Assembly: GCF_036013525.1 (NCBI RefSeq)
Contig: NZ_CP107853.1
Span: forward strand, 11,656,001-11,720,000
Origin: Nonomuraea sp. NBC_00507
GTDB lineage: Bacteria > Actinomycetota > Actinomycetes > Streptosporangiales > Streptosporangiaceae
Direction of reading: 5' to 3'
DNA: 64,000 nucleotides
The number at the start of each line of letters is the position of its first letter. Within the stretch, counting starts at the first letter, position 1. Shown one piece after another: positions 1 through 64,000 of this stretch. The position numbers were made by a program, and so were the translations under genes. A model generated the notes under the pieces. The model saw only the letters and a list, made by a program, of their open reading frames with translations. It was not told where the DNA came from and ran no database searches.

Positions 1-941
1 ATGTGGGCACCGAGCTGGAGTTCGTCGTCTACGAGGACAGCTACGAGGACGCCTGGAAGCGCGCCTATCGCGACATGTCGCCCGCGAACCTCTACAACGT
101 CGACTACTCCCTCCTCGGCACCGCCCGCATCGAGCCGCTCCTGCGCCGCATCAGGCGGGGCATGGAAGGCGCCGGCCTGTACGTCGAGTCCGCCAAGGGC
201 GAATGCAACCTGGGCCAGCACGAGATCGCCTTCCGCTACGACGAGGCGCTCAAGACCTGCGACAACCACGCCATCTACAAGAACGGCGCCAAGGAGATCG
301 CCGCCCAGGAGGGCAAGTCGATCACCTTCATGGCCAAGCCGAACCAGCGCGAGGGCAACTCCTGCCACATCCACATCTCGCTGCGCACCGTGGACGGCGA
401 CCCGGTGATGGCGGGCGAAGGGCCGTTCGGGCTGTCGCCGCTCGGCGCCCGCTTCATCGCCGGCCAGCAGGCCTGCCTACGCGAGCTCACCCTCCTGTAC
501 GCCCCCAACATCAACTCCTACAAGCGCTACGTGCCCGGCAGCTTCGCCCCAACCGCCGTCAAATGGGGCGTCGACAACCGCACCTGCGCGCTGCGCCTCG
601 TCGGCCACGGCCAGTCGCTGCGCGTGGAGAACCGGGTGCCGGGCGGCGACGTCAACCCGTACCTGGCGGTGTCCGCGCTGATCGCGGCCGGGCTCTACGG
701 GATCGACAACGAGCTGCCGCTGGAGGACCCCTTCGAGGGCAACGCCTACGCCTCGGGGGCCGAGACCGTGCCGCACACGCTGCGCGACGCGCTGGCCCTG
801 TTCGAGGGGTCGAAGCTGGCCCGGGTGGCGTTCGGCGAGGACGTGGTCGAGCACTACGCGAACAACGCGCGGGTGGAGCTGGCCGCGTTCGACGCGGCGG
901 TGACGGATTGGGAGATGTTCCGTGGGTTCGAACGGATGTGA
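1..941 (+). CDS. Glutamine-synthetase-like gamma-glutamyl amine ligase (5' truncated)
   Basis: C-terminal 313 residues of a glutamine synthetase family protein; the true start lies before the window. The visible part holds the conserved catalytic-domain text, including NSYKRYVPGSFAP, the substrate loop with DNRTCALR and the end motif ENRVPGGDVNPYLA. The next three genes are an aldehyde dehydrogenase, an SDR and a gamma-glutamyl hydrolase, so it is more likely a GlnA3/GlnA4-type ligase that glutamylates polyamines or ethanolamine in the cytosol than the housekeeping glutamine synthetase; that substrate assignment is inferred from context. It ends with TGA two bases before the next ATG, so the two are translated from one mRNA. 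Confidence 0.9.
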   Translation, partial: VGTELEFVVYEDSYEDAWKRAYRDMSPANLYNVDYSLLGTARIEPLLRRIRRGMEGAGLYVESAKGECNLGQHEIAFRYDEALKTCDNHAIYKNGAKEIAAQEGKSITFMAKPNQREGNSCHIHISLRTVDGDPVMAGEGPFGLSPLGARFIAGQQACLRELTLLYAPNINSYKRYVPGSFAPTAVKWGVDNRTCALRLVGHGQSLRVENRVPGGDVNPYLAVSALIAAGLYGIDNELPLEDPFEGNAYASGAETVPHTLRDALALFEGSKLARVAFGEDVVEHYANNARVELAAFDAAVTDWEMFRGFERM

Positions 942-943
942 GC

Positions 944-2284
944 ATGAAGATCGTTAATCCGGCGACCGAGGACGTGCTCGCCGAGGTCGAATTGGCCGAC
1001 GCGGCCGAGGTCGACCGGGCGGTGGAGCGTGCCAGGAAGGCGTACCCGGCCTGGCGCGACGTGGCCCCCGGCGACCGGGCGCGGCTGCTGCGGCGCTTCG
1101 CCGACCTGGTGGGCGAGCACGGCGAGGAGCTGGCGGGGCTGGAGCTGGCCAACGCCGGGCACCCGATCGGGAGCGCCCGCTGGGAAGCCGGCGCCGTACG
1201 CGACGTCCTGCACTTCTACGCCGCCGCCCCCGAACGCAACCACGGCAAGCAGATCCCGGTGCCGGGCGGTGTGGACATCACGTTCCAGGAGCCCCTGGGC
1301 GTCGTGGGCGTCATCGTGCCGTGGAACTTCCCCATGCTGATCATGTCGTGGGGCGTGGCCCCCGCGCTGGCGGCCGGTAACACCGTGATCGTCAAGCCGG
1401 CGGAATGGACTCCGCTGTCGGCGCTGAGGCTGGCGGAGCTGGCCTTGGCGGCGGGCCTCCCCGAGGGGGTGCTCCAGGTTCTGCCTGGGGCAGGGGAGGT
1501 CGCGGGGGCCCGGCTGGTCGAGCACCCGGACGTGGCCAAGATCGTGTTCACCGGCTCCACCGAGGTGGGCAAGGAGATCGCCGCCAAAGCGGCCGCGCAG
1601 GTGAAGCGGGTGACGCTGGAACTGGGCGGCAAATCCGCGAATATCATCTTCGCGGACGCGGACCTCGAGAAGGCCGCGAAGGCGGCTCCTTACGCTGTCT
1701 TCGACAACGCGGGGCAGGACTGCTGCGCCCGTTCCCGGCTGCTCGTCCAGGCCGACGTGTACGACGACTTCATGGCCCTGCTCGCGCCCGCCGTTCAGGC
1801 CGTCAAGGTCGGCGACCCGCTCGACGAGAGCACCGAGATGGGCCCACTCATCAGCGCCGAGCACCTGGAACGCGTCCGCGGCTTCGTCCAGGACCCCTAC
1901 CTCCAGGGAACGTGCCCGCAGGGCAAGGGCTTCTGGTTCCCGGCGACCGTGCTGACCCCCGACGTCACCGACCGGACGTTCAACGAGGAGATCTTCGGGC
2001 CCGTGGTGTCGGTGGCGCCGTTCAAGGACGAGGCCGACGCCGTCAGGATCGCCAACGACACTCCGTACGGACTGAGCGGCTCCATCTGGACCCGGGACGT
2101 CGGGCGGGCGCTCCGGGTGGCCAGGGCGGTCGAGTCGGGCGCGCTCTCGGTGAACTCCAACTCCTCGGTCCGCTACTGGACCCCCTTCGGCGGCTTCAAG
2201 CAGTCCGGACTCGGCAGGGAACTCGGCCCGGACGCCCTGGCGGCGTTCACCGAGACCAAGAACGTCTTCATCTCCTGGGAGTGA
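944..2284 (+). CDS. NAD(P)-dependent aldehyde dehydrogenase
   Basis: A 446-residue aldehyde dehydrogenase, somewhat shorter than the usual 470-500. The PWNF motif (Asn128), the LELGGKSAN motif with general base Glu226 and the catalytic cysteine in NAGQDCC (Cys260/261) are all visible, as is FTGSTEVG of the NAD site. In gamma-glutamyl amine pathways this step oxidises the gamma-glutamyl aldehyde formed after deamination; that substrate is inferred from the neighbouring ligase and hydrolase. The ATG at 944 follows the previous stop by two bases, and the 3' end overlaps the next GTG by four bases. Confidence 0.93.
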   Translation: MKIVNPATEDVLAEVELADAAEVDRAVERARKAYPAWRDVAPGDRARLLRRFADLVGEHGEELAGLELANAGHPIGSARWEAGAVRDVLHFYAAAPERNHGKQIPVPGGVDITFQEPLGVVGVIVPWNFPMLIMSWGVAPALAAGNTVIVKPAEWTPLSALRLAELALAAGLPEGVLQVLPGAGEVAGARLVEHPDVAKIVFTGSTEVGKEIAAKAAAQVKRVTLELGGKSANIIFADADLEKAAKAAPYAVFDNAGQDCCARSRLLVQADVYDDFMALLAPAVQAVKVGDPLDESTEMGPLISAEHLERVRGFVQDPYLQGTCPQGKGFWFPATVLTPDVTDRTFNEEIFGPVVSVAPFKDEADAVRIANDTPYGLSGSIWTRDVGRALRVARAVESGALSVNSNSSVRYWTPFGGFKQSGLGRELGPDALAAFTETKNVFISWE

Positions 2285-3054
2285 AACAAGTGCAGCGGTT
2301 GCAGGATCGGGTGGCGGTCATCACCGGCGCGGGCAGCGGCATCGGGCTCGCCACGGCCCGCAGGTTCGCCGAGGAGGGCGCCAAGGTCGTCTGCGTGGAC
2401 GTCGACGAGGAGGCGGGCGGCAAGGCCGCCAACGAGGTCGGCGGCCTCTTCATCAAGGCCGACGTGACCAGCGAGGACGACGTCGTCAGGATGTTCCAGA
2501 CGGCGTACGACACCTACGGCAGCGTCGACATCGCCTTCAACAACGCCGGCATCTCGCCGCCCGACGACGACTCGATCCTGGAGACCGGCATCGACGCCTG
2601 GCGCCGCGTCCAGGAGGTCAACCTGACCAGCGTCTACCTGTGCTGTAAGCACGTCCTCCCGTACATGCGGCGGCAGGGCAAGGGCTCGATCATCAACACG
2701 GCGTCGTTCGTGGCCGTCATGGGGTCGGCGACGTCACAGATCTCCTACACCGCCTCCAAGGGCGGCGTGCTGGCGATGTCGCGGGAGCTGGGCGTGCAGT
2801 TCGCCAGGGAGGGCATCAGGGTGAACGCCCTGTGCCCCGGCCCGGTCAACACACCGTTGCTACGGGAGTTGTTCGCCAAGGACCCGGAGCGGGCGCAGCG
2901 GCGGCTGGTGCACGTACCCGTGGGGCGCTTCGCCGAGGCGACGGAGATCGCGGCGGCGGTGGCGTTCCTGGCCAGCGACGACGCGTCGTTCATCACGGCC
3001 AGCGAGTTCCTGGTGGACGGCGGCATCTCCGGCGCCTACGTGACGCCGCTCTAG
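2281..3054 (+). CDS. SDR-family oxidoreductase
   Basis: Short-chain dehydrogenase/reductase of about 257 residues. The N-terminal TGAGSGIG nucleotide-binding motif, NNAG, and the catalytic Ser/Tyr/Lys with SYTASKGG are present, and a classic SDR C-terminus (DGGISGAY) closes the protein. I chose GTG 2281 because it gives a 4-bp GTGA overlap with the upstream gene; GTG 2290 is the alternative. It sits inside the gamma-glutamyl amine operon and probably acts on an alcohol/carbonyl intermediate of the same amine, but the substrate cannot be read from sequence. Confidence 0.9.
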   Translation: MKQVQRLQDRVAVITGAGSGIGLATARRFAEEGAKVVCVDVDEEAGGKAANEVGGLFIKADVTSEDDVVRMFQTAYDTYGSVDIAFNNAGISPPDDDSILETGIDAWRRVQEVNLTSVYLCCKHVLPYMRRQGKGSIINTASFVAVMGSATSQISYTASKGGVLAMSRELGVQFAREGIRVNALCPGPVNTPLLRELFAKDPERAQRRLVHVPVGRFAEATEIAAAVAFLASDDASFITASEFLVDGGISGAYVTPL

Positions 3055-3063
3055 GAGGAAATC

Positions 3064-3756
3064 GTGCGTCCGGTCATCGGGATCACCTGTTACGTCGAGC
3101 CGGCGAAGTTCACGGTGTGGGCGGACATGACCGTCGCGCTGCTGCCGTACATGTACGTGGAGCAGGTCGTCCGCGCCGGCGGGCAGCCGGTCGTGCTGCC
3201 GCCGGCCGGCGATCCCGCGCCTGTCGTGGGGCGGCTCGACGGGCTCATCCTGGCGGGCGGGGGCGACATCGACCCGGCCCGCTACAGCCAGGAGCCGGGG
3301 GAAAAGGTCGGCTATGTTCGCAAATTTCGGGATGAGGCCGAGTTTGCGGTGCTGAATGCCGCTCTCGAGGCCGGCCTGCCGTACCTGGGGATCTGCCGCG
3401 GCCTCCAAGTGCTCAACGTCGCCCTCGGCGGCACCCTGCACCAGCACCTCCCCGACGTGGTCGGGCACGACGGGCACTCCCCCGCGCCCGGCCGCTTCGG
3501 CCCGCTGCCCGTCGTCCCCGTGCCGGGCACACGCCTGGCCAAGGCGCTGGGCACGGAGCCGGTGACGGTCCCGCACTACCACCACCAGGCCATCGACCGC
3601 CTCGCCCCGGGCCTCACGGTGTCCGCCACCGCCGAGGACGGCACGATCGAGGCGGTCGAGATGGACACGGAGTCGTTCACGATGGCCGTGCAGTGGCACC
3701 CGGAGGCGGCCGAGGACTGCGCGATCTTCGAAACCTTCGTGGCCGCCTGCCGCTAA
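3064..3756 (+). CDS. Gamma-glutamyl-gamma-aminobutyrate hydrolase-like class I amidotransferase
   Basis: A 230-residue peptidase C26/PuuD-family hydrolase. The nucleophile elbow LGICRGLQ puts the catalytic Cys at 111, and QWHPEAAED supplies the His and Glu of the triad. The family cleaves the gamma-glutamyl bond of gamma-Glu-GABA or related acids, releasing glutamate, which fits the last step of the pathway started by the upstream ligase and dehydrogenase. A strong AGGAGG ribosome site overlaps the previous stop and precedes GTG 3064. The stop overlaps the convergent lipoprotein gene by four bases. Confidence 0.92.
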   Translation: MRPVIGITCYVEPAKFTVWADMTVALLPYMYVEQVVRAGGQPVVLPPAGDPAPVVGRLDGLILAGGGDIDPARYSQEPGEKVGYVRKFRDEAEFAVLNAALEAGLPYLGICRGLQVLNVALGGTLHQHLPDVVGHDGHSPAPGRFGPLPVVPVPGTRLAKALGTEPVTVPHYHHQAIDRLAPGLTVSATAEDGTIEAVEMDTESFTMAVQWHPEAAEDCAIFETFVAACR

Positions 3757-4586
3757 CCGACGGGCTTGAGCACGCTGTCGAGGACGACGACGCCCGCGCC
3801 GTACTTCTGGTCGAACGTGCGGCGCAGGTCGTCGGAGGCGAGCCAGGTCTCCACCTCGACCCGGTTGCGAGTGACGCTGGGCGCGGAGGAGATGAGGGCG
3901 TCGCCCAGCTCCTTCTCGACCTCCCGCTGGATCGCGTGCAACTCGGCCTCGGTACGCTCCGCGCCGCTGACGCACAACGCGCCGCCCCAGACCTCGCGGA
4001 TCCACGCCTCGCGCCCGGCCAGGTCGCCGGTGAACCTGAGATTGAGCACCTGCCCCCGCGCGTAGGCGTCGAGTTCCTCCGACGGGTCAGGCGTCGGCCC
4101 GATGGGTTCGATCCAGGCGCCCGCGAACTCCTTGGCCGTCCCCGCCCGCTTCATCGCCTTCTCCAGGGTCGCCTCCGTGGCCTTGGCGGGATCGACGGGC
4201 CGCCAGCCGCCCTCGGGCGCGGGGCACGGAGTGGTGAAGTCGGTCGTCGGAGGCTCCTCATACACGGGCGAGCCGGGCGGCTCCGTGAGGGTCAGCCGGG
4301 CGCCGTCCCAAGTGCCGACGACCCGGTACGAACCCCATTTCACGCCGCCCTGCGACTCGTGCCCGACCTTGCTCCAGTCCCAGCCGACCACGTCGGGGCC
4401 ACCGCACTGCGGCGGGAAGGACTCGGCCACCGCCCAACACAGCTGAGGCCCGTGCCCGTGGCCTTCGAGCACCGTCAGGCTGGCCTCGTACCGAGGGGGC
4501 GGCGCCGGGGACGCGGCGCTCTCGGCGCCGCAGGACGTGATGGTCAGGGCCGCCGCGAGTCCGATGGCCGCCATTCGCCGGTTCAT
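3753..4586 (-). CDS. Hypothetical lipoprotein
   Basis: A 277-residue protein with a lipoprotein signal: a short Arg-rich n-region, a hydrophobic stretch and a lipobox ending TSC-G, so Cys19 should be lipidated and the protein held outside the membrane. The rest has no family I recognise; it has several cysteines and a Trp/Pro-rich mature domain. ATG 4586 is preceded by AAGGGG. It is convergent with the amidase gene and separated from the glycine riboswitch leader by about 100 bp on the other side. Function unknown. Confidence 0.75.
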   Translation of the reverse strand: MNRRMAAIGLAAALTITSCGAESAASPAPPPRYEASLTVLEGHGHGPQLCWAVAESFPPQCGGPDVVGWDWSKVGHESQGGVKWGSYRVVGTWDGARLTLTEPPGSPVYEEPPTTDFTTPCPAPEGGWRPVDPAKATEATLEKAMKRAGTAKEFAGAWIEPIGPTPDPSEELDAYARGQVLNLRFTGDLAGREAWIREVWGGALCVSGAERTEAELHAIQREVEKELGDALISSAPSVTRNRVEVETWLASDDLRRTFDQKYGAGVVVLDSVLKPVG

Positions 4587-4633
4587 GCCCCTTCAACGTC
4601 ATCACCGCCCGAGCGGTTCACGGGCGCCCGAAC

Positions 4634-4663
4634 GCGACAAGACCCCCGTAACGGCACTAGGCT
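4634..4663 (+). promoter_or_regulatory. Candidate promoter for the glycine-riboswitch gcvTH transcript
   Basis: A GCGACA -35-like hexamer (4634-4639) and TAGGCT -10-like hexamer (4658-4663) are separated by 18 bp and lie about 20 bp before the first riboswitch stem. Assigned by position and similarity only. Confidence 0.4.
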
Positions 4664-4684
4664 TACGGGACATCACCCACGAAA

Positions 4685-4875
4685 CCGTGCGGGAGAGCAC
4701 CCTGACAGCCGGTCAGGGTCCCTGAAGGAGCAAGCCCTCCCCGCGAACCTCTCAAGGCAAAGGACCGCACGGACGAGGTGTCCTCTGGAAAGCAGGCCTG
4801 TGGGCCTCGCCGAAGGTGAAAGTCCGGCAAAACCCGGGCGAAGCTCTCAGGCATCGATGACAGAGGGGGAGGATG
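4685..4875 (+). promoter_or_regulatory. Tandem glycine riboswitch upstream of gcvT
   Basis: Two glycine aptamers in tandem. Aptamer 1 is closed by a perfect 8-bp P1, CCGTGCGG (4685-4692) with CCGCACGG (4765-4772). Aptamer 2 begins at TCCTCTGG (4781) and closes with CAGAGGGGGA (4861-4870), and contains the conserved CGCCGAAGG, CCGGCAAA and CTCTCAGGCA-GACAG segments typical of the family. A small hairpin GGATG-CTGG-CATCC (4871-4884) follows and lies just before the gcvT ribosome site GAGGT (4896-4900), so the expression platform probably controls translation. Glycine binding would turn on the cleavage genes. Confidence 0.92.
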
Positions 4876-4907
4876 CTGGCATCCGATCCTGTCCTGAGGT
4901 GCGATAA

Positions 4908-5993
4908 ATGTCCCGACCGACACCGCTACGAGACGTTCACGAGAGCCTCGGCGCCACGCTGACCGACTTCGCGGGGTGGCTCATGCCCCTCCGGTACGGC
5001 AGCGAGTCCGCGGAGCACAACGCCGTCCGGCAGGCGGCGGGGCTGTTCGACCTGTCGCACATGGGCGAGATCTTCCTGACGGGCCCGCAGGCCGGCCAGG
5101 CCCTGGACTATGCGCTGGTCGGGCATCTGTCAGCGCTGGAGCCCGGGCGGGCCAGATACACCATGATCGTGAACGAGCGTGGCGGGGTGCTCGACGACCT
5201 CATCGTCTACCGGCTCGGGGACGAAGAGTTCATGGTGGTGGCAAACGCCTCAAACTACGAAAAAGTCGGAAATGAGCTGAAAGAGCGTACGAAGGCGTAC
5301 AACGCCGTCGTGGACGACCGCTCCGACCAGTACGCGCTCATCGCCGTCCAGGGCCCGCGGGCGCAGGAGATCCTCGCCACGCTCACCGACGCCGACCTCG
5401 GCGGCCTCAAGTACTACGCGGGCCTGCCCGGCGTGGTGGACGGCCGGCAGGCGCTGATCGCCCGCACCGGTTACACCGGCGAGGACGGCTTCGAGCTCTT
5501 CGTCGCGAACGAGGATGCCGCGCCGCTGTGGCACGCCCTCATGGCGGCCGGCGAGCCGTACGGGCTCAAGCCCGCGGGCCTGTCCAGCCGCGACACGCTC
5601 CGCCTCGAGGCGGGCATGCCGCTGTACGGCAACGAGCTCAGCGCCGAGCTCACCCCGTTCGACGCGGGGCTCGGCAGAGTGGTGAAATTCGACAAGCCCG
5701 GCGACTTCGTCGGCAGGACGGCGCTCGAGGCGGTCAAGGACGACCCGCCGCGGCGCCGCCTCGTCGGCCTGGTCGCGCGGGGACGCCGGGTGCCGCGCCA
5801 CGGTTACCCGGTGACCAAAGACGGCGCCGTCGTCGGCGAGGTCACCAGCGGTGCGCCTTCCCAGACTCTGGGCAAGCCCATTGCTATGGCTTACGTGGAC
5901 ACCGGCATCGAAGAAGGCCTGGCCGTGGACATCCGGGGCAGTCAAGAACCTATGGACCTGGTAGAGCTGCCCTTTTACAGGAGGAAGAAGTGA
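4908..5993 (+). CDS. gcvT: Glycine cleavage system T protein (aminomethyltransferase)
   Basis: A 361-residue T protein, normal family length. The N-terminus ([20 protein letters not shown]), the folate-binding core and the C-terminal barrel ending in a [13 protein letters not shown] pattern are intact. It releases ammonia from the aminomethyl-lipoyl arm of GcvH and transfers the one-carbon unit to tetrahydrofolate in the cytosol. ATG 4908 has GAGGT seven bases upstream and directly follows the glycine riboswitch, so the gene should be glycine-induced. It overlaps gcvH by 4 bp. The P protein is not in this window. Confidence 0.97.
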
Positions 5994-6379
5994 GCAACAT
6001 CCCTGACGAGCTGAGCTACACCAAGGAGCACGAGTGGGTGGCCGGGCTCGATGACGGGCTGACCGTGACCGTCGGCATCACGGCTTTCGCCGCCGACGCC
6101 CTCGGTGACGTGGTCTACGTGCAGCTCCCCGAGGTCGGTTCGACCGTAGAGGGCGGCGACTCCGTCGGCGAGGTGGAGTCGACCAAGTCCGTGAGCGAGA
6201 TCTACACGCCCGTCGCCGGCGAGATCGTCGAGATCAACCAGGCCGTCGTGGACGACCCGTCGGTCGTCAACAGCGACCCGTACGGCGAGGGCTGGATGTT
6301 CCGCGTCCGCATGGAAGGCGACGCGGAGGACCTGCTGTCCGCCGAGGAGTACAAGGCGCTCACCTCAGGCGAGTCCTGA
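5990..6379 (+). CDS. gcvH: Glycine cleavage system H protein
   Basis: A 129-residue lipoyl carrier. The lipoylation hairpin [13 protein letters not shown] places the modified Lys at residue 66, and the acidic C-terminus is typical. GTG 5990 overlaps the gcvT stop as GTGA, with AGGAGGAAG just upstream, so the two proteins are translationally coupled. It shuttles the aminomethyl group between the P, T and L proteins. The gene is followed by a strong GC hairpin before sdaA. Confidence 0.97.
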
Positions 6380-6387
6380 CCCATTTC

Positions 6388-6414
6388 GCCGGGGCCCGTT
6401 CAGCGGGCCCCGGC
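6388..6414 (+). terminator. Strong GC hairpin between gcvH and sdaA
   Basis: GCCGGGGCCCG (6388-6398), loop TTCAG, then CGGGCCCCGGC (6404-6414): an 11-bp perfect stem starting 9 bp after the gcvH stop and 23 bp before the sdaA start. No U-tract follows, so it may attenuate rather than fully stop transcription. Confidence 0.6.
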
Positions 6415-6436
6415 CTTGCATGAAAGGCGCCCATCA

Positions 6437-7813
6437 ATGGCGATCAGCGTCTTCGACCTGTTCAAGATCGGTATCGGCCCGTCGAGCTCGCACACGGGCG
6501 GCCCGATGGCGGCCGCGCACAAGTTCGCCCGCGGCCTGGACGAGGACGGCCTGCTGCCGCGCGTGGCGCGCGTCCAGGCCATCCTGTACGGCTCACTCGG
6601 CCTCACCGGCAAGGGCCACGGCAGCGACAAGGCCGTCCTGCTGGGCCTGTCGGGCGAGAAGCCCGAACTCGTGGACGTGGACACCATCGACGACCGCCTG
6701 ACCGCGATGCGCGCCTCCGGCACCGTCAACCTCTACGGCACCCACGAAATCCCCTTCGTCGTCGGCGAGGACCTGATCTTCGAACGCAAGATCTCCCTCC
6801 CCGAGCACCCGAACGGCATGCGCTTCACCGCCTACACCGCGGACGGCGACACGCTGCGGGAAAAGGTCTACTTCTCGGTCGGCGGCGGCTTCGTCGTGGA
6901 CGAGAACGCCACCGGCGCCGACCGCATCAAGCCCGACGACACCGTGCTTCCCTACCCCTTCACCACCGGGGAAGAGCTCCTCAAACACTGCTCGAACACG
7001 GGCCTGTCGATCTCCGCCCTGATGCTGGAGAACGAGAAGGCCTTCGGCCGCACCGAGGAAGAGATCCGCGCCGGAATCCTCAACCTGTGGAACGTCATGT
7101 CGGACTGCGTCCGCCGCGGCATCTCCAAGGAAGGCGTCCTGCCCGGCGGTCTCAAGGTCAAGCGCCGCGCCAACCAGCTCTACCGCCGCCTGCAGACCGA
7201 GCCCCCCGAGAAGGACCCGCTCCAGGCCATGGACTGGGTGACGCTCTTCGCCCTGGCGGTCAACGAGGAGAACGCCGCCGGCGGCCGCATCGTCACCGCC
7301 CCCACCAACGGCGCCGCCGGCATCATCCCGGCCGTCCTGACGTACTACACCCGCTTCGTCCCCCACGCCGACGACGACGGCGTAGTCCGCTTCCTCCTCA
7401 CCGCCGCCGCCATCGGCGTCCTCTTCAAGGAGAACGCCTCGATCTCCGGGGCCGAGGTGGGCTGTCAGGGCGAGGTCGGCTCGGCCTGCTCGATGGCCTC
7501 CGCCGCCCTCACGGAGGTCATGGGCGGCACGCCGGAGCAGGTGGAGAACGCCGCCGAGATCGGCATCGAACACAACCTGGGCCTGACCTGCGACCCGATC
7601 GGCGGCCTGGTCCAGATCCCGTGCATCGAACGCAACGCGGTCGCCTCCAACAAGGCGATCACGGCGGCGAGAATCGCCTTGCGCGGCGACGGGAAGCACT
7701 TTGTGGCCCTGGACAAGGCCATCAAGACGATGAGGGACACCGGCCGGGACATGCTGGACAAGTACAAGGAGACGTCGCGAGGCGGCCTAGCCGTCAACGT
7801 CATCGAGTGCTGA
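6437..7813 (+). CDS. sdaA: L-serine ammonia-lyase (single-chain, iron-sulfur type)
   Basis: A 458-residue SdaA-type enzyme with the beta-like N-terminal domain ([14 protein letters not shown]) and alpha-like C-terminal domain fused in one chain. Cysteines in [18 protein letters not shown] and IPCIERNA are the expected 4Fe-4S ligands. It converts L-serine to pyruvate and ammonia in the cytosol. ATG 6437 has GAAAGGCG upstream. It follows gcvT-gcvH on the same strand, so serine made from glycine-derived one-carbon units can be drained to pyruvate; the riboswitch could reach it by read-through past the hairpin. Confidence 0.95.
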
Positions 7814-7837
7814 CCTGACCGACCACAGTACAAAGCG

Positions 7838-8194
7838 TCAGGCACCAACCCCCCAGGGGCGGTCCTCCCATAGGTCCGCGGCGAACAGTGCGTGGGCGAT
7901 CCGGCGGGGATCGAGCCGGACGACCACCTCGCCGCCCTCGGACTCTGCGAGCTCAGCGGCAGCCAGCCCTATCAAGGCGAACTCACCCGCCAGCGACCTC
8001 ATGAGCCACTTCTCGAAATCCTCGGCCTGCAGCTCTTCGACCTCATCCCGAAGCCACGCTGCGCGAGCTCTGCCGATCAACTCCGCAGGAAGGCGAACCG
8101 TCACGGGCTGCAGTTGCTCGCTCAGCCGGCGACCTATCTCCGCCAGGTGGCGGCTGTCCGTCCGGAATCGCTCCTCTGCTGTGGACCCGTCCAT
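7838..8194 (-). CDS. Hypothetical small protein
   Basis: About 118 residues, starting at ATG 8194 behind GGACGAGG on the minus strand. A VTVRLPAELIGRARAAW segment followed by an LAGEFALIGLAAAELAESEG helix resembles small actinomycete proteins of unknown function, but I cannot name the family. The frame stays open upstream to about 8374 (GTG), so a longer protein with a Lys-rich N-terminus is possible. It is convergent with sdaA and lies beside two broken genes, so it may itself be a remnant. Confidence 0.5.
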   Translation of the reverse strand: MDGSTAEERFRTDSRHLAEIGRRLSEQLQPVTVRLPAELIGRARAAWLRDEVEELQAEDFEKWLMRSLAGEFALIGLAAAELAESEGGEVVVRLDPRRIAHALFAADLWEDRPWGVGA

Positions 8195-8540
8195 GCAGAC
8201 CTCGTCCTTCTTCTTGAAGCGGTTGTCTGTGATCAACTTACGCACCGTGGTGTTCTTCGATGCCTTCGCCGCCTCCAACGCCTCCTCAACCGTTATCTCC
8301 AGTACTCGCTCGGCATGGCCGACTTGATGCTCTCGACGAAGCCGCCCGCCCTGGAGAGTGGAAACCGTGAGCACTATGTCCGAGATCGCACATTTCACGA
8401 AGATGACTGCCAGGCCAGAACCGGACAACTCCCCCACATCATGGCCACCCGACGCATTCGCCATCAGCGCGTTCGGCCAATGCGGACACATCAACATCGC
8501 GCACGCCCGCAGGAGTTCCGACCATCCGCTGGACCGGGCT
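8195..8540. other. Intergenic, no confident gene
   Basis: About 350 bp between the small minus-strand gene and the pseudogene. The minus strand holds only an open extension of the downstream frame and short fragments; I see no RNA gene, repeat or clear promoter. Confidence 0.4.
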
Positions 8541-8951
8541 CTATGCCTCGTGGTCAATAAGCGCCTTCTCCCACCTGAAAGCGGCGACAGCCTGCTCGTC
8601 TCCATCGACAAGTCGCTCGTAGTAGAGGTGGTCCATCGCCCACTCCCGGAAGGCGATCAACGATGATCCGACGTCCGGGGTGAGCGGACCGGGCGGAACG
8701 TAGCTCACCACCCACCTAGAGGAGGGCGTGCCGTCAGTGACCTCGAAAAGCGGAAGGCGTCAGGCGTGAGGCCCCACATGTCGTCTAGCATTCCTGAACC
8801 AGTGAACCGTACGAACGACCTTCCCGTCCGCGTCGCGAAGCACATACTCCATCTTCATCCAGCGCAAACGCTCCAGCGTGCCCCGCCCGAAACCGTCAAG
8901 CGATTCTTGAGGCGACAAGTTCATGGCGAGCCAGCCGCCACGATTCAGCAT
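8541..8951 (-). pseudogene. Hypothetical gene interrupted by an in-frame TGA
   Basis: On the minus strand ATG 8951 (GAAGG just upstream) opens a frame that stops at TGA 8760-8762 after RRHVGPHA, but the same frame continues with coherent coding text (RLPLFEVTDGTPSSRWVVSY onward, then FREWAMDHLYYERL) to TAG at 8541-8543. Together this is about 136 residues, and a TGG to TGA change would explain the break. I do not recognise the family. The reading is that a real gene has suffered a nonsense mutation; recoding is less likely. Confidence 0.55.
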
Positions 8952-8997
8952 GAAACCTTCACGCGTTCATGGCCGTCCGGAGGCCGTACTGGTTTAG

Positions 8998-9277
8998 GCG
9001 TCAGATTACGCCGCACTCAAGGAGAAGCTGCAGCGGCTCCAAGATGAGGAGGACCAACGGGTTATCCGGGAGGGTATTGCGCGCATCGAGCGCGGCGAGC
9101 CCGATCCCGAAGGTACGGTCGTCATCTCCGCCGGCTCACGCGAAAAGCTGGAAGCCAAGCTGGCCGAATCGCTGGGACTGCATTGCGCTGCCAGACGCCC
9201 ACATCCCTGCGGCATACGAGATCCACACCTCGGCCCTGACGGTGAAGTTCACGATCTACGACGACGAGGTCGACTAG
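8998..9277 (+). pseudogene. Frameshifted gene remnant without a start codon
   Basis: Frame 1 after TAG 8995 reads as real protein (SDYAALKEKLQRLQDEEDQR, then IERGEPDPEGTVVISAG and EKLEAKLAESLGL), with no Met, Val or Leu start in a sensible place. Near 9180 the plausible continuation (LPDAHIPAAYEIHTSALT to IYDDEVD and a TAG at 9275) is in frame 2. It therefore lacks a start and carries a +1-type shift. A short helical protein of antitoxin-like size; family unknown. Confidence 0.5.
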
Positions 9278-9326
9278 ACAGCGGGAGCCAACCGTCAGCG
9301 CAATCGTGTACTGACGTCGCGATTGG

Positions 9327-9342
9327 ACCTGTTTGTACAGGT
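9327..9342. promoter_or_regulatory. Inverted repeat upstream of the toxin gene
   Basis: ACCTGT-TTGT-ACAGGT is a perfect 6-bp-arm inverted repeat about 100 bp before the toxin start. It looks like an operator for a dimeric regulator, which is not encoded next to it. Confidence 0.4.
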
Positions 9343-9438
9343 ACGGCGGGTGGTTCAAGCGGCGAATCTTCCCGACTTCGCCTCCTGTGAGTGACGGCTC
9401 CTCTACGATCGGTCATCGATGATGACAGGAGGCAAGCC

Positions 9439-10656
9439 GTGTTCCGCGAGCGCAAGCCGAGTGTCCGGCGGGTCCTTCCAGAGGGGCAGTACAACCCAGA
9501 GGTCGGGGAGGGAGTGCGGTGGCTCGACTACGAGCGGGCCGCTGAGATGGACGCCGCGTCCATGCCCGAGGGCGGGGCTTTCCAGGGCGCGACCACCTTA
9601 GAGCCTTGCGACGTGCCGGAGCTTGTGGACGTGCCGGAGCCTGTGGACGTGCCTCGCACGGATCGGCCTGGGGATGCGCCACCCGTTGTCGACCTGGGTC
9701 CGGCGGCCCTGGGTGAATGCCGTGTGTTGCCCGACGCTGAGTCCGGCATGGCGCCTGCGGCCGACGCCCGAGCCACACCACCTCCGGCCGACTCGCCCGC
9801 TGCGCCTCCGGCCAACTCTGGAGGCACCCATCCGGGCAACTCGCGAGCCACGTCTCTGGCCGAATCCCAGGTCTTGCCTCACCCTGCCGGGTCCCTCCCT
9901 GCACCTCCCGCCGGGCCGTGTGCGGCGCTCCCTGGTGAATCCCGTGCGATGCCGTTGAGCAGCGGCGACGGCGTCGTCGCGACCTCCGGTCGGCGGTCCG
10001 ACATTCTGGACGCGCCTGCCGAGCGGATCGTGGACGGCGACTGGTTCGAGCGGCCGCACCGGCCGCCCAGGCTCGCCGAGAGCCGCCCGTACGGTGTGCG
10101 GGGTGGGCTCGCACACCCGGATCCACAGGTCGAGCGGGACCTGATCGAGGCGCTGCCGCTGGGCACCCGCTTCCCCGACCCCCGCGGCACCTGGATCCGG
10201 CTCATCAACGGCGGCGGACCGGCCGATGACCCGTTCCGGGCCTCCAACGCGGCCGACTGCGCGCTGGCCGTTCTGTCCACCTGGCACGGGGAGCCCACCA
10301 CGGCAGCCCCCAGGCTGCCCGAGTACGACAGGATCGGACGCCCGCTGCTGACCGGTGAGCACGACAGCCGGGCCAGGATCGAGCGGTGGGTGGGGCAGCG
10401 GCTGGAGTACGCGGGGCAGGGGCGGCACGCGTACCCGATGATCGCGCGGCGGCTGGCCGGGGCCGGGCACGGGGCCTGTGCCGTCATCGTGGTGCGTTGG
10501 CCGGGAGGTGGCACCCACGTCTGGAATGCGGTCAACGCGGACGGTGAGGTGATCTGGATCGACGCGCAGCGGGGGCACATGTCCGTCGAGCCGCCTTACA
10601 CGACGGTGACCGGGGTGTTCTGCGTGATACTCGACCGCCAGGGGCGGCCGCGATGA
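9439..10656 (+). CDS. Papain-fold polymorphic toxin (glutaminase/deamidase-like C-terminus)
   Basis: 405 residues from GTG 9439, chosen because AGGAGG (9427-9432) sits six bases upstream; an in-frame GTG at 9391 has no such site. Residues about 40-210 are Pro/Ala-rich, repetitive and probably disordered. The C-terminal 150 residues carry a papain-like toxin pattern: NAADCALAVLSTW (Cys274), GGTHVWNAVN (His360) and WIDAQRG (Asp375). Such Tox-PL domains deamidate or cleave target proteins; the target here is unknown. No signal peptide or membrane segment is seen, so export would need a dedicated system. It overlaps the immunity-like gene by 4 bp (ATGA). Confidence 0.8.
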   Translation: MFRERKPSVRRVLPEGQYNPEVGEGVRWLDYERAAEMDAASMPEGGAFQGATTLEPCDVPELVDVPEPVDVPRTDRPGDAPPVVDLGPAALGECRVLPDAESGMAPAADARATPPPADSPAAPPANSGGTHPGNSRATSLAESQVLPHPAGSLPAPPAGPCAALPGESRAMPLSSGDGVVATSGRRSDILDAPAERIVDGDWFERPHRPPRLAESRPYGVRGGLAHPDPQVERDLIEALPLGTRFPDPRGTWIRLINGGGPADDPFRASNAADCALAVLSTWHGEPTTAAPRLPEYDRIGRPLLTGEHDSRARIERWVGQRLEYAGQGRHAYPMIARRLAGAGHGACAVIVVRWPGGGTHVWNAVNADGEVIWIDAQRGHMSVEPPYTTVTGVFCVILDRQGRPR

Positions 10657-10922
10657 ATCTGGAGCAGGCTCGGGCTCTGGCTGAGGAGTACTTCAACGGG
10701 GTCCGGCCGCTGGGCGAGGCGCTGCCCGTGGGGATTTTCGGGTTCCACGACGGCTACGTCGCTTGGGTGCGGGAGCTCGATCCCGACGATCCCGGCACGT
10801 TGCCGGAGACGGTCGGCGGCGGGTGCATCGTGATCGACCGGGCCACGGGAGAGGTGGTCGCCCGGCCGCTGCTCGACCCGGAGACGGTCGCCGAGTTGTG
10901 GCCCGGTCCCGTCCCCAGATAA
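10653..10922 (+). CDS. Putative immunity protein (YrhB/Imm35-like)
   Basis: 89 residues, acidic, translationally coupled to the toxin by an ATGA overlap. The pattern of an N-terminal helix (ARALAEEYF), a beta-rich centre and the motif GGGCIVIDRATGEVV is like YrhB/Imm35 immunity proteins, which neutralise papain-fold and other toxins in the producing cell. The assignment rests on that pattern and on its position directly behind the toxin. Confidence 0.7.
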   Translation: MNLEQARALAEEYFNGVRPLGEALPVGIFGFHDGYVAWVRELDPDDPGTLPETVGGGCIVIDRATGEVVARPLLDPETVAELWPGPVPR

Positions 10923-10938
10923 AGGAACCAGATAAGGA

Positions 10939-10976
10939 AAGGGCCGGGCGCCGCCCCCATGAGACGCCCGACCCTT
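10939..10976 (+). terminator. Hairpin terminator after the toxin-immunity pair
   Basis: AAGGGCCGGGCG (10939-10950) pairs with CGCCCGACCCTT (10965-10976) with a single mismatch, 16 bp after the immunity stop. It can serve both the plus-strand pair and the convergent ABC operon. Confidence 0.6.
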
Positions 10977-10979
10977 GGC

Positions 10980-11019
10980 GTGCGGGCTGCCGGGAACGAG
11001 ACACCGGGGCAGCCCGCAC
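10980..11019. terminator. Second hairpin between convergent genes
   Basis: GTGCGGGCTGCC (10980-10991) and GGCAGCCCGCAC (11008-11019) form a perfect 12-bp stem 60 bp beyond the end of the ABC permease gene, consistent with its terminator. Confidence 0.55.
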
Positions 11020-11078
11020 CGCGTGTTCCCTCTATCCGCGTTTTTCGGATTTATTCGCATTACGGGCTCTTCGTCCGA

Positions 11079-13568
11079 TCAGCCGGTGGCGAGCGCGCCC
11101 ACGATCGAGGCGCGGGCCGCACGGCGGGCCGGGAGCACAGCGGCCACCACACCCGCCACCCCCGACAACACCACGAACAGCGCGATCTGCGGCACAGGCA
11201 CCGACAACACGGCCCCGTCCAGCATCGCCATCACGGCGGCCCATCCGAACACGCCACCCAGCACGACCCCGACCAACGCCCCGATCAGCCCCAGCACCAG
11301 CGCCTCGATGAACAACATCCGGCGCAACTGCGGCCGGGTCAGCCCGAGCGCCCGCAGCAGCGCGGACTCCCTGGTGCGTTCATGGACCGACAACGACAGG
11401 GTGTTCGCGATCCCCAGCAGCGAGATCAGGATCGCCAGCCCCAGCAAGCCAGTAACGATCATGAGCAGCATGTCCAGCGTCTCTTCGAACTGGCCGCGTA
11501 TCTCGGTCGAGCTCGCCAACTGGACGGTCGGGTGGGCGGCGACGGCCGCCTCCACCACCGCGCGCGCCCGCTCAGCCGGCACGCCGTCGCGGATGTTGAT
11601 CATCACACTGGAGTCGGGCAGCCGGTCGAAGTACGTGTCGAACGGCTGCTCGGCAACGGTGAGGGCGGGCAGCGTCGAGTTCTCGCCCTTCAACACGGCG
11701 ACCACGCGCAACGGCACGGTCCCCGCCAGGTCGGTCCTGGCGTGTACGGTGCCGCCGACCGTCACGCCCAGCTCCTCGGCCGCGTAGTCGAGCAGCGCCA
11801 CCTCACCGGTGGACATCCCGGTCGTGGACCCGGCGACGACCTCGGGGGTGACGGTCCCGTGGTAGGTGCCGATGTCGTAGCGCCGGTCCCCTACCTTGAT
11901 CGGAGTCCTGCGGACCTGCAGCACGGAGGCCAGCTCCGGCTTGCCGCGCAGCTCCTCCGCCACCGACCGGGGCACACCGGCCTCCCGCCCCTGAGTGGCC
12001 AGCATGTAGTCGACGGGGAACTGCTCGTCGAGCTTGCTCCACACGCTTACCCGGGTGGAGGCGCTGAGCACCGACAGCAGCGTCATGAGCGTGACGCCAA
12101 TGGTCAGCGCGACGGTCGTGGTGGCGGCCCGCGAGGGGTTGCGCGCGGAATTGTCCAGCGCCAGCCGTCCCGGCACGCCGAACAACCGGGCCGGGATCCA
12201 GCCCACCGCCGCGCTCAGCGGCTTGACCAGCACCGGCCCGAGGATCAGCACGGCGAGGAAGGTCAGAGCGCCGCCGGCCATCACGACGAACAGGGTGGGC
12301 GGCTCGCCAGGCTGCATCCCCCATACGCCGAAGCCGGTCGTCCCCATCCCGGCCAGCAGGAACAGCGCCGCGAAGAGCCAGCGCAGCACCCCGGTGCGGT
12401 ACGTCTGCTCCTCCACCTGCGTGCGCAGCGCCGCGACCGGCGGCACGCGGGTGGCCGAACGGGCAGGCAGGAGCGCCGCGCACACCGTGACCACCAGGCC
12501 GACGGCCAGGCCGATGGCGATCGTGGCCGGCGCCAGCGTGACGGCCGCGTCGGTGGGCAGCGGAGCGTCGAGCGCGCCGAGGACCGCGAGCGTGAGAACG
12601 GCCAGGCCGTACCCGATGACCAGGCCGGACGCGGAGGCGATCAGTCCGACCGCCACCGACTCCAGCAGGATCGAGCCGAACACCTGCCTCCGCGTGGCCC
12701 CGATGCACCGCAGCAGCGCCATCTCCCTGGTCCGCTGCGCGACGAGGATGCCGAACGTGTTGTAGATCACCAGCGCCGCCACCATCATCGCCACCGCGCC
12801 GAACAGCAGCAGCCCCACGGTCAGCGTCCGCATCTCGAACCCGGCCGCACTGGCCAGGTCGGCGGCCAGCTCATCGCCGGTCTTGACCACGGCGGCGCCG
12901 CCGACGGCCGCCGCCACGAGCTGCTTCAGCCTGGCGGACGGGCCCGCGACATCGATCTCGCGGTACCCTTTCGCGCCGGTCATCCGCTGCGCGGTGGCCG
13001 GGGTGAAGCCGACCACGCCGGTGTAGGCGAGCTCCTGGTCCACGCCGGGATCGAGCAGACCGACCAGCTTGAACCGGTGCTGACTCTGCGAGCCGTCGAG
13101 CACGGTGATCGTGTCGCCAATCTGGAGTTTCTGGGCCTTGGCGGTGTTCTCGTCGAGGACGGCCGCCTGGTCGTCGGTGCCAGGGCTCGAGCCTGAGACG
13201 ATCGCGGTGCGATCCAGCGGCCCACGCACGATCGAGACGGCGGAGGTGGGCACGCTGCCCACGACCTTGCCGTCCTTGCCGAGCAGCGGCGCGGGCTCCC
13301 GGATCAGGCCCTGCGCCTCGGTGACGCCTTCGACGGCGCGTACCCGCTCCAAGATCTTCTCGGACAACACGCCGCCGGGGTCCTTCGGCAGGACGGCCAC
13401 ATCGACCTTGGCGGCGTCGGCCGTGACCCGCTGGGAGAAGCCGGCCTGGATGGTGTCGTTCAGCACGAACGTGCCCGCGATGAACCCCACCCCCAGCATG
13501 ATCGCCAGAGAGGTGAGCAACAACCGGAGCCGGTGCGCGCGCAGCCCGGCCAGTGCCGTCTTCAGCAC
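11079..13568 (-). CDS. FtsX-family ABC transporter permease
   Basis: 829 residues with the two-unit FtsX/MacB layout: an N-terminal membrane segment ([17 protein letters not shown]), a large outer domain, a three-helix bundle around residues 265-385, a second membrane pair near 400-450, another extracytoplasmic domain and a last three-helix FtsX bundle. GTG 13568 follows the ATPase stop by one base, so both are one operon. Such exporters move lipids, lipoproteins or peptide antibiotics; substrate unknown. A two-component system lies directly upstream and may control it. Confidence 0.9.
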
Positions 13569-13569
13569 C

Positions 13570-14316
13570 TCACCCCTCCAGTTTCACGAGCGTGTCCAGC
13601 ACGGACTGCGGCGTCGGCGCGGCGAGCTCGGTGACGAGCTCGCCGTCGTGGAGAAAGACCACGCGGTCGGCGTACGCGGCCGCCACCGGATCGTGCGTGA
13701 CCATGACGATGGTCTGGCTCAGCTCGCGTACGGACGTGCGCAGGAAGGACAGGATCTCGGCGCCGCTACGCGAGTCCAGGTTGCCCGTCGGCTCGTCGGC
13801 GAAGATCACCTGAGGCTTGCTGATCAGCGCTCTGGCCACGGCCACGCGCTGCTGCTGGCCGCCGGACAACTCGGTCGGCCGGTGCGCCAGCCGGTCGCGC
13901 AGCCCGACCGTGTCGATCACGCGGTCGAACAGCGCCTGGTCGGCCTGGCGGGCGGAGATGTCGAGCGGCAGGCGGATGTTCTGCTCCGCGGTCAGCGTGG
14001 GCAGCAGGTTGAACGCCTGGAAGACGAAGCCGATCCGCTCGCGGCGCAGCAGCGTGAGCTGCCGGTCGGTCAGCCCGGTCAGCTCCACGTCACCGATGCG
14101 CACGGTGCCGGAGGTGGCGGTGTCGAGGCCCGCCAGGCAGTGCATGAGCGTGGACTTGCCGGAGCCCGACGGGCCCATGATCGCGGTGAACGCCCCGGTC
14201 GCGAAGGTCACGTCGACCCCCCGCAGGGCATACACCTCGGCGTCGCCGTGACCGTACACCTTGGTCAGATTCGTGGCCACCACGGCAGGCGGGGCCTGGG
14301 TGAGCGTCACATTCAC
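13570..14316 (-). CDS. ABC transporter ATP-binding protein (MacB/LolD type)
   Basis: 248 residues with Walker [11 protein letters not shown]-loop [10 protein letters not shown], signature [15 protein letters not shown], Walker [13 protein letters not shown] and H-loop VTHD all intact. The length and the LRGVDVTF start place it with LolD/MacB ATPases that pair with FtsX permeases, the next gene. ATG 14316 is preceded by AAGGAGTG. It energises the transporter at the inner face of the membrane. Confidence 0.95.
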
Positions 14317-14419
14317 TCCTTGTCGCGGACCAGAACAACGCGAACCACGCTAGGAGTGGAAATTTCTTGATCCATGGGTCCTGAGGAGGGACTTCTTGTA
14401 GGACTCCAGACGACCCGGG

Positions 14420-15070
14420 TCAGACTTTCGGTCGATGGGACGGCGTGATCAGGCCGCTCTCGTACGCATACACGACCACTTGTGCCCGGTCCCGCAGGCC
14501 CAGCTTGGCGAGCACCCGCCCCAGATGCGTCTTCACCGTCGCCTCCGCGACCTCCAGGCGGCCCGCGATCTCCATGTTGGACAGGCCGCGCGCCACCATG
14601 AGCAGGACCTCCCTCTCACGGGGCGTGAGGTCGACCGTCCTGGCCGGCTCCCCCGACGGCAGCTGCCCGGCGAACCGGTCCAGCATGCGCCGCAAGGTAG
14701 GCGGCGCCACCACGGCGTCGCCCGCGTGCACGTGCCTGATGGCGCTGACCAGGTCGTCCGGCGGCACGTCCTTCAGCAGGAAGCCGGCCGCGCCTGCCTT
14801 GACCGCCGCGAACGCGTACTCGTCCAGGTCGAACGTGGTCAGGATCAGCACCTTCGGCCCGTCGATCCGGCTGGTCGCCTCGACGCCGTCCATGGTGGGC
14901 ATGCGCACGTCCATGAGCACGACGTCCACCTCGATGGTCTTCAGCAGCTCCAGGGCCGCCGCCCCGTCGCCGGCCTCGGCCACCACCTCGATGTCCGGCT
15001 GTGCTCCGAGCACCATCCTGAAGCCGGCGCGCAACAGCTCCTGATCGTCGACCAGCATCACACGTATCAC
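14420..15070 (-). CDS. NarL/LuxR-family response regulator
   Basis: 216 residues: an N-terminal receiver (VMLVDDQ, phospho-acceptor Asp in VVLMDVRMPTMDG, conserved Lys in FLLKDV) and a C-terminal LuxR helix-turn-helix (LTPREREVLLMVARGLSNMEIA). Its partner kinase lies 14 bp upstream on the same strand. The regulated genes are probably the adjacent ABC exporter, whose start is about 100 bp downstream; this is inferred from position. Confidence 0.95.
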   Translation of the reverse strand: MIRVMLVDDQELLRAGFRMVLGAQPDIEVVAEAGDGAAALELLKTIEVDVVLMDVRMPTMDGVEATSRIDGPKVLILTTFDLDEYAFAAVKAGAAGFLLKDVPPDDLVSAIRHVHAGDAVVAPPTLRRMLDRFAGQLPSGEPARTVDLTPREREVLLMVARGLSNMEIAGRLEVAEATVKTHLGRVLAKLGLRDRAQVVVYAYESGLITPSHRPKV

Positions 15071-15084
15071 CAGGCCGCCTCCTC

Positions 15085-16329
15085 CTACGCCGCTTTCACC
15101 ATGGGCAACCTGGCCAGCACCTCGAAGCCGCCGCCAGAGCGCGGGCCCGCCGACATCGCGCCGCCGTACATGCCGACCCGTTCGCGCATGCCGATCAGCC
15201 CGTGGCCGTCGGAGCTGTGCGGGGCGGCGGCTCCCCTGCCGTCGTCGGTCACGCGGACGACCAGGTCGGGGGCGCCGTACTCGATCTCCACGACCGCCTG
15301 GACGTCCGGGCCGCCGTGTTTGAGCGCGTTCGTGAGGGCTTCCTGGACGATGCGGTAGATCGCGAGCTGCTGGCCCTCGGGGAGCTCTCTGGGCGCGCCG
15401 GAGACCCGCAGCCTGGCGGGCACGGCCGAGCCGCGTATCAGCTCCTCCAGCTGGGCCAGTCCCGGCTGCGGGGTGTAGTCGGTGTCTCCGTGCTCGTTCT
15501 CGCGCAGCACGCCGACCAGCCTGCGCATCTCCGCGAGCGCCGCCCGGCCGGTCTTGGAGATGGTCCTGACGGCCTGGCGAGCCTGCTCGGGGTCGCTGTC
15601 CAGGGCGAAGCCCGCGCCGTCGGCCTGCACCACCATGACGCTGACGTTGTGGGCCACGACGTCGTGCAGCTCCCTGGCGATCCTGGCGCGCTCGGCCGCG
15701 GCGGCCATCCTGGCCTGCTGGTCCCGCTCGCGTTCGGCCCGCTCAGCGCGTTCCTCCAGGCCCTCCAGGTAGCGGCGGCGGGTGTTGGCGTACAGGCCGG
15801 TCAGCCAGATCGTGACCACGAAGATCGAGCCGCTGAAGAACATCCCGAACGTCGGCGCGTCCCAGCTGACCAGCGCCATGAACATCCCCAGCTCCGCCAC
15901 CAGGCCGGCGGCCAGCGCCCAGCGGAACGAGCACCGGTAGGCCACCGCCCACAGCGCGACCAGCACCGAGAGGTTGGCCGGCAGCAGGTCGATGTCCGCT
16001 AACCACTGGCCGAAGCAGACCAGCGAGATGGCCGCGAACGCCGCGAGCGGCCAGCCCGGCCACAGCAGCGGCACCAGCAGCAGTGCCGACAACCCCACGT
16101 AGCCCGCCACGCCGGGATATTGGAGGCCGTCCAGCGACGCATTGGTCACGAACGGCGCTCCGAGGATCGCGCACAGCGCGGCGAGAGGCGCGACCCGGAG
16201 GGCGCCTGCCAGCTTCTCATGGCGTCTGGACCACGCCCGTACCCTGCCGAACACATCCTCACGATATGTAAGCCGGGCCCGCCATCGCTCCACCTCCAGG
16301 CGGAAGTACGAGTACGACCCAGGTCGCAC
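15085..16329 (-). CDS. Two-component sensor histidine kinase (NarL-type partner)
   Basis: 414 residues: about five or six membrane helices in residues 40-175, a coiled coil (EERAERAERERDQQ), a HisKA_3 dimerisation helix with the phospho-accepting His in ARELHDVVAHNVSVM, and an HATPase domain with EALTNALKHGG and DDGRG. There is little extracytoplasmic sequence, so the membrane part itself is likely the sensor, as in envelope-stress kinases. GTG 16329 has no clear ribosome site; GTG 16293 is an alternative. Divergent from the 16421 gene. Confidence 0.93.
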   Translation of the reverse strand: MRPGSYSYFRLEVERWRARLTYREDVFGRVRAWSRRHEKLAGALRVAPLAALCAILGAPFVTNASLDGLQYPGVAGYVGLSALLLVPLLWPGWPLAAFAAISLVCFGQWLADIDLLPANLSVLVALWAVAYRCSFRWALAAGLVAELGMFMALVSWDAPTFGMFFSGSIFVVTIWLTGLYANTRRRYLEGLEERAERAERERDQQARMAAAAERARIARELHDVVAHNVSVMVVQADGAGFALDSDPEQARQAVRTISKTGRAALAEMRRLVGVLRENEHGDTDYTPQPGLAQLEELIRGSAVPARLRVSGAPRELPEGQQLAIYRIVQEALTNALKHGGPDVQAVVEIEYGAPDLVVRVTDDGRGAAAPHSSDGHGLIGMRERVGMYGGAMSAGPRSGGGFEVLARLPMVKAA

Positions 16330-16338
16330 ACCAGCGAA

Positions 16339-16358
16339 GGTCTTACGCGGGTCTTACG
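16339..16358. repeat. Direct repeats GGTCTTACG spaced 11 bp in the divergent promoter
   Basis: GGTCTTACG occurs at 16339-16347 and again at 16350-16358, one helical turn apart, overlapping the -35 region of the rightward promoter and just upstream of the kinase start. This spacing suits a response-regulator site. Confidence 0.45.
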
Positions 16359-16381
16359 GCGGTTTGGGCATTCTCTATACC
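16353..16381 (+). promoter_or_regulatory. Promoter of the 16421 membrane protein gene
   Basis: CTTACG (16353-16358), a 17-bp spacer and TATACC (16376-16381). The -35 overlaps the second direct repeat. Confidence 0.45.
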
Positions 16382-16420
16382 GGGAGCGCCCCTCCAGCGG
16401 GCGAGTAAAGGGAGATCGTG

Positions 16421-16951
16421 ATGGCGAATCATGATCGCGACGCTGGGTCGCGCGGTGAAGAGGAAGCACCGCGCGACCCTGCCCGGGAGGAGCCTGCGGC
16501 CCCCTCGAACGAGCGCGACACGGACGTGTACCCCAACCAGCAGCCCAACCTGAAGTACGGAGAGATCCCCCCGGGCCCCCAGGTGAGCCAGGACGACACG
16601 GCGGCCGCGCACACCATGCCCGGCTCGACCGGCTGGGATTCGTCGCGGCGCCCCGACGCCTCTTTCCGTGACTATCTCCGGCAGAAGCCGACCCAGATTG
16701 TCGGCGCCGGTCTGATCGGCCTGATCGTGGGCGCCCTGTTCGGCGGCACCGCGGTGGCGGTGGTGAGCAATCTGGGCGACCGGCACGACCGTCATGGCGT
16801 GTACATGCAATATCCCGACTGGGGACCGCGACGCCTCGTGATCCCGAATCGGCTCGGTGAGTTCTGCCAGGACACCGGGGACGAGACCGTCTGCGAGGCG
16901 CCGTTTGACCAGAGAATCCGGCCCAACACCGAGCCGACCAGCACCGGCTAG
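16421..16951 (+). CDS. Hypothetical single-pass membrane protein
   Basis: 176 residues. The first 90 are acidic, polar and low-complexity; a membrane segment follows (IVGAGLIGLIVGALFGGTAVAVV), then a short C-terminal domain with two cysteines (EFCQDTGDETVC) that could form a disulphide outside the cell. ATG 16421 is seven bases after AAAGGGAG; GTG 16418 is adjacent. It is divergent from the sensor kinase and may belong to its regulon because it shares the repeat-bearing promoter region. Family not recognised. Confidence 0.65.
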   Translation: MANHDRDAGSRGEEEAPRDPAREEPAAPSNERDTDVYPNQQPNLKYGEIPPGPQVSQDDTAAAHTMPGSTGWDSSRRPDASFRDYLRQKPTQIVGAGLIGLIVGALFGGTAVAVVSNLGDRHDRHGVYMQYPDWGPRRLVIPNRLGEFCQDTGDETVCEAPFDQRIRPNTEPTSTG

Positions 16952-17029
16952 TCCGACTAAATCGCCTATTTCACGAAATACGAACAGCTCGAAGCGCAGG
17001 TCATTCCGCAAATTGTCGGTCGACCTTCC

Positions 17030-17035
17030 TACGCT
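17030..17035 (+). promoter_or_regulatory. -10 element TACGCT, leaderless start of the HNH gene
   Basis: TACGCT lies six bases before ATG 17042, so transcription would begin at or next to the start codon. Confidence 0.4.
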
Positions 17036-17041
17036 GTATCC

Positions 17042-18037
17042 ATGCGGAACGCCGATCTCTCTGCGGAAGAGCTGGCTCGAGTCGCGAGTCAGGCCAGGTC
17101 GATGACGGAGCTCCTGTCTCTGCTCGGCTTGAACAACTCTGGGGGCCGCCGTGCCGCACTCAAACGGAAAATTGCCGAACTAGGCATCGATACCAGTCAT
17201 TTCCGGCGCGCATAATACAGCAAATACACACCCGAGATCCTGTCCGCTGCGGTGGCCGCTTCTACAAGTGTCAACGGGGTTCTCGAGCACTTGGGAATCC
17301 CGCGCAGTGGTGGGGCGCATTCACATATCAGCCGCCGCATCAAGGCTCTCGGCCTCGATATCTCGCATTTCTCACACGTTCATGGGCATTGGCCGACACC
17401 TCATCAACAGTTCGATCGCGGCACTCTAGAAAAAGCGGCGGACGGCGCAAGGAGCATGCGGGACATTCTGCGGCGTCTTGGCATACCCGAGTCCGGGAGG
17501 TCGCGAGAAGAGATCCGCCGTCAACTTCAGGCGTTCGGACTGCCCGAACCCTCCGGGTTCAAGCGCGTCCTGCTCAACGAGGCGGATGTCAGATCGGCCG
17601 CCGAGGCGTCGCGCTCAGTCGTGACGATGATGCGTCTCCTCAAGCTGCCGGTCACCGAAACGAACCGGCGACGTGTCCTGCGCTATCTCGCCCGTTACGG
17701 CATCGACACATCCCACTTCGGACGCACGCTCACCAGTTCTTTCCTGAGCACACCGCGCCGCGATCCGCGCGCCCTTCTGGTGGTACGGCTTCCCGGCGCA
17801 GGCCGCACCCCAGGACGCGTCCTGCGACGTGCACTAAGCGATATCGGTGTGCCCCCTGCCTGCGCGAAGTGCGGACTCGGTGACATGCGGCAGGGAGCAC
17901 CGCTGACACTGGAGGTCGACCACATCAACGGCAATCCGCTCGACAACCGCCAGGAAAACCTACGCCTGCTCTGCCCGAACTGCCACTCGCAAACGGCGAC
18001 ATTTGCCGGGCGAAACAGAGGCCGCCGAAGTGCGTAG
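17042..18037 (+). pseudogene. HNH endonuclease with repeated DNA-binding modules, interrupted by TAA
   Basis: From ATG 17042 a 57-residue module (ELLSLLGLNNSGGRRAALKR to GIDTSHFRRA) ends at TAA 17213-17215. The same frame continues at once with two further modules of the same type (VLEHLGIPRSGGAHSHISRR, LGLDISHFSH; then ILRRLGIPESGRSREEIRRQ), a fourth degenerate one (MMRLLKLPVTETNRRRVLRY, GIDTSHFGR) and a C-terminal HNH nuclease: CAKCG, LEVDHINGNPLDNRQENLRLLC and CPNCHSQT. The intact protein would be about 331 residues. A shorter product could start downstream. The 3' end is four bases from a tRNA-Leu gene, a usual site for mobile DNA. Confidence 0.75.
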
Positions 18038-18041
18038 AGGT

Positions 18042-18123
18042 GCGGGCGGGGGGACTCGAACCCCCACAGTGTTTCCACCAACAGGACCTAAACCTGCCGC
18101 GTATGCCATTTCGCCACGCCCGC
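18042..18123 (-). tRNA. tRNA-Leu (UAG anticodon)
   Basis: 82 nt on the minus strand. The acceptor stem GCGGGCG/CGCCCGC is perfect, the anticodon arm reads GCAGG-TTTAGGT-CCTGT giving anticodon UAG (reads CUA), there is a short variable arm and the T arm holds GGTTCGAGTCC. The 3' CCA is not encoded. Confidence 0.95.
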
Positions 18124-18240
18124 GCCGTCCCGCCCAAAGCAGGCCTCACATAGTTTAGCGCTCCATGCGGGGCACAGGCGCCTCTGTGATGACGACACGG
18201 TTCCCTTAGGACGCTCGTCAACGGTGTCCCGCGGCCAGGG

Positions 18241-18729
18241 TCAGGCCAGGCCCAGCTTCTTCTTCAGCGAAGCCACGTGCCCCGTGGCCTTCACGTTGTA
18301 GAGGGCCTGCTCGACCTTCCCCTCCCCATCGATGACGAACGTCGAGCGAATGACGCCCACGACCTCCTTGCCGTACAACTTCTTCGTGCCGTACGCCCCG
18401 TACGCCTGATGGACGGCCAGGTCGGGGTCCGACAGCAGGGGAAAGGTCAGGGCATCGCGCTCGGCGAACTTGGCGAGTTTCGCCGGCTTGTCCTTCGACA
18501 CGCCGAGCACCACGAAACCCTCGTCCGTCAACTGGGCCAGGTTGTCGCGGAAATCGCAGGCCTGCTTGGTGCAGCCGGGCGTCATCGCGGCAGGGTAGAA
18601 ATAAAGGATCACCCGCTTGCCGCGGTAGGCGTCGAGCGAGACGGTGCCGCCGTCGGCAGTGGGGAGCATGAACTCGGGCGCGGCGTCGCCGGGCGCGAGC
18701 TTGGTTGCGGTCTGCTGGGTATCGGTCAC
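18241..18729 (-). CDS. bcp: Thioredoxin-dependent thiol peroxidase (BCP/PrxQ)
   Basis: 162 residues of the peroxiredoxin Q family. The active site FYPAAMTPGCTKQAC has the peroxidatic Cys53 and a resolving Cys58 five residues on, as in alpha-helix-type BCPs. It reduces hydrogen peroxide and organic peroxides in the cytosol with thioredoxin. GTG 18729 has GAGGAGG upstream. Single gene, between the tRNA and a divergent DUF3618 gene. Confidence 0.95.
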   Translation of the reverse strand: MTDTQQTATKLAPGDAAPEFMLPTADGGTVSLDAYRGKRVILYFYPAAMTPGCTKQACDFRDNLAQLTDEGFVVLGVSKDKPAKLAKFAERDALTFPLLSDPDLAVHQAYGAYGTKKLYGKEVVGVIRSTFVIDGEGKVEQALYNVKATGHVASLKKKLGLA

Positions 18730-18887
18730 GGGGCCCTCCTCAGTTCCTCCCGCAAACCTACCGGTTACCGGCCCTGTCGCCGTGCCGTGCGGTGTGGGGA
18801 CCTGACAGACTGATCAGGACCAGAACGGACGGAGCTCGCACGGCACGCGGAGCGGGCGCGACCCCTCATACGGTCGAAAGGAGAGCC

Positions 18888-19220
18888 ATGGCTGACACCG
18901 ATCCCGACGAGCTGGAGCGGCGGATCGCGCGCACGCGCGCGGAGTTGGCTCAGACGGTCGACGCCATTGCCGACCGGGTGAGCCCCAAGCGGGTCGCCGA
19001 GCGTACGGTCGCCGACGTCAAGAGCAGGGCCGGGCATTTCGTGGCGTCCGTGGGCGATGCCCTGGGGGTGACGCAGAAGCCGGTCGAATACGCCGACACC
19101 GCCGAAGGGGTGTGGGAGGAGGAGCGGCCCAACCTGGCTCCGGTGCTGATCGGGGTGGGTGCGGCGTTGGTCGTGGGGGCCGCCATCGTGCTCTGGCGCC
19201 GCCGGCGCCGGCTCCGCTGA
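18888..19220 (+). CDS. DUF3618 membrane-anchored protein
   Basis: 110 residues. The N-terminal DPDELERRIARTRAELAQTVDAI is the DUF3618 signature, followed by an amphipathic helix (ADVKSRAGHF) and a C-terminal membrane anchor (VLIGVGAALVVGAAIVLW) ending in an Arg cluster, so most of it faces the cytosol. ATG 18888 has AAAGGAGA upstream. Function unknown; often found with phage-holin-like envelope proteins. The stop codon lies inside a 17-bp tandem duplication. Confidence 0.85.
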   Translation: MADTDPDELERRIARTRAELAQTVDAIADRVSPKRVAERTVADVKSRAGHFVASVGDALGVTQKPVEYADTAEGVWEEERPNLAPVLIGVGAALVVGAAIVLWRRRRRLR

Positions 19221-19243
19221 CCAGACGGCTCCGCTGACCAGAC
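19210..19243. repeat. Tandem 17-bp duplication across the DUF3618 stop
   Basis: GGCTCCGCTGACCAGAC occurs twice without a gap (19210-19226, 19227-19243). The first copy contains the last codons and TGA stop of the DUF3618 gene. Confidence 0.85.
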
Positions 19244-19295
19244 GGTACGGCGCCCCTGACCTGACGGCGCCGCTCTTGGGAGGAAGGGCCGGGCT

Positions 19296-20489
19296 TCAGA
19301 GGAACGTCTGGCCTTCGCCCCTGTACGTGGGCGCCGACTCCACGAGCGTGTCACCGTCCACGAAGTGCAGGGTGTCGAAGCGCTCGCACAGCTCGCCCGC
19401 CTTGGCGTGCCTGAACCACACCCTGTCCCCGATCCGCAGATCCTGCGCCGCCTGGCCGAGCAGCGGCGTCTGCACCTCGCCCGCGCCCTCGTCGGGTGTA
19501 TACCGCAGGCCGGCGGGCAGGTACGGCTGCGGCAGCCGGCTCGGCCCCGCCGCCCCGGAGGCCACGTAGCCGCCACCGAGCACCGTCACCGTGTCCGGGC
19601 CAGGCCGGCGCACCACCGGCAGCGCGAACAATGCGGCGGGGTGGCCCGTGAAGCGCCGGTAGAAGTCGAACAAGCGGGGATGGAACAGGCCGGAGCCGGC
19701 GGCGACCTCGGTGATCGCCTTCTCGCGTACGGTCCGCTCAATCGAGCCGGTGCCGCCGCCGTTGACGAACTCGAGGTCGGTAACCTGGCGGACGGCGTTC
19801 ACGATGCGGCCGCGCCTCATGACGAGGTCCCTGGCCGACTGTGCCTGCATGAGGCGGATGGCGCGGGCGTACAAGGCTTTCCCCGGCGGGGCGTCGCCGA
19901 CGCCGGCGATCTGAGCCTCGTACGCCAGCAGCCCGGTCAGCCGGAAGCCCGGTCGTTTGGCGACGATGGCGGCCAGGTCGGCGGCCTGCTCGGATTCGCG
20001 GATGGGTGATCGCAGCGCGCCCGCCCGAAATTTCCCACCGAAGGCGACATATCCGGCATCAAGGTCGATGCACACCCGGATCTCGGCGCGCGGTCGCGCC
20101 GACGCCACGGCCGTCTCGATGAAGTCCAGGTGAGCCGCGGAGTCGATGGTCACCGTGATGTGCCTGGCCGCCTGCGCATCCCCGGCCAGCGCCGCCAGCG
20201 CGTGCCGGTCGGCCGTCGGGTAGGCCACCAGGATGTCGGTGAAGCCGTGACCGGCCAGCCATAGCGCCTCGGGCAGCGTGAAGGCCATGATGCCGCGGAA
20301 GCCATCCATGGCCAGGACACGTTCGAGCACGGCGCGGCTGCGTACCGACTTGCTGGCCACCCGGATCGGCTTGCCGCCCGCCCGCCGTACGAGATCCGCC
20401 GCGTTGGCGCGCATGGCCGCCAGATCGAGGATCGCGAAGGGCGGCTCCAGAGCCGCTGTGGCGCGGTCGTAACGCTGGCGCTCGTCCAT
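19296..20489 (-). CDS. PLP-dependent amino acid aldolase/alanine racemase-like protein
   Basis: 397 residues. The N-terminal PLP-barrel half (PFAILDLAAMRANAADLVRR, then the Schiff-base Lys in VASKSVRS) matches the alanine racemase/D-threonine aldolase fold, and the C-terminal beta domain (DTVTVLGGGYVASG, LRIGDRVWFRHAKAGELCERF) is like DSD1-type D-serine/D-threonine metabolic enzymes. Related proteins are annotated amino acid deaminase/aldolase; the exact reaction is not determined. TACCCT six bases before ATG 20489 suggests a leaderless mRNA. Confidence 0.85.
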   Translation of the reverse strand: MDERQRYDRATAALEPPFAILDLAAMRANAADLVRRAGGKPIRVASKSVRSRAVLERVLAMDGFRGIMAFTLPEALWLAGHGFTDILVAYPTADRHALAALAGDAQAARHITVTIDSAAHLDFIETAVASARPRAEIRVCIDLDAGYVAFGGKFRAGALRSPIRESEQAADLAAIVAKRPGFRLTGLLAYEAQIAGVGDAPPGKALYARAIRLMQAQSARDLVMRRGRIVNAVRQVTDLEFVNGGGTGSIERTVREKAITEVAAGSGLFHPRLFDFYRRFTGHPAALFALPVVRRPGPDTVTVLGGGYVASGAAGPSRLPQPYLPAGLRYTPDEGAGEVQTPLLGQAAQDLRIGDRVWFRHAKAGELCERFDTLHFVDGDTLVESAPTYRGEGQTFL

Positions 20490-20495
20490 ATGAGC

Positions 20496-20501
20496 AGGGT
20501 A
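20496..20501 (-). promoter_or_regulatory. -10 element TACCCT before the PLP protein
   Basis: On the minus strand TACCCT is six bases upstream of ATG 20489, indicating a leaderless start. Confidence 0.4.
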
Positions 20502-20625
20502 ACGGCATATGGGGCAAATGAATATGAGCCTAATTCATGTTCATCCGCTTCCCCGTAATGTTCGGGCAAATCGGCGGCGAGGGGCGGTCCAGGCCGTGCA
20601 TGCCCCATGTACGTCTGTCGTTGTG

Positions 20626-21225
20626 ATGACCACGCTTCAGCGGCAACGGCCCAGCGCCCCGGCGACCACGCAACCCACGGGGCTGCGCAGGGCGAGCCGG
20701 GCGCTCAGGCCGGCGCGTACCCTCCCGGGCGCCGTCGTCTCGCTCGCGCTGGCGGCCGGGCTGGGAGCGACCGCGGCGGAGGTGGTGTCGGCGCTGCTCG
20801 GGCACCCCCTCGGCTGGGTACCCGTGAACGAGCTCGTCGAGCTCGCCGGCGACACCACGTGGCCAGAGGCGGCCACGGCCGCACTGGCGACAGCGGGGGC
20901 GGGCGCGCTGATGGTGTTGCTCGCGATCGTGCCCGGTCGCTACAAGCTGGTGCCGGTGCAGACCTCCGATCCGCTGATCGTCATCGGCATCACCCGCTCC
21001 GGCCTGCGCCGTACCCTGCGCGCGGCCGCCCAGCAGGTGGCCGAGGTCGACAAGGCGCGGGTACGGCTGCGCAGAGGCACCATCGAGGTCACCGTCGTGA
21101 CCCGGGCGGAGAGTTCAGGCTCGATGCTCAGGCAGGTCGGCACCGCGGTCGGCGATCGGCTGGCCGGCGTGGGCACGCTCGGCGCCGGCCAGGTCGTCGT
21201 CCGCCTGCGCAGGAAGGGCGGGTAA
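20626..21225 (+). CDS. DUF6286-type membrane protein
   Basis: 199 residues with two membrane segments (ALPGAVVSLALAAGLGATAAEVV-like, about 35-55, and LATAGAGALMVLLAIVPG, about 85-105) and a soluble C-terminal domain of Asp23-like helix/strand character (LRRTLRAAAQQVAEVDKARV). This matches actinobacterial DUF6286 proteins that neighbour Asp23/Gls24 and AmaP genes. ATG 20626, with GTG 20623 adjacent. It overlaps the next gene by one base (TAATG), so the pair is coupled. Likely an envelope-stress component. Confidence 0.7.
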   Translation: MTTLQRQRPSAPATTQPTGLRRASRALRPARTLPGAVVSLALAAGLGATAAEVVSALLGHPLGWVPVNELVELAGDTTWPEAATAALATAGAGALMVLLAIVPGRYKLVPVQTSDPLIVIGITRSGLRRTLRAAAQQVAEVDKARVRLRRGTIEVTVVTRAESSGSMLRQVGTAVGDRLAGVGTLGAGQVVVRLRRKGG

Positions 21226-21752
21226 TGCGCCAGTATCTCGGCAACCGCATCGGGCTGGGCATCGTCGGGGGCACGCTGCTGGGCCTGGGCGCCTACGCCT
21301 GGCTCCGCGGCCAGGACCGCCTCCTCGACCTCCCGCCGAACACCAAGATCCTCCCGCCTCAGGCGTACCGCGCCCTGGCCGCCGAGCCCTGGCTGCTGTG
21401 GGCGCTGGCGCTGGCCCTGCTTCTGCTGTCCCTGGCCGCCCTCCGCTGGCTGCTGCTCTGCCTGGGCTGGGGCCGCCGCGGCACCCGCAACGGCACCGGC
21501 ACGGCCATGCTGTACGTCGGGCTCAAGGCCGTCGAGGGGGTGGGCCGGGCATGGGTGCGGGTCGGCCAGGACGGCATGCGCATCGCCCTGTCGTGCCCCG
21601 CCACAGCCGATGTCGGGGCGGTGGCGAGCAAGCTGGACCAGGACATCGTCGGCAAGATCCGACGCGAGCTCCATGACGACGACGCCCCCACCCTCGTACG
21701 GCTGCACGTGCGCCGACAGCGGTCCGCCGGCGCTAGGCCACCAGCACTGTGA
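21225..21752 (+). CDS. AmaP-like membrane protein
   Basis: 175 residues: an N-terminal membrane helix (IGLGIVGGTLLGLGAYAWL), a second (LLWALALALLLLSLAALRWLLLCLGW), then a cytosolic domain (MLYVGLKAVEGVGRAWVRVG) typical of alkaline-shock membrane anchors that tether Asp23. No Asp23 gene is nearby, which is unusual. Start codon ATG overlaps the upstream TAA. The 3' end overlaps the convergent oxidoreductase gene by 20 bp. Confidence 0.65.
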   Translation: MRQYLGNRIGLGIVGGTLLGLGAYAWLRGQDRLLDLPPNTKILPPQAYRALAAEPWLLWALALALLLLSLAALRWLLLCLGWGRRGTRNGTGTAMLYVGLKAVEGVGRAWVRVGQDGMRIALSCPATADVGAVASKLDQDIVGKIRRELHDDDAPTLVRLHVRRQRSAGARPPAL

Positions 21753-23304
21753 GTGTGTGCCAGCCGGTCGCGCCGTCGGGGGCGGGCGGGGCCTGCTGCT
21801 CGGTCTGGGTATGTCCGGCGGCGTCGGTCGCCCGTACCTGGATCGTGTGCCGGCCAGGCGTGGCGTCCCAGTCGAGTGACCACTGCCGCCAGGTGTCGGG
21901 GCCGGGGACCTCGGCCAGCCGCGCCTGACGCCATTCGCCGCCGTCGACCCGCACCTCCACGGCGTCGATCCCCGTGTGCTGGGCCCACGCCACACCTGCG
22001 ATCGTGGTACGCCCCGCCTTCAGCGAGGCCCCCGACGTGGGCACGTCGATGCGCGACTGGGTCTTGACGGGGCCCGTGGCCGACCACCCGCGGGGAGTCC
22101 AGTACGCCTGGTCCCTGTCGAACCGGGTCACCTTGAGGTCCACCACCCACTTGGTGGCCGACACGTACCCGTACAGTCCGGGCACCACCTGCCGCACGGG
22201 GAAGCCGTGGGCCACGGGGAGGGCCTCGCCGTTCATCGCCACCGCGAACAGCGCGTCGCGGCCGTCCATGACCACGTCGACCGGGGTGCCGCAGGTGAAG
22301 CCGTCGGCAGAGGTCGACAGCAGCATGTCGGCGTTCGCCTGCAGGCCGGCCTGCCGCAGCACCTCGGCCATGCGGACGCCGAGCCAGCGGGCGTTGCCGA
22401 CGAGGTCGCCGCCGACCTCATTGGAGACGCAGGTGAGCGTGACGTCGGCCTCGGTGAGCGGCATCTTGAGAAGGTCGGCGTAGGTGATCTCGATGGGGCG
22501 GTCGACCATGCCGTGGATGCGGAGCGTCCAGTCGTTCGGATCGACTTGGGGGACGATCAAGGCGGTGTCGATCCTATAGAAATCCTGATTTTTCGTGATA
22601 AAGGGAGACAAACCGCTGATGCGGAAGTCCGCGCCTGCGGGGATGGGCTTGGCCGGAGTCGCCGGGGTGGGGAGCGCCAAGCGCACCCGGGCGGCGCTCA
22701 CCGTCCGCCGATCGCCGACCTGCCACCCGAGCAGGGCGGACGCGCCGGCGACCACCGCGCCACCGGCAACCCCGGTCAGCAGCCGCCGCCGATCGAACGC
22801 CGGCTCCGCCCCCGTCCGTGGTTCCTCATCCGTGGCGCCGTGATCGGTGACGTCGGCCGCCTGGTGGCCGCGTTCGCCTGCCGCCCGTCGTACCAGCCAC
22901 GAGAGCGCCCACGCACCGGCCGCCACTCCCACCACGGTCGGCAGCGCGTCCAGGCCCCCGGCGCTGTCCGGCCGGGTCACGACCGCGAGCACCCCGACCA
23001 CCCCGAACACGGCCAGCCCCGCGAAGCCGTAGGCGAGCCGCCGCAGGGCCAGCACTCCGATGGCGGCGGCGACCCCCGCGAGCACCACCAGCACCCCGCC
23101 GACGAGCACCGGTTTGTCGTAGAAACCGAACGTCTCTTTCGCGAACTCCACGACCGGGGCCGGCGATAGATCGATCGTGGCGTCGGCCACCGCGAGGACG
23201 GGAAACGCCTCCGGTCTGACGAACCCCGCCACGAGCAAGGCCGTCCCCAGGGCCACTCCCCCGGACACCCATCCCACCAAGGCTCCCGCCCAGGCGGGCG
23301 CCAT
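21733..23304 (-). CDS. Membrane-anchored sulfite-oxidase-type molybdopterin oxidoreductase
   Basis: 523 residues. Residues 1-145 have four or five membrane helices; a Tat-like motif (FDRRRLLTGVAGGAVVAGAS) then leads into a sulfite oxidase/nitrate reductase-type molybdopterin domain, with the molybdenum-ligand Cys in TLTCVSNEVGG (about 292) and a C-terminal dimerisation domain ending in TLTVLVA. The active site should be outside the cytoplasmic membrane. Substrate unknown. I chose ATG 23304 because AGAGGA lies six bases upstream; GTG 23319 is the longer option. Confidence 0.9.
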   Translation of the reverse strand: MAPAWAGALVGWVSGGVALGTALLVAGFVRPEAFPVLAVADATIDLSPAPVVEFAKETFGFYDKPVLVGGVLVVLAGVAAAIGVLALRRLAYGFAGLAVFGVVGVLAVVTRPDSAGGLDALPTVVGVAAGAWALSWLVRRAAGERGHQAADVTDHGATDEEPRTGAEPAFDRRRLLTGVAGGAVVAGASALLGWQVGDRRTVSAARVRLALPTPATPAKPIPAGADFRISGLSPFITKNQDFYRIDTALIVPQVDPNDWTLRIHGMVDRPIEITYADLLKMPLTEADVTLTCVSNEVGGDLVGNARWLGVRMAEVLRQAGLQANADMLLSTSADGFTCGTPVDVVMDGRDALFAVAMNGEALPVAHGFPVRQVVPGLYGYVSATKWVVDLKVTRFDRDQAYWTPRGWSATGPVKTQSRIDVPTSGASLKAGRTTIAGVAWAQHTGIDAVEVRVDGGEWRQARLAEVPGPDTWRQWSLDWDATPGRHTIQVRATDAAGHTQTEQQAPPAPDGATGWHTLTVLVA

Positions 23305-23354
23305 CGAATTCCTCTGCACAATGCGACGCTACGCCGCCTGGCGCCGCCGGGTTC

Positions 23355-23948
23355 TTACACGACGGTTACGAGGTCACGCACGATCGGCGCCAGCGCACGG
23401 AAGGCCCGCCCCCGGTGGCTGATGGCGTCCTTCTCCTCGGCGGACATCTCGGCCGTGGTGCGGTCGTGGCCGTCGGGTAGAAAGATCGGGTCGTAGCCGA
23501 ACCCGTTGGACCCGCGCGGCGTGGTGACGAGACGGCCCTGCAGCGTGCCCTCGACCACGCGGGACTCGCCGGACGGCAGAGCCAGCGCGGCGGCGCAGGC
23601 GAAGAAGGCGGTCAGCCGGTCCGCCGGCACGTCGGAGAGCTGCGCGAGCAGCAGGTCGAGATTGGCCTGATCGTCACCGTGCCGCCCCGACCAGCGGGCG
23701 GAGAAGACGCCGGGCATGCCGTTGAGCACGTCGACGCACAGCCCGGAGTCGTCGGCGACCGCCGGCAAGCCGGAGCCCTGGGCGACGGCGTGCGCCTTGA
23801 GCAGGGCGTTTTCCTCGAACGTCACCCCGGTCTCGGCGACCTCACCGATCGAGGGGAACTCCTCGAGCCCCACGATGTCGAACCCGGACAGGATGCGCCG
23901 CAGCTCGGCGATCTTGCCCGCGTTGCGGGTGGCCAGCACGATCCTCAT
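23355..23948 (-). CDS. rdgB: XTP/dITP pyrophosphatase (RdgB/HAM1)
   Basis: 197 residues of the HAM1 family: N-terminal [46 protein letters not shown] and the closing [10 protein letters not shown]. It hydrolyses non-canonical purine triphosphates (ITP, XTP, dITP) to monophosphates in the cytosol. ATG 23948 overlaps the rph stop by 4 bp, a conserved rph-rdgB pairing. Confidence 0.97.
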
Positions 23949-24664
23949 GACCCCAGCGCCTCCCGCTGGATCAGCGTGAGCTCCTCGCAGCCGACCACGG
24001 CGAGGTCCAGCAACTGGTCGAGCGCGCCCCGGTCGAACGGGGAACCCTCGGCGGTGCCCTGCACCTCCACGAAGCTGCCCTCCCCCGTCATGACGACGTT
24101 CATGTCGGTCTCGGCGGCGACGTCCTCGGTGTAGCAGAGGTCGAGCATCGGCACCGCGCCGACCACTCCGACCGAGACCGCCGAGACCGAGCCGATCAGC
24201 GGGTCCCCCGGGCACATGCGCCGCTCGCGCATCCAGGCGACCGCGTCGGCCAGCGCCACGTAGGCGCCGGTGATCGCGGCGGTCCTGGTGCCGCCGTCGG
24301 CCTGCAGGACGTCGCAGTCAAGCAGAATGGAGTTTTCCCCCAACGCCTTGTAATCGACGCAAGCGCGCAGCGAACGCCCGATCAACCGCGAAATCTCGTG
24401 AGTGCGTCCGCCGATTTTGCCGCGGACCGATTCGCGATCGTTACGAGTATTGGTCGCTCGCGGGAGCATGGCATATTCGGCCGTAACCCAGCCCTGGCCG
24501 CTGCCTCTCCGCCAGCGCGGCACGCTGTCCTGGACCGAAGCCGCGCACAACACCTTGGTGCCGCCGAATTCGACCAGCACCGAGCCTTCGGCATGGGCGA
24601 GCCAATGCCGGGTGATGGTGATCGGGCGAAGCTGGTCAGGGTTGCGGCCATCCTGTCTAGACAT
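23945..24664 (-). CDS. rph: Ribonuclease PH
   Basis: 239 residues, normal length. [12 protein letters not shown], the phosphate-site [10 protein letters not shown] and the conserved [19 protein letters not shown] are intact. It is a phosphorolytic 3'-5' exonuclease that trims tRNA 3' ends. ATG 24664 was chosen over a longer upstream frame because the family starts with this sequence. It is followed by rdgB with a 4-bp overlap. Confidence 0.97.
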
Positions 24665-24704
24665 GCAGATCACCCTATCTCCGAGCCACAACGCTCTTGA
24701 CCAA

Positions 24705-24719
24705 ATGTGTCCGACACAT
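24705..24719. promoter_or_regulatory. Palindrome ATGTGTC-C-GACACAT between rph and the MFS gene
   Basis: A perfect 7-bp-arm palindrome in the divergent region; it reaches the first ATG (24718) of the MFS frame. A likely operator for a dimeric repressor. Confidence 0.45.
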
Positions 24720-24732
24720 GGATCCTTACGCA

Positions 24733-25971
24733 ATGACAACGGGGGTGTTGCGAAACCCTGACTTCCTTCGCTTCCTCAGCTCGCATGTCGCCAACGAAGT
24801 TGGCGCGAATGTCTCCCGCGTGGCTCTCCCGCTGGTCGCGGTGTTCGTGCTGCACGCGGGTCCCGCGGAGGTCGGCCTGCTCGCCTCGCTGCAGACGGCC
24901 GCCTATCTGCTGATCGGCCTGCCCACGGGGGTGTGGGTCGACAGGATGCGCCGCCGCCGCGTGATGGTGATCTCCGACCTGTCCAGGTTCGTGCTGCTCG
25001 GAAGCATTCCGGTGGCGGCCGAGCTGGGCGTGCTGACCATCGAGATGATGTTCGCGGTGGCGCTGCTCGCGGGCACGGCCCAGGTCTTCAACGACGTGGC
25101 GGACCAGACATATTTGCCCAAGCTGGTCAACAACCAGCAGCTCACCGACGGCAACGCGAAGCTGGAGGCCGTGCGCTCCGGAGCAGTCCTGGCCGGGCCC
25201 GCCCTGGGGGGCGCGCTCGTGCAACTGCTCGGCGCATCGCGCACGATGGTCGCCACCGCGCTGGCCTCGCTCGCGTCGGTGCTCGTGCTGTCCTCGATCA
25301 AGGCGCCGGACAAGCGGCCCGCGCACGCCGAGCACCCGCCCATGCTGCGCGGGATCGGCGAGGGGCTTGCCTACGTTTGGAACGATCGCTTGCTGCGCAT
25401 GTTCGTGGCGTCGTCGACGATCGGCAACCTCTGCGTCAGCGCGGTGCTGGGCCTGTCGGTGTTGTTCCTGGCCGAGGAGGTCGGGCTGGCGCCCGGCGTC
25501 ATCGGCGTGCTGCTCATGTCGGGCGGGCTCGGCGGCCTGATCGGCGGCTTGAGCGGGGGCTGGTTGTCCAGGAAGTACGGCACGGCCCGCATGACCTGGC
25601 TGGCCGTCACGGTGGGCGCGCCTTTCAGCCTGCTGCTGCCGATGACTCAGGCCGACTGGCGGGTGATGTGCTTCGCGATCACCTCGATCATGTTGTCGTG
25701 GAGCGCTGCCCTGTCGAACGTGGGACAGATCACCTACCGGCAGACGGTGACCCCCGAGCACCTGCTGGGCCGGGTCAACGCCTCGGTGAGGTTCATGGTG
25801 TGGGGCGCCATGCCGCTGGGCGCGCTGCTCGGCGGCCTCGTCGCCCAGCAGATCGGCGTACGTCAAACGCTCTGGGTGTTCCTGGCGGGCAGGGTGCTGA
25901 CGTTCGTGCCGCTGCTGTTCTCCCCGCTGCCCCGCCTGCGTGACTTCGACGAGGTTCAGGCGAGGTCGTAG
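24733..25971 (+). CDS. MFS transporter
   Basis: About 412 residues with roughly twelve membrane segments. The [21 protein letters not shown] loop between helices 2 and 3 is the MFS A-type motif, and the C-terminal half has [13 protein letters not shown]. It resembles the MFS_3/enterobactin-exporter-like family; substrate unknown. ATG 24733 is chosen since ATG 24718 lies on the palindrome; either could be used. It is on the opposite strand, between rph and the Rv1339-like gene, breaking a usually continuous run. Confidence 0.85.
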
Positions 25972-26708
25972 ACCGCGCCGCTGCGGGCCAGCTCGAACGG
26001 ACCGTCGTAGCCGCCTCTGGAGGCGTCGTCGAGCACGGTGGCCTGGTCGTTCCAGGGGACGAGGTGGGTGAGCACGAGCCGGCCGACGTCGGCCTTGGCG
26101 GCGTGCTCGGCGGCCTGGCGGCCGGTCAGGTGCAGGTCAGCGGGCAGGCCCGGCTGCTCGACGAACGACGCCTCGCACAGCAGCAGATCCGCGCCCGCGG
26201 CCAGCTTCACCAGTTCGTCGCACTCGCCGGTGTCGCCGGAGTAGGTCACGGCCTTGCCGCCGGCCGCGACGCGGAAACCGTAAGCCTCGACCGGGTGGTT
26301 GACCAGGCCCGCGGTGAGGGTGAACGGTCCGATCTCGAACGAGCCGGGTTCGAGCGGCACGAAGTCGAACGCGGTCTCCAGGCCGGGCTCGTCCGGCATG
26401 CCGTACGCGGCCGACAGCCGGGCGGGGGCGGCGGCGGGCGCGTAGACGGGCACGGCCGGATACGGCGCCGCCGGCCCGTACGTCCGCGCCACGTGGTAAC
26501 CGCAGATGTCCAGGCAATGGTCGGCGTGCAGATGGGTCAGGCAGATCGCGTCCACCTCGTACAGGCCGATGTGGCGTTGCAGCGCGCCCAGCGACCCGCT
26601 GCCGAGGTCGAGCAACATCCTGAAGCCCTCCTTCTCGAGGAGGTAGCAGGACGCTGGGCTGTCGGGCCCGGGAAAGCTGCCTGAGCATCCGACGATGGTC
26701 ACCTTCAT
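25956..26708 (-). CDS. MBL-fold phosphodiesterase, Rv1339-like
   Basis: 250 residues of the metallo-beta-lactamase fold with the metal motif [10 protein letters not shown] (His59, His61, Asp63, His64), [10 protein letters not shown] and a late metal His in LTHLVPWND. The position directly after murI and near rph-rdgB is that of Rv1339 of M. tuberculosis, which has cyclic-nucleotide phosphodiesterase activity; I infer the same role. ATG 26708 overlaps the murI stop by 4 bp. Confidence 0.88.
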
Positions 26709-27529
26709 GTGGGCCTCCCGTTAAAGGTAGTACCCCCCACTGGTGCGACTTCGACCGCATCGATCTCCGGGCCCAGGAAGCGTCGCCCGAGCCGGGCGAA
26801 GAGCAGAGAGTCGCCGGTGGCGCGGAAGCGGTGCCGGGGGGTGGCCTCGCTTCCGGCCGCCAGTTCGCGGTCGTGCAGGATCCGGTAGACGTCCTTGGCC
26901 GTCTCGTCCGCGCTGGAGACCAGCGTGACCTCGTCACCGGCGACGTAGGAGATCGCGCCGGTGAGCAGGGGATAGTGGGTGCAGCCGAGGATGAGAGTGT
27001 CGCACCCGGCGGCCCTGACGGGCTCCAGGTAGTCGCGCACGACCTCGATGAGCTCGTCGCTCATCGTCTCGCCTCGTTCGACGTAGTCCACCAGGCGTGG
27101 GGCGGCCACGCCGGTGAGCTGGACGTCGGGAGCCGCGGTGAAGGCGTCGTGATAGGCCATGGACTCGATGGTGGCCCGGGTGGCGATCACGCCGACTTTC
27201 CCGTTGCGGGTGGCGCGCACCGCCCGCCTGGTGGCGGGCTGGATCACCTCGACGACCGGCACGTCGTAGCGCTCGCGGGCGTCACGCAGCACGGCGGCGC
27301 TGGCGCTGTTGCACGCGATCACGAGCATCTTGACGTCGTGCTCGACGAGGTGGTCCATCACCTCCAGGGCGTAGGCGCGGACCTCCGCGATGCGTTTCGG
27401 CCCGTACGGCTGACGGGCCGTGTCGGCCACGTAAGTGATCGATTCGTGGGGCAACTGGTCGAGGATCGCTCGGGCGACCGTCAAGCCGCCGACCCCGCTG
27501 TCGAAGATCCCAATACTCGTGTCCGGCAC
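26705..27529 (-). CDS. murI: Glutamate racemase
   Basis: 274 residues. [11 protein letters not shown] carries Asp10, and the two catalytic cysteines are Cys73 (VIACNSASA) and Cys183 (LGCTHYPLL). It makes D-glutamate for peptidoglycan. GTG 27529 has TACCCT seven bases upstream, consistent with a leaderless transcript. Confidence 0.97.
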
Positions 27530-27536
27530 GCTTCAG

Positions 27537-27542
27537 AGGGTA
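27537..27542 (-). promoter_or_regulatory. -10 element TACCCT of murI
   Basis: Seven bases upstream of GTG 27529 on the minus strand. Confidence 0.4.
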
Positions 27543-27623
27543 AGCGACCTGCCCTCTGAAGACTGCGTAAGAATCCTCACAGGTGCGACACGTGGGGCTT
27601 GAAGGGGTGTTGCGTTGCTCACA

Positions 27624-28415
27624 TCAGCCCCTGCCGACGCGTGCGAGCTGACGCGCCTGGGCCACCAGGCGACCGGCGGAGTCGCGCACCTCGACCTCCT
27701 CGTCGAACCAGCCGTCGAAGATCAGCCGGCCGCTGCCGAGCAGGGTCAGCCAGCCGGGCGCGGGCAGCGCGCGCAGGTGCCAGGTGAGGTCCACGGTCGG
27801 CGCCCAGCCGCGCGCGCCCGCCGAGAACACCACGGGCGGCAACGCGTCCACGGCCAGCGCCAGCACGTACGGGTCCGGGTCCTGCGGCTCGGCCATCCTG
27901 AAGTACGCCCGCGACTCGGGCCTGCCGGTGGGGTTGCCGGTCAGCCAGCCGATCGTGGGCGGGTCGAAGAGCAGCTCCATCTGGGCGCTCAGGGTCATGC
28001 CCGATTCCGGCTTGGGGTCGGGGAGCTTGAGGCAGTCCTCGAGGGCCGGCATGTCATGCGCTGATTTTTCGGCATAAATCGGCTCAACGTCGTTCAACGT
28101 GGCCGTCGTGATCAGGCTCTCGATCTGCGCCACGCCATCCTGGACGAGCGTGGCCCGGGCGAAGGCGGCCGTCCTGCCCGCCTTCAGCGGCTCCACCTTG
28201 ACCTGGGCGGGGCCGGGCGCCGGCGCTTTGAGGAACTGCGCGGTCGTGCTCACCGGATGGTCGAACGGCGAGGCGTCCACCGCCGCGCGCAGGATCACCG
28301 CCATGAGGTAGCCGCCGTTGAGCGGGCCGCCGATGGCGTATCCGGGGTCGATGCACACGTCGTAGGTGCCGTCGTCGACCCTGATCGCCTGCGTGGCCTC
28401 GTCGAACTTGGTCAT
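27624..28415 (-). CDS. Thioesterase family protein (double hotdog)
   Basis: 263 residues. An N-terminal hotdog (GGPLNGGYLMAVILRAAVD, HPVSTTAQFLKA) and a C-terminal one (VDLTWHLRALPAPGWLTLLG, GWFDEEVEVRDSAGRLVAQ) match TesB-like acyl-CoA thioesterases of actinobacteria, which hydrolyse acyl-CoA in the cytosol. ATG 28415 follows a GGCGGGA site. A TAGAAT -10 box sits 27 bp upstream. Confidence 0.88.
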   Translation of the reverse strand: MTKFDEATQAIRVDDGTYDVCIDPGYAIGGPLNGGYLMAVILRAAVDASPFDHPVSTTAQFLKAPAPGPAQVKVEPLKAGRTAAFARATLVQDGVAQIESLITTATLNDVEPIYAEKSAHDMPALEDCLKLPDPKPESGMTLSAQMELLFDPPTIGWLTGNPTGRPESRAYFRMAEPQDPDPYVLALAVDALPPVVFSAGARGWAPTVDLTWHLRALPAPGWLTLLGSGRLIFDGWFDEEVEVRDSAGRLVAQARQLARVGRG

Positions 28416-28436
28416 CCGCTCCCGCCTCAGCCTGGA

Positions 28437-28449
28437 ACTATATTCTAGT
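28437..28449 (-). promoter_or_regulatory. -10 box TAGAAT within an imperfect palindrome
   Basis: ACTATATTCTAGT has 6-bp arms with one mismatch; on the minus strand it contains TAGAAT (28442-28447), placing an operator-like sequence on the thioesterase promoter. Confidence 0.4.
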
Positions 28450-28524
28450 AGCCCCATACTCTACGACATGCGTCTGTCAGCGCGCCTACCTGCGAAAACA
28501 TGGTCGGGCTGAGAGAGTTTGATC

Positions 28525-28851
28525 ATGGCAGTTGTCACCGAACTCATAGGTCAGTCCGTCTGGGACTGCCACGGGGTGTGGGTCGGTCACGTCGTCGACA
28601 TCCGCATGATCAAGCACAAGGGCGAGCTCCAGCAGAGCCACACCGTCAACGGACTTGTCGTGTCCAGCCGGCGCGCGCCGCTCCTGCTCGGGCTCACCCG
28701 CAACCTCCACGGGCGCGTCCCCTGGCTCTCCCGGGTCCTGGCACGCGTGATCTACGCGGGATGCACGTTCGTGCCGTGGTCGAGCGTCGCCGACTACGCG
28801 AGCGGCGAGGTGCATATCGATGTGCTCAGAAAGGAGCTCCCCAGAGTCTGA
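28525..28851 (+). CDS. PRC-barrel-like protein
   Basis: 108 residues. The start (LIGQSVWDCHGVWVGHVVDI) resembles a PRC-barrel beta unit, followed by LHGRVPWLSRVLARVIYAG and FVPWSSVADY. Such domains bind RNA or partner proteins; no specific role is known. ATG 28525 has GAGAGA upstream. It is divergent from the thioesterase gene and precedes the DUF3352 gene by 85 bp. Confidence 0.6.
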   Translation: MAVVTELIGQSVWDCHGVWVGHVVDIRMIKHKGELQQSHTVNGLVVSSRRAPLLLGLTRNLHGRVPWLSRVLARVIYAGCTFVPWSSVADYASGEVHIDVLRKELPRV

Positions 28852-28936
28852 TTTCGACTTCAGCACATTGCAAGCGGCTGACAAGCAACATCAGATAACT
28901 TCTCTGTGGTTAAAAGTCCACATTGTGAGTTGAGTG

Positions 28937-30781
28937 ATGTCTGCGAATAATCCCCCTTACGGCCAGGATCCTGACCGGACTACGGCGTACAACTGGAACC
29001 AGGGGCAGCCGTACCCTCCGCAGCAGCCTTACCCCCAGCAGCAGTCCTATGGTGAACAGGGGGCTTATGGGCAGCAGGGCTATGACCAGCAGGGCGCCTA
29101 CGGTCAGCAGGGCAACCCTGGCCAGCAGCCCTACGGCCAGCAGCAGCCGGCCTATGGACAGCAGGCGTACGGTCAGCAGGCTTACGGGCAGCAACAGCCG
29201 CCGTACGGGCAGCAGGCCCAGGGTGGCTGGCAGCAGGAGCAGATGCCGCAGGGCGGCTGGCAGCAGGAGCAGAGCTGGCAGCAGGGCCAGTACGCGCAGG
29301 CGGGATGGCAGCAGCAGGGGCCTGAAGGCTTCGGCCCGCCCGGGCCGGCCAAGAAGAGCCGCAAGGGCTGGCTGATCGCGGGCGCCGCGACCCTCGCGGT
29401 GGTCCTGCTCGGCGGCGGCGCGGTGTGGGCCGTGGGCGCCATCGGCGGCGGCGGCACGCAGCCGAACGACGTCCTGCCCGCCAACTCCATCGCCTACGCC
29501 CGCCTCGACCTGGACCCGGCCGCGAACCAGAAGCTGGCGCTGTTCGAGCTCGCCAGGAAGTTCACGGTCACCAAGGACTCCTTCACCGGCGAGGACCCGC
29601 GTAAGGCGCTGTTCGACACCATCAACAAGGACTCCGACAGCAAGATCGACTTTGCCAAGGACGTCGACCCGTGGCTGGGCAGCAGGATCGGCTTCGCCGC
29701 CGTCCCCTCCGGCAAGCAGGAGCCCGACTTCGCGGTGGCCGTCCAGGTCAAGGACCAGGAGCAGGCCAAGGCCGGCATCGCCAAGCTGATGGACGGCGAC
29801 AAGTACGGCATCTCCTTCCGCGACGACTACGCGCTCCTCACCGCCAACCAGGGGCTGGCCGACAAGTACGCCCAGGCCGAGGGCAGCCTGGCTGACAACG
29901 CGGAGTTCAGCGAGGACATGGGTGCGGTCGGCGAGCAGGGCGTGCTGTCCTTCTGGGCCGACATGGGCGGCCTGATCGACTTGGCCAAGAAGGAGCTCCC
30001 CGCCGACCAGCGGGCGGCGATCGACAAGATCAAGGACGCCAGGTTCGCCGGCGCCCTGCGCTTCGACAGCGCGTACGTCGAGCTCGCCGGTACGGTGCGC
30101 GGCGGGACGGGCATGCTGCCCCAGGGCGACCTGCCCAAGGCCAACCTGGGCACCCTGCCCGCCACCACGGCCGGCGCGCTGTCGATCTCCGGCCTGGACC
30201 AGGTCGTCACCAAGCAGTGGTCCGAGATCGAGAAGCAGGCCTCGGCGACCGGGGCCGCGGAGATCAAGCAGCTCATCGAGCAGGCCAAGACCCAGTTCGG
30301 CCTGGAGCTGCCGGCTGACCTCGCCACGGTCTTCGGCAAGAACTTCACGCTCGCGGTGGACAGCGAGGGCCTGAACAGCGACCAGATCAAGGGCGGCGTG
30401 CGCATCGCCACCGACCCGGCCAAGGCGCAGGCCATCCTCGACAAGATCCAGCAGGCGATGACCTCCAGCGGGCAGCCCGCTCCTCAGATCGCCAAGGTCG
30501 CCGGGGACGGCGTCTTCACGGTGGCGACGACCGAGGAGTACGCCAAGAAGCTGGCCGAGGAGGGCACGCTGGGCGACTCGGAGACGTTCCAGACCGCGAT
30601 CCCGAACGCGGGCGAGGCCACGTCGGCGGTCTTCGTCGACCTCGACAAGCTGGAGAGCCTCTACCTCAAGAACATGCAGGGCGACGAGAAGGCCAACCTG
30701 CAGGTGCTGAGGGCCATCGGCATCAGCGGCACCCAGACCGACACCGAGGCGACGTTCTCGATGCGGGTCCTGTTCAACTAA
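28937..30781 (+). CDS. DUF3352 protein with a glutamine-rich N-terminus
   Basis: 614 residues. Residues 24-130 are Tyr/Gly/Gln repeats (many YGQQ and GGWQQEQ units), a prion-like low-complexity cytosolic tail. One membrane segment follows (144-170, [21 protein letters not shown]), then a large extracytoplasmic DUF3352 domain beginning [19 protein letters not shown]3352 function is unknown. ATG 28937, GTG 28934 adjacent. The gene ends at a very strong bidirectional terminator shared with cysM. Confidence 0.88.
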
Positions 30782-30788
30782 GGGCGTA

Positions 30789-30828
30789 ACGAAAGGGCGG
30801 CCGGTCCCCTGACCGGCCGCCCTTTCGT
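30789..30828. terminator. Bidirectional terminator, 18-bp stem
   Basis: From 30789 to 30806 and 30811 to 30828 the arms are perfectly complementary around the loop CCCT. The stem carries A-rich and T-rich ends (GAAAGGG, CCCTTTC), suiting termination from both sides, between the DUF3352 gene and cysM. Confidence 0.9.
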
Positions 30829-30839
30829 GTTCCAGACGC

Positions 30840-32061
<1,222 letters not shown>

Positions 32062-32215
32062 CGCGGTCAGTCTCCTCATGTCATGTCGTCGTCCCATCGG
32101 CAGACAACGCCGACGGCTGAAAGGGGATTCCAGGCTCAGTGACGTCAGTTGCGACAGTCATAGACGACGACAGCCGGAGTATGCGCGAAGAGGAAGCTCT
32201 GCACCGGCCGGACCA

Positions 32216-32617
32216 TCATGGGAGAAACCTTACCTCTTCCTCGGTAATCACTCCGTCGAGGATCCGGTAGGAGCGGAACTCCGCCTTGTTGTCATCCCTG
32301 GTGGAGACCAGGACGTAGTGCGCGTTGGGCTCGGAGGCGTAGGACACGTCGGTGCGTGACGGGTAGGCCTCGGTGGCGGTGTGGGAGTGGTAGATCACGA
32401 CGGGTTCCTCGTCGCGGTCGTCCATCTCGCGCCACACGCGCAACTGCTCCATCGAGTCGAAGCGGTAGAAGGTGGGCGAACGCTCGGCGTTCGCCATGGG
32501 GACGAACCGCTCGGGAACGCCGTTCTTGCCCGCGATCACACCGCACGCCTCGTCGGGGTGGTCGGCCCGGGCGTGGGCGACGATCTTGTCCGCCAGTTCC
32601 TGCGAGATCGAGAGCAT
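32216..32617 (-). CDS. mec: Mec+ metalloprotease (JAMM), CysO-cysteine hydrolase
   Basis: 133 residues. A JAMM/MPN+ zinc site is visible: Glu23, His77 and His79 in YHSHT, Ser87 and Asp90 in SRTD. It cleaves the cysteine from the CysO C-terminus and so completes the pathway with cysO and cysM. A 154-bp gap separates it from cysO. Confidence 0.93.
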   Translation of the reverse strand: MLSISQELADKIVAHARADHPDEACGVIAGKNGVPERFVPMANAERSPTFYRFDSMEQLRVWREMDDRDEEPVVIYHSHTATEAYPSRTDVSYASEPNAHYVLVSTRDDNKAEFRSYRILDGVITEEEVRFLP

Positions 32618-32626
32618 GCCCGGAAA

Positions 32627-33151
32627 TTACCAGAGCGCTCGGACCAGGCTGTCCTGGAGGTAGGTCAACCAGTCATAGGTGACATAGGCCGGGTATCTAG
32701 GGTCGTCCTCGGACATCATGGCGATCTCATCGTGGATCTCCTCGGTCACCTCCAGCTTGGTGCCGAGGGTGAGCCGGATGTCGTTGAGCGCCCGCAGCCA
32801 CGCCTGGGCCTGCTCGGGTGTCAGGTCGAAGCGCCCGGACGCGGCGCTGTCGAGCACGGTCTGCGCGTCGGCCCGTTTGCCGTCGCGCAGCGTGGCCTCG
32901 GTGTAGCGGCGGAACTCGGCCGCCTCTTTGTCGTCTTCATACGCCGACGGGAACAGGCGCGCCAGCACCGGGTCCGACGGAGCCTCGGTCGAGCCGATGC
33001 CCAGCGCCCGCTCCAGCGGATCGTCGCTCGTCTCCCCCGGCGTCACGAGGCCGAGCGTCATCGACACGAGCGAGCGCAGCAGCGAGACCTCCGCGGCCTC
33101 GAACCGCGCGACGACTCCGCCACCTTTGCCCGGCGAGAACCCCGAACTCAC
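32627..33151 (-). CDS. DUF2017 protein
   Basis: 174 residues, acidic. The C-terminal half (SGRFDLTPEQAQAWLRALND, RLTLGTKLEVTEE, YVTYDWLTYLQDSLVRAL) is typical of DUF2017, always found beside clpS in actinobacteria (Rv1332). GTG 33151 has AGAGG five bases upstream; GTG 33157 is less well placed. Possibly linked to ClpS-dependent proteolysis, but function is unknown. Confidence 0.9.
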   Translation of the reverse strand: MSSGFSPGKGGGVVARFEAAEVSLLRSLVSMTLGLVTPGETSDDPLERALGIGSTEAPSDPVLARLFPSAYEDDKEAAEFRRYTEATLRDGKRADAQTVLDSAASGRFDLTPEQAQAWLRALNDIRLTLGTKLEVTEEIHDEIAMMSEDDPRYPAYVTYDWLTYLQDSLVRALW

Positions 33152-33170
33152 CCGCACCTCTTCACGTGCA

Positions 33171-33464
33171 TCACTTGACCGAATCCGGCTGGAGCGTCGC
33201 CCACAGGCCGTAGGAGTGGAGAATCTGCACATCGCGTTCCATCTCTTCGCGCGTGCCGCTGGACACGACCGCCTTACCCTTGTGGTGTACGTCCAGCATG
33301 AGTTTCTCGGCCTTCTCCTTGGTGTAGCCGAAGACCGTTTGGAAGACGTAGGTCACGTAGGACATGAGGTTGACGGGGTCGTTCCAGACGATGGTTACCC
33401 ATGGCAGATCGGGCCGGACGTCCGATGACGGACGCTCGACGGTGATTGGAGCGGTGCTACCCAC
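33171..33464 (-). CDS. clpS: ATP-dependent Clp protease adaptor ClpS
   Basis: 97 residues. [20 protein letters not shown] and the downstream [14 protein letters not shown] contain the conserved substrate pocket and ClpA/C-binding surface. It delivers N-degron substrates to ClpCP. Divergent from pncB. Confidence 0.95.
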
Positions 33465-33491
33465 ATCCCCGAGTCTGCCCTATCTGGGCCG

Positions 33492-33497
33492 TAGTCT
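33492..33497 (+). promoter_or_regulatory. -10 element TAGTCT of pncB
   Basis: Seven bases before GTG 33505, supporting a leaderless start there. Confidence 0.45.
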
Positions 33498-33504
33498 TCG
33501 AGTC

Positions 33505-34794
33505 GTGACAATGACCATGAGCACTGCGTTGCTCACAGATCACTATGAGCTGACGATGCTGCAGGCCGCGCTGCGAAGCGGGGCGGCCCACAGACGCGCG
33601 GTCTTCGAGGTGTTCGCCCGACACCTGCCGGGCGGGCGGCGCTACGGGGTTGTCGCTGGGACGGGACGTGTCCTGGACGAGCTCGAACACTTCCGTTTTG
33701 GTGACAATGAACTCACCTATCTGCAGGCGCGCCAGGTCGTGGACGACGCCACTCTGGCGTTTCTGGCCGATTACCGGTTTTCGGGCAACATCTACGGCTA
33801 CCGCGAGGGTGACCTCTATTTCCCCGCCTCTCCCATCATGGTCGTGGAGGGCACCTTCGCCGAGGCCGTGGTGCTGGAGACGCTGATCCTGTCGATCCTC
33901 AATCACGACTGCGCGATCGCCTCCGCCGCCTCCCGCATGACCAACGCCGCGGGCAAGCGCCCGATCATCGAGATGGGCTCGCGGCGGACGCACGAGAGCG
34001 CGGCGGTGGCCGCCGCCCGGGCCGCGTACATCGCCGGGTTCGCCTCGACCTCCAACCTGATGGCCGGGCAGAAGTACGGCATCCCCACGGCCGGCACGGC
34101 GGCGCACGCCTTCACGCTGCTGCACGACTCCGAGCGGGCGGCGTTCGAAGCCCAGATCGCCTCACTCGGGCCGGAGACGACCCTGCTGGTGGACACCTAC
34201 GACGTGCCGGAGGCGGTCCGCACGGCGGTGGAGCTGGCCGGGCCCAAGCTCGGCGCGGTCCGCATCGACTCCGGCGACCTGGCCGCCGCGGCGCAGGAGG
34301 TGCGCGAGCAACTCGACGCGCTCGGCGCCTTCAACACCCGCATCCTGGTCACCTCGGACCTGGACGAATACGCCATCGCCGCGCTCGCCGCCGCCCCGGT
34401 GGACGGGTACGGGGTGGGCACCTCGCTGGTGACCGGGTCGGGGGTGCCCACGGCGGCACTGGTGTACAAGCTGGTGGCGCGGGAGACGGCCGCGGGCAAG
34501 CTGGAGCCTGTGGCCAAGCGCTCGGTGGGCAAGCCGTCGCGGGGCGGGCGCAAGGAGGCGTACCGGGTGCTGGACTCCTCCGGCCATGCCGAGACCGAGC
34601 TGATCACCACTGGGGGCGTGGTCCCCGAGGGCGGCATTCCCCTGCTGCACGAGCTGGTGCGCGAGGGCGAGGTCGTCGGCGCGGAGCCCCTGTCCGCCGC
34701 CCGCGAACGCCACGCGCAGGCCGTCGCCACACTCCCGCTGGAGGCCCTCCACCTGGGCCGGGGGTACGCGGCGGTCCCCACGGAGTTCGCCTGA
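33505..34794 (+). CDS. pncB: Nicotinate phosphoribosyltransferase
   Basis: 429 residues from GTG 33505; ATG 33511 and 33517 are alternatives, but a -10 TAGTCT seven bases upstream favours the GTG as the mRNA start. LLTDHYELTML, IEMGSRRTHE, FASTSN and the RIDSGDL phosphoribosyl site are intact. It makes NaMN from nicotinate. pncA follows 15 bp later, so the pair recycles nicotinamide to NAD. Confidence 0.95.
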   Translation: MTMTMSTALLTDHYELTMLQAALRSGAAHRRAVFEVFARHLPGGRRYGVVAGTGRVLDELEHFRFGDNELTYLQARQVVDDATLAFLADYRFSGNIYGYREGDLYFPASPIMVVEGTFAEAVVLETLILSILNHDCAIASAASRMTNAAGKRPIIEMGSRRTHESAAVAAARAAYIAGFASTSNLMAGQKYGIPTAGTAAHAFTLLHDSERAAFEAQIASLGPETTLLVDTYDVPEAVRTAVELAGPKLGAVRIDSGDLAAAAQEVREQLDALGAFNTRILVTSDLDEYAIAALAAAPVDGYGVGTSLVTGSGVPTAALVYKLVARETAAGKLEPVAKRSVGKPSRGGRKEAYRVLDSSGHAETELITTGGVVPEGGIPLLHELVREGEVVGAEPLSAARERHAQAVATLPLEALHLGRGYAAVPTEFA

Positions 34795-34796
34795 CG

Positions 34797-34802
34797 TATC
34801 GT
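34797..34802 (+). promoter_or_regulatory. -10 element TATCGT before pncA
   Basis: Six bases before ATG 34809; pncA could have its own leaderless transcript in addition to read-through from pncB. Confidence 0.4.
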
Positions 34803-34808
34803 GCCACT

Positions 34809-35378
34809 ATGGGCACCGCATTGATCATCGTCGATGTGCAGAACGACTTCTGCGAGGGTGGCAGCCTTCCCGTGGCCGGCGGGTCCGCGGTGGCGGCGGC
34901 GATCACCCGCCACGTGGCCGACCACGGCTACGACCATGTGGTCGCCACCCGCGACTACCACGTCTCCCCCGGCGACCACTTCTCGGAGTCGCCCGACTAC
35001 CTCTCGAGCTGGCCGGCCCACTGTGTGGCCGGCACGCCGGGGGCGGACTTCCATCCGTCGTTCGACGTGTCGGCGGTGGAGGAGGTCTTCAGCAAGGGGA
35101 CCAACGCGGCGGCGTACAGCGGGTTCGAGGGCGCGTCCGGCGACGGGGTGTCGCTCGTGGACTGGCTCAGGGAGCGCGGGGTGCGCGAGGTGGACGTCGT
35201 GGGCATCGCCACCGACCACTGCGTGCGCGCCACGGCCCTGGACGCGGTCAAGCACGGCCTTGCGGTGCGCGTCCTGCTTGACCTCACGGCCGGTGTCTCG
35301 CGCGCCACGACGGAGGCGGCGATGGAGGAGCTGAAGAATGCGGGCGCCACCTTGCGGGGAGCGCCTGCCGTGGGCTGA
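34809..35378 (+). CDS. pncA: Nicotinamidase
   Basis: 189 residues. Catalytic Asp9, Lys96 (FSKGTN) and Cys138 (ATDHCVRATALDA) and metal ligands Asp49, His51, His57 (RDYHVSPGDH) are all visible. It deamidates nicotinamide to nicotinate, the substrate of the upstream PncB. Confidence 0.96.
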   Translation: MGTALIIVDVQNDFCEGGSLPVAGGSAVAAAITRHVADHGYDHVVATRDYHVSPGDHFSESPDYLSSWPAHCVAGTPGADFHPSFDVSAVEEVFSKGTNAAAYSGFEGASGDGVSLVDWLRERGVREVDVVGIATDHCVRATALDAVKHGLAVRVLLDLTAGVSRATTEAAMEELKNAGATLRGAPAVG

Positions 35379-35498
35379 CCCCCACCGTCCATCACGCTGC
35401 GCAACGCTGAGGTGATGTGATATCAAGAGGGACGGACGCTCTCCGCAGTCGTGCCAACACGGAGCGTGACTCGTCTTCCTCGTCGTGGGAGGTTCTTC

Positions 35499-35996
35499 AT
35501 GCTGGCCCTCTCCTTAGGAGCGGCCTGGCTGCTCCTCGGCCCGCTCAGCCTGTGGCTCCTCATCAAGGGCAGCGCCGCCGAGCGCATGCGCGCGATCGTC
35601 ATGCTGGCGCTGCTGGAAGGCAGCACGATCGTGATGAGCCAGCTCGCTCAGGATTCCATCCCTGAGCACTCCGTGGTGTCCCACGACGTGTCACCGGCAC
35701 CTGTCTGCGACGAACGCACCCCTGCCCCGCGATCCGCCAGGGTCGGCAGGGCGCTCGTGCTGGCCTGGCCCGCCGTCCGCCGCGAATGTGAGACGGTCGA
35801 GGTCACCGTCCGCACCAAGGGGAGGCGGCTGCTGGTCTGGGTGCGTACCGCCCCGGGTCCGGGCGATCGCCGGACCGCCCTTCCCGTACGCGTCAAAGGC
35901 GACACGGCCCGCGTAACAGTCCCGTTGCCTGAAAAATCAGGCCATATCCCGGTTGATGGCCGCAGCGGCCGCCGGATCCCGGCACCGATGACATAG
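35499..35996 (+). CDS. Hypothetical membrane-anchored protein
   Basis: 165 residues from ATG 35499, seven bases after GGAGG. Starts with a membrane helix (LALSLGAAWLLLGPLSLWLLIKG); the rest is polar, with a basic beta-rich C-terminus (VRTKGRRLLVWVRTA). No family recognised. Lies alone between pncA and a hydrolase gene. Confidence 0.5.
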   Translation: MLALSLGAAWLLLGPLSLWLLIKGSAAERMRAIVMLALLEGSTIVMSQLAQDSIPEHSVVSHDVSPAPVCDERTPAPRSARVGRALVLAWPAVRRECETVEVTVRTKGRRLLVWVRTAPGPGDRRTALPVRVKGDTARVTVPLPEKSGHIPVDGRSGRRIPAPMT

Positions 35997-36017
35997 CCAT
36001 CTGGATGGAGCACTGCC

Positions 36018-36839
36018 ATGCCGTACATCACCGCGGCCGACCGCACCGAGATCTTCTACAAGGACTGGGGCTCCGGCCAGCCGGTCGTCTTCAGCCACGG
36101 CTGGCCGCTCAACGCCGACGCCTGGGACAGCCAGTTGCGTCTGGTGGCCGAGAACGGCTACCGCGCCATCGCCCATGACCGCCGCGGCCACGGACGCTCC
36201 ACACAGGCGTGGAGCGGCAACGACATGGACACCTACGCCGACGACCTGTTCAGCCTCCTGGAGACGCTGGACCTGCGCGGCGCGATCCTGGTCGGCCACT
36301 CGACGGGCGGCGGCGAGGTGGCGCGCTTCCTCGGCCGCCACGGCAGCACCCGCGTCTCCAAGGCCGTGCTCCTGGGCGCCGTGCCGCCACTGATGCTCAA
36401 GACGGACGCCAATCCGGGAGGCGTGCCCATCGAGGTCTTCGACGACATCCGCGCGGGCGTGCTGGCCGACCGCTCGCAGTTCTACAAGGACCTCAGCGCC
36501 CCCTTCTACGGCGCCAACCGGCCCGGCTCGACCGTCTCGCAGGGCACGCGGGAGGCGTTCTGGCTGATGAGCATGCAGTGCGGGCTGAAGGGCGCCTACG
36601 ACTGCGTCAAGCAGTTCTCGGAGACGGACTTCACCGAGGACCTGCGGCGCATCGACGTGCCGACGCTGATCGCGCACGGCGACGACGACCAGATCGTGCC
36701 CATCGCGAACGCCGCCATCAAATCGGCCGAGCTGGTCAAGGACGCCACGCTGCAGGTGTACGAAGGGGCTCCGCACGGCCTGACGGGCTCGTTCAACGAC
36801 GCCTTCAACGCCGACCTGCTGGCCTTCATCCAAAGCTGA
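36018..36839 (+). CDS. Alpha/beta hydrolase (non-haem chloroperoxidase-like)
   Basis: 273 residues. [12 protein letters not shown] (oxyanion region), nucleophile GHSTGGGE, acid in HGDDDQIVP and final His in GAPHGL form the triad. Closest in look to cofactor-free haloperoxidases/perhydrolases; an esterase role is equally possible. ATG 36018, weak ribosome site. Confidence 0.92.
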
Positions 36840-36863
36840 TCGATTGGGGCTGATCGATTCGGC

Positions 36864-36869
36864 TAGGGT
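36864..36869 (+). promoter_or_regulatory. -10 element TAGGGT before the methyltransferase
   Basis: Eight bases before GTG 36878. Confidence 0.35.
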
Positions 36870-36877
36870 GGTCCGCC

Positions 36878-37534
36878 GTGACCGAACCGGACTTCCTGCG
36901 CGCCACCCGGGCGTCCTATGACGCCATGGCCGTCGACTACGCCGACTTCTTCCGTGACTCGCTGGCGGGCATGCCGCTGGACCGGGCGATGTTCGCCGCG
37001 TTCGCCGAGCTCGTACGGGACTCCGGGCCCGTGGCGGACGTCGGCTCCGGTCCGGGGTGGGTCACGGCGCACCTGCACGAGCTGGGGCTGGACGTCTTCG
37101 GTGTGGACCTGTCGCCGGAGATGGTGGCACTGGCCGGGCGCACATATCCCAGCCTGCGGTTCGAGGAGGGCTCGATGCTCGCCCTGGATCTGCCCGACGG
37201 GAAGCTGGGCGGTCTGGTGGCCTACTACTCGATCATTCACGTTCCGCTGGAGCGCGTGCCCGAGGTGTTCGCCGAGTTCCACCGGGTGCTGGCTCCAGGG
37301 GGTCACATGCTGGTGGCGTTCCAGGTCGGGGACGAGCCGGTGCACCGTACGGACGGGTTCGGCCACCCGATCTCGCTGGACTTCCACCGCCGGCAGCCGG
37401 ACCAGATCGCCGAGCTGCTCTGCGCGGCGGGCTTCGACGTGGATGCCCGTCTGCTCCGCGAGCCCCGGCCGGGCACCGCCTACGAGTTGACGCCGCAGGC
37501 CATGCTCCTGGCCCGCAAGCCTCTCGGTCTCTAG
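36878..37534 (+). CDS. Class I SAM-dependent methyltransferase
   Basis: 218 residues. SAM motif I is VADVGSGPGWVTAHL, followed by GVDLSPEMVALA and the late motif VLAPGGHMLVAF. Substrate unknown. Probably leaderless from GTG 36878. Convergent with the STAS gene, four bases apart. Confidence 0.92.
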   Translation: MTEPDFLRATRASYDAMAVDYADFFRDSLAGMPLDRAMFAAFAELVRDSGPVADVGSGPGWVTAHLHELGLDVFGVDLSPEMVALAGRTYPSLRFEEGSMLALDLPDGKLGGLVAYYSIIHVPLERVPEVFAEFHRVLAPGGHMLVAFQVGDEPVHRTDGFGHPISLDFHRRQPDQIAELLCAAGFDVDARLLREPRPGTAYELTPQAMLLARKPLGL

Positions 37535-37538
37535 GGGT

Positions 37539-37916
37539 TCAGGGCGCGGCCACGGCCAGCCGCAGGGCGTCGTCGAACTTCGCGAAGACCTCGAACGCGT
37601 GCCGCAGCCCGGTGATCGACAGCACCCTGGCCATGACCCCATGAACCCCGCCGAGCAGCAGCCTGGTCCCCCGGGCCTCACAGCGCTGCATGACGCTGAC
37701 GAGCTCGCTCATCCCCATGGAGTCGCAGAACGCCACCCCGCCGAGGTCCAGGATCAGGAAGGGCTGCGGGGGCAGCTCCCAGATGCGTTGCAGGTGCTCG
37801 CGCAGCACGGGCACCGCGTTGACGTCGAGCTCGCCCTCGAGCCTCATGATGATGGCGTTTCTTGAGAGGCCTGAAGTCACACTGAGCGTCGGCTTCCGGT
37901 TGGCCTCAGATGACAT
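37539..37916 (-). CDS. STAS-domain anti-sigma factor antagonist
   Basis: 125 residues, one STAS domain: LEGELDVNAVPVLREHL, then LDLGGVAFCDSMGMSEL with the phospho-acceptor Ser66, and GVMARVLSITGL. Such proteins bind an anti-sigma kinase when unphosphorylated. ATG 37916 has AAAGGA 9 bp upstream; GTG 37934 is longer. The partner kinase is not in the window. Confidence 0.88.
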   Translation of the reverse strand: MSSEANRKPTLSVTSGLSRNAIIMRLEGELDVNAVPVLREHLQRIWELPPQPFLILDLGGVAFCDSMGMSELVSVMQRCEARGTRLLLGGVHGVMARVLSITGLRHAFEVFAKFDDALRLAVAAP

Positions 37917-38087
37917 TGGCGAAGTCCTTTGCACATCTCAAGACGAGCCAAGAGAGGTTGTTGCCGCTTCCACCAAGCTTCTAACAGAAGGCCACTGCTC
38001 TGTGTCCAAATGCATAGGCCGCGGCGGAAGCGGCCAGGCCGGACGCGCGCAGCGCCGGGGGGCGAAGCGCCGCGCGGGAGGGCGTAC

Positions 38088-38306
38088 TCAGACCGCGAGG
38101 GTCAGGTACGCGAGAACCAGGACGGTGAGGATCACTACCAGGACGCTCGTGCCGCTGACCACCATGATGATGCGCGTCCGCCGGGCCATCCAGCGGATCG
38201 CGGCCACCGCCAGGGTGATCATGGTCGCCAGGATGAGGAGCGACCAGGTCTTGGTGTCGGTCGGAGGGGGCATTGCCACTGAGAGGTACAGAGCTAGATC
38301 TGTCAT
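38088..38306 (-). CDS. Small two-helix membrane protein
   Basis: 72 residues with two hydrophobic helices (WSLLILATMITLAVAAI; IIMVVSGTSVLVVILTVLVLAYL) separated by basic RWMARRTR. Unknown function. Start ATG 38306 has no strong ribosome site. Confidence 0.45.
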   Translation of the reverse strand: MTDLALYLSVAMPPPTDTKTWSLLILATMITLAVAAIRWMARRTRIIMVVSGTSVLVVILTVLVLAYLTLAV

Positions 38307-38360
38307 AAAGGTTTCCCTGGTGCGATGCGCTGTGACAGGAACCTTGCCTGCGTTCAGAAG

Positions 38361-38383
38361 ACTTCAGCATCCTTAACTGAAGT
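38361..38383. repeat. Inverted repeat ACTTCAG / CTGAAGT
   Basis: Seven-base arms around a 9-base loop, followed on the plus strand by TTGTCTCTCTTT. Either a weak terminator or an operator upstream of the small membrane protein. Confidence 0.35.
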
Positions 38384-38552
38384 TTGTCTCTCTTTATGAT
38401 TCCCTCGCTGAACCCAGGCCATTCGCACACTGCTACCAGAGATGCGTGGCTAGACTAAGGGCTCTTGTGCGCCCGATTCTCGCTAGTAGACCGTTCCGTT
38501 ACGGCCTAGCTGCGAATTCTCCATCGACTCGGGCAGCCGAATGGGCGTTTAC

Positions 38553-38573
38553 TAGAATTTTGTGAAGTTCACA
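38553..38573 (+). promoter_or_regulatory. -10 box and operator of the XRE regulator gene
   Basis: TAGAAT (38553-38558) followed directly by the palindrome TGTGAA-G-TTCACA (38561-38573), which would cover the transcription start, 15 bp before ATG 38588. The arrangement suggests autoregulation by the encoded helix-turn-helix protein. Confidence 0.5.
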
Positions 38574-38587
38574 CGAATGAGGCCGAC

Positions 38588-39694
38588 ATGAGCGGTGACG
38601 ACGTCGCGGGGACGGCGCTTGCGCACCGTCTGCGTGAGCTCCGCGAAAGCCACTGGCCTGATGTGCATGTCACGCAGGCCCAGCTGCGCGAGGCGTTCAA
38701 GATCAGTGTGCCGCTGATCTCCTCCTGGGAGTCGAGCTCGGTGATCAAGATCCCGCCGTTGCATCGGCTGGAGAAGTACGCCAGGTTCTTCGCGACCAAA
38801 CGATCCGTCGACAACGGCAGGGCCCGCCTGTTCGACGAATCCGAGCTGACCCCGGACGAACGCGAGGAGCACAAGAAGTTGCTCGCCGAGCTGACCAAGC
38901 TCCGCCAGCGGGCGCTGCGGCAGCAGAGCGCCGGCGAGGTCTTCGAGCCGGACCTGGCCGAGGGCGCCCGCCGCCGGGGCCCGTGGCACTTCCCCAGAGG
39001 CGAGCCGATCACGATCATCTGCTCACAGATCCCCGAAGAGGACCGCGCCAGGATCCCCAAGGCGGACCCCGACAACGCCGATTACGTCGCGCTCTACCGA
39101 TACTCGGATCTGGACTCGTTATTCGAGTTGTGGGGTCACGTGCGCAGCGTCAACCCGCACAGCCGGGGGGTCGTGCGCACCATGGCCGATCTCCAATCCG
39201 ACGACCTGACCACCCATGTCGTGCTCCTGGGCGGCGTGGACTACAACGCGGTCACCGAGTACACGCTCACGCGCATCGAGCTCCCGGTGCGGCAGATCCC
39301 CGACTGGGCGGGCGAGAAGGGACCCTATTTCGAAGTCGAGAGGGACGGGGACACGCAGCGGTATTATCCGGTCACGGTGGGTTCTGGCGATAGCCTGCGA
39401 CTACAGGAGGACGTCGCCTTCTTCTACCGCGGCGTTAACCCCTTCAACGTCGAACGCACTTTGACCATATGCAACGGGATATACGCCAGAGGCGTGTACG
39501 GGGCGGTCCGGGCGCTGACCGACGCTCGATTCCACGACAGGAACGCCGGCTATCTGGAGTCGCGTTTCGGCGACGCGGAGTCGTACAGCATTCTGATGCG
39601 GGTCGGGGTTCAGGGCAGGGCCGTGATCACGCCTGACTGGACCATCGACGCGTTCCGGTTACACGAATGGCCGGAGCCCACCCATGGAGACTGA
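38588..39694 (+). CDS. XRE-type regulator with unassigned C-terminal domain
   Basis: 368 residues. Residues about 10-75 form an XRE helix-turn-helix (TQAQLREAFKISVPLISSWE). A charged linker (100-135) leads to a C-terminal domain of about 230 residues with Rossmann-like segments: PITIICSQIPEE, DLDSLFELWGHVRSVNP, VVLLGGVDYNAVTEYTL, and a conserved-looking tail NPFNVERTLTICNGIYARGV then GAVRALTDARFHDRNAGYLE. I do not recognise this domain with certainty; it looks like a ligand- or nucleotide-binding sensor. It overlaps the glycosyltransferase-like gene by 11 bp, so they are co-translated. Confidence 0.8.
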   Translation: MSGDDVAGTALAHRLRELRESHWPDVHVTQAQLREAFKISVPLISSWESSSVIKIPPLHRLEKYARFFATKRSVDNGRARLFDESELTPDEREEHKKLLAELTKLRQRALRQQSAGEVFEPDLAEGARRRGPWHFPRGEPITIICSQIPEEDRARIPKADPDNADYVALYRYSDLDSLFELWGHVRSVNPHSRGVVRTMADLQSDDLTTHVVLLGGVDYNAVTEYTLTRIELPVRQIPDWAGEKGPYFEVERDGDTQRYYPVTVGSGDSLRLQEDVAFFYRGVNPFNVERTLTICNGIYARGVYGAVRALTDARFHDRNAGYLESRFGDAESYSILMRVGVQGRAVITPDWTIDAFRLHEWPEPTHGD

Positions 39695-40847
39695 AATAGC
39701 AACGGTCAGGACGCAGCATCACCACGGCTCCCACAGACATCTGGTGGACGTGTACGGCGAGGGTCTCGCCGGCGCGAAGCCGGGAACCGTCGATGCCATC
39801 GTCGTCCCCACGATCCGGCATCCGACGTGGCTGAAACACGTCATTCGGCTGGCGAGCACGCTCGGCTGTCCCCTGGTGACGCTGCACAGCCGCCGCAAAT
39901 GGAGCAAGCCGGAGCTCGCGGCCTTGTTGATGCCGAGTGACGTGCAGTTCATCGCGATCGACATCGGCAGTCCGGCCTCGCTCAACCTGCCGGACTTCCG
40001 GACGACGACGCTGCTGAAGAACACGCCGTTCGTCCGGGCGACCGACCTGAGCGCGAAGCGCAACATCGGGCTTCTGCTGGCCCGGCTGATGAGCTGGGAA
40101 CGCATCGTCTTCCTGGATGACGACATCGAGGTAGGCAGTCATGAGGAGGTCGCGCGCGCGGCGGGTCTGCTCGACAAATACGACGCGGTGGGCATGCATA
40201 TCGGTGGCTACCCGGATAATTCAGTGGTGTGCCACGCTCACCGGCTGGCCGGAGGAGATCAGGACTCGTTCGTGGGCGGCGGTGCCCTCGCCGTCGAGAC
40301 GACGCGCAATCCGTCGTTCTTCCCCAACATTTACAACGAGGACTGGTTCTATCTCCTGGGTGAGACCTCGCTACGTCGGCTGGCGGTGACCGGGCAGGTG
40401 ACGCAGCGCGAGTACGACCCTTTTGACCGTCCCATTCGCGCACGGGACCAAGAGCTCGGCGACGTGCTGGCGGAGGGCGTCTACTGGCTGCTGGACGGAG
40501 AGAAGAAGACGGGTTGGGCGGGCGCGACCGACCCGGCGTACTGGACCGGCTTCCTCGCCCAGCGCAAGGCGTTCATCAGCGACGTGCTGCGCCGAGTCAG
40601 GCGGCTCCCGGCGGGCTCGCTGAAGAACCGCCAGGCCATGGAGGCGTCGCTCGAAGCCGCGCTCGGCCGCCATCACCGCATCGATGAGGTGCTCTGCGTC
40701 TCTTATATCGAAGCCTGGAGGGAAGACCGCCGCCGATGGGCCGAGCACTTCGCCGGGACCCCGCAGCTGGACTCGACCGCTGACGCGATGAAATGGCTCG
40801 TGAAAGACAGTGAGCCGCAATTGCGCTGGTGGACATCCATGGCCTAG
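39684..40847 (+). CDS. GT-A-fold glycosyltransferase-like protein
   Basis: 387 residues. VDAIVVPTIRHPTWLKHVIR begins a GT-A fold; RNIGLLLARLMSWERIVFLD leads into the DDD metal motif (Asp145-147), followed by VGGGALAVETTR and FPNIYNEDWFYL, typical of nucleotide-sugar transferases. The donor and acceptor are unknown. No membrane segment. The ATG lies inside the end of the regulator gene, so expression is coupled to it. Confidence 0.75.
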   Translation: METEIATVRTQHHHGSHRHLVDVYGEGLAGAKPGTVDAIVVPTIRHPTWLKHVIRLASTLGCPLVTLHSRRKWSKPELAALLMPSDVQFIAIDIGSPASLNLPDFRTTTLLKNTPFVRATDLSAKRNIGLLLARLMSWERIVFLDDDIEVGSHEEVARAAGLLDKYDAVGMHIGGYPDNSVVCHAHRLAGGDQDSFVGGGALAVETTRNPSFFPNIYNEDWFYLLGETSLRRLAVTGQVTQREYDPFDRPIRARDQELGDVLAEGVYWLLDGEKKTGWAGATDPAYWTGFLAQRKAFISDVLRRVRRLPAGSLKNRQAMEASLEAALGRHHRIDEVLCVSYIEAWREDRRRWAEHFAGTPQLDSTADAMKWLVKDSEPQLRWWTSMA

Positions 40848-40891
40848 GCGCTGTTGATTCACCAGAGTGTCAACAGGGAATCTGTCCGTCC

Positions 40892-41407
40892 GTGGGGGCA
40901 CCAGATATACGCAAAGCCGACCATACCGATCTCCGCAGGATAGTCCGGTCGCTCGGGCAGAAGACGTATTTCAGCGACCGGCTGGCCAGGCAAGAGGCCG
41001 GGCACGGGTTCCTCCTCGTCGCCTGGGAGCGGAACCTTGCGGTGGGCGACGTCTACGTGTGGCTGGCCCCCGCCGAGGAGCCGGAGTTACGCGCCCACTT
41101 ACCGGGTGTCGCGTTGCTCACCCACCTGGAGGTCGTCGCCGGGCGCCGTAACGAGGGCATCGGGACGCAACTGCTGTGGGCGGCCGAGGACCGGCTCTTC
41201 GCCACCGGCCACGAACAGGTCGCCCTCGGCGTCCGGCTGGACAACCTCGCCGCGCGGCGGCTGTATCACCGCCGAGGGTATGTCGAATGGCCGCATGGGC
41301 AGGTGGCCACGACGGAGGTCGTGTATCACCCGGACGGCACGTACGAACGGCGGCCGGAGATGTGCCGCATCATGGTCAGGCAACTCGGCCGCAACCGCTT
41401 CCGCTGA
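40892..41407 (+). CDS. GNAT-family N-acetyltransferase
   Basis: 171 residues. LTHLEVVAGRRNEGIGTQLL holds the acetyl-CoA R/Q-x-x-G-x-G/A loop, and VRLDNLAARRLYHRRGYVEW is motif B of the fold. The start is uncertain: GTG 40892 gives a standard domain; GTG 40829 would overlap the previous gene by 19 bp. Third gene of the cassette; a strong hairpin follows. Confidence 0.82.
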   Translation: MGAPDIRKADHTDLRRIVRSLGQKTYFSDRLARQEAGHGFLLVAWERNLAVGDVYVWLAPAEEPELRAHLPGVALLTHLEVVAGRRNEGIGTQLLWAAEDRLFATGHEQVALGVRLDNLAARRLYHRRGYVEWPHGQVATTEVVYHPDGTYERRPEMCRIMVRQLGRNRFR

Positions 41408-41422
41408 CGCGCCGGAAGCCGG

Positions 41423-41452
41423 GCCGATCGCCCTGCGGGCAGGGCGATCGGC
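41423..41452. terminator. Hairpin terminator between convergent genes
   Basis: GCCGATCGCCCTGC (41423-41436) and GCAGGGCGATCGGC (41439-41452), a perfect 14-bp stem with a GG tip, between the acetyltransferase and helicase stops. Confidence 0.8.
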
Positions 41453-41469
41453 GCAAGTGCGCGAACCGG

Positions 41470-43224
41470 CTAACGGCGCTGGGTGGCCCAGCGGCGGATC
41501 ATGTCGATCCGCTCTTGGATCTGCTCGGCCGTGGCCTGAGCGATCGGGGGGCCGCCGCAGGAGCGTCGCAGCTCCGCATGGATGACCCCATGCGGCTGCC
41601 CCGTGCGATGGTTCCAGGCGCCCACCAGGCCGTTGAGCTCCCGCCGCAGCTCGGCGATCTGCTCGTGCGGCGCCAGGGTCTCGCGCGGCTGCTCCTCCGG
41701 CTGCTGCTTGCGCTTGGCGGCCTGCTGGTCCGACTGCCGTTTGCGCAGAAGGGTCGCCACCTGGTCGGGCTCCAGCAGCCCGGGCAGGCCGATGAAGTCC
41801 TCCTCCTCGGCGGAGCCGACCTCCGCGCCCGTGCCGAACTCGCCGCCGTCGAACAACACCCGATCGAACGTGGCCGACGTCTCCATCGTCTCGAACGGCA
41901 GCTCGTCGCCAAGGACGTCCGGGTTGTCCTTCTTGCGGTTGGCATCCTCCAGGAGGCTGTCGTCGAGACCGTCCTCCGGAGGCCGCTTGTTGAGCACGTG
42001 GTCGCGCTCCACCTCCATCTCGTTGGCCAGCCCCATGAGCGTGGGCACCGAGGGGAGGAAGACCGAGGCCATCTCGCCGCGCTTGCGGGCACGCACGAAA
42101 CGCCCCACCGCCTGGGCGAAGAAGAGCGGGGTCGAGGTCGAGGTGGCGTAGACGCCGACGCACAGGCGGGGGATGTCGACGCCTTCCGACACCATGCGCA
42201 CGGCGACCAGCCAGCGGTCCTGCGACGCGCCGAACTCCTTGATCTTCTTCGACGCGCCGGGGTCGTCGGAGAGGACCACGGTGGCGCCCTCGCCGGTGAT
42301 GTTGCGCAGGTGGCGGGCGTAGGCGCGGGCGGTCTCGTGATCGGTGGCGATGACCAGGCCGCCCGCGTCGGGCACGCCCCTGCGCACCTCGGTGAGGCGG
42401 CGGTCGGCGGCCTGCATGACCTGGCGGATCCAGTCGCCCTTGGGGTCGAGCGCGGCCCGCCACGCCTGCGAGAGCTGGTCCTTGGTGAGCGGCGTGCCGA
42501 GGGTCGCGGCGAGCTCGTCACCGGCGCGCGTGCGCCACTTCATCTCGCCGGAGTAGGCCAGGAAGATGACCGGCCGCACGACCCCGTCGTCGAGGGCGGG
42601 CCCGTAGCCGTAGGAGTAGTCGGCGACGCTGCGTTTGAGGCCTTCCCCGTCCTCCTCGTAGGCGACGAACGGGATGGGGTTGTCGTCGGACCTGAACGGC
42701 GTCCCCGTGAGCTGGAGCCGGCGCGTCGCGGGCTCGAACGCCTCCTTCACGCCGTCGCCCCACGACTTGGCGTCGCCCGCGTGGTGGATCTCGTCGAAGA
42801 TGATCAGCGTCTTACGCGCCTCGGTGCGCGCCCTGTGCAGGGCCGGGTGCATGGCGACCTGCGCGTACGTCACCGCGACGCCGGTGTAGTCGCGTGACGT
42901 CGTGCCCTGGCTGTTCTTGAACTCCGGATCGATGCCGATGCCGACCTTCCCGGCGGCGTCGGCCCACTGGCGCTTGAGGTGCTCGGTCGGGGTCACGATG
43001 GTGATCGCCCTGATCACCCCGCGGCTGAGCAACTCGCTGGCGATGCGCAGGGCGTAGGTCGTCTTGCCCGCGCCCGGCGTCGCCACGGTGAGGAAGTCAC
43101 GTGGCTCCCGCCTGAAGTAGAGGTCGAACGCCTCTTGCTGCCAGGCACGCAGCTTTTGGGCGGTGCCCCATGCGGCGCGGTCTGGATAGGAAGGCGAAAG
43201 GTGGGACGCGGCGAAGGTGCTCAC
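41470..43224 (-). CDS. SF2 DEAD/DEAH-box helicase
   Basis: 584 residues. Walker A ATPGAGKTT (51-56), DEIH box (144-147), motif III LTGTPFRSD, and motif VI QAVGRFVRARKRGE. A C-terminal coiled, Gln/Arg-rich tail (KRQSDQQAAKRKQQPEEQPR) follows. GTG 43224 has AGAGGTGAT upstream. Members are common single genes in actinobacteria and are probably nucleic-acid remodelling enzymes; specific role unknown. Confidence 0.9.
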   Translation of the reverse strand: MSTFAASHLSPSYPDRAAWGTAQKLRAWQQEAFDLYFRREPRDFLTVATPGAGKTTYALRIASELLSRGVIRAITIVTPTEHLKRQWADAAGKVGIGIDPEFKNSQGTTSRDYTGVAVTYAQVAMHPALHRARTEARKTLIIFDEIHHAGDAKSWGDGVKEAFEPATRRLQLTGTPFRSDDNPIPFVAYEEDGEGLKRSVADYSYGYGPALDDGVVRPVIFLAYSGEMKWRTRAGDELAATLGTPLTKDQLSQAWRAALDPKGDWIRQVMQAADRRLTEVRRGVPDAGGLVIATDHETARAYARHLRNITGEGATVVLSDDPGASKKIKEFGASQDRWLVAVRMVSEGVDIPRLCVGVYATSTSTPLFFAQAVGRFVRARKRGEMASVFLPSVPTLMGLANEMEVERDHVLNKRPPEDGLDDSLLEDANRKKDNPDVLGDELPFETMETSATFDRVLFDGGEFGTGAEVGSAEEEDFIGLPGLLEPDQVATLLRKRQSDQQAAKRKQQPEEQPRETLAPHEQIAELRRELNGLVGAWNHRTGQPHGVIHAELRRSCGGPPIAQATAEQIQERIDMIRRWATQRR

Positions 43225-43339
43225 CGCATCACCTCTGGGGTTCGTGTGCTTCGCTCTCTCACAGTGACCCAAGACTAATCGGGCCCACCGACAAGACGTG
43301 CCGTGAGCCGAGGATTCTGGCCAAGGTCTTCCTCACGTG

Positions 43340-44323
43340 CTAGGCGGCTTGTCCAAGGCTGTTCATGACCGCGTCGAGGGCCTGTCTGCGTGCGGTTTCC
43401 TCGGGTTGGAGCAGCCCGACGAGCAGGACGGCCTTGTCGCCGCGAGTGACCAGCATCACTCTCATGAAGGCGGGCCGGTTGACCACATCCTGATATTCCG
43501 CCCGTAGCGCCCGGGTGTGGCCCCCGGGGATCTCCTTGTCCTCGACGATGTTCACGCGGTCGCCCTTGAGCAGGAGTCTGGAGTACAGCTCCGCCGCCTG
43601 GGCCGTGGCCTCCTCGGCGTTCTCCAGGCGTCCGGGCACCGGCCTGGCCATGACCAGGCCCCCGTTCCCGTCCCTGACGACCGACGTGAACCCTGTCACC
43701 GGCGGCACCGCGCCAACGCTCCACCCCTGCGGCAACGTCGCCGTCACCCCGGCCAGCGTGTCGCTCAGCGTGCTCGTCTCCGCCGGCGGCTCGGTGATCC
43801 GCAACACCACTGCGGTCGCCCCCGTCACCAGCCCCGCCCCGGCTAACAGCGCCGCGAGCGCGCCCGCCCACCGTCGCCACACGCGCGTGCCGGCGCGCCG
43901 GCGCGTCCCGGGGTCCACCGGGGTGCCGTAGAGCCGGGCGGACGGCGGCAGCGTGTCCCAGGGCGGCGCGGACAACGGCCCTCCGCCTTCCGCGCCCCGC
44001 CCCCAATCGTCACGTTCCAGGCCCCGTCCCCAACTGCTGCCCGTGGGCGGCTCCGAGCTTCCACCGGAGGGCCAGTCCGGACCGGAGTCGTACCCGGGGT
44101 CGCGTTCGGTGGCCCTGCGGATGCGGGGGTTCCACGGCTCGCCGAGGTCCTCGCTCTCCCCCGCGTCCAGGTCGAGCGGGTGCCGCTTCCGGGGACGCGG
44201 CTCCTCGTCGCGCGGGCTCCGGCGCGCCGGAGCCCCGCCCCACTCGGGCTCCGTGTCCTCTGGAGGAGTACGGCGATGCCTGGCCCCCGGCTGAGGCGGC
44301 CAGACACGGTGATCACCCTCCAT
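43340..44323 (-). CDS. Hypothetical single-pass membrane protein
   Basis: 327 residues. The first 170 are Pro/Arg/Glu-rich and disordered, then one membrane helix (WAGALAALLAGAGLVTGATAVVL) and an outer domain of about 130 residues (LAGVTATLPQGWSVGAVPPV onward), which resembles small secreted domains of unknown function. ATG 44323 sits behind AAGGAGGTG. Confidence 0.7.
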   Translation of the reverse strand: MEGDHRVWPPQPGARHRRTPPEDTEPEWGGAPARRSPRDEEPRPRKRHPLDLDAGESEDLGEPWNPRIRRATERDPGYDSGPDWPSGGSSEPPTGSSWGRGLERDDWGRGAEGGGPLSAPPWDTLPPSARLYGTPVDPGTRRRAGTRVWRRWAGALAALLAGAGLVTGATAVVLRITEPPAETSTLSDTLAGVTATLPQGWSVGAVPPVTGFTSVVRDGNGGLVMARPVPGRLENAEEATAQAAELYSRLLLKGDRVNIVEDKEIPGGHTRALRAEYQDVVNRPAFMRVMLVTRGDKAVLLVGLLQPEETARRQALDAVMNSLGQAA

Positions 44324-44406
44324 GACACCTCCTTGTCCCGCTGTCCTATCACTCCTCGCCACGAGGATCCGGTGAACCGTGATCGATGTGACGGAAGATG
44401 CGGAAT

Positions 44407-45792
44407 TCAGCGGATGCGCCCGGCAAGCAGCGTGGCGGCCAGCCCGATGGCCGCCATGAAGAGGCAGATGACGACGAACCCCGTGGCGATCTCGGCGGAG
44501 GTGTGCCCGATGAGGTTGACCAGCGCCCCGCCGACCCCGATCGCCAGCGCGGACCCCAGCATGTCCGTCACCGACAGCGCCGCCGAGTTCGCCCCCTGCT
44601 CGTTCTCCGGCGACTGCTTGAGCGTCGTGACGCTGATCGTGGCCATGCCGAGCCCCATCCCGAACCCGGCCACGATCCACGCGGGCACCGCGACCCACCC
44701 GGTCATCCCCGGCAGGACGGACAGCACGGACAACAGGATGCCTCCGGTCACGCCCATCGCCCCGAGCCTGATCCTCCGGTGCGGTGCCACGTCCCGCCGG
44801 CTCTGCAGGTAGGAACCCGCCGACCAGCCGAGCGCCCCCGTGGTCAGCGCGATCCCCGCCTCCCTCGCGTCGAACCCTCTCACTTCCTGCAGCGCCAGCG
44901 GGATGAAGGAGTTCACCCCGAAGAAGGCGGCGGAGAAGAACCCGCGCATCAGCACGGTCATGGGCAGCCCTCGGGCGAACCGCAGCGCGCCGGGCGGCAG
45001 CAGCCGGTAGAGACCGTAGATCAGCAGCCCCAGCCCGGCCAGCGTCTCAAGAGCGCCCGACACCGGAGCGAGGTGGAGCCGGTCCACCCCGTGCAGCAAC
45101 GCCGCCGCCCCGCCGGCCGTCGCGGCCGCGGCCAGCGTCATCGCCAGCGGCCGCGAACGCGGACCGTCCCCGGGCGCGTCGTCGGAAGAGGCCGGTCTGC
45201 GCAACGCGGGAACGAGCATCAGCAGCGCGGGCACGATCAGCGGGATGATCCCGTAGAAGACATACCGCCAGCCCCATTGCCCCGCCACGGATCCCGCGAC
45301 GGCCGGGCCGACCATGGAGGGCACGACCCAGGCGGCCGAGACCGCGGCGAACGCCTTGGGCCGCATCTCGGCCGGATAGACCCGCGCGATCATCACGAAC
45401 AGCGCCACGATCGAGGCCCCCGCGCCCAGCCCCTGGACGGCCCGCGCCGCCAGGAACATCATCGCTGACTGCGCGGCCCCCGCCAGCCCCATACCGGCCA
45501 CGAACAGCATCAACCCCGCCACGAACGGCATCGGGTAACCGCGACGGTCCGCCCAGAGCCCGGCCACCACGTTCGCGAACAAGCTGGAGATCAGGAAGGC
45601 GGAGAAGCTCAGGCCGTAAAGGTCCAACGCGTCCAGCTCATGGGCCACGTCCGGCATGACCACCCCGACCGACATGCCCTCGAAGGCGACGAGCGTGACG
45701 ACGAGCAGGATGCCGAGGGTGGCGGTGCGGTAGGCCGGGCCGAGGATCCGGGGAGGTTGGTGGGGAGCGTCGAGTGCTTTCGGTCCTGTCAC
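44407..45792 (-). CDS. MFS transporter
   Basis: 461 residues, about fourteen hydrophobic segments. GLWADRRGYPMPFVAGLMLF is the loop 2-3 motif, and FAAVSAAWVVPSMVGPAVAG matches motif C of drug/proton antiporters. GTG 45792 has TACGAT six bases upstream, so the mRNA is probably leaderless; a longer frame upstream has no coding look. Substrate unknown. Confidence 0.9.
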   Translation of the reverse strand: MTGPKALDAPHQPPRILGPAYRTATLGILLVVTLVAFEGMSVGVVMPDVAHELDALDLYGLSFSAFLISSLFANVVAGLWADRRGYPMPFVAGLMLFVAGMGLAGAAQSAMMFLAARAVQGLGAGASIVALFVMIARVYPAEMRPKAFAAVSAAWVVPSMVGPAVAGSVAGQWGWRYVFYGIIPLIVPALLMLVPALRRPASSDDAPGDGPRSRPLAMTLAAAATAGGAAALLHGVDRLHLAPVSGALETLAGLGLLIYGLYRLLPPGALRFARGLPMTVLMRGFFSAAFFGVNSFIPLALQEVRGFDAREAGIALTTGALGWSAGSYLQSRRDVAPHRRIRLGAMGVTGGILLSVLSVLPGMTGWVAVPAWIVAGFGMGLGMATISVTTLKQSPENEQGANSAALSVTDMLGSALAIGVGGALVNLIGHTSAEIATGFVVICLFMAAIGLAATLLAGRIR

Positions 45793-45798
45793 CCCAAC

Positions 45799-45804
45799 AT
45801 CGTA
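45799..45804 (-). promoter_or_regulatory. -10 element TACGAT of the MFS gene
   Basis: Minus-strand TACGAT six bases before GTG 45792. Next to it ATTTGTCGCACAAT (45804-45817) is an imperfect inverted repeat that could be an operator. Confidence 0.4.
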
Positions 45805-45818
45805 ATTTGTCGCACAAT

Positions 45819-46697
45819 CTAAAGATCTGAGGTGTGACGGTACGCCGCCCACATCTGATGCATCCTGTTCGCCTGCCCCCGCGTGAACTCCGCCATGCAC
45901 CGGTCGTGGGCGTAGTCCATGAAGTTCCGCGTGGGATCCAGCCCGGCCTGCGCGCAGGTGTCCTTGTTCGCCGGGCATTCTTCGGTCGGCTTGGCCTCCG
46001 CCGGGGTGTCGTCGATGCCGTCGCCGGGCTCCCGGCAGCCGTTCTCGAAGGTGTGGAACAGGCCGAGCCAGTGCCCGATCTCGTGGACGCCGGTGAAGCC
46101 CCGGTTGTAGTTGGTCATCGTCCCGCCGGGCAGTCCGCGCCAGTCGATCACGACGCCGTCGAGCCGGGGCGCGTCGGCGTACCAGTAGGGGTAGCTGGCG
46201 AAGCCCAGCATCTGCTCACTGAGCTGGGCGATATAGAGGTTGAGCGTGCCTGCCGAGCCCTGGTGCAGCGCATTCTTCATCGCCTGCTCGTGGCCCACGG
46301 GATCGGCGAACCAGGCGGGGTTGGCCTTGACGGAGATGCCGTCGAGCCGGAAGCGCACGCCGGTGTCCACGCCGCCGAAGGCGCCGCCGTACGCGGAGTT
46401 GAGCACCGCGATCTGGCTCCTGATCGCCCGGTCGGAGACCTTGCGTACACCGCGGGTGAGGACGTGCACGCGGGTGGGCACGGTGATCGTCGTGGGCGGT
46501 GTAACCCCGGCCAGCCGCCGGGCGAGCTCGGCCAGGACCTTGGCCACGTCTCCGGGATGGGGCGAGCGCGGCCCCGGCGTGCTCGGGCGAGGAGATCCGG
46601 CGCAGACGGCGGCCCGGGCGGTGCCGAGCTGAAGCGGTGGCGCGATGCCCACCGTGAGCAGGCATGCCAACGAGACGGCGGTCGCGCGCCGGGCCAT
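45819..46697 (-). CDS. Secreted M43 (pappalysin-type) zinc metalloprotease
   Basis: 292 residues with a signal peptide (VSLACLLTVGIAPPLQLGTARA) and a propeptide-like Pro-rich stretch. The zinc site HEIGHWLGLFH gives His205, His209 and His215 with Glu206 as base, and NFMDYAHDRC contains the Met-turn. Several cysteines after the site fit disulphides in the mature enzyme. Related proteins include ulilysin-like and snapalysin-like enzymes; target unknown. Confidence 0.92.
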   Translation of the reverse strand: MARRATAVSLACLLTVGIAPPLQLGTARAAVCAGSPRPSTPGPRSPHPGDVAKVLAELARRLAGVTPPTTITVPTRVHVLTRGVRKVSDRAIRSQIAVLNSAYGGAFGGVDTGVRFRLDGISVKANPAWFADPVGHEQAMKNALHQGSAGTLNLYIAQLSEQMLGFASYPYWYADAPRLDGVVIDWRGLPGGTMTNYNRGFTGVHEIGHWLGLFHTFENGCREPGDGIDDTPAEAKPTEECPANKDTCAQAGLDPTRNFMDYAHDRCMAEFTRGQANRMHQMWAAYRHTSDL

Positions 46698-46775
46698 GCG
46701 GTACCCCCATGACGGTATGAGCTGGTCTGGCTACAGACCGTAGCTCTACCTGGGAGGATTACCGCTCAGCAACAC

Positions 46776-47036
46776 TCACTGTTTGTTGTCGCCCTGGTCG
46801 CCGCCGCCCACAGGCAGACCTTCGTAGATCTCCTTGCACTCCGGGCATACCGGATATTTCTTGGGGTCACGGCTGGGGACCCAGACCTTGCCGCACAGGG
46901 CGCGGATGGGCGTGCCCGTCACCATGCTCTCGGTGATCTTGTGCTTGTCCGCGTAGTGCGCGAACCGCTCATGATCACCGTCGCCGTGCGACGTCTGCGG
47001 CGTGGTTTTCTGCTCTGGGAGGATCTTCGTGCTCAC
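46776..47036 (-). CDS. DUF3039 zinc-ribbon-like protein
   Basis: 86 residues. Cys48 (ALCGKVWVPSRDPKK) and Cys64/Cys67 (VCPECKEIYE) with His in FAHYADKHK look like a metal-binding ribbon, the signature of DUF3039. GTG 47036. Widespread in actinobacteria, often beside the SF2 helicase seen at 41470; function unknown. Confidence 0.88.
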   Translation of the reverse strand: MSTKILPEQKTTPQTSHGDGDHERFAHYADKHKITESMVTGTPIRALCGKVWVPSRDPKKYPVCPECKEIYEGLPVGGGDQGDNKQ

Positions 47037-47081
47037 CTCACCGAGTTTATGCCCCGCCGCAACCGCCCCCCCCACATGGCA

Positions 47082-47113
47082 GTACGGCCCCCGCCGCGTG
47101 GCGAAGGCCGTAC
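47082..47113. terminator. Hairpin after the DHA2 MFS gene
   Basis: GTACGGCC (47082-47089) pairs with GGCCGTAC (47106-47113), 7 bp beyond the exporter stop on the minus strand. Confidence 0.55.
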
Positions 47114-47119
47114 CGGTAA

Positions 47120-48715
47120 TCAACCCATGTGGACCGGCTGGCCCTCGGCCTTGCGGCCCGCCTTCACGAAGAGGGTCAGAGCGGCGGTGAGCACCGCGAT
47201 GCCGGTGCTGACGAGGAAGGCCACGGACATACCGTCCATGAACGAGTTGTGCACGGCGTCCACGATGGGCTGTCCCAGCCCGGGCGGCGCCGACCCGAAC
47301 GCGGCCGCCTTCTCCAGCCCTGCCAGCTGTGCGGCCGGGATCGCCTGGGCCGCAGGGCCGAGGTGGCCGGGCAGCGTGGCGGAGATCTGGGCGGCCATCA
47401 CGGCGCCCAGGACCGCGGTGCCGAGCGAGCCACCGACCTGCATGGCCGACTGCTGCACCCCGCCGGCCACGCCGGTCAGCTCCACGGGAGCGTTGCCGAC
47501 GATGATCTCCGTGGCGCCCACGAACACCGGAGACATGCCGAAGGCCAGCAGCAGGAACGGGATGCCGCTCTCGATGAACGACGCGTCGATGCTGAGCCTG
47601 GACATGAGGAACATCGAGGAGGCGGTGATCAGCAGACCGGCCGCCATCGTGAGCCTCGGCCCGAACCTGCCGAGCGCCATACCCGCCAGCGGCGAGGCGA
47701 AGATCATGCCGGCGCTCATCGGCAACATGCGCAGGCCGGCCTCCAGCGGGGACAGGCCGTGCACGCCCTGGAAGAAGAAGCCCAGGAAGAACATCGCGCC
47801 GAACATGGCGAAGGCGACCATCATCATCAGCACGGTGCCGATGGAGATCGAGGCGTTCCTGAACAGCGACAGCGGCACCAGCGGCTGGCGGGCCTTGCTC
47901 TGCCAGAAGATGAACGCCCCGATGAGCGCCGCGAACACGGCCACGAAGGTCAGGGTCGTGCTGTCGCCCCAGCCCCACTCGGGGGCCTTGATGATCGTCC
48001 AGACCAGCGAGAACATCGCGCCGGACAGCAGCAGCACGCCCAGCCAGTCGATCCTGGCCAGCGTCTGAGCCCGGTTGTCCTTGATCAGGAGAATGCCCAT
48101 GATCAGGGCGACGACGCCGACGGGCGCGTTGATGAAGAAGACGGTCTGCCAGCTCGCCTGCTCGACCAGCACGCCGCCCACAATGGGCCCGGCGGCGCTG
48201 GACAGGCCGATGATCGCGCCCCAGGCCCCCATCGCCTGGTTCAGCTTCTCACCGGGGAACGCGGTGCGCAGCAACGCCAGTGCGGCGGGCTGGAGCAGTG
48301 CGCCGAACAGGCCTTGCAGCACCCGCAGGCCGATCAACGCGCCGACGGGCGTGACGCCGGGAATGACGTCGGCCAGTTCGGCGCTGAAGCCGATGCCCAC
48401 CGAGGAGAGCGCGAAGCCCCCCACGCCGATGAGGAAGACCCGCTTGTGTCCGAACAGGTCGCCCAGCTTGCCCGCAGTGATCAGGAAGACCGCCAGGGCC
48501 AGCAGATAACCGCTGGTGACCCACTGCAGGTCGGACAGCGAGGCCTTGAGGTCGGCCTGGATGGACGGGTTGGCGATGCCCACGACCGTGCCGTCGAGCA
48601 TCACCATGATGACACCCAGGCTGACGGCCAGCAGCACCAGCCACGGGTTGCCCCCTGTCCCCGTCTTCACAGAGCCAGGCGATGGCGGTGCCTCGACCGC
48701 CTTCGCGTTCGCCAT
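47120..48715 (-). CDS. DHA2-family MFS drug exporter (EmrB/QacA type)
   Basis: 531 residues, fourteen predicted membrane helices. MVMLDGTVVGIANPSIQADL at helix 1, GKLGDLFGHKRVFLIG (motif A) and GLSSAAGPIVGG (motif C) mark the DHA2 family. A divergent TetR gene and an operator inside this gene's promoter spacer show that it is likely repressor-controlled. Exports toxic compounds; which ones is unknown. Confidence 0.95.
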   Translation of the reverse strand: MANAKAVEAPPSPGSVKTGTGGNPWLVLLAVSLGVIMVMLDGTVVGIANPSIQADLKASLSDLQWVTSGYLLALAVFLITAGKLGDLFGHKRVFLIGVGGFALSSVGIGFSAELADVIPGVTPVGALIGLRVLQGLFGALLQPAALALLRTAFPGEKLNQAMGAWGAIIGLSSAAGPIVGGVLVEQASWQTVFFINAPVGVVALIMGILLIKDNRAQTLARIDWLGVLLLSGAMFSLVWTIIKAPEWGWGDSTTLTFVAVFAALIGAFIFWQSKARQPLVPLSLFRNASISIGTVLMMMVAFAMFGAMFFLGFFFQGVHGLSPLEAGLRMLPMSAGMIFASPLAGMALGRFGPRLTMAAGLLITASSMFLMSRLSIDASFIESGIPFLLLAFGMSPVFVGATEIIVGNAPVELTGVAGGVQQSAMQVGGSLGTAVLGAVMAAQISATLPGHLGPAAQAIPAAQLAGLEKAAAFGSAPPGLGQPIVDAVHNSFMDGMSVAFLVSTGIAVLTAALTLFVKAGRKAEGQPVHMG

Positions 48716-48774
48716 GAAGTCCCCCTCAGTACACGTACGCCCACATCAGGGCATAGATCTCGTAAGCCTCGGGT

Positions 48775-48803
48775 AATCTATGTCAGTCGATGACAGATGA
48801 CAA
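48775..48803 (-). promoter_or_regulatory. Promoter with TetR operator in its spacer
   Basis: On the minus strand: -35 TTGTCA (48798-48803), 17-bp spacer, -10 TAGATT (48775-48780). The spacer contains TGTCA-GTCGA-TGACA (48781-48795), an inverted repeat; a repressor there would block polymerase. ATGACA is repeated next to it. Confidence 0.75.
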
Positions 48804-48871
48804 ATGACTTTTAATCGGCGGCCGATGACTTATGGCATACTGTGACAGCAAGGTTCGAAGGAGTGACTGCT

Positions 48872-49492
48872 GTGGGTCTTCGGGAACGCAAGAAGGAGAA
48901 GACACGCCTGGCGATCTTGGACGCCGCGCTCGACCTATTCCTCGAACAAGGATACGAGTCGACCACGGTGGAGCAGATCGCGGGGGTCGTCGACGTCTCC
49001 CCCCGCACCTTCTTCCGTTACTTCACCAGCAAAGATCACCTGGTGCTGTGGTTCCACGACCACGGTGAGGAGATCATGCTGGAGACCCTGGAGTCCCGCC
49101 CTCAGGACGAGCCCCCGTTCAACGCCCTCATGCACGCGCTGCGCGCGGTGCTGAGCGACATGCAGGGCTCAACGCCGGACGAGTCCGCGAGGTTCCTGAA
49201 ACTACGCCGGATCCTGGACGAGAATCCGCGTCTGATCGGCCAGTCGGTGGCCAGGGCCGCACAGACCGAGCGGCGTCTGGCGGAGCTGGTGGCGGCGCGC
49301 CGGGGCGCCGATCCCGACACCGACCAGCTGTCCCACCTGATCGTGGCGTTCGCCATGTCCACCTTGCGCGTGGGGTTCGAGTGCCCGCGCCGCGTAGGGA
49401 CGTTGTCGGAGATCACCGGCCGCATGGGCGAGACGATCGAGCTGGCCGAGCGCTCGCTCCAGCCGGGCTGGGACCTTCAGCGGCCCGGCTAG
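48872..49492 (+). CDS. TetR-family repressor of the adjacent exporter
   Basis: 206 residues. N-terminal helix-turn-helix (ILDAALDLFLEQGYESTTVE, VSPRTFFRYFTSKDHLV) and an all-helical ligand domain. GTG 48872 is eight bases after AAGGAG; GTG 48842 and 48863 are in frame. Divergent from the exporter and next to its operator, so its most likely target is that promoter. Confidence 0.92.
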   Translation: MGLRERKKEKTRLAILDAALDLFLEQGYESTTVEQIAGVVDVSPRTFFRYFTSKDHLVLWFHDHGEEIMLETLESRPQDEPPFNALMHALRAVLSDMQGSTPDESARFLKLRRILDENPRLIGQSVARAAQTERRLAELVAARRGADPDTDQLSHLIVAFAMSTLRVGFECPRRVGTLSEITGRMGETIELAERSLQPGWDLQRPG

Positions 49493-50067
49493 TTCATCGT
49501 GGGGTCGTCCGGGCACGTGGCCACGAAGGCCAGCTCGCCGGGCTGCCTGCGCAGCACGTGCCGCCAGAGCGAGCCGGGATCGGCGTGGAAGGTGTCGCCG
49601 GCCTCGGAGTCGACGACGTACCAAGCACCCTCGGCGATCTCGCTCTCCAGCTGACCCGAGGACCAGCCCGCGTAGCCGGCGAAGATACGCATCTGCGCGA
49701 TCTCGCCCTGCAGGATCTCGGGCGGGGCGTCCAGGTCCACCGTGCCGAGCCGGGACACGGCCGGGGTGCCCGCGTGCAGCCTGCGCCAGCCGAGCGGCTC
49801 TTCCCCGCTCGGGACCGCCGCCAGCGCCAACGCGCTGTCGGTCTGTACGGGCCCGCCTTCGAAGAGCACCGGCGGCCCGGTGACCAGCGGGTCCCACACG
49901 GGGAGGACCTGGGTCACCGAGATGTCGCTCGGTCTGTTGAGCACCACACCCAGAGTCCCGCCGTCATGGTCGTGTTCGAGGACCAGCACGACGCTACGCC
50001 GAAAGTTGGGGTCGTCGAGAAGCGGGGTCGCCACCAACAAACCGCCGACGTAGATCGCTTCCGCCAT
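49489..50067 (-). CDS. YqgE/AlgH family protein
   Basis: 192 residues. GGLLVATPLLDDPNFRRSVV, LGVVLNRPSD, FEGGPVQTDSALAL and FAGYAGWSSGQLESE are the hallmark segments. Widely conserved, function unsettled. ATG 50067; convergent overlap of 4 bp with the TetR gene. Confidence 0.94.
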   Translation of the reverse strand: MAEAIYVGGLLVATPLLDDPNFRRSVVLVLEHDHDGGTLGVVLNRPSDISVTQVLPVWDPLVTGPPVLFEGGPVQTDSALALAAVPSGEEPLGWRRLHAGTPAVSRLGTVDLDAPPEILQGEIAQMRIFAGYAGWSSGQLESEIAEGAWYVVDSEAGDTFHADPGSLWRHVLRRQPGELAFVATCPDDPTMN

Positions 50068-50185
50068 ACATCCATCATGAAGGGTCGAAGGGGGTTCGCG
50101 CTGCCCCAGTGCGCTCATGTTACCGTACGCGGTCAATTGGCCACCTGAGGTTGCGGCGTCGGCCGTCGATGGTTTCGTCCCGCCC

Positions 50186-50797
50186 CTATGCGATGAACGC
50201 CCCGGCCCGGGCGGCGGCCAGCGTCCGCTGGACCGACCGTTCGGCGACCTCCGGGGTCACCGGCTCCCGCGTGACGACCAGGCGGTAGTAGAGCGGGGCC
50301 GAGACCGCCCGGATCACCTCCATGGCGTCGGTCCCCCTGGGGAGCTCGCCCCGCCGGACCGCCAACTCCACGGCGCCGGCCCATTCTTCGATGCGGCGCA
50401 GGTAGAAGGCCCGCAAGGCGCCGGCCGCCTGGGGGTTGCTGGTGGCAGCGGCGATCATCGCCTGGAACGTGGCCCCGAGCCGCCCGTCGTTGACCGCCTC
50501 GCACACGGCGAGGGCGTTGGCCCGCAGGTCGGTCTCGACCGAGCCGGTGTCGGCGTGCGGCGTGGACTGGTCGGCCAGCTCGATCATGAGGTCGGTGACC
50601 AGGCCCGCCGGGCTCCCCCAGCGCCGGTAGACCGTCGTCTTGCCGACGCCCGCCCTGGCCGCCACCTGATCCATGGTGAGGCCGTGGAAGCCGTGCTCGA
50701 CCAGCTCGTCCTGGGTGGCCTCGAGCACGGCAGCGCGCACGCGCGCAGTGCGGCCGCCTGGCCGCACGGTTCCCGCCGAGCGGGAAAGTTGTTCCAT
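50186..50797 (-). CDS. TetR-family regulator (orphan)
   Basis: 203 residues with HTH (LTMDQVAARAGVGKTTVYRR) and a C-terminal TetR_C-like domain. ATG 50797 has GGAGACTTG upstream. A 12-bp-arm palindrome 26 bp upstream is probably its own operator. The neighbours on either side are not obvious efflux or enzyme targets. Confidence 0.92.
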   Translation of the reverse strand: MEQLSRSAGTVRPGGRTARVRAAVLEATQDELVEHGFHGLTMDQVAARAGVGKTTVYRRWGSPAGLVTDLMIELADQSTPHADTGSVETDLRANALAVCEAVNDGRLGATFQAMIAAATSNPQAAGALRAFYLRRIEEWAGAVELAVRRGELPRGTDAMEVIRAVSAPLYYRLVVTREPVTPEVAERSVQRTLAAARAGAFIA

Positions 50798-50823
50798 CAA
50801 GTCTCCTCGTTGGACGGCATGCC

Positions 50824-50853
50824 CAACTAACGGGACGGCTATCCCGTTAGTTG
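50824..50853. promoter_or_regulatory. TetR operator CAACTAACGGGA-6-TCCCGTTAGTTG
   Basis: Perfect 12-bp inverted arms (50824-50835 and 50842-50853) around CGGCTA, just upstream of the TetR gene; of the classic TetR half-site type with CTAACGGG. Confidence 0.75.
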
Positions 50854-51001
50854 CAATGCGTGGGCGGCGTGGGCTGTTCCTGAGCTTTCGCCGCCGGCCG
50901 CGTCGTTCGCGGGGCTGTCTGCGCGCTGTGGCTCGAAGGAAGCGTTTGCCGCCGGCGCAATTCTAGGGCCGAGCGGCCGGAAAAATGAGGGCGAATGACT
51001 C

Positions 51002-51018
51002 GTTCGGCAATACCGAAC
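51002..51018. promoter_or_regulatory. IclR operator GTTCGG-CAATA-CCGAAC
   Basis: 6-bp perfect arms, upstream of and overlapping the expected -35 of the IclR gene. Shares GTTCG with the glpK operator, implying autoregulation. Confidence 0.65.
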
Positions 51019-51028
51019 CGCACTGCGC

Positions 51029-51034
51029 TAGTCT
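51029..51034 (+). promoter_or_regulatory. -10 element TAGTCT of the IclR gene
   Basis: Seven bases before GTG 51042; leaderless start. Confidence 0.45.
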
Positions 51035-51041
51035 GCCGGTT

Positions 51042-51791
51042 GTGGGAGAGACGATTCAGTCGGTCGAACGGGCCGCCGCGATCCTGCGGCTGCTCGCCTC
51101 CGGTCCCCGCCAGCTCGGGGTGGCCGAGCTGGCCAGGGCGCTGGGCCTGCCGAAGGGCACGCTGCACGGCATCCTGCGCACGCTGGTCCGGGTCGGCTTC
51201 GTCGAGCAGGACCAGACCACGGGGAAATACCGCCTCGGGGCCACGCTGCTCCATCTGGGCAGCAGCTACCTCGACGTCAACGAGCTGCGCACCCGAGCCA
51301 TCAACTGGGCCGACGCACTGGCCGGGCGGAGCAGGGAGAGCGCCTGGATCGGCACCCTGCATGAGGGCCACGTCCTGGTGATCCATCACGTGTTCCGGCC
51401 CGATGACAGCATGCAGACTCTGCAGGTGGGCACATATCTACCGACTCACGCCAGCGCGCTGGGCAAGGTCCTGCTCGCCTACGACCCGTACGGCGAGGCC
51501 TTCGCAGCGCCGCTGCAGCCGCACACCAAGAAGACCATCGTCGACCCCGGTCTCCTGGAGACGGAGCTCGAGCTGATCAGGACGCGCGGCTGGGCGGCCG
51601 AGATGGAGGAGCTGACCGAGGGCGAGGTGGCCATCGCCGCGCCCATCAAGGACTCGCGCGGCATCGTGGTGGGCGCCATCGGCATCCGCGGCGCGGTCGA
51701 GCGGCTGGCGCCGGAGGGGGGCTTGCACATGGACTACGTCTCATACGTCCGCGACGCGGCCCGCGCGATCACCCGCGATCTCACCCGCTGA
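51042..51791 (+). CDS. IclR-family regulator of glycerol catabolism (GylR-like)
   Basis: 249 residues: winged HTH (SVERAAAILRLLASGPRQLG, LGLPKGTLHGILRTL) and the IclR effector domain (YLPTHASALGKVLLAY). It lies directly upstream of glpK-glpD, the order of gylR in Streptomyces. Matching palindromes occur before this gene and before glpK. Effector likely glycerol-3-phosphate, by analogy. Confidence 0.92.
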   Translation: MGETIQSVERAAAILRLLASGPRQLGVAELARALGLPKGTLHGILRTLVRVGFVEQDQTTGKYRLGATLLHLGSSYLDVNELRTRAINWADALAGRSRESAWIGTLHEGHVLVIHHVFRPDDSMQTLQVGTYLPTHASALGKVLLAYDPYGEAFAAPLQPHTKKTIVDPGLLETELELIRTRGWAAEMEELTEGEVAIAAPIKDSRGIVVGAIGIRGAVERLAPEGGLHMDYVSYVRDAARAITRDLTR

Positions 51792-51800
51792 GCAAAACAG

Positions 51801-51856
51801 TTGAACGCCCTCGGGCGACCGAATAATATTTCTCCTGTCGTTCGACATTGTCGAAC
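51801..51856 (+). promoter_or_regulatory. glpKD promoter and IclR operator
   Basis: TTGAAC (51801-51806), a 17-bp spacer and TAATAT (51824-51829) form a near-consensus promoter. The perfect palindrome GTTCGACATTGTCGAAC (51840-51856) lies just downstream of the expected start, a repression position. Confidence 0.8.
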
Positions 51857-51878
51857 CCGATCTTGCGAGGAACCGCCA

Positions 51879-53345
51879 GTGCCTCGACCGCATTACGTCG
51901 CCGCCATCGACCAGGGCACCACGTCCAGCCGCTGCATCGTCTTCGACCAGGCCGGCAACATCATCTCCGTCGCCCAGCGCGAGCACCGCCAGATCTTCCC
52001 CAAGCCCGGCTGGGTCGAGCACGACGCGGCCGAGATCTGGCAGGCCGTGCAAGGGGTGCTGGAAGAGGCCGTCGGCGGCCTGGACGGCCAGATCGCCGCG
52101 CTCGGCATCACCAACCAGCGCGAGACCACCGTGTTGTGGGACCGGGCGACGGGACAGCCGGTGTGCCCGGCCATCGTCTGGCAGGACACGCGCACGGCGC
52201 CGCTGACCCATGCGCTGGCCGCGCACGAGCAGCTGTTCAAGGAGAAGGCCGGGCTGCCGCTGGCGACCTACTTCTCCGGTCCGAAGATCCGCTGGCTGCT
52301 CGACGAGCACCCAGGGCTGCGGGAGCGGGCCGAGCGCGGCGAGGTGCTGTTCGGCACGATGGACAGCTGGCTGCTGTGGAACCTCACCGGCCGGCACCTC
52401 ACCGACGTCACCAACGCCAGCCGTACGATGCTGATGAACATCCACACGCTGGCCTGGGACGACGAGCTCCTGGCCGCGCTGGGGGTGCCACGCGCGATGT
52501 TGCCGGAGATCCGCCCGTCCGCCGAGGTCTACGGCCGCACGCCGGGCGGCTTCCCGGTGGCCTCGGCGCTCGGCGACCAGCAGGCGGCGTTGTTCGGGCA
52601 GACCTGCTTCGCGCCCGGCGAGACCAAGAGCACCTATGGCTCCGGCAGCTTCCTGCTGATGAACACCGGCCACGAGCCGGTCGTCTCCAAGCACGGCCTG
52701 CTGACCACGGTCGGCTACCAGATCGGCGACACCCCGGCCACCTACGCGTTGGAGGGCGCGATCGCGGTCACCGGCTCCCTCGTGCAGTGGCTGCGTGACA
52801 ACCTCGGCCTGATCTCCAGCGCCGCCGAGATCGAGACGCTGGCCAAGACGGTGGACGACAACGGTGGCTGCTATTTCGTGCCGGCGTTCTCGGGGTTGTT
52901 CGCGCCGCACTGGCGCTCCGACGCGCGCGGCGTGATCGCGGGGCTGACGGGGTTCGTCACCAAGGGGCACATCGCGCGGGCCGTGCTGGAGGCCACCGCG
53001 TGGCAGACCCGCGAGGTCGTGGACGCGATGAACGGCGACTCGGGCCTGGACCTGACGTCGCTGCGCGCCGACGGCGGCATGACCGCCAACAACCTGCTCA
53101 TGCAGACGCTCGCGGACGTGCTGGCGGTGCCGGTGATCCGGCCCATGGTGTCCGAGACCACCGCGCTGGGCGCCGCCTACGCGGCGGGCCTCGCGACCGG
53201 CTACTGGCCGGACATCGACAGCCTGCGCGCCAACTGGCACAAGGCCGCCGAGTGGCGACCGGCGATCGACGAGGCCGGCCGCGATCGGGAATACCGCAAC
53301 TGGAAAAAGGCCGTGGCCCGCACCCTCGACTGGGTGGAGCAGTAG
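51879..53345 (+). CDS. glpK: Glycerol kinase
   Basis: 488 residues of the FGGY family. [15 protein letters not shown] (ATP site), [21 protein letters not shown] and the [12 protein letters not shown] region are intact. Phosphorylates glycerol to glycerol-3-phosphate, the substrate of GlpD just downstream. GTG 51879 has GCGAGGA upstream. No glpF uptake gene is present. Confidence 0.96.
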
Positions 53346-53349
53346 GAGT

Positions 53350-54921
53350 ATGGCAATGATGATCGCGATGGGGACCGAGCGCGCGCGGATCCGCGAGGAA
53401 CTGTCCAGCGCCACCTTCGACCTGCTCGTGATCGGGGGCGGCATCCTGGGCACGTCGGTGACCTGGATGGCGGCCCAGGCCGGGCTCCGGGTGGCGATGG
53501 TGGACGCGGGCGACTTCGCCGGCGCCACCTCCAGCGCCTCCTCCAAACTCGTCCACGGCGGCCTGCGTTACCTGCAGACCGGCAACGTCCGGCTGGTCGC
53601 GGAAAACCACCGCGAGCGGCGTGCCCTGGCCGGCGACATCGCGCCCCACCTGGTCAAGCCGCTGACGTTCCTGGTGCCCATCTACAAGGGCGGGCCGCAC
53701 GGGGCCGCCAAGCTGGGCGCGGGGGTGTTCCTCTACTCGGCGCTGTCGGTGTTCGGCGACGGCATGGGCAAGGTGATCACGCCGCAGCAGGCGGTCTCCA
53801 AGGTGCCCGCGCTGCGCACCGAGGGCCTGCGGGCCGCCGCCGTCTACGGCGACCACCAGATGAACGACAGCCGGGTCGCGGTCATGACCGTGCGGGCCGC
53901 GGTGGACGCCGGCGCGATCGTGCTCAACCACGCGGAGGTCGTGGACCTGCGTAAGACCGGCGGCACCGTGGCCGGCGCCGAGTTGCGCGACCGGCTCGAC
54001 GGCACCGAGTTCGGGGTGTCCGCGCGGCTCGTCCTGAACGCCACCGGGCCGTGGGTGGACCACCTGCGGCGGATGGAGGACCCGGACGCGGCCCCGAGCA
54101 TCCGGCTCTCCAAGGGCGCCCACCTCGTCCTGCGCCGCCACGAGCCGTGGAAGGCCGCGCTGACCACGCCGATCGACAAATACCGGGTGTCGTTCGCCAT
54201 CCCGTGGGAGGACCATCTGCTGCTCGGCACGACCGACGAGGCCTACGAGGGCGACCCCGCCGAGGTGCGGCCCACCGAGGCCGACATCGCGCAGATCCTC
54301 GACGAGGCCGGGCATTCCGTACGCGAGGAGCAGCTCAAGCGCGAGGACATCACCTACGCCTTCGCGGGGCTGCGCGTGCTCCCCGGCGGCCCTGGCCAGG
54401 TGGCGTCAGCCAAGCGGGAGACCGTGCTGAGCAGGGGCAAGGGCGGCATGCTCTCGGTCGCGGGCGGCAAGTGGACGACCTACCGGCACATCGGCAGGCA
54501 CGTGCTCGACACGCTCGCCCACCTGCCGGGGCGGCCGCTGGGCGACGACCTGGCCGACATCCTGCCCGCCGTGCCGCTGCCCGGGCTGGCCAGCCCGGAC
54601 GCGGTCGCGATGCGGCTGTGGACGGACCGGGAGCGGGGGGGCCGCATGGATCCGCTGGTGGCCAGACACCTGGCCTCGCACTACGGGTCGATCGCGTTCG
54701 ACCTGGTCAGGCTCATCCGCGAGACACCCGCACTGGGCGAGCGCATCCACCCGGACGGGCCTGACATCTGGGCCCAAGCGGTCTTCGCGCGCGACCACGA
54801 GTGGGCGGCCACGGTGGACGACGTCGTACGCCGCCGCACGACGCTCACCGTACGCGGCCTCGACACACCCGAGGTACGCACCAAGATCGCGCAGCTGCTC
54901 GGACAGGCACTGAAGCCCTAG
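53350..54921 (+). CDS. glpD: Aerobic glycerol-3-phosphate dehydrogenase
   Basis: 523 residues. FAD-binding LLVIGGGILGTSVTW, SSKLVHGGLRYLQTGNVRL, and FAGLRVLPGG match GlpD. Oxidises glycerol-3-phosphate to DHAP at the membrane, passing electrons to quinone. ATG 53350 has TAGGAGT overlapping the glpK stop. One operon with glpK. Confidence 0.96.
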   Translation: MAMMIAMGTERARIREELSSATFDLLVIGGGILGTSVTWMAAQAGLRVAMVDAGDFAGATSSASSKLVHGGLRYLQTGNVRLVAENHRERRALAGDIAPHLVKPLTFLVPIYKGGPHGAAKLGAGVFLYSALSVFGDGMGKVITPQQAVSKVPALRTEGLRAAAVYGDHQMNDSRVAVMTVRAAVDAGAIVLNHAEVVDLRKTGGTVAGAELRDRLDGTEFGVSARLVLNATGPWVDHLRRMEDPDAAPSIRLSKGAHLVLRRHEPWKAALTTPIDKYRVSFAIPWEDHLLLGTTDEAYEGDPAEVRPTEADIAQILDEAGHSVREEQLKREDITYAFAGLRVLPGGPGQVASAKRETVLSRGKGGMLSVAGGKWTTYRHIGRHVLDTLAHLPGRPLGDDLADILPAVPLPGLASPDAVAMRLWTDRERGGRMDPLVARHLASHYGSIAFDLVRLIRETPALGERIHPDGPDIWAQAVFARDHEWAATVDDVVRRRTTLTVRGLDTPEVRTKIAQLLGQALKP

Positions 54922-55028
54922 ACCCGCACCCCTGCTGGAGGACGCGAGGGCATGCCCGCGCCGGGGCTGGTCGGTGAGATCGGGGGACCTGCGCGGGGGG
55001 TGGGCTGTGAGACCCGGGGGGTGCGTCG

Positions 55029-55295
55029 CTAGCCGTCCAGCCAGGCATCGATGAGTCGCTCGGCCGTGGTCCACGCCCAGTCCCACAGCTCTGCTGGGGA
55101 CTGACCGAGGGACGCGGTCACCAGCAGCCCGCCGAGGATCAGTACCATCACGATGAAGGCGCCCTTCGGCCCATGGTTACTCGCCGCCTTCCCGCTGCTC
55201 CTCTCACGTCTCTCGCGGCGGTGCCGGTCCGCATCGTCTTGCGCCCACTCCTTAAGGAAATCCTCGAACCGGCGTTGACCCCAACTGCCACTCAT
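55029..55295 (-). CDS. Small single-pass membrane protein
   Basis: 88 residues. Charged N-terminus (DADRHRRERRERSSG), one helix (GAFIVMVLILGGLLVTASL), Trp-rich end (ELWDWAWTTAERLIDAW). ATG 55295 has GGGAGCGG upstream. No family recognised; convergent with glpD. Confidence 0.6.
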   Translation of the reverse strand: MSGSWGQRRFEDFLKEWAQDDADRHRRERRERSSGKAASNHGPKGAFIVMVLILGGLLVTASLGQSPAELWDWAWTTAERLIDAWLDG

Positions 55296-55464
55296 CCGCT
55301 CCCCTTCCCTCGGGTGACGCCATGGTTGTCACCCACTGCTTGTGTGACGCTACGGACCGTCAAATTGTTCGCGGCCCGTCACGGCCGATGAGAGCGGCCC
55401 GTACGCATCCGCCTGGAACAGCGAGAGCACGACTCCTGACGCATACGCGGGGAAGGGGGTAGGC

Positions 55465-55965
55465 ATGTGCACTCCCATGAACGAAGCCCTGATCCGCCAC
55501 TTCCGCGACCTGCGCGACGGCAGCCACGGCCAGGCCATCTCGCGGGAGGACAAAGAGAGCGTGTTCGTCACGGCCATCGAGCTGCTCGATCCGGTGGCGA
55601 AGACGGCGCTGGAGGAGCTCAACGCCGACCTGCTGCTCGGCACGGGCGAGGTGGTGGCCAGCGGGGTCACCCGATCGAAGGAGGGCGGGCTCAACGCCAT
55701 GTGGTCGCTGACGTGGCCCGAACAGCGCGCCTGCCACGCCCAGCCCATCGCGGTCGTCGCCCACTACGGCGCCGGATTCCACCACCCGCACCTACGGGGC
55801 AACACCGTCGGTGACTGGCCGATGAATATCTTCGACACCGCGGACGCCCAGGCGCAGATCGACACGCTCCGGGTGATCGCCGCCGGCGACGCCCACAACC
55901 TGGTCTTCCAGGAAAGCTACCGTCTCATGCCCGCCATCGCCCACCGAGCCGACGCGCCCTCCTGA
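55465..55965 (+). CDS. Hypothetical protein
   Basis: 166 residues, soluble, His-rich in its second half (HYGAGFHHPHLRG), which could bind metal. ATG 55465 follows GGGGGTAGG. No recognised family and no clear partner. Confidence 0.65.
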   Translation: MCTPMNEALIRHFRDLRDGSHGQAISREDKESVFVTAIELLDPVAKTALEELNADLLLGTGEVVASGVTRSKEGGLNAMWSLTWPEQRACHAQPIAVVAHYGAGFHHPHLRGNTVGDWPMNIFDTADAQAQIDTLRVIAAGDAHNLVFQESYRLMPAIAHRADAPS

Positions 55966-56027
55966 CAGCCACCCACGCCGGAGCGCACCCTCACTCCCGC
56001 ATGCCTGCAGGAGCTCACTCGCCGGCG

Positions 56028-56510
56028 TCATCTGCTACGACGCCGACTTTCCCCCACCGATGCGCCAGACCGCCGGATCTCGGGCCTCTCCCGCCCATCC
56101 TTCTTTCGCGCCGCGAGGATCATGAGCACTCCGGAGACGCTTCCGGCGAAGAACGGGGACGGCACGAGAAGGACGCCGCCAATCAGACACCACGCCGCAA
56201 GGCCCCAGCCGACTCCGGCGGGCACGGCCACCCCGCGTCCAGCGAGGTGCCATGTCAGGCACCCCAGAAGGATCAGGGGCACGGCGAAGCTTCCCGGAGC
56301 GGCCCAGAAGGCGAGCTTGTTCTGAAGGGACGCCAGCGTCTGAACGGTCCCTCCGCCGGTGAGTTCGAGCGGGACTGCTGCCCATATCCCTCGACCCACC
56401 CAACCGGCGATGTCCTCCGAGGCGACGAGCGCCAGCAACGATAGGTGCCCGATTCCCAGCACGAGCATGATCCCGCTCGCCCAGCGGAGCATTCGCTTTC
56501 TGGAGTTCAT
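56028..56510 (-). CDS. Four-helix membrane protein (DUF6463-like)
   Basis: 160 residues with about four membrane segments (ASGIMLVLGIGHLSLLALVA and later FAVPLILLGCLTWHLAGRG). The layout resembles DUF6463. ATG 56510 has AAAGGA upstream and overlaps (ATGA) the stop of the shifted frame of the previous gene. Last gene of the TetR-controlled operon. Confidence 0.65.
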   Translation of the reverse strand: MNSRKRMLRWASGIMLVLGIGHLSLLALVASEDIAGWVGRGIWAAVPLELTGGGTVQTLASLQNKLAFWAAPGSFAVPLILLGCLTWHLAGRGVAVPAGVGWGLAAWCLIGGVLLVPSPFFAGSVSGVLMILAARKKDGRERPEIRRSGASVGESRRRSR

Positions 56511-56565
56511 CGTGACGTTCCTTTCTCGTGGTCGCGGTCGAGCCAGGCTCGTTCCCATCGCCGGG

Positions 56566-57012
56566 TCAGGGATCGCCATTCGCCCCCCCCCGGACCCAGC
56601 CCAGGTGCATCACGGTGTGCACGGTCTTGTTGGCCAGCTCGCGGGCGGCTTCCGTGTCGAGCTCGTAGACCGGAGTGAGCGGCAGGTTCGGGCTGTCCGG
56701 GCCGCGGGGAGCGTCGCGGAGGTCGCCGGGCAGGCGGTCGTGGAGCGAGGCGACCCGGTGGCCGATGCCCGCAGAGGGCTTGTCCCAGCCGAGTCGAGCG
56801 CCGATCTTCCACCGGAGGGCGAACAGGAACCTCGCCGGCCCTGTCTGCGTCGCGAGTCCGCCGCCTGCTCGCATGGCGGCAAGCATCGCGGGGAAGTCGT
56901 CGGGACCGGCTCCGGGGGTGTGGAACGACCACACGTCTTCGACCGCGAAATCGCTGGTGAGTGCGTGGATGCGCCACGGGAGGGACGTGTGCGCGGTCTT
57001 CTGCAGCCTCAC
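56566..57012 (-). CDS. DUF2867-like protein, frame altered at a G9 tract
   Basis: 148 residues as read. WKIGARLGWDKPSAGIGHRV and the ANKTVHTVMHLGWV end are typical of DUF2867. Directly after GWV a run of nine G (minus strand; 56583-56591) puts the frame into an early TGA. With one more G the frame would read EWRSLTRRWERAWLDRDHEK to TGA at 56507-56509, overlapping the next start by 4 bp. Starts at GTG 57012 with a 4-bp overlap with the previous gene. Confidence 0.7.
   Translation of the reverse strand: MRLQKTAHTSLPWRIHALTSDFAVEDVWSFHTPGAGPDDFPAMLAAMRAGGGLATQTGPARFLFALRWKIGARLGWDKPSAGIGHRVASLHDRLPGDLRDAPRGPDSPNLPLTPVYELDTEAARELANKTVHTVMHLGWVRGGANGDP
56583..56591. repeat. C9/G9 homopolymer in coding sequence
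   Basis: Nine consecutive C on the plus strand inside the 3' end of the DUF2867-like gene; a slippage-prone tract. Confidence 0.9.
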
Positions 57013-58235
57013 GAGAGCCCCTTGTCCGCCATCTTGGCCATCAGCGTCATCTGATCCAGCTCGGGCGTGGCGGCGGGGTCAGTTCGCGGTAGCGGCGGTG
57101 GAGATTGACCACGATCCGCTCGGCGTCCAGCCAGGTTGCGTACTCCGAGGTCCACCGCCTCGATCGCCTCCTGGAAGGTCAGGCCGCGGGCGTGGGCGGC
57201 GTCGGCCTGCTCGATCACGTGGGTGAGGTAGCCGCGCACCGCGCGGATCCCGTCGGGGTCGGTGACCGGGCCGTGGCCGGGGACGATCGTGCCGGCGCCG
57301 GTGGCGATCATCTTGTCGCACGCGGTGATCCAGTTGGCGATCGGGCCGCTCCACACGATCGGGGTGCAGCCGACGAACAGCAGGTCGCCCGCGAAGAGCA
57401 CGCCCGCGTCCGGTACGTGCACGACCGAGTCGGCTGCGGTGTGGGCGGGGCCGAGGTTCATCACCCGGACCTCGCGACCGCCGAGGTCCAGGGTGAGCTC
57501 GCCGTCGTAGGTCAGGTCGGGCAGCCGCAGGCGGATGCCGCTGAAGTCGAAGGCGCCGAAGCGTTCGCGGAAGTAGGGGGTCGCCGGGCCGATGTCGACG
57601 ACCTGGGTGGCGGTCAGCATCTCCGGGGGCATCTCGTGCCGCATCTCGGCGCAGGTGGCCTCCGCGGCGATGATCTGGACCTGCTCGCCGAGCAGTTGGT
57701 TGCCGTGGGTGTGGTCGCCGTTGGAGTGGGTGAGGACGGCGTGGGTGAGCGGGTGCCGGCCGGTGACCTTCCGCATGGCGTCGAGCATCTCGGCCGTCAT
57801 CGGCAGGTCGAACAGGGTGTCCGCCAGGAGGGACGCGCCCTCGCCCGCGATCAGTCCCGCGTTGCTCCAGCCGTACCCGCCATCGGGCAGCAGCCAGGCC
57901 CACACGTCCGCGCCGACCTCGTGCAGGCCGCGGGTGTAGGGCAGCTTGGACGGGGCGCGGTTGACGCGCGGGCGCGGCGGCCGCCTGTCGGGGTTGTGCC
58001 GGGGCTTGAGCGGGTACGGCGGAGCGGACGCGCGCACGGACTGGCGGGTACGGCCCAGCCGTTCGACCGTCAGCTCGACCACGTCGCCGTCCCGCAGCCA
58101 CCCGGGGAAGGCGGACGGATCGGCGAGCGACAGGTGCTCGATCAGGCTGACGCCAGGCGCGACGGGATGGATCCGATCGTCGCCGATCACTCCGACGCGG
58201 TCTCCGGCGTCCGTCGCGTAGGTCACCCAACGCAT
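57009..58235 (-). CDS. MBL-fold hydrolase with FAH-like N-terminal remnant
   Basis: 408 residues. Residues 1-35 (MRWVTYATDAGDRVGVIGDD) look like the N-terminus of fumarylacetoacetate hydrolase family proteins, and 46-66 (WLRDGDVVELTVERLGRTRQ) like their C-terminus, with the catalytic core missing. From about residue 91 it is a metallo-beta-lactamase fold: LTHSNGDHTHGN (His170, Asp174, His175), GDLLFVG, VPGHGPV. A stretch of about 23 codons near the C-terminus is out of frame (57080-57147). ATG 58235 has AAGGGGG upstream. Divergent from TetR. Confidence 0.8.
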   Translation of the reverse strand: MRWVTYATDAGDRVGVIGDDRIHPVAPGVSLIEHLSLADPSAFPGWLRDGDVVELTVERLGRTRQSVRASAPPYPLKPRHNPDRRPPRPRVNRAPSKLPYTRGLHEVGADVWAWLLPDGGYGWSNAGLIAGEGASLLADTLFDLPMTAEMLDAMRKVTGRHPLTHAVLTHSNGDHTHGNQLLGEQVQIIAAEATCAEMRHEMPPEMLTATQVVDIGPATPYFRERFGAFDFSGIRLRLPDLTYDGELTLDLGGREVRVMNLGPAHTAADSVVHVPDAGVLFAGDLLFVGCTPIVWSGPIANWITACDKMIATGAGTIVPGHGPVTDPDGIRAVRGYLTHVIEQADAAHARGLTFQEAIEAVDLGVRNLAGRRADRGQSPPPLPRTDPAATPELDQMTLMAKMADKGLS

Positions 58236-58252
58236 GGCGAACCCCCTTCCTT

Positions 58253-58270
58253 CTATGTTGGCCAACATAG
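58253..58270. promoter_or_regulatory. TetR operator CTATGTTGGCCAACATAG
   Basis: Perfect 18-bp palindrome between the divergent hydrolase (58235) and TetR (58317) starts; it lies 18 bp from the former. Confidence 0.8.
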
Positions 58271-58280
58271 GCTATACCGA

Positions 58281-58309
58281 TTGACATTCGCTCTGTCGCT
58301 TGGCATACC
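58281..58309 (+). promoter_or_regulatory. TetR gene promoter
   Basis: TTGACA (58281-58286), 17-bp spacer, CATACC (58304-58309); ATG 58317 is seven bases further, so the mRNA is probably leaderless. Confidence 0.55.
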
Positions 58310-58316
58310 TGATTAG

Positions 58317-58892
58317 ATGGACCGCATGGCCACGCGACGTATCGAGAGGACTCAAGAGAGCCGCAGGCTGCTGGTGACGGCTGCCGCCGAGCTGTTCGCC
58401 GAGAAGGGATACCGGCAGACGAGCTTCATCGACATCGCCGACAAGGCAGGCATCAGCCGCGGCTCCATCCCCTGGCACTTCGGCAACAAGCTGGGTCTGC
58501 TGGAAGCGGTGGTCGACGACCAGCTCCAGGCCGTGCTGACCGCTTTCCCTCAGACCGCCGGGGACCGCCCCGGTGATCCGCTCGACCAGGTCACAGGCTT
58601 CATCCGCCTGCCTGTCACGCGCTTGTTCATCACGCTCCTCGCCGAGGCCGTGGAAGTCGACTCGCCGATCCGTGAGCACTACGCGCGGCTCCACGCGGCA
58701 CTCCGGCAGGCGGTACAGGCCCGCATACCGGAACAGGCCCTACCTCCGGGAACGACCCCGGAGGCGTTCACGGTCTTGCTGGTGGGAGCCGTCATCGGCG
58801 TTCACGCTCAGTGGCGGGTCGCTCCCGAGGCGGTGGACCTGGAGGCCGTCCGCGCCACGATCCGCGCCCTGCTACCGGTGAGCCTCGGATGA
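58317..58892 (+). CDS. TetR-family repressor of the hydrolase operon
   Basis: 191 residues. HTH (LVTAAAELFAEKGYRQTSFI, DKAGISRGSIPWHFGNK) and a helical ligand-binding domain. It shares an intergenic palindrome with the divergent hydrolase operon, which it presumably represses. ATG 58317, ATG 58326 also possible. Confidence 0.9.
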   Translation: MDRMATRRIERTQESRRLLVTAAAELFAEKGYRQTSFIDIADKAGISRGSIPWHFGNKLGLLEAVVDDQLQAVLTAFPQTAGDRPGDPLDQVTGFIRLPVTRLFITLLAEAVEVDSPIREHYARLHAALRQAVQARIPEQALPPGTTPEAFTVLLVGAVIGVHAQWRVAPEAVDLEAVRATIRALLPVSLG

Positions 58893-59306
58893 CCTCCGGA
58901 CGCGGCGAGCTCAGCTGTCCTCCGATACTCGCCATCTTGCTCGGCCGGCGTCTGCTGGCAGGCCTTACTGACGATCGTTCGCACCGCTGGGGCGGCGGAT
59001 CCGCACCCGTAGCTGAGCGCGGTCACAAGGTGATCGCCAGCGCCCTTCCGGGCTTCGATGACCCTCTCACGGCCACTGAGCCGTGTGCGAGTCGGAGGCG
59101 CACATGCCGTGCAGAGAGCGTGTCGGCACCGGGTAACGGTGAGGCCCCGGCGCACGGCGCCCAAGGTGTGAACCACGGAGCCTGGTCAACCTCGGGCTCG
59201 CGTAACGGCGGGCGACTTGTGAAGGGTCAGAGGCCGTTTCCTGGAGGGCCACCAGCCGACGTACGGCGGGTGGTCAGCCACGGCACCGCGTAAAAGAAAA
59301 TGGTGG
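58893..59306. other. Intergenic region, no gene seen
   Basis: 414 bp between the TetR gene and the malic enzyme stop. Open frames here have no coding character. A few hairpin-forming stretches (for example around 59088-59115) are present; nothing identifiable. Confidence 0.5.
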
Positions 59307-60716
59307 TTATGCCTCGGTGAAGCCGCGCACGCGCCCTCCGGCGGATTCACGCACGGCCGCCGCGACCGCGCCCGCGACATCCGGGTGGAACACGCTGGGG
59401 ACGATGTAGTTGGGCCCCAGCTCCTCCGGCGTAACGACCGCGGCCAGCGCACGGGCCGCCGCCAGCAGCATCTCCTGTGTCACCCCACCGGCCTGCGCGT
59501 CCAGCAGCCCGCGGAACACACCGGGGAAGGCCAGCACGTTGTTGATCTGGTTGGGGTAGTCGGACCGCCCGGTCGCCACCACGGCCGCGTGCTCGCGCGC
59601 GTCGTCGGGCGACACCTCGGGCTCCGGGTTGGCCAGCGCGAACACCACCGCGTCGCCGGCCATCGTCGCGATGTCGTCCCCGGTGAGGATCCCCGGCGCG
59701 GACACCCCGACGAACACGTCGGCCCCCTTGACCGCCCCCCGCAGGTCCCCGGCGTATCCCTCGGCGTTGGTGTGCTCGGCGATCCAGCGCAGCGACTCGT
59801 CGAGGTCGTCGCGCCCCTTGTGCACGGCGCCCAGGTAGTCGCACACGATCACGTTGCGCGCCCCCGCCGCCAGCAGCAGCCGCAGCACGGCGTTTCCGGC
59901 CGCGCCGGCGCCGGCCATGGTGATCTTGACACCCTCGATGCTCTTGTTGACGACGCGCAGCGCGTTGGTCAACGCCGCCAGCACGCAGATCGCAGTCCCG
60001 TGCTGGTCGTCGTGGAAGACGGGGATGTCGAGCAGCTCGCGCAGCCGCCGCTCCACCTCGAAGCAGCGCGGCGCGCCGATGTCCTCCAGGTTGATGCCGC
60101 CGAACCCGGGCGCGATCACCTGGACGGTCCTGACGATCTCGTCCACGTCCTGCGTGTCCAGGCAGATCGGCCAGGCGTCGATGCCCGCGAACCGTTTGAA
60201 CAGCGCCGCCTTGCCCTCCATGACCGGCAGCGCCGCCTCGGGCCCGATGTTGCCCAGGCCCAGCACGGCCGAACCGTCCGTGACGACGGCCACGGTGTTG
60301 CGCTTGATGGTCAGACGCCGCGCGTCCTCCTTGTTGCGCGCGATCGCCATCGACACGCGTGCCACGCCCGGCGTGTAGGCCATCGACAGCTCGTCGCGGT
60401 TACGCAGCGGCACCTTCGACACCATCTCGATCTTGCCGCCGAGGTGCATGAGGAACGTGCGGTCGGACACCTTGTGAATGACCACGCCCTCGACGGCCTC
60501 GAGCTGGTCGACGATGGCCTGGGCGTGGTCGGTGTCCCTGGCGGCGCAGGTCACGTCGATGCGGAGCTTCTCGTGGCCGGCGGTGGTGACGTCGAGGGCG
60601 GTCACCACGCCCCCGGCGGTCTCTACGGCATGGGTGAGCTGGCTGACGGCCTTGCCGCCTGCGGGCACCTCGAGCCGCACGGTGATGGAATAGGACACAC
60701 TCGGGACGGTCGCCAC
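59307..60716 (-). CDS. NAD-dependent malic enzyme with N-terminal ACT-like domain
   Basis: 469 residues. Residues 1-80 form an ACT-like regulatory domain; then malic enzyme: MAYTPGVARV, LGLGNIGPEAALPVMEGKA, FHDDQHGTAICV (metal site), TMAGAGAAGNAVLRLLL (NAD site). It decarboxylates malate to pyruvate. GTG 60716 has AAGGAG eight bases upstream. Single gene. Confidence 0.94.
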   Translation of the reverse strand: MATVPSVSYSITVRLEVPAGGKAVSQLTHAVETAGGVVTALDVTTAGHEKLRIDVTCAARDTDHAQAIVDQLEAVEGVVIHKVSDRTFLMHLGGKIEMVSKVPLRNRDELSMAYTPGVARVSMAIARNKEDARRLTIKRNTVAVVTDGSAVLGLGNIGPEAALPVMEGKAALFKRFAGIDAWPICLDTQDVDEIVRTVQVIAPGFGGINLEDIGAPRCFEVERRLRELLDIPVFHDDQHGTAICVLAALTNALRVVNKSIEGVKITMAGAGAAGNAVLRLLLAAGARNVIVCDYLGAVHKGRDDLDESLRWIAEHTNAEGYAGDLRGAVKGADVFVGVSAPGILTGDDIATMAGDAVVFALANPEPEVSPDDAREHAAVVATGRSDYPNQINNVLAFPGVFRGLLDAQAGGVTQEMLLAAARALAAVVTPEELGPNYIVPSVFHPDVAGAVAAAVRESAGGRVRGFTEA

Positions 60717-60772
60717 GTCAATCGCTCCTTCGGGACTGACCAAGAAGTCCTCCCATGTTAGGGGGAGTTAGG

Positions 60773-61402
60773 TCAATCCAATGCCTCGGCAGCGGTGACG
60801 ATCAGGTCGACGCAGGTCGGAACGGGGATCGTGGTGCTGTCCACGACCAGATGATATTGACACGCGTCCGCTGGATCCGTGCGGTAGAAGTGGCGCCAAT
60901 AGGCCATTCTGGCCCGGTCGTTGTCCTCGATGATCCGGCGCGCCTCGCGCTCGCTGACCTCGCCCAGCGTGGCCGTCTGCCGGATCCTGCGTTTGACCGG
61001 GGCGTCGAGCCTGACGTGCAGCGCACCGGGGTGCTCGGCGAGGACCACGGCGCCGGCCCGGCCCAGGAAGACGCCGCCCTGCGTGCGGGCGGTCTCCCTC
61101 ATCATGCGCTCGGTACGGCGCACGAACTCCTCGGGTGCGAGCGGCATCACGCCCGGAACATACATGTCCACGCCGCCGAAGGTGACCGTCGGCAGCCGCA
61201 TCGCCCCGGACAGGAGCCTGCCGAGGCCGTGCTCAGCCCGGTCGTCGTGCGCGAGCGCCTCCTCCAGCGTGCAGCCGAGCTCCTGGGCGACGGCACTGGG
61301 AATGGCCCGGTCGACGAAAGGTACGCCGAGGCGCTCGGCCACGGCCGGACCGATCTGGCTCCCGGCCGTGCCGTATGTCGCCGATATAGTGACGACCCTC
61401 AT
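60773..61402 (-). CDS. Cytidylate kinase-like protein
   Basis: 209 residues. VVTISATYGTAGSQIGPAVA resembles the nucleotide-binding start of the Cmk-like AAA_33 family, though the P-loop is loose, and VFLGRAGAVVLAEHPGALHV fits the later part. Substrate not known. TAACCT six bases before ATG 61402. Confidence 0.82.
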   Translation of the reverse strand: MRVVTISATYGTAGSQIGPAVAERLGVPFVDRAIPSAVAQELGCTLEEALAHDDRAEHGLGRLLSGAMRLPTVTFGGVDMYVPGVMPLAPEEFVRRTERMMRETARTQGGVFLGRAGAVVLAEHPGALHVRLDAPVKRRIRQTATLGEVSEREARRIIEDNDRARMAYWRHFYRTDPADACQYHLVVDSTTIPVPTCVDLIVTAAEALD

Positions 61403-61408
61403 ATCCCC

Positions 61409-61414
61409 AGGTTA
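61409..61414 (-). promoter_or_regulatory. -10 element TAACCT
   Basis: Six bases before ATG 61402 on the minus strand. Confidence 0.35.
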
Positions 61415-62344
61415 GAACAGAGCGCTCGCCAAAGCTCTACGTGCTTTCGCCAAAGATGGGTCGTCGGCGGGCAACGCGTCGAACAGGCCGAGCAAATGAC
61501 GCCTCGCCTTGTCCCGCTCGTCGCCCGACGTGCGCTTGACCACGGCGATGACGCGCTCGAACGCCTCGTCCACCGAGCCCGACAACATCTCGAAGTCGGC
61601 GGCGAGCAGCTGCGCGTCGAGGTCGGCGGGGTCCTGCAGGCGCCGCTGGACGTCGGCGGGGTCGGCGGCCTCCGTGCGCTTGATCAGGCTGACGCCGGCC
61701 AGACCCATCTTGGCGTCCTCGTCGCCGGGCGCGCGGGCCAGCAGCCGCTGGTAGGCCGCCGCCGCCGCGTCCAGGTCGCCGCTCTCGATCGCCTGCTCGG
61801 CGGCGGCCAGGTCGGGGTCGGAGGGAGGGCCCTCCGGCGCCTCCTGCTCTTCGGCCGCGGGCGGCCGGGCGCCGGGGTTGGCCTCGTAGAACTGCTCGAC
61901 CGCGCCCATCAGCTCATCGAGCCAGCGGCGCACCTCCTGCTCGGGCAGCACCTGCTGGAAGCCGGTCACGGCCTGCCCCTGGAAGATGGCCAGCACGGTC
62001 GGCACGGCCTGCACGCGCAGCGCCTGGGCGATCTGCGGGCTGGCGTCCACGTTGACCCTGGCCAGCACGGCCCGGCCGGCCAGGTCGCCGACGACCTTCT
62101 CCAGCACCGGGCTCAGCTGGGCGCTGCCGGGCGCCCTGGGAGACCAGAGGTCGAGGACGACCGGCAGCCTCATGGACCGGTCGATGACGTCGGTCGTGAA
62201 CGTCTCCTCGGTCACTTCGACGATCGAGGCCGCCGCACCCGTCTGGGGACCTGCCTCCCGCCGGGCCTGCGCCTCCAGTGCCTGCTTGCGCGCGCCCAGA
62301 TCTATCGCTCCGTAGAGCGACCCGGGCCTAGAGAAGTCCGCCAT
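61412..62344 (-). CDS. Thioredoxin/TPR co-chaperone-like protein (YbbN family)
   Basis: 310 residues: an N-terminal linker, a thioredoxin fold (40-150; VVLDLWSPRAPGSAQLSPVL) in which the CxxC is replaced by SPRAPG, and TPR-like helices at the C-terminus (LAAAEQAIESGDLDAAAAAY). It cannot act as a classical oxidoreductase; YbbN-like proteins act in protein folding. ATG 62344; ATG 62353 possible. Overlaps the MarR gene stop. Confidence 0.9.
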   Translation of the reverse strand: MADFSRPGSLYGAIDLGARKQALEAQARREAGPQTGAAASIVEVTEETFTTDVIDRSMRLPVVLDLWSPRAPGSAQLSPVLEKVVGDLAGRAVLARVNVDASPQIAQALRVQAVPTVLAIFQGQAVTGFQQVLPEQEVRRWLDELMGAVEQFYEANPGARPPAAEEQEAPEGPPSDPDLAAAEQAIESGDLDAAAAAYQRLLARAPGDEDAKMGLAGVSLIKRTEAADPADVQRRLQDPADLDAQLLAADFEMLSGSVDEAFERVIAVVKRTSGDERDKARRHLLGLFDALPADDPSLAKARRALASALF

Positions 62345-62879
62345 GCTCTTCATCTTGCCGCATGGATGGGCCTGCGAAGTCACCCGCCGCGACCCTGAGC
62401 GTACGCAACTGGTCGAACATCTGGTGGAGTTCGTTCTCGGCGTACATGCCGAGGCCGAATTCGGCGGCCATCAGGTCACGGGTGGCCAGCCGTACGACGT
62501 CCCTGCCCGCGGCGGTGATCTCGGCCAGCACGCCGCGTCCGTCCCGAGGGTTGGGCAGGCGGCAGACGAATCCGGATTTCTCCAGCCTGTCCACGGTGTT
62601 CGTGACGCTGGTGGGGTGGACCATGAGCCGTTCGCCGATCTTCGACAGCGGGAGCGCGCCTGTCCTGCTGAACGTCAACAGGACCAGCGCCTCGTATCGG
62701 GCGAACGTCAGGTCATAAGGCTTCAGCAGCGAGTCAAGTTGCGACAGCAGGATCTGATGCGCTCTCATGATCGACGTCACGGCCGCCATGGCGGCGGAGG
62801 GCCCGAAGTGCGCGCGCCAGCTCTCCGCAGCGCGGTCGATGGGGTCGAACGGCAGGTTGAGCGGCTTCGGCTGTGACAC
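62328..62879 (-). CDS. MarR-family regulator
   Basis: 183 residues. Winged helix: LTFARYEALVLLTFSRTGAL, LMVHPTSVTNTVDRLEKSGF, RLPNPRDGRGVLAEIT. GTG 62879 lies six bases after TACCGT, a leaderless arrangement; a longer upstream frame lacks coding look. Regulatory target unknown. Confidence 0.9.
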   Translation of the reverse strand: MSQPKPLNLPFDPIDRAAESWRAHFGPSAAMAAVTSIMRAHQILLSQLDSLLKPYDLTFARYEALVLLTFSRTGALPLSKIGERLMVHPTSVTNTVDRLEKSGFVCRLPNPRDGRGVLAEITAAGRDVVRLATRDLMAAEFGLGMYAENELHQMFDQLRTLRVAAGDFAGPSMRQDEEHGGLL

Positions 62880-62885
62880 AACGCT

Positions 62886-62891
62886 ACGGTA
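62886..62891 (-). promoter_or_regulatory. -10 element TACCGT of the MarR gene
   Basis: Six bases before GTG 62879 on the minus strand. Confidence 0.4.
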
Positions 62892-63109
62892 GCGCGCCGG
62901 TCGTCCCGGTTTCGTCCGGCTACCTGGAGCGACAGGCCTCCCCCGTTGACCAAGAATCCGGACGTCAATCATCACGCTCAGTTATGGTGCTCGTACGTAT
63001 GGTGACGCGGAAGCCAAGTTCATCAGCCTGTGGGGACCGGCCGGACTGATCGTTTCCGCCTTGCCGAGGGGCACGGGGGGTTGCTTGATGAAGTGCAACG
63101 GGACAACGG

Positions 63110-64000
63110 GTGCGTGAGCACGCGGGCGTTTCGCGAGAGGAGCTGAAGCAGAGCGCGGCCGTGACGGTTGCCGTGCTCCTGGCTGTCGGCTTGGTCGCGG
63201 CGTGGAACGTCCTCATTCCAGGCGTGGACGCGTGGGAGAACATCGTGGCCGCGGTGATCGGCTCGCTCCGGTTGACCGGGCCCGTGGCCGCGGCGTTCGC
63301 CGCGTGGGTGGCATTGCGCAAGCGCCGGGCGTTGCGCGGCCGCTCCCTCACGACATGGCGGGCGCTGAAGGCGCCGCTGGCGATCGTGGTGGTGGTGCTG
63401 GGGTCTTTCGGGGCGACCGTGCTGGTGCTGGCGATCAAGACGGTGCTGACCGACCAGGCGGGACGGCTGAGCCTGTCGGGGCTGGGCATGGGCATGGCGG
63501 GGCTGGCGTTGTACTCGGTGATCGGGTGGGTGGCCGGCTGGGTGCTGCCCAGGACGTTCACGCCACCGCTGGCCGGGCTCGGCTGCTACGGCGCGTTCTC
63601 GTGGCTGGCCGACGACCGGGGCTGGGCGGACAAGCTGGCGCCCGGCACCGGGGAGCCGTACGACCTGTTCCAGGGACTGAGCGGGGCGCCGTTCTTCGAC
63701 CAGACGATCTGGCTGCTGGGCATCACGGCGGCGCTGCTGCTCGGCTGGGCGGCGCTGGTGACCAGGCAGGCGCTGGTGCTGGCGTGCGCGCTGCTGGCGG
63801 TGCTCGCGGCGGGGATGGGCGTGTCGCGCGTGCTGACGCAGACCAAGCCGGCCGCGGCGGAGGACATCGCGTACAGCTGCCAGGAGTGGCCGATCACGGT
63901 GTGCGTGCATCCGGGGATGCGGGCGGGGCTGACGGAGCTGGGGGCGGCGTTCACGCAGATCGCCTCGCGGCTGGCCGGAACGCCGGCGGCGTTCACGCGG
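63110..64000 (+). CDS. Multi-pass membrane protein (3' truncated)
   Basis: At least 297 residues, running off the window. About five or six membrane helices (AAVTVAVLLAVGLVAAW, PLAIVVVVLGSFGATVLVLA, LYSVIGWVAGWVLP, TIWLLGITAALLLGWAALV, ALVLACALLAVLAAGMGV) and then an outer segment with two cysteines (YSCQEWPITVCVHPGM). Frame opens after TGA 63089; GTG 63110 is the first start. Family not recognised; possibly part of an ABC export system. Confidence 0.7.
   Translation, partial: MREHAGVSREELKQSAAVTVAVLLAVGLVAAWNVLIPGVDAWENIVAAVIGSLRLTGPVAAAFAAWVALRKRRALRGRSLTTWRALKAPLAIVVVVLGSFGATVLVLAIKTVLTDQAGRLSLSGLGMGMAGLALYSVIGWVAGWVLPRTFTPPLAGLGCYGAFSWLADDRGWADKLAPGTGEPYDLFQGLSGAPFFDQTIWLLGITAALLLGWAALVTRQALVLACALLAVLAAGMGVSRVLTQTKPAAAEDIAYSCQEWPITVCVHPGMRAGLTELGAAFTQIASRLAGTPAAFTR

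Follow-up and report, generated by a model that had tools for sequence, protein, structure and literature searches.

A conserved cassette of four genes was found in the window, a stretch of 64,000 nucleotides from the 12.9 Mb genome of Nonomuraea sp. NBC_00507. An XRE-type regulator (X) is followed by a GT-A-fold enzyme (G) and a GNAT acetyltransferase, and a gene for a small membrane protein is read divergently from X. The linkage of these genes, their layout and a palindrome in front of X are conserved across related genomes. We tentatively favour a self-regulated cassette for ligand-controlled modification of a glycan or sugar nucleotide, a presumed function that is plausible and still falls short of probable. 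A search of the open PubMed Central literature, with subscription papers and preprints outside its scope, found no description of the cassette, in keeping with the preliminary description, which had presented it as a candidate undescribed cassette.

The preliminary description had listed three genes in one direction, the first two overlapping by 11 bp, with a −10 element and palindrome at one end and a 14-bp hairpin at the other. The open reading frames confirmed the three same-strand genes and the 11 bp shared by X and G (Table 1). The hairpin arms were also perfect (41423-41436 and 41439-41452, 14 of 14 positions paired, 2-nt loop) with a fold z of −2.8, and no T-run terminator was found there in the scan. 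At the near end the palindrome was retained, but the −10 was missed by a scan for a sigma-70-like consensus, which gave a sole plus-strand site at 38373-38400. The gene list itself was right as far as it went and incomplete, having missed the divergent membrane-protein gene. X, G and GNAT each gave a single match in their own genome at E 0.001, and the window X shared 99 percent identity with the X of Nonomuraea sp. G32 (L061). Rfam gave no matches within 36000-44000. Read from GTG 40829, the GNAT protein would have 192 aa, and from the in-frame GTG 40892 it would have 171 aa; the median among 57 members of the GNAT family called in the loci was 171 aa, and the second start is the likelier one.

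Table 1. Features of the cassette and its borders, in window coordinates.
Feature	Position	Strand	Basis
72-aa membrane-protein gene	38088..38306	minus	ORF, divergent from regulator
Divergent promoter region, membrane-protein gene / regulator gene	38307..38587	.	sequence and TGAANTTCA counts
Palindrome GTGAAGTTCAC, probable operator of X	38562..38572	.	read from sequence
X, XRE-type regulator, 368 aa, ATG	38588..39694	+	ORF
G, GT-A-fold NDP-sugar enzyme (predicted), 387 aa, ATG	39684..40847	+	ORF
GNAT acetyltransferase	40829..41407	+	ORF; likelier start at in-frame GTG 40892
14-bp hairpin, GNAT / helicase convergent intergenic	41423..41452	.	perfect arms; probable shared terminator
Flanking helicase gene	41470-43272	convergent with GNAT	

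Sampling the family evenly, at 250 genomes, gave a less biased count than the set of loci described below. X was matched in 45 of these genomes, G in 43 and both in 38, and in 37 of the 38 the two genes lay on one strand at most 0.9 kb apart. The exception (G066) had two genes and about 1.5 kb between X and G, and its X match covered the C-terminal domain only. Seven genomes showed an X match without G; in one (G188) the match was a 26-residue fragment and in three (G023, G193, G220) it was confined to the C-terminal domain. G was present without X in five genomes. Among 296 genomes sampled across the class, 7 had G; five of these lay outside the family, all in one genus and one with a partial match. 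The X profile matched 22 genomes of the phylum sample (n = 296), outside its own genome with the N-terminal part only.

A second set comprised 80 loci, the best 80 of 104 X relatives from named genomes and hence biased to close relatives; its hosts were Streptosporangiaceae, Pseudonocardiaceae, Micromonosporaceae and a few others. By tblastn, 77 of the 80 loci had G behind X in the same orientation, in 72 of them at a distance of at most 200 bp. A GNAT of one family was located near X in 61 of 80, with the queries drawn from these same loci. It lay downstream on the same strand in 35, downstream on the other strand in 16 and upstream on the other strand in 10. A quick tree of 83 X proteins, with 20 of 80 inner branches open, required 10 changes for GNAT placement or loss, 12 for the kind of divergent gene and 5 (least 4) for the family names. 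As the linkage was kept through rearranged placements, it has outlived rearrangement, and descent of the cassette looks largely vertical on this tree. The three genes thus travel together, and homologues mostly standing alone were not seen in the neighbourhood survey. That the genes are chance neighbours with no common function is very improbable: a few loci without G and the 19 of 80 without GNAT would fit it, but the survey contradicts it through the linkage counts, the conserved operator, the recurring fourth gene and flanking genes that differ from locus to locus.

The palindrome has its core, TGAAGTTCA, at 38563 and lies 15 bp ahead of the X start codon. A perfect TGAANTTCA was present upstream of X (at most 420 bp scanned) in 60 of 82 regions, compared with 9 of 1300 controls, which were upstream stretches of other called genes in the same loci and may include coding sequence. 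The difference held for position: 53 of 82 regions carried a core site within 60 bp of the profile-inferred X start, against 0 of 1300 at other gene starts. Two or more core sites occurred in 21 of 82 upstream regions. The window held perfect cores at 38563 and at the distant position 9243, and its promoter region showed no second site with at most one mismatch near the membrane-protein gene. Since the palindrome is conserved upstream of X, autoregulation is likely, judged from sequence. X would bind the palindrome between the two divergent transcription units and control its own operon (X, G and often GNAT) together with the small membrane-protein gene; control of the latter through the shared upstream region is possible.

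The 72-aa membrane protein has two predicted transmembrane helices, with hydropathy segments from residues 23 and 46, and no Pfam match above cut-off. A small ORF with at least two hydrophobic segments was divergent from X in 50 of 80 loci, compared with 4 of 243 other divergent gene pairs in the same loci. A gene of another family, for a protein of about 200 aa, filled the divergent slot in 14 further loci, bringing the total to 64 of 80; these counts may be low, coming from a simple ORF caller that undercounted G (69 of 80 versus 77 of 80 by tblastn). The stretch between the two hydrophobic segments was net positive in 43 of 50 proteins. Similar two-segment ORFs of 111 and 114 aa were divergent from X in another genome family (L188, L189), and one of the same kind was seen by eye in L226. 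The alternative of about 200 aa occurred in Pseudonocardiales relatives and appears cyclase-like: five of the seven PDB matches of its profile were class III nucleotide cyclases (best E 0.013), and Pfam found no cyclase family in four members. The segments VDIEGS and DRGDG, which we take to be the key cyclase motifs, were present in 8 of 12 aligned proteins and altered in L187, L115, L108 and L121.

X is predicted to consist of an HTH domain (about residues 10-70), a helical linker and a C-terminal Rossmann-like domain (about 130-364), and its AlphaFold2 model had a pLDDT of 85 and a pTM of 0.65. The window protein gave weak Pfam matches to HTH_31 and HTH_3, and HTH_31 was found in 25 of 26 aligned X proteins, placing X among the XRE/lambda-repressor-like regulators. 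The C-terminal domain had no Pfam match above cut-off, nor any match in sequence searches against solved structures. The preliminary description had read X as an XRE sensor with a C-terminal domain that it could not assign; the HTH and the lack of a Pfam family were borne out, and structure prediction with a fold search added a Rossmann-like fold. In the model this fold resembled, with moderate scores, that of BcsB, the N-terminal domains of alpha-glucuronidases and a methanogen S-layer domain, among the folds that VIA-align lists. The proteins sharing it were BcsB, the N-terminal domains of GH67, GH84 and GH115 and the Methanococcus S-layer anchoring domain (PDB 6yg8, 1mqq, 6pv4, 6nps, 9fsa). 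Unlike these, the X domain is fused to an HTH, and the sequence match to them was not significant. Most of the other proteins in which the fold was seen here are related to carbohydrates.

Distant relatives of the X domain that lack an HTH were adjoined by other glycosyl- and acyltransferase genes, as judged by Pfam on ten genes and by eye on the remaining ones. L178 had a G-like glycosyltransferase (120 bits), an alpha/beta hydrolase and a hexapeptide transferase, then an X-type domain behind a hydrophobic N-terminus. In L181 the X-type domain was accompanied by a GT25 and, in the opposite orientation, by hexapeptide-type and hydrolase-type genes; L224 had a GT25-like gene. Hexapeptide-type and hydrolase-type genes also lay near the X-type domain in L179 and L180, where a glycosyltransferase was not recognised. 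A search of 246 genomes from the L181 protein also recovered X proteins, with the window X at E 1.6e-6. A sensor domain beside genes for a glycosyltransferase and an acyltransferase was thus met again in a few loci, with unrelated enzymes, and this recurrence speaks for a shared chemistry rather than for chance.

G was earlier called a GT-A transferase-like protein, and structure comparison of its model supported this. The predicted GT-A fold, with a DXD motif, was nearest to the GT75 mutase MtdL, and no Pfam family scored above cut-off. The comparisons were made by Foldseek against the PDB and viral models, and the latter returned ordinary glycosyltransferases. The DDD of residues 145-147 was invariant in 51 of 51 G proteins; D220-W221 is a further motif of G, and R187 and R252 were conserved. 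The DDD motif is described as highly conserved across GT75 (PMC9937993). Mannosyl-3-phosphoglycerate synthase (PDB 2zu8) and glucosyl-3-phosphoglycerate synthase (PDB 5jqx) were among the closest systems to G, and sequence searches against solved structures gave no match to either. Of 28 G proteins, 11 had a weak profile hit to the TET-associated glycosyltransferase family (TAGT, PF20691), the best at E 0.005. The window G had no match at E 1, and the scored G relative of L178 reached 16.3 bits, short of the gathering cut-off of 27.5.

An alternative, which we regard as unlikely, is that G is a GT75-type NDP-sugar mutase whose furanosyl product would serve as donor for an enzyme encoded elsewhere. 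MtdL is a GDP-fucose pyranose/furanose mutase (PDB 7xpr and others) with an autoglycosylated Arg159, an Arg257 and a metal-binding His287. G has the DDD motif of GT75, but it is only 16 percent identical to MtdL, and any counterparts in G of these three residues, R187 and R252 included, are conjectural. The profile match of E 0.0056, which covered at most positions 4-138 of 364, included a His-tag aligned to G histidines and weakened to 0.12 without it. A conserved N-E-D-W-F segment of G resembles what we take to be the acidic motif of ordinary GT-A transferases. OsUAM2 is itself reported inactive (PMC9937993). In contrast to MtdL, the G gene is tied to a regulator gene. In the favoured reading of a ligand-controlled cassette, G would act as a glycosyltransferase or a mutase, using metal-dependent GT-A chemistry on an NDP-sugar.

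The acetyltransferase call held: Pfam Acetyltransf_1 scored 42.4 bits against a cut-off of 20.7, which assigns the protein to the GNAT group. None of the NCBIfam families was matched at its curated cut-off (e.g., AAC(3)-XI 19.7 bits versus 300). Glycosyl- and acetyl-transfer are usual inactivating reactions. It is conceivable, though unlikely, that the cassette serves resistance or self-protection, with X sensing a toxic small molecule, G glycosylating and GNAT acetylating it, and the membrane protein helping at the envelope. The patchy distribution (X match in 45 of 250 family genomes), the GC of the cassette, lower than around it, and the gain or loss at one Nonomuraea site would suit such a role. 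Against it, GNAT has no match at a curated NCBIfam cut-off, and the X tree, which mostly tracks family taxonomy, is unlike that of a freely moving cassette. Plasmid copies were absent except for one X fragment.

The cassette had a GC content of 0.58-0.67, climbing to 0.70 on the GNAT side; values in the surroundings were mostly 0.67-0.74. A full X was lacking in 11 Nonomuraea genomes from the family sample. All of these had the flanking helicase, and in the 9-kb stretches read X and G were unannotated. The helicase adjoined a STAS gene in 5 of the 11; a membrane-protein gene alone lay between in 2, a GNAT alone in 1 and other genes in 3. In G188, the 26-residue X match sits between helicase and STAS. 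The helicase gave weak PbeA and dnd-type matches and was considered as a part of the cassette; as it is kept in genomes without X, it is a neighbour. Carriage by phages or plasmids was likewise rejected. Phage records contained neither X nor G. IMG/VR likewise had no X, and its two hits to G were weak and local, with 25 percent identity across 133 residues and 32 percent across 80. The only X match in the plasmid collection was a 62-residue fragment in a chromosome-sized record of Nonomuraea gerenzanensis.

The preliminary description had named defence, beside resistance and self-modification, as a possible role, and these searches and the PADLOC results did not support defence. No PADLOC-DB 2.0.0 family was matched by X, G or GNAT at a threshold of E 1, nor by the membrane protein or the four cyclase-like proteins scanned at E 5. 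Neighbouring proteins of 150-900 aa were also compared; of the 80 loci, 36 were picked manually, and 34 remained after two redundant ones from Nonomuraea were dropped. Thirteen PADLOC families were matched over 135 near proteins and 37 over 109 further proteins, where one protein may match many models and many of the first 25 of the 37 families fall on single proteins. Of 144 near proteins selected, 135 were used, and of 124 selected further away, 109; the others came from the two dropped loci or from contig edges. With no excess near the cassette over the further genes, location in a defence island was rejected.

An immune or conflict system, in which infection would be sensed by X or the cyclase-like protein, a target modified by G together with GNAT, and the membrane effector supplied by the two-helix protein, is unlikely. 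The exchange of small membrane protein and cyclase-like protein in the divergent slot would agree with it, as would an NLR-like gene inside or adjoining two cassette copies (L099, L182). The vWA-MoxR/VMAP conflict systems of multicellular bacteria include cyclase domains, some of them inactive, glycosyltransferases and a GNAT (PMC7159879). These domain types are shared with the cassette, but here an XRE gene with a conserved palindrome is central. The PADLOC results and the lack of phage copies, apart from the two weak G matches in IMG/VR, argue against immunity.

For the favoured cassette of glycan or sugar-nucleotide modification, we infer that X binds DNA and represses, and that a sugar- or glycan-derived ligand bound by its C-terminal domain would alter this repression, in one direction or the other. 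GNAT would acylate the product or acceptor of G, and the two-helix protein may work at the membrane as partner or target. It is quite unlikely that the genes form a new module for signalling or immunity instead, in which the HTH-fused domain with the BcsB/S-layer fold would detect a sugar or sugar nucleotide as its signal, the GT75-like enzyme would make or remove that signal (perhaps with an arginine-sugar adduct formed on the enzyme or a partner), GNAT would tune it and the two-helix protein, exchangeable with the cyclase-like one, would be the output.

With its predicted operator the cassette forms a well-defined unit, and its sensor domain, transferase and membrane protein all lack a Pfam family above cut-off. 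As it appears to link a fold of surface and carbohydrate proteins to transcription control, the signal read by X is directly testable. Should the cassette make a modified glycan or small molecule, it may bring to light new chemistry of the envelope, of resistance or of signalling in actinomycetes, which are noted for antibiotics. A role in sporulation was also considered, since the host organisms are mostly filamentous spore formers.

The DEAD-type helicase gene beside the cassette was found in sampled Nonomuraea genomes both with and without the cassette. The NLR-like NTPases of L099 and L182 each carry a VVQAGS-type stretch at the N-terminus. At L098, the divergent slot directly upstream of X (XRE-type regulator gene) holds a gene on the (-) strand that was judged by eye to be GNAT-like, of a different branch. 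This gene was left out of the 61 loci with GNAT, so that count may be a lower bound.

X and G (GT-A-fold NDP-sugar enzyme gene) were duplicated at some loci. G was present in two copies at L129 and L114, a second X gene at L068, and the X-G pair in tandem at L069; two X genes flanked G and a GNAT at L189 and L225. The Nonomuraea gerenzanensis match is likely a decayed X copy.

The CYTH-domain and nucleotide-kinase-like genes lie close to relatives of the X domain that lack an HTH, and hint at nucleotide chemistry at those loci. The G matches in the two viral contigs are probably ordinary phage glycosyltransferases.

Features at the compared loci (L-numbers), in the window and in Nonomuraea gerenzanensis (NZ_LT559118.1)
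Feature	Location	Strand	Remarks
DEAD-type helicase gene	window 41470-43272	(-)	weak matches: PbeA, dnd restriction model
NLR-like NTPase gene	L099:11224-13491	(+)	directly 3' of X, in G's expected place
NLR-like NTPase gene	L182:6624-8909	(+)	flanked by small membrane-protein gene and G
62-residue X match, unannotated	NZ_LT559118.1:2581092-2581277	(-)	58 percent identity
CYTH-domain gene	L180:9361-9900		near HTH-less relative; Pfam
Nucleotide-kinase-like gene	L181:4450-5142		near HTH-less relative; by eye
Weak local G match, IMG/VR	L227:5001-5456		25 percent identity
Weak local G match, IMG/VR	L228:5001-5234		32 percent identity
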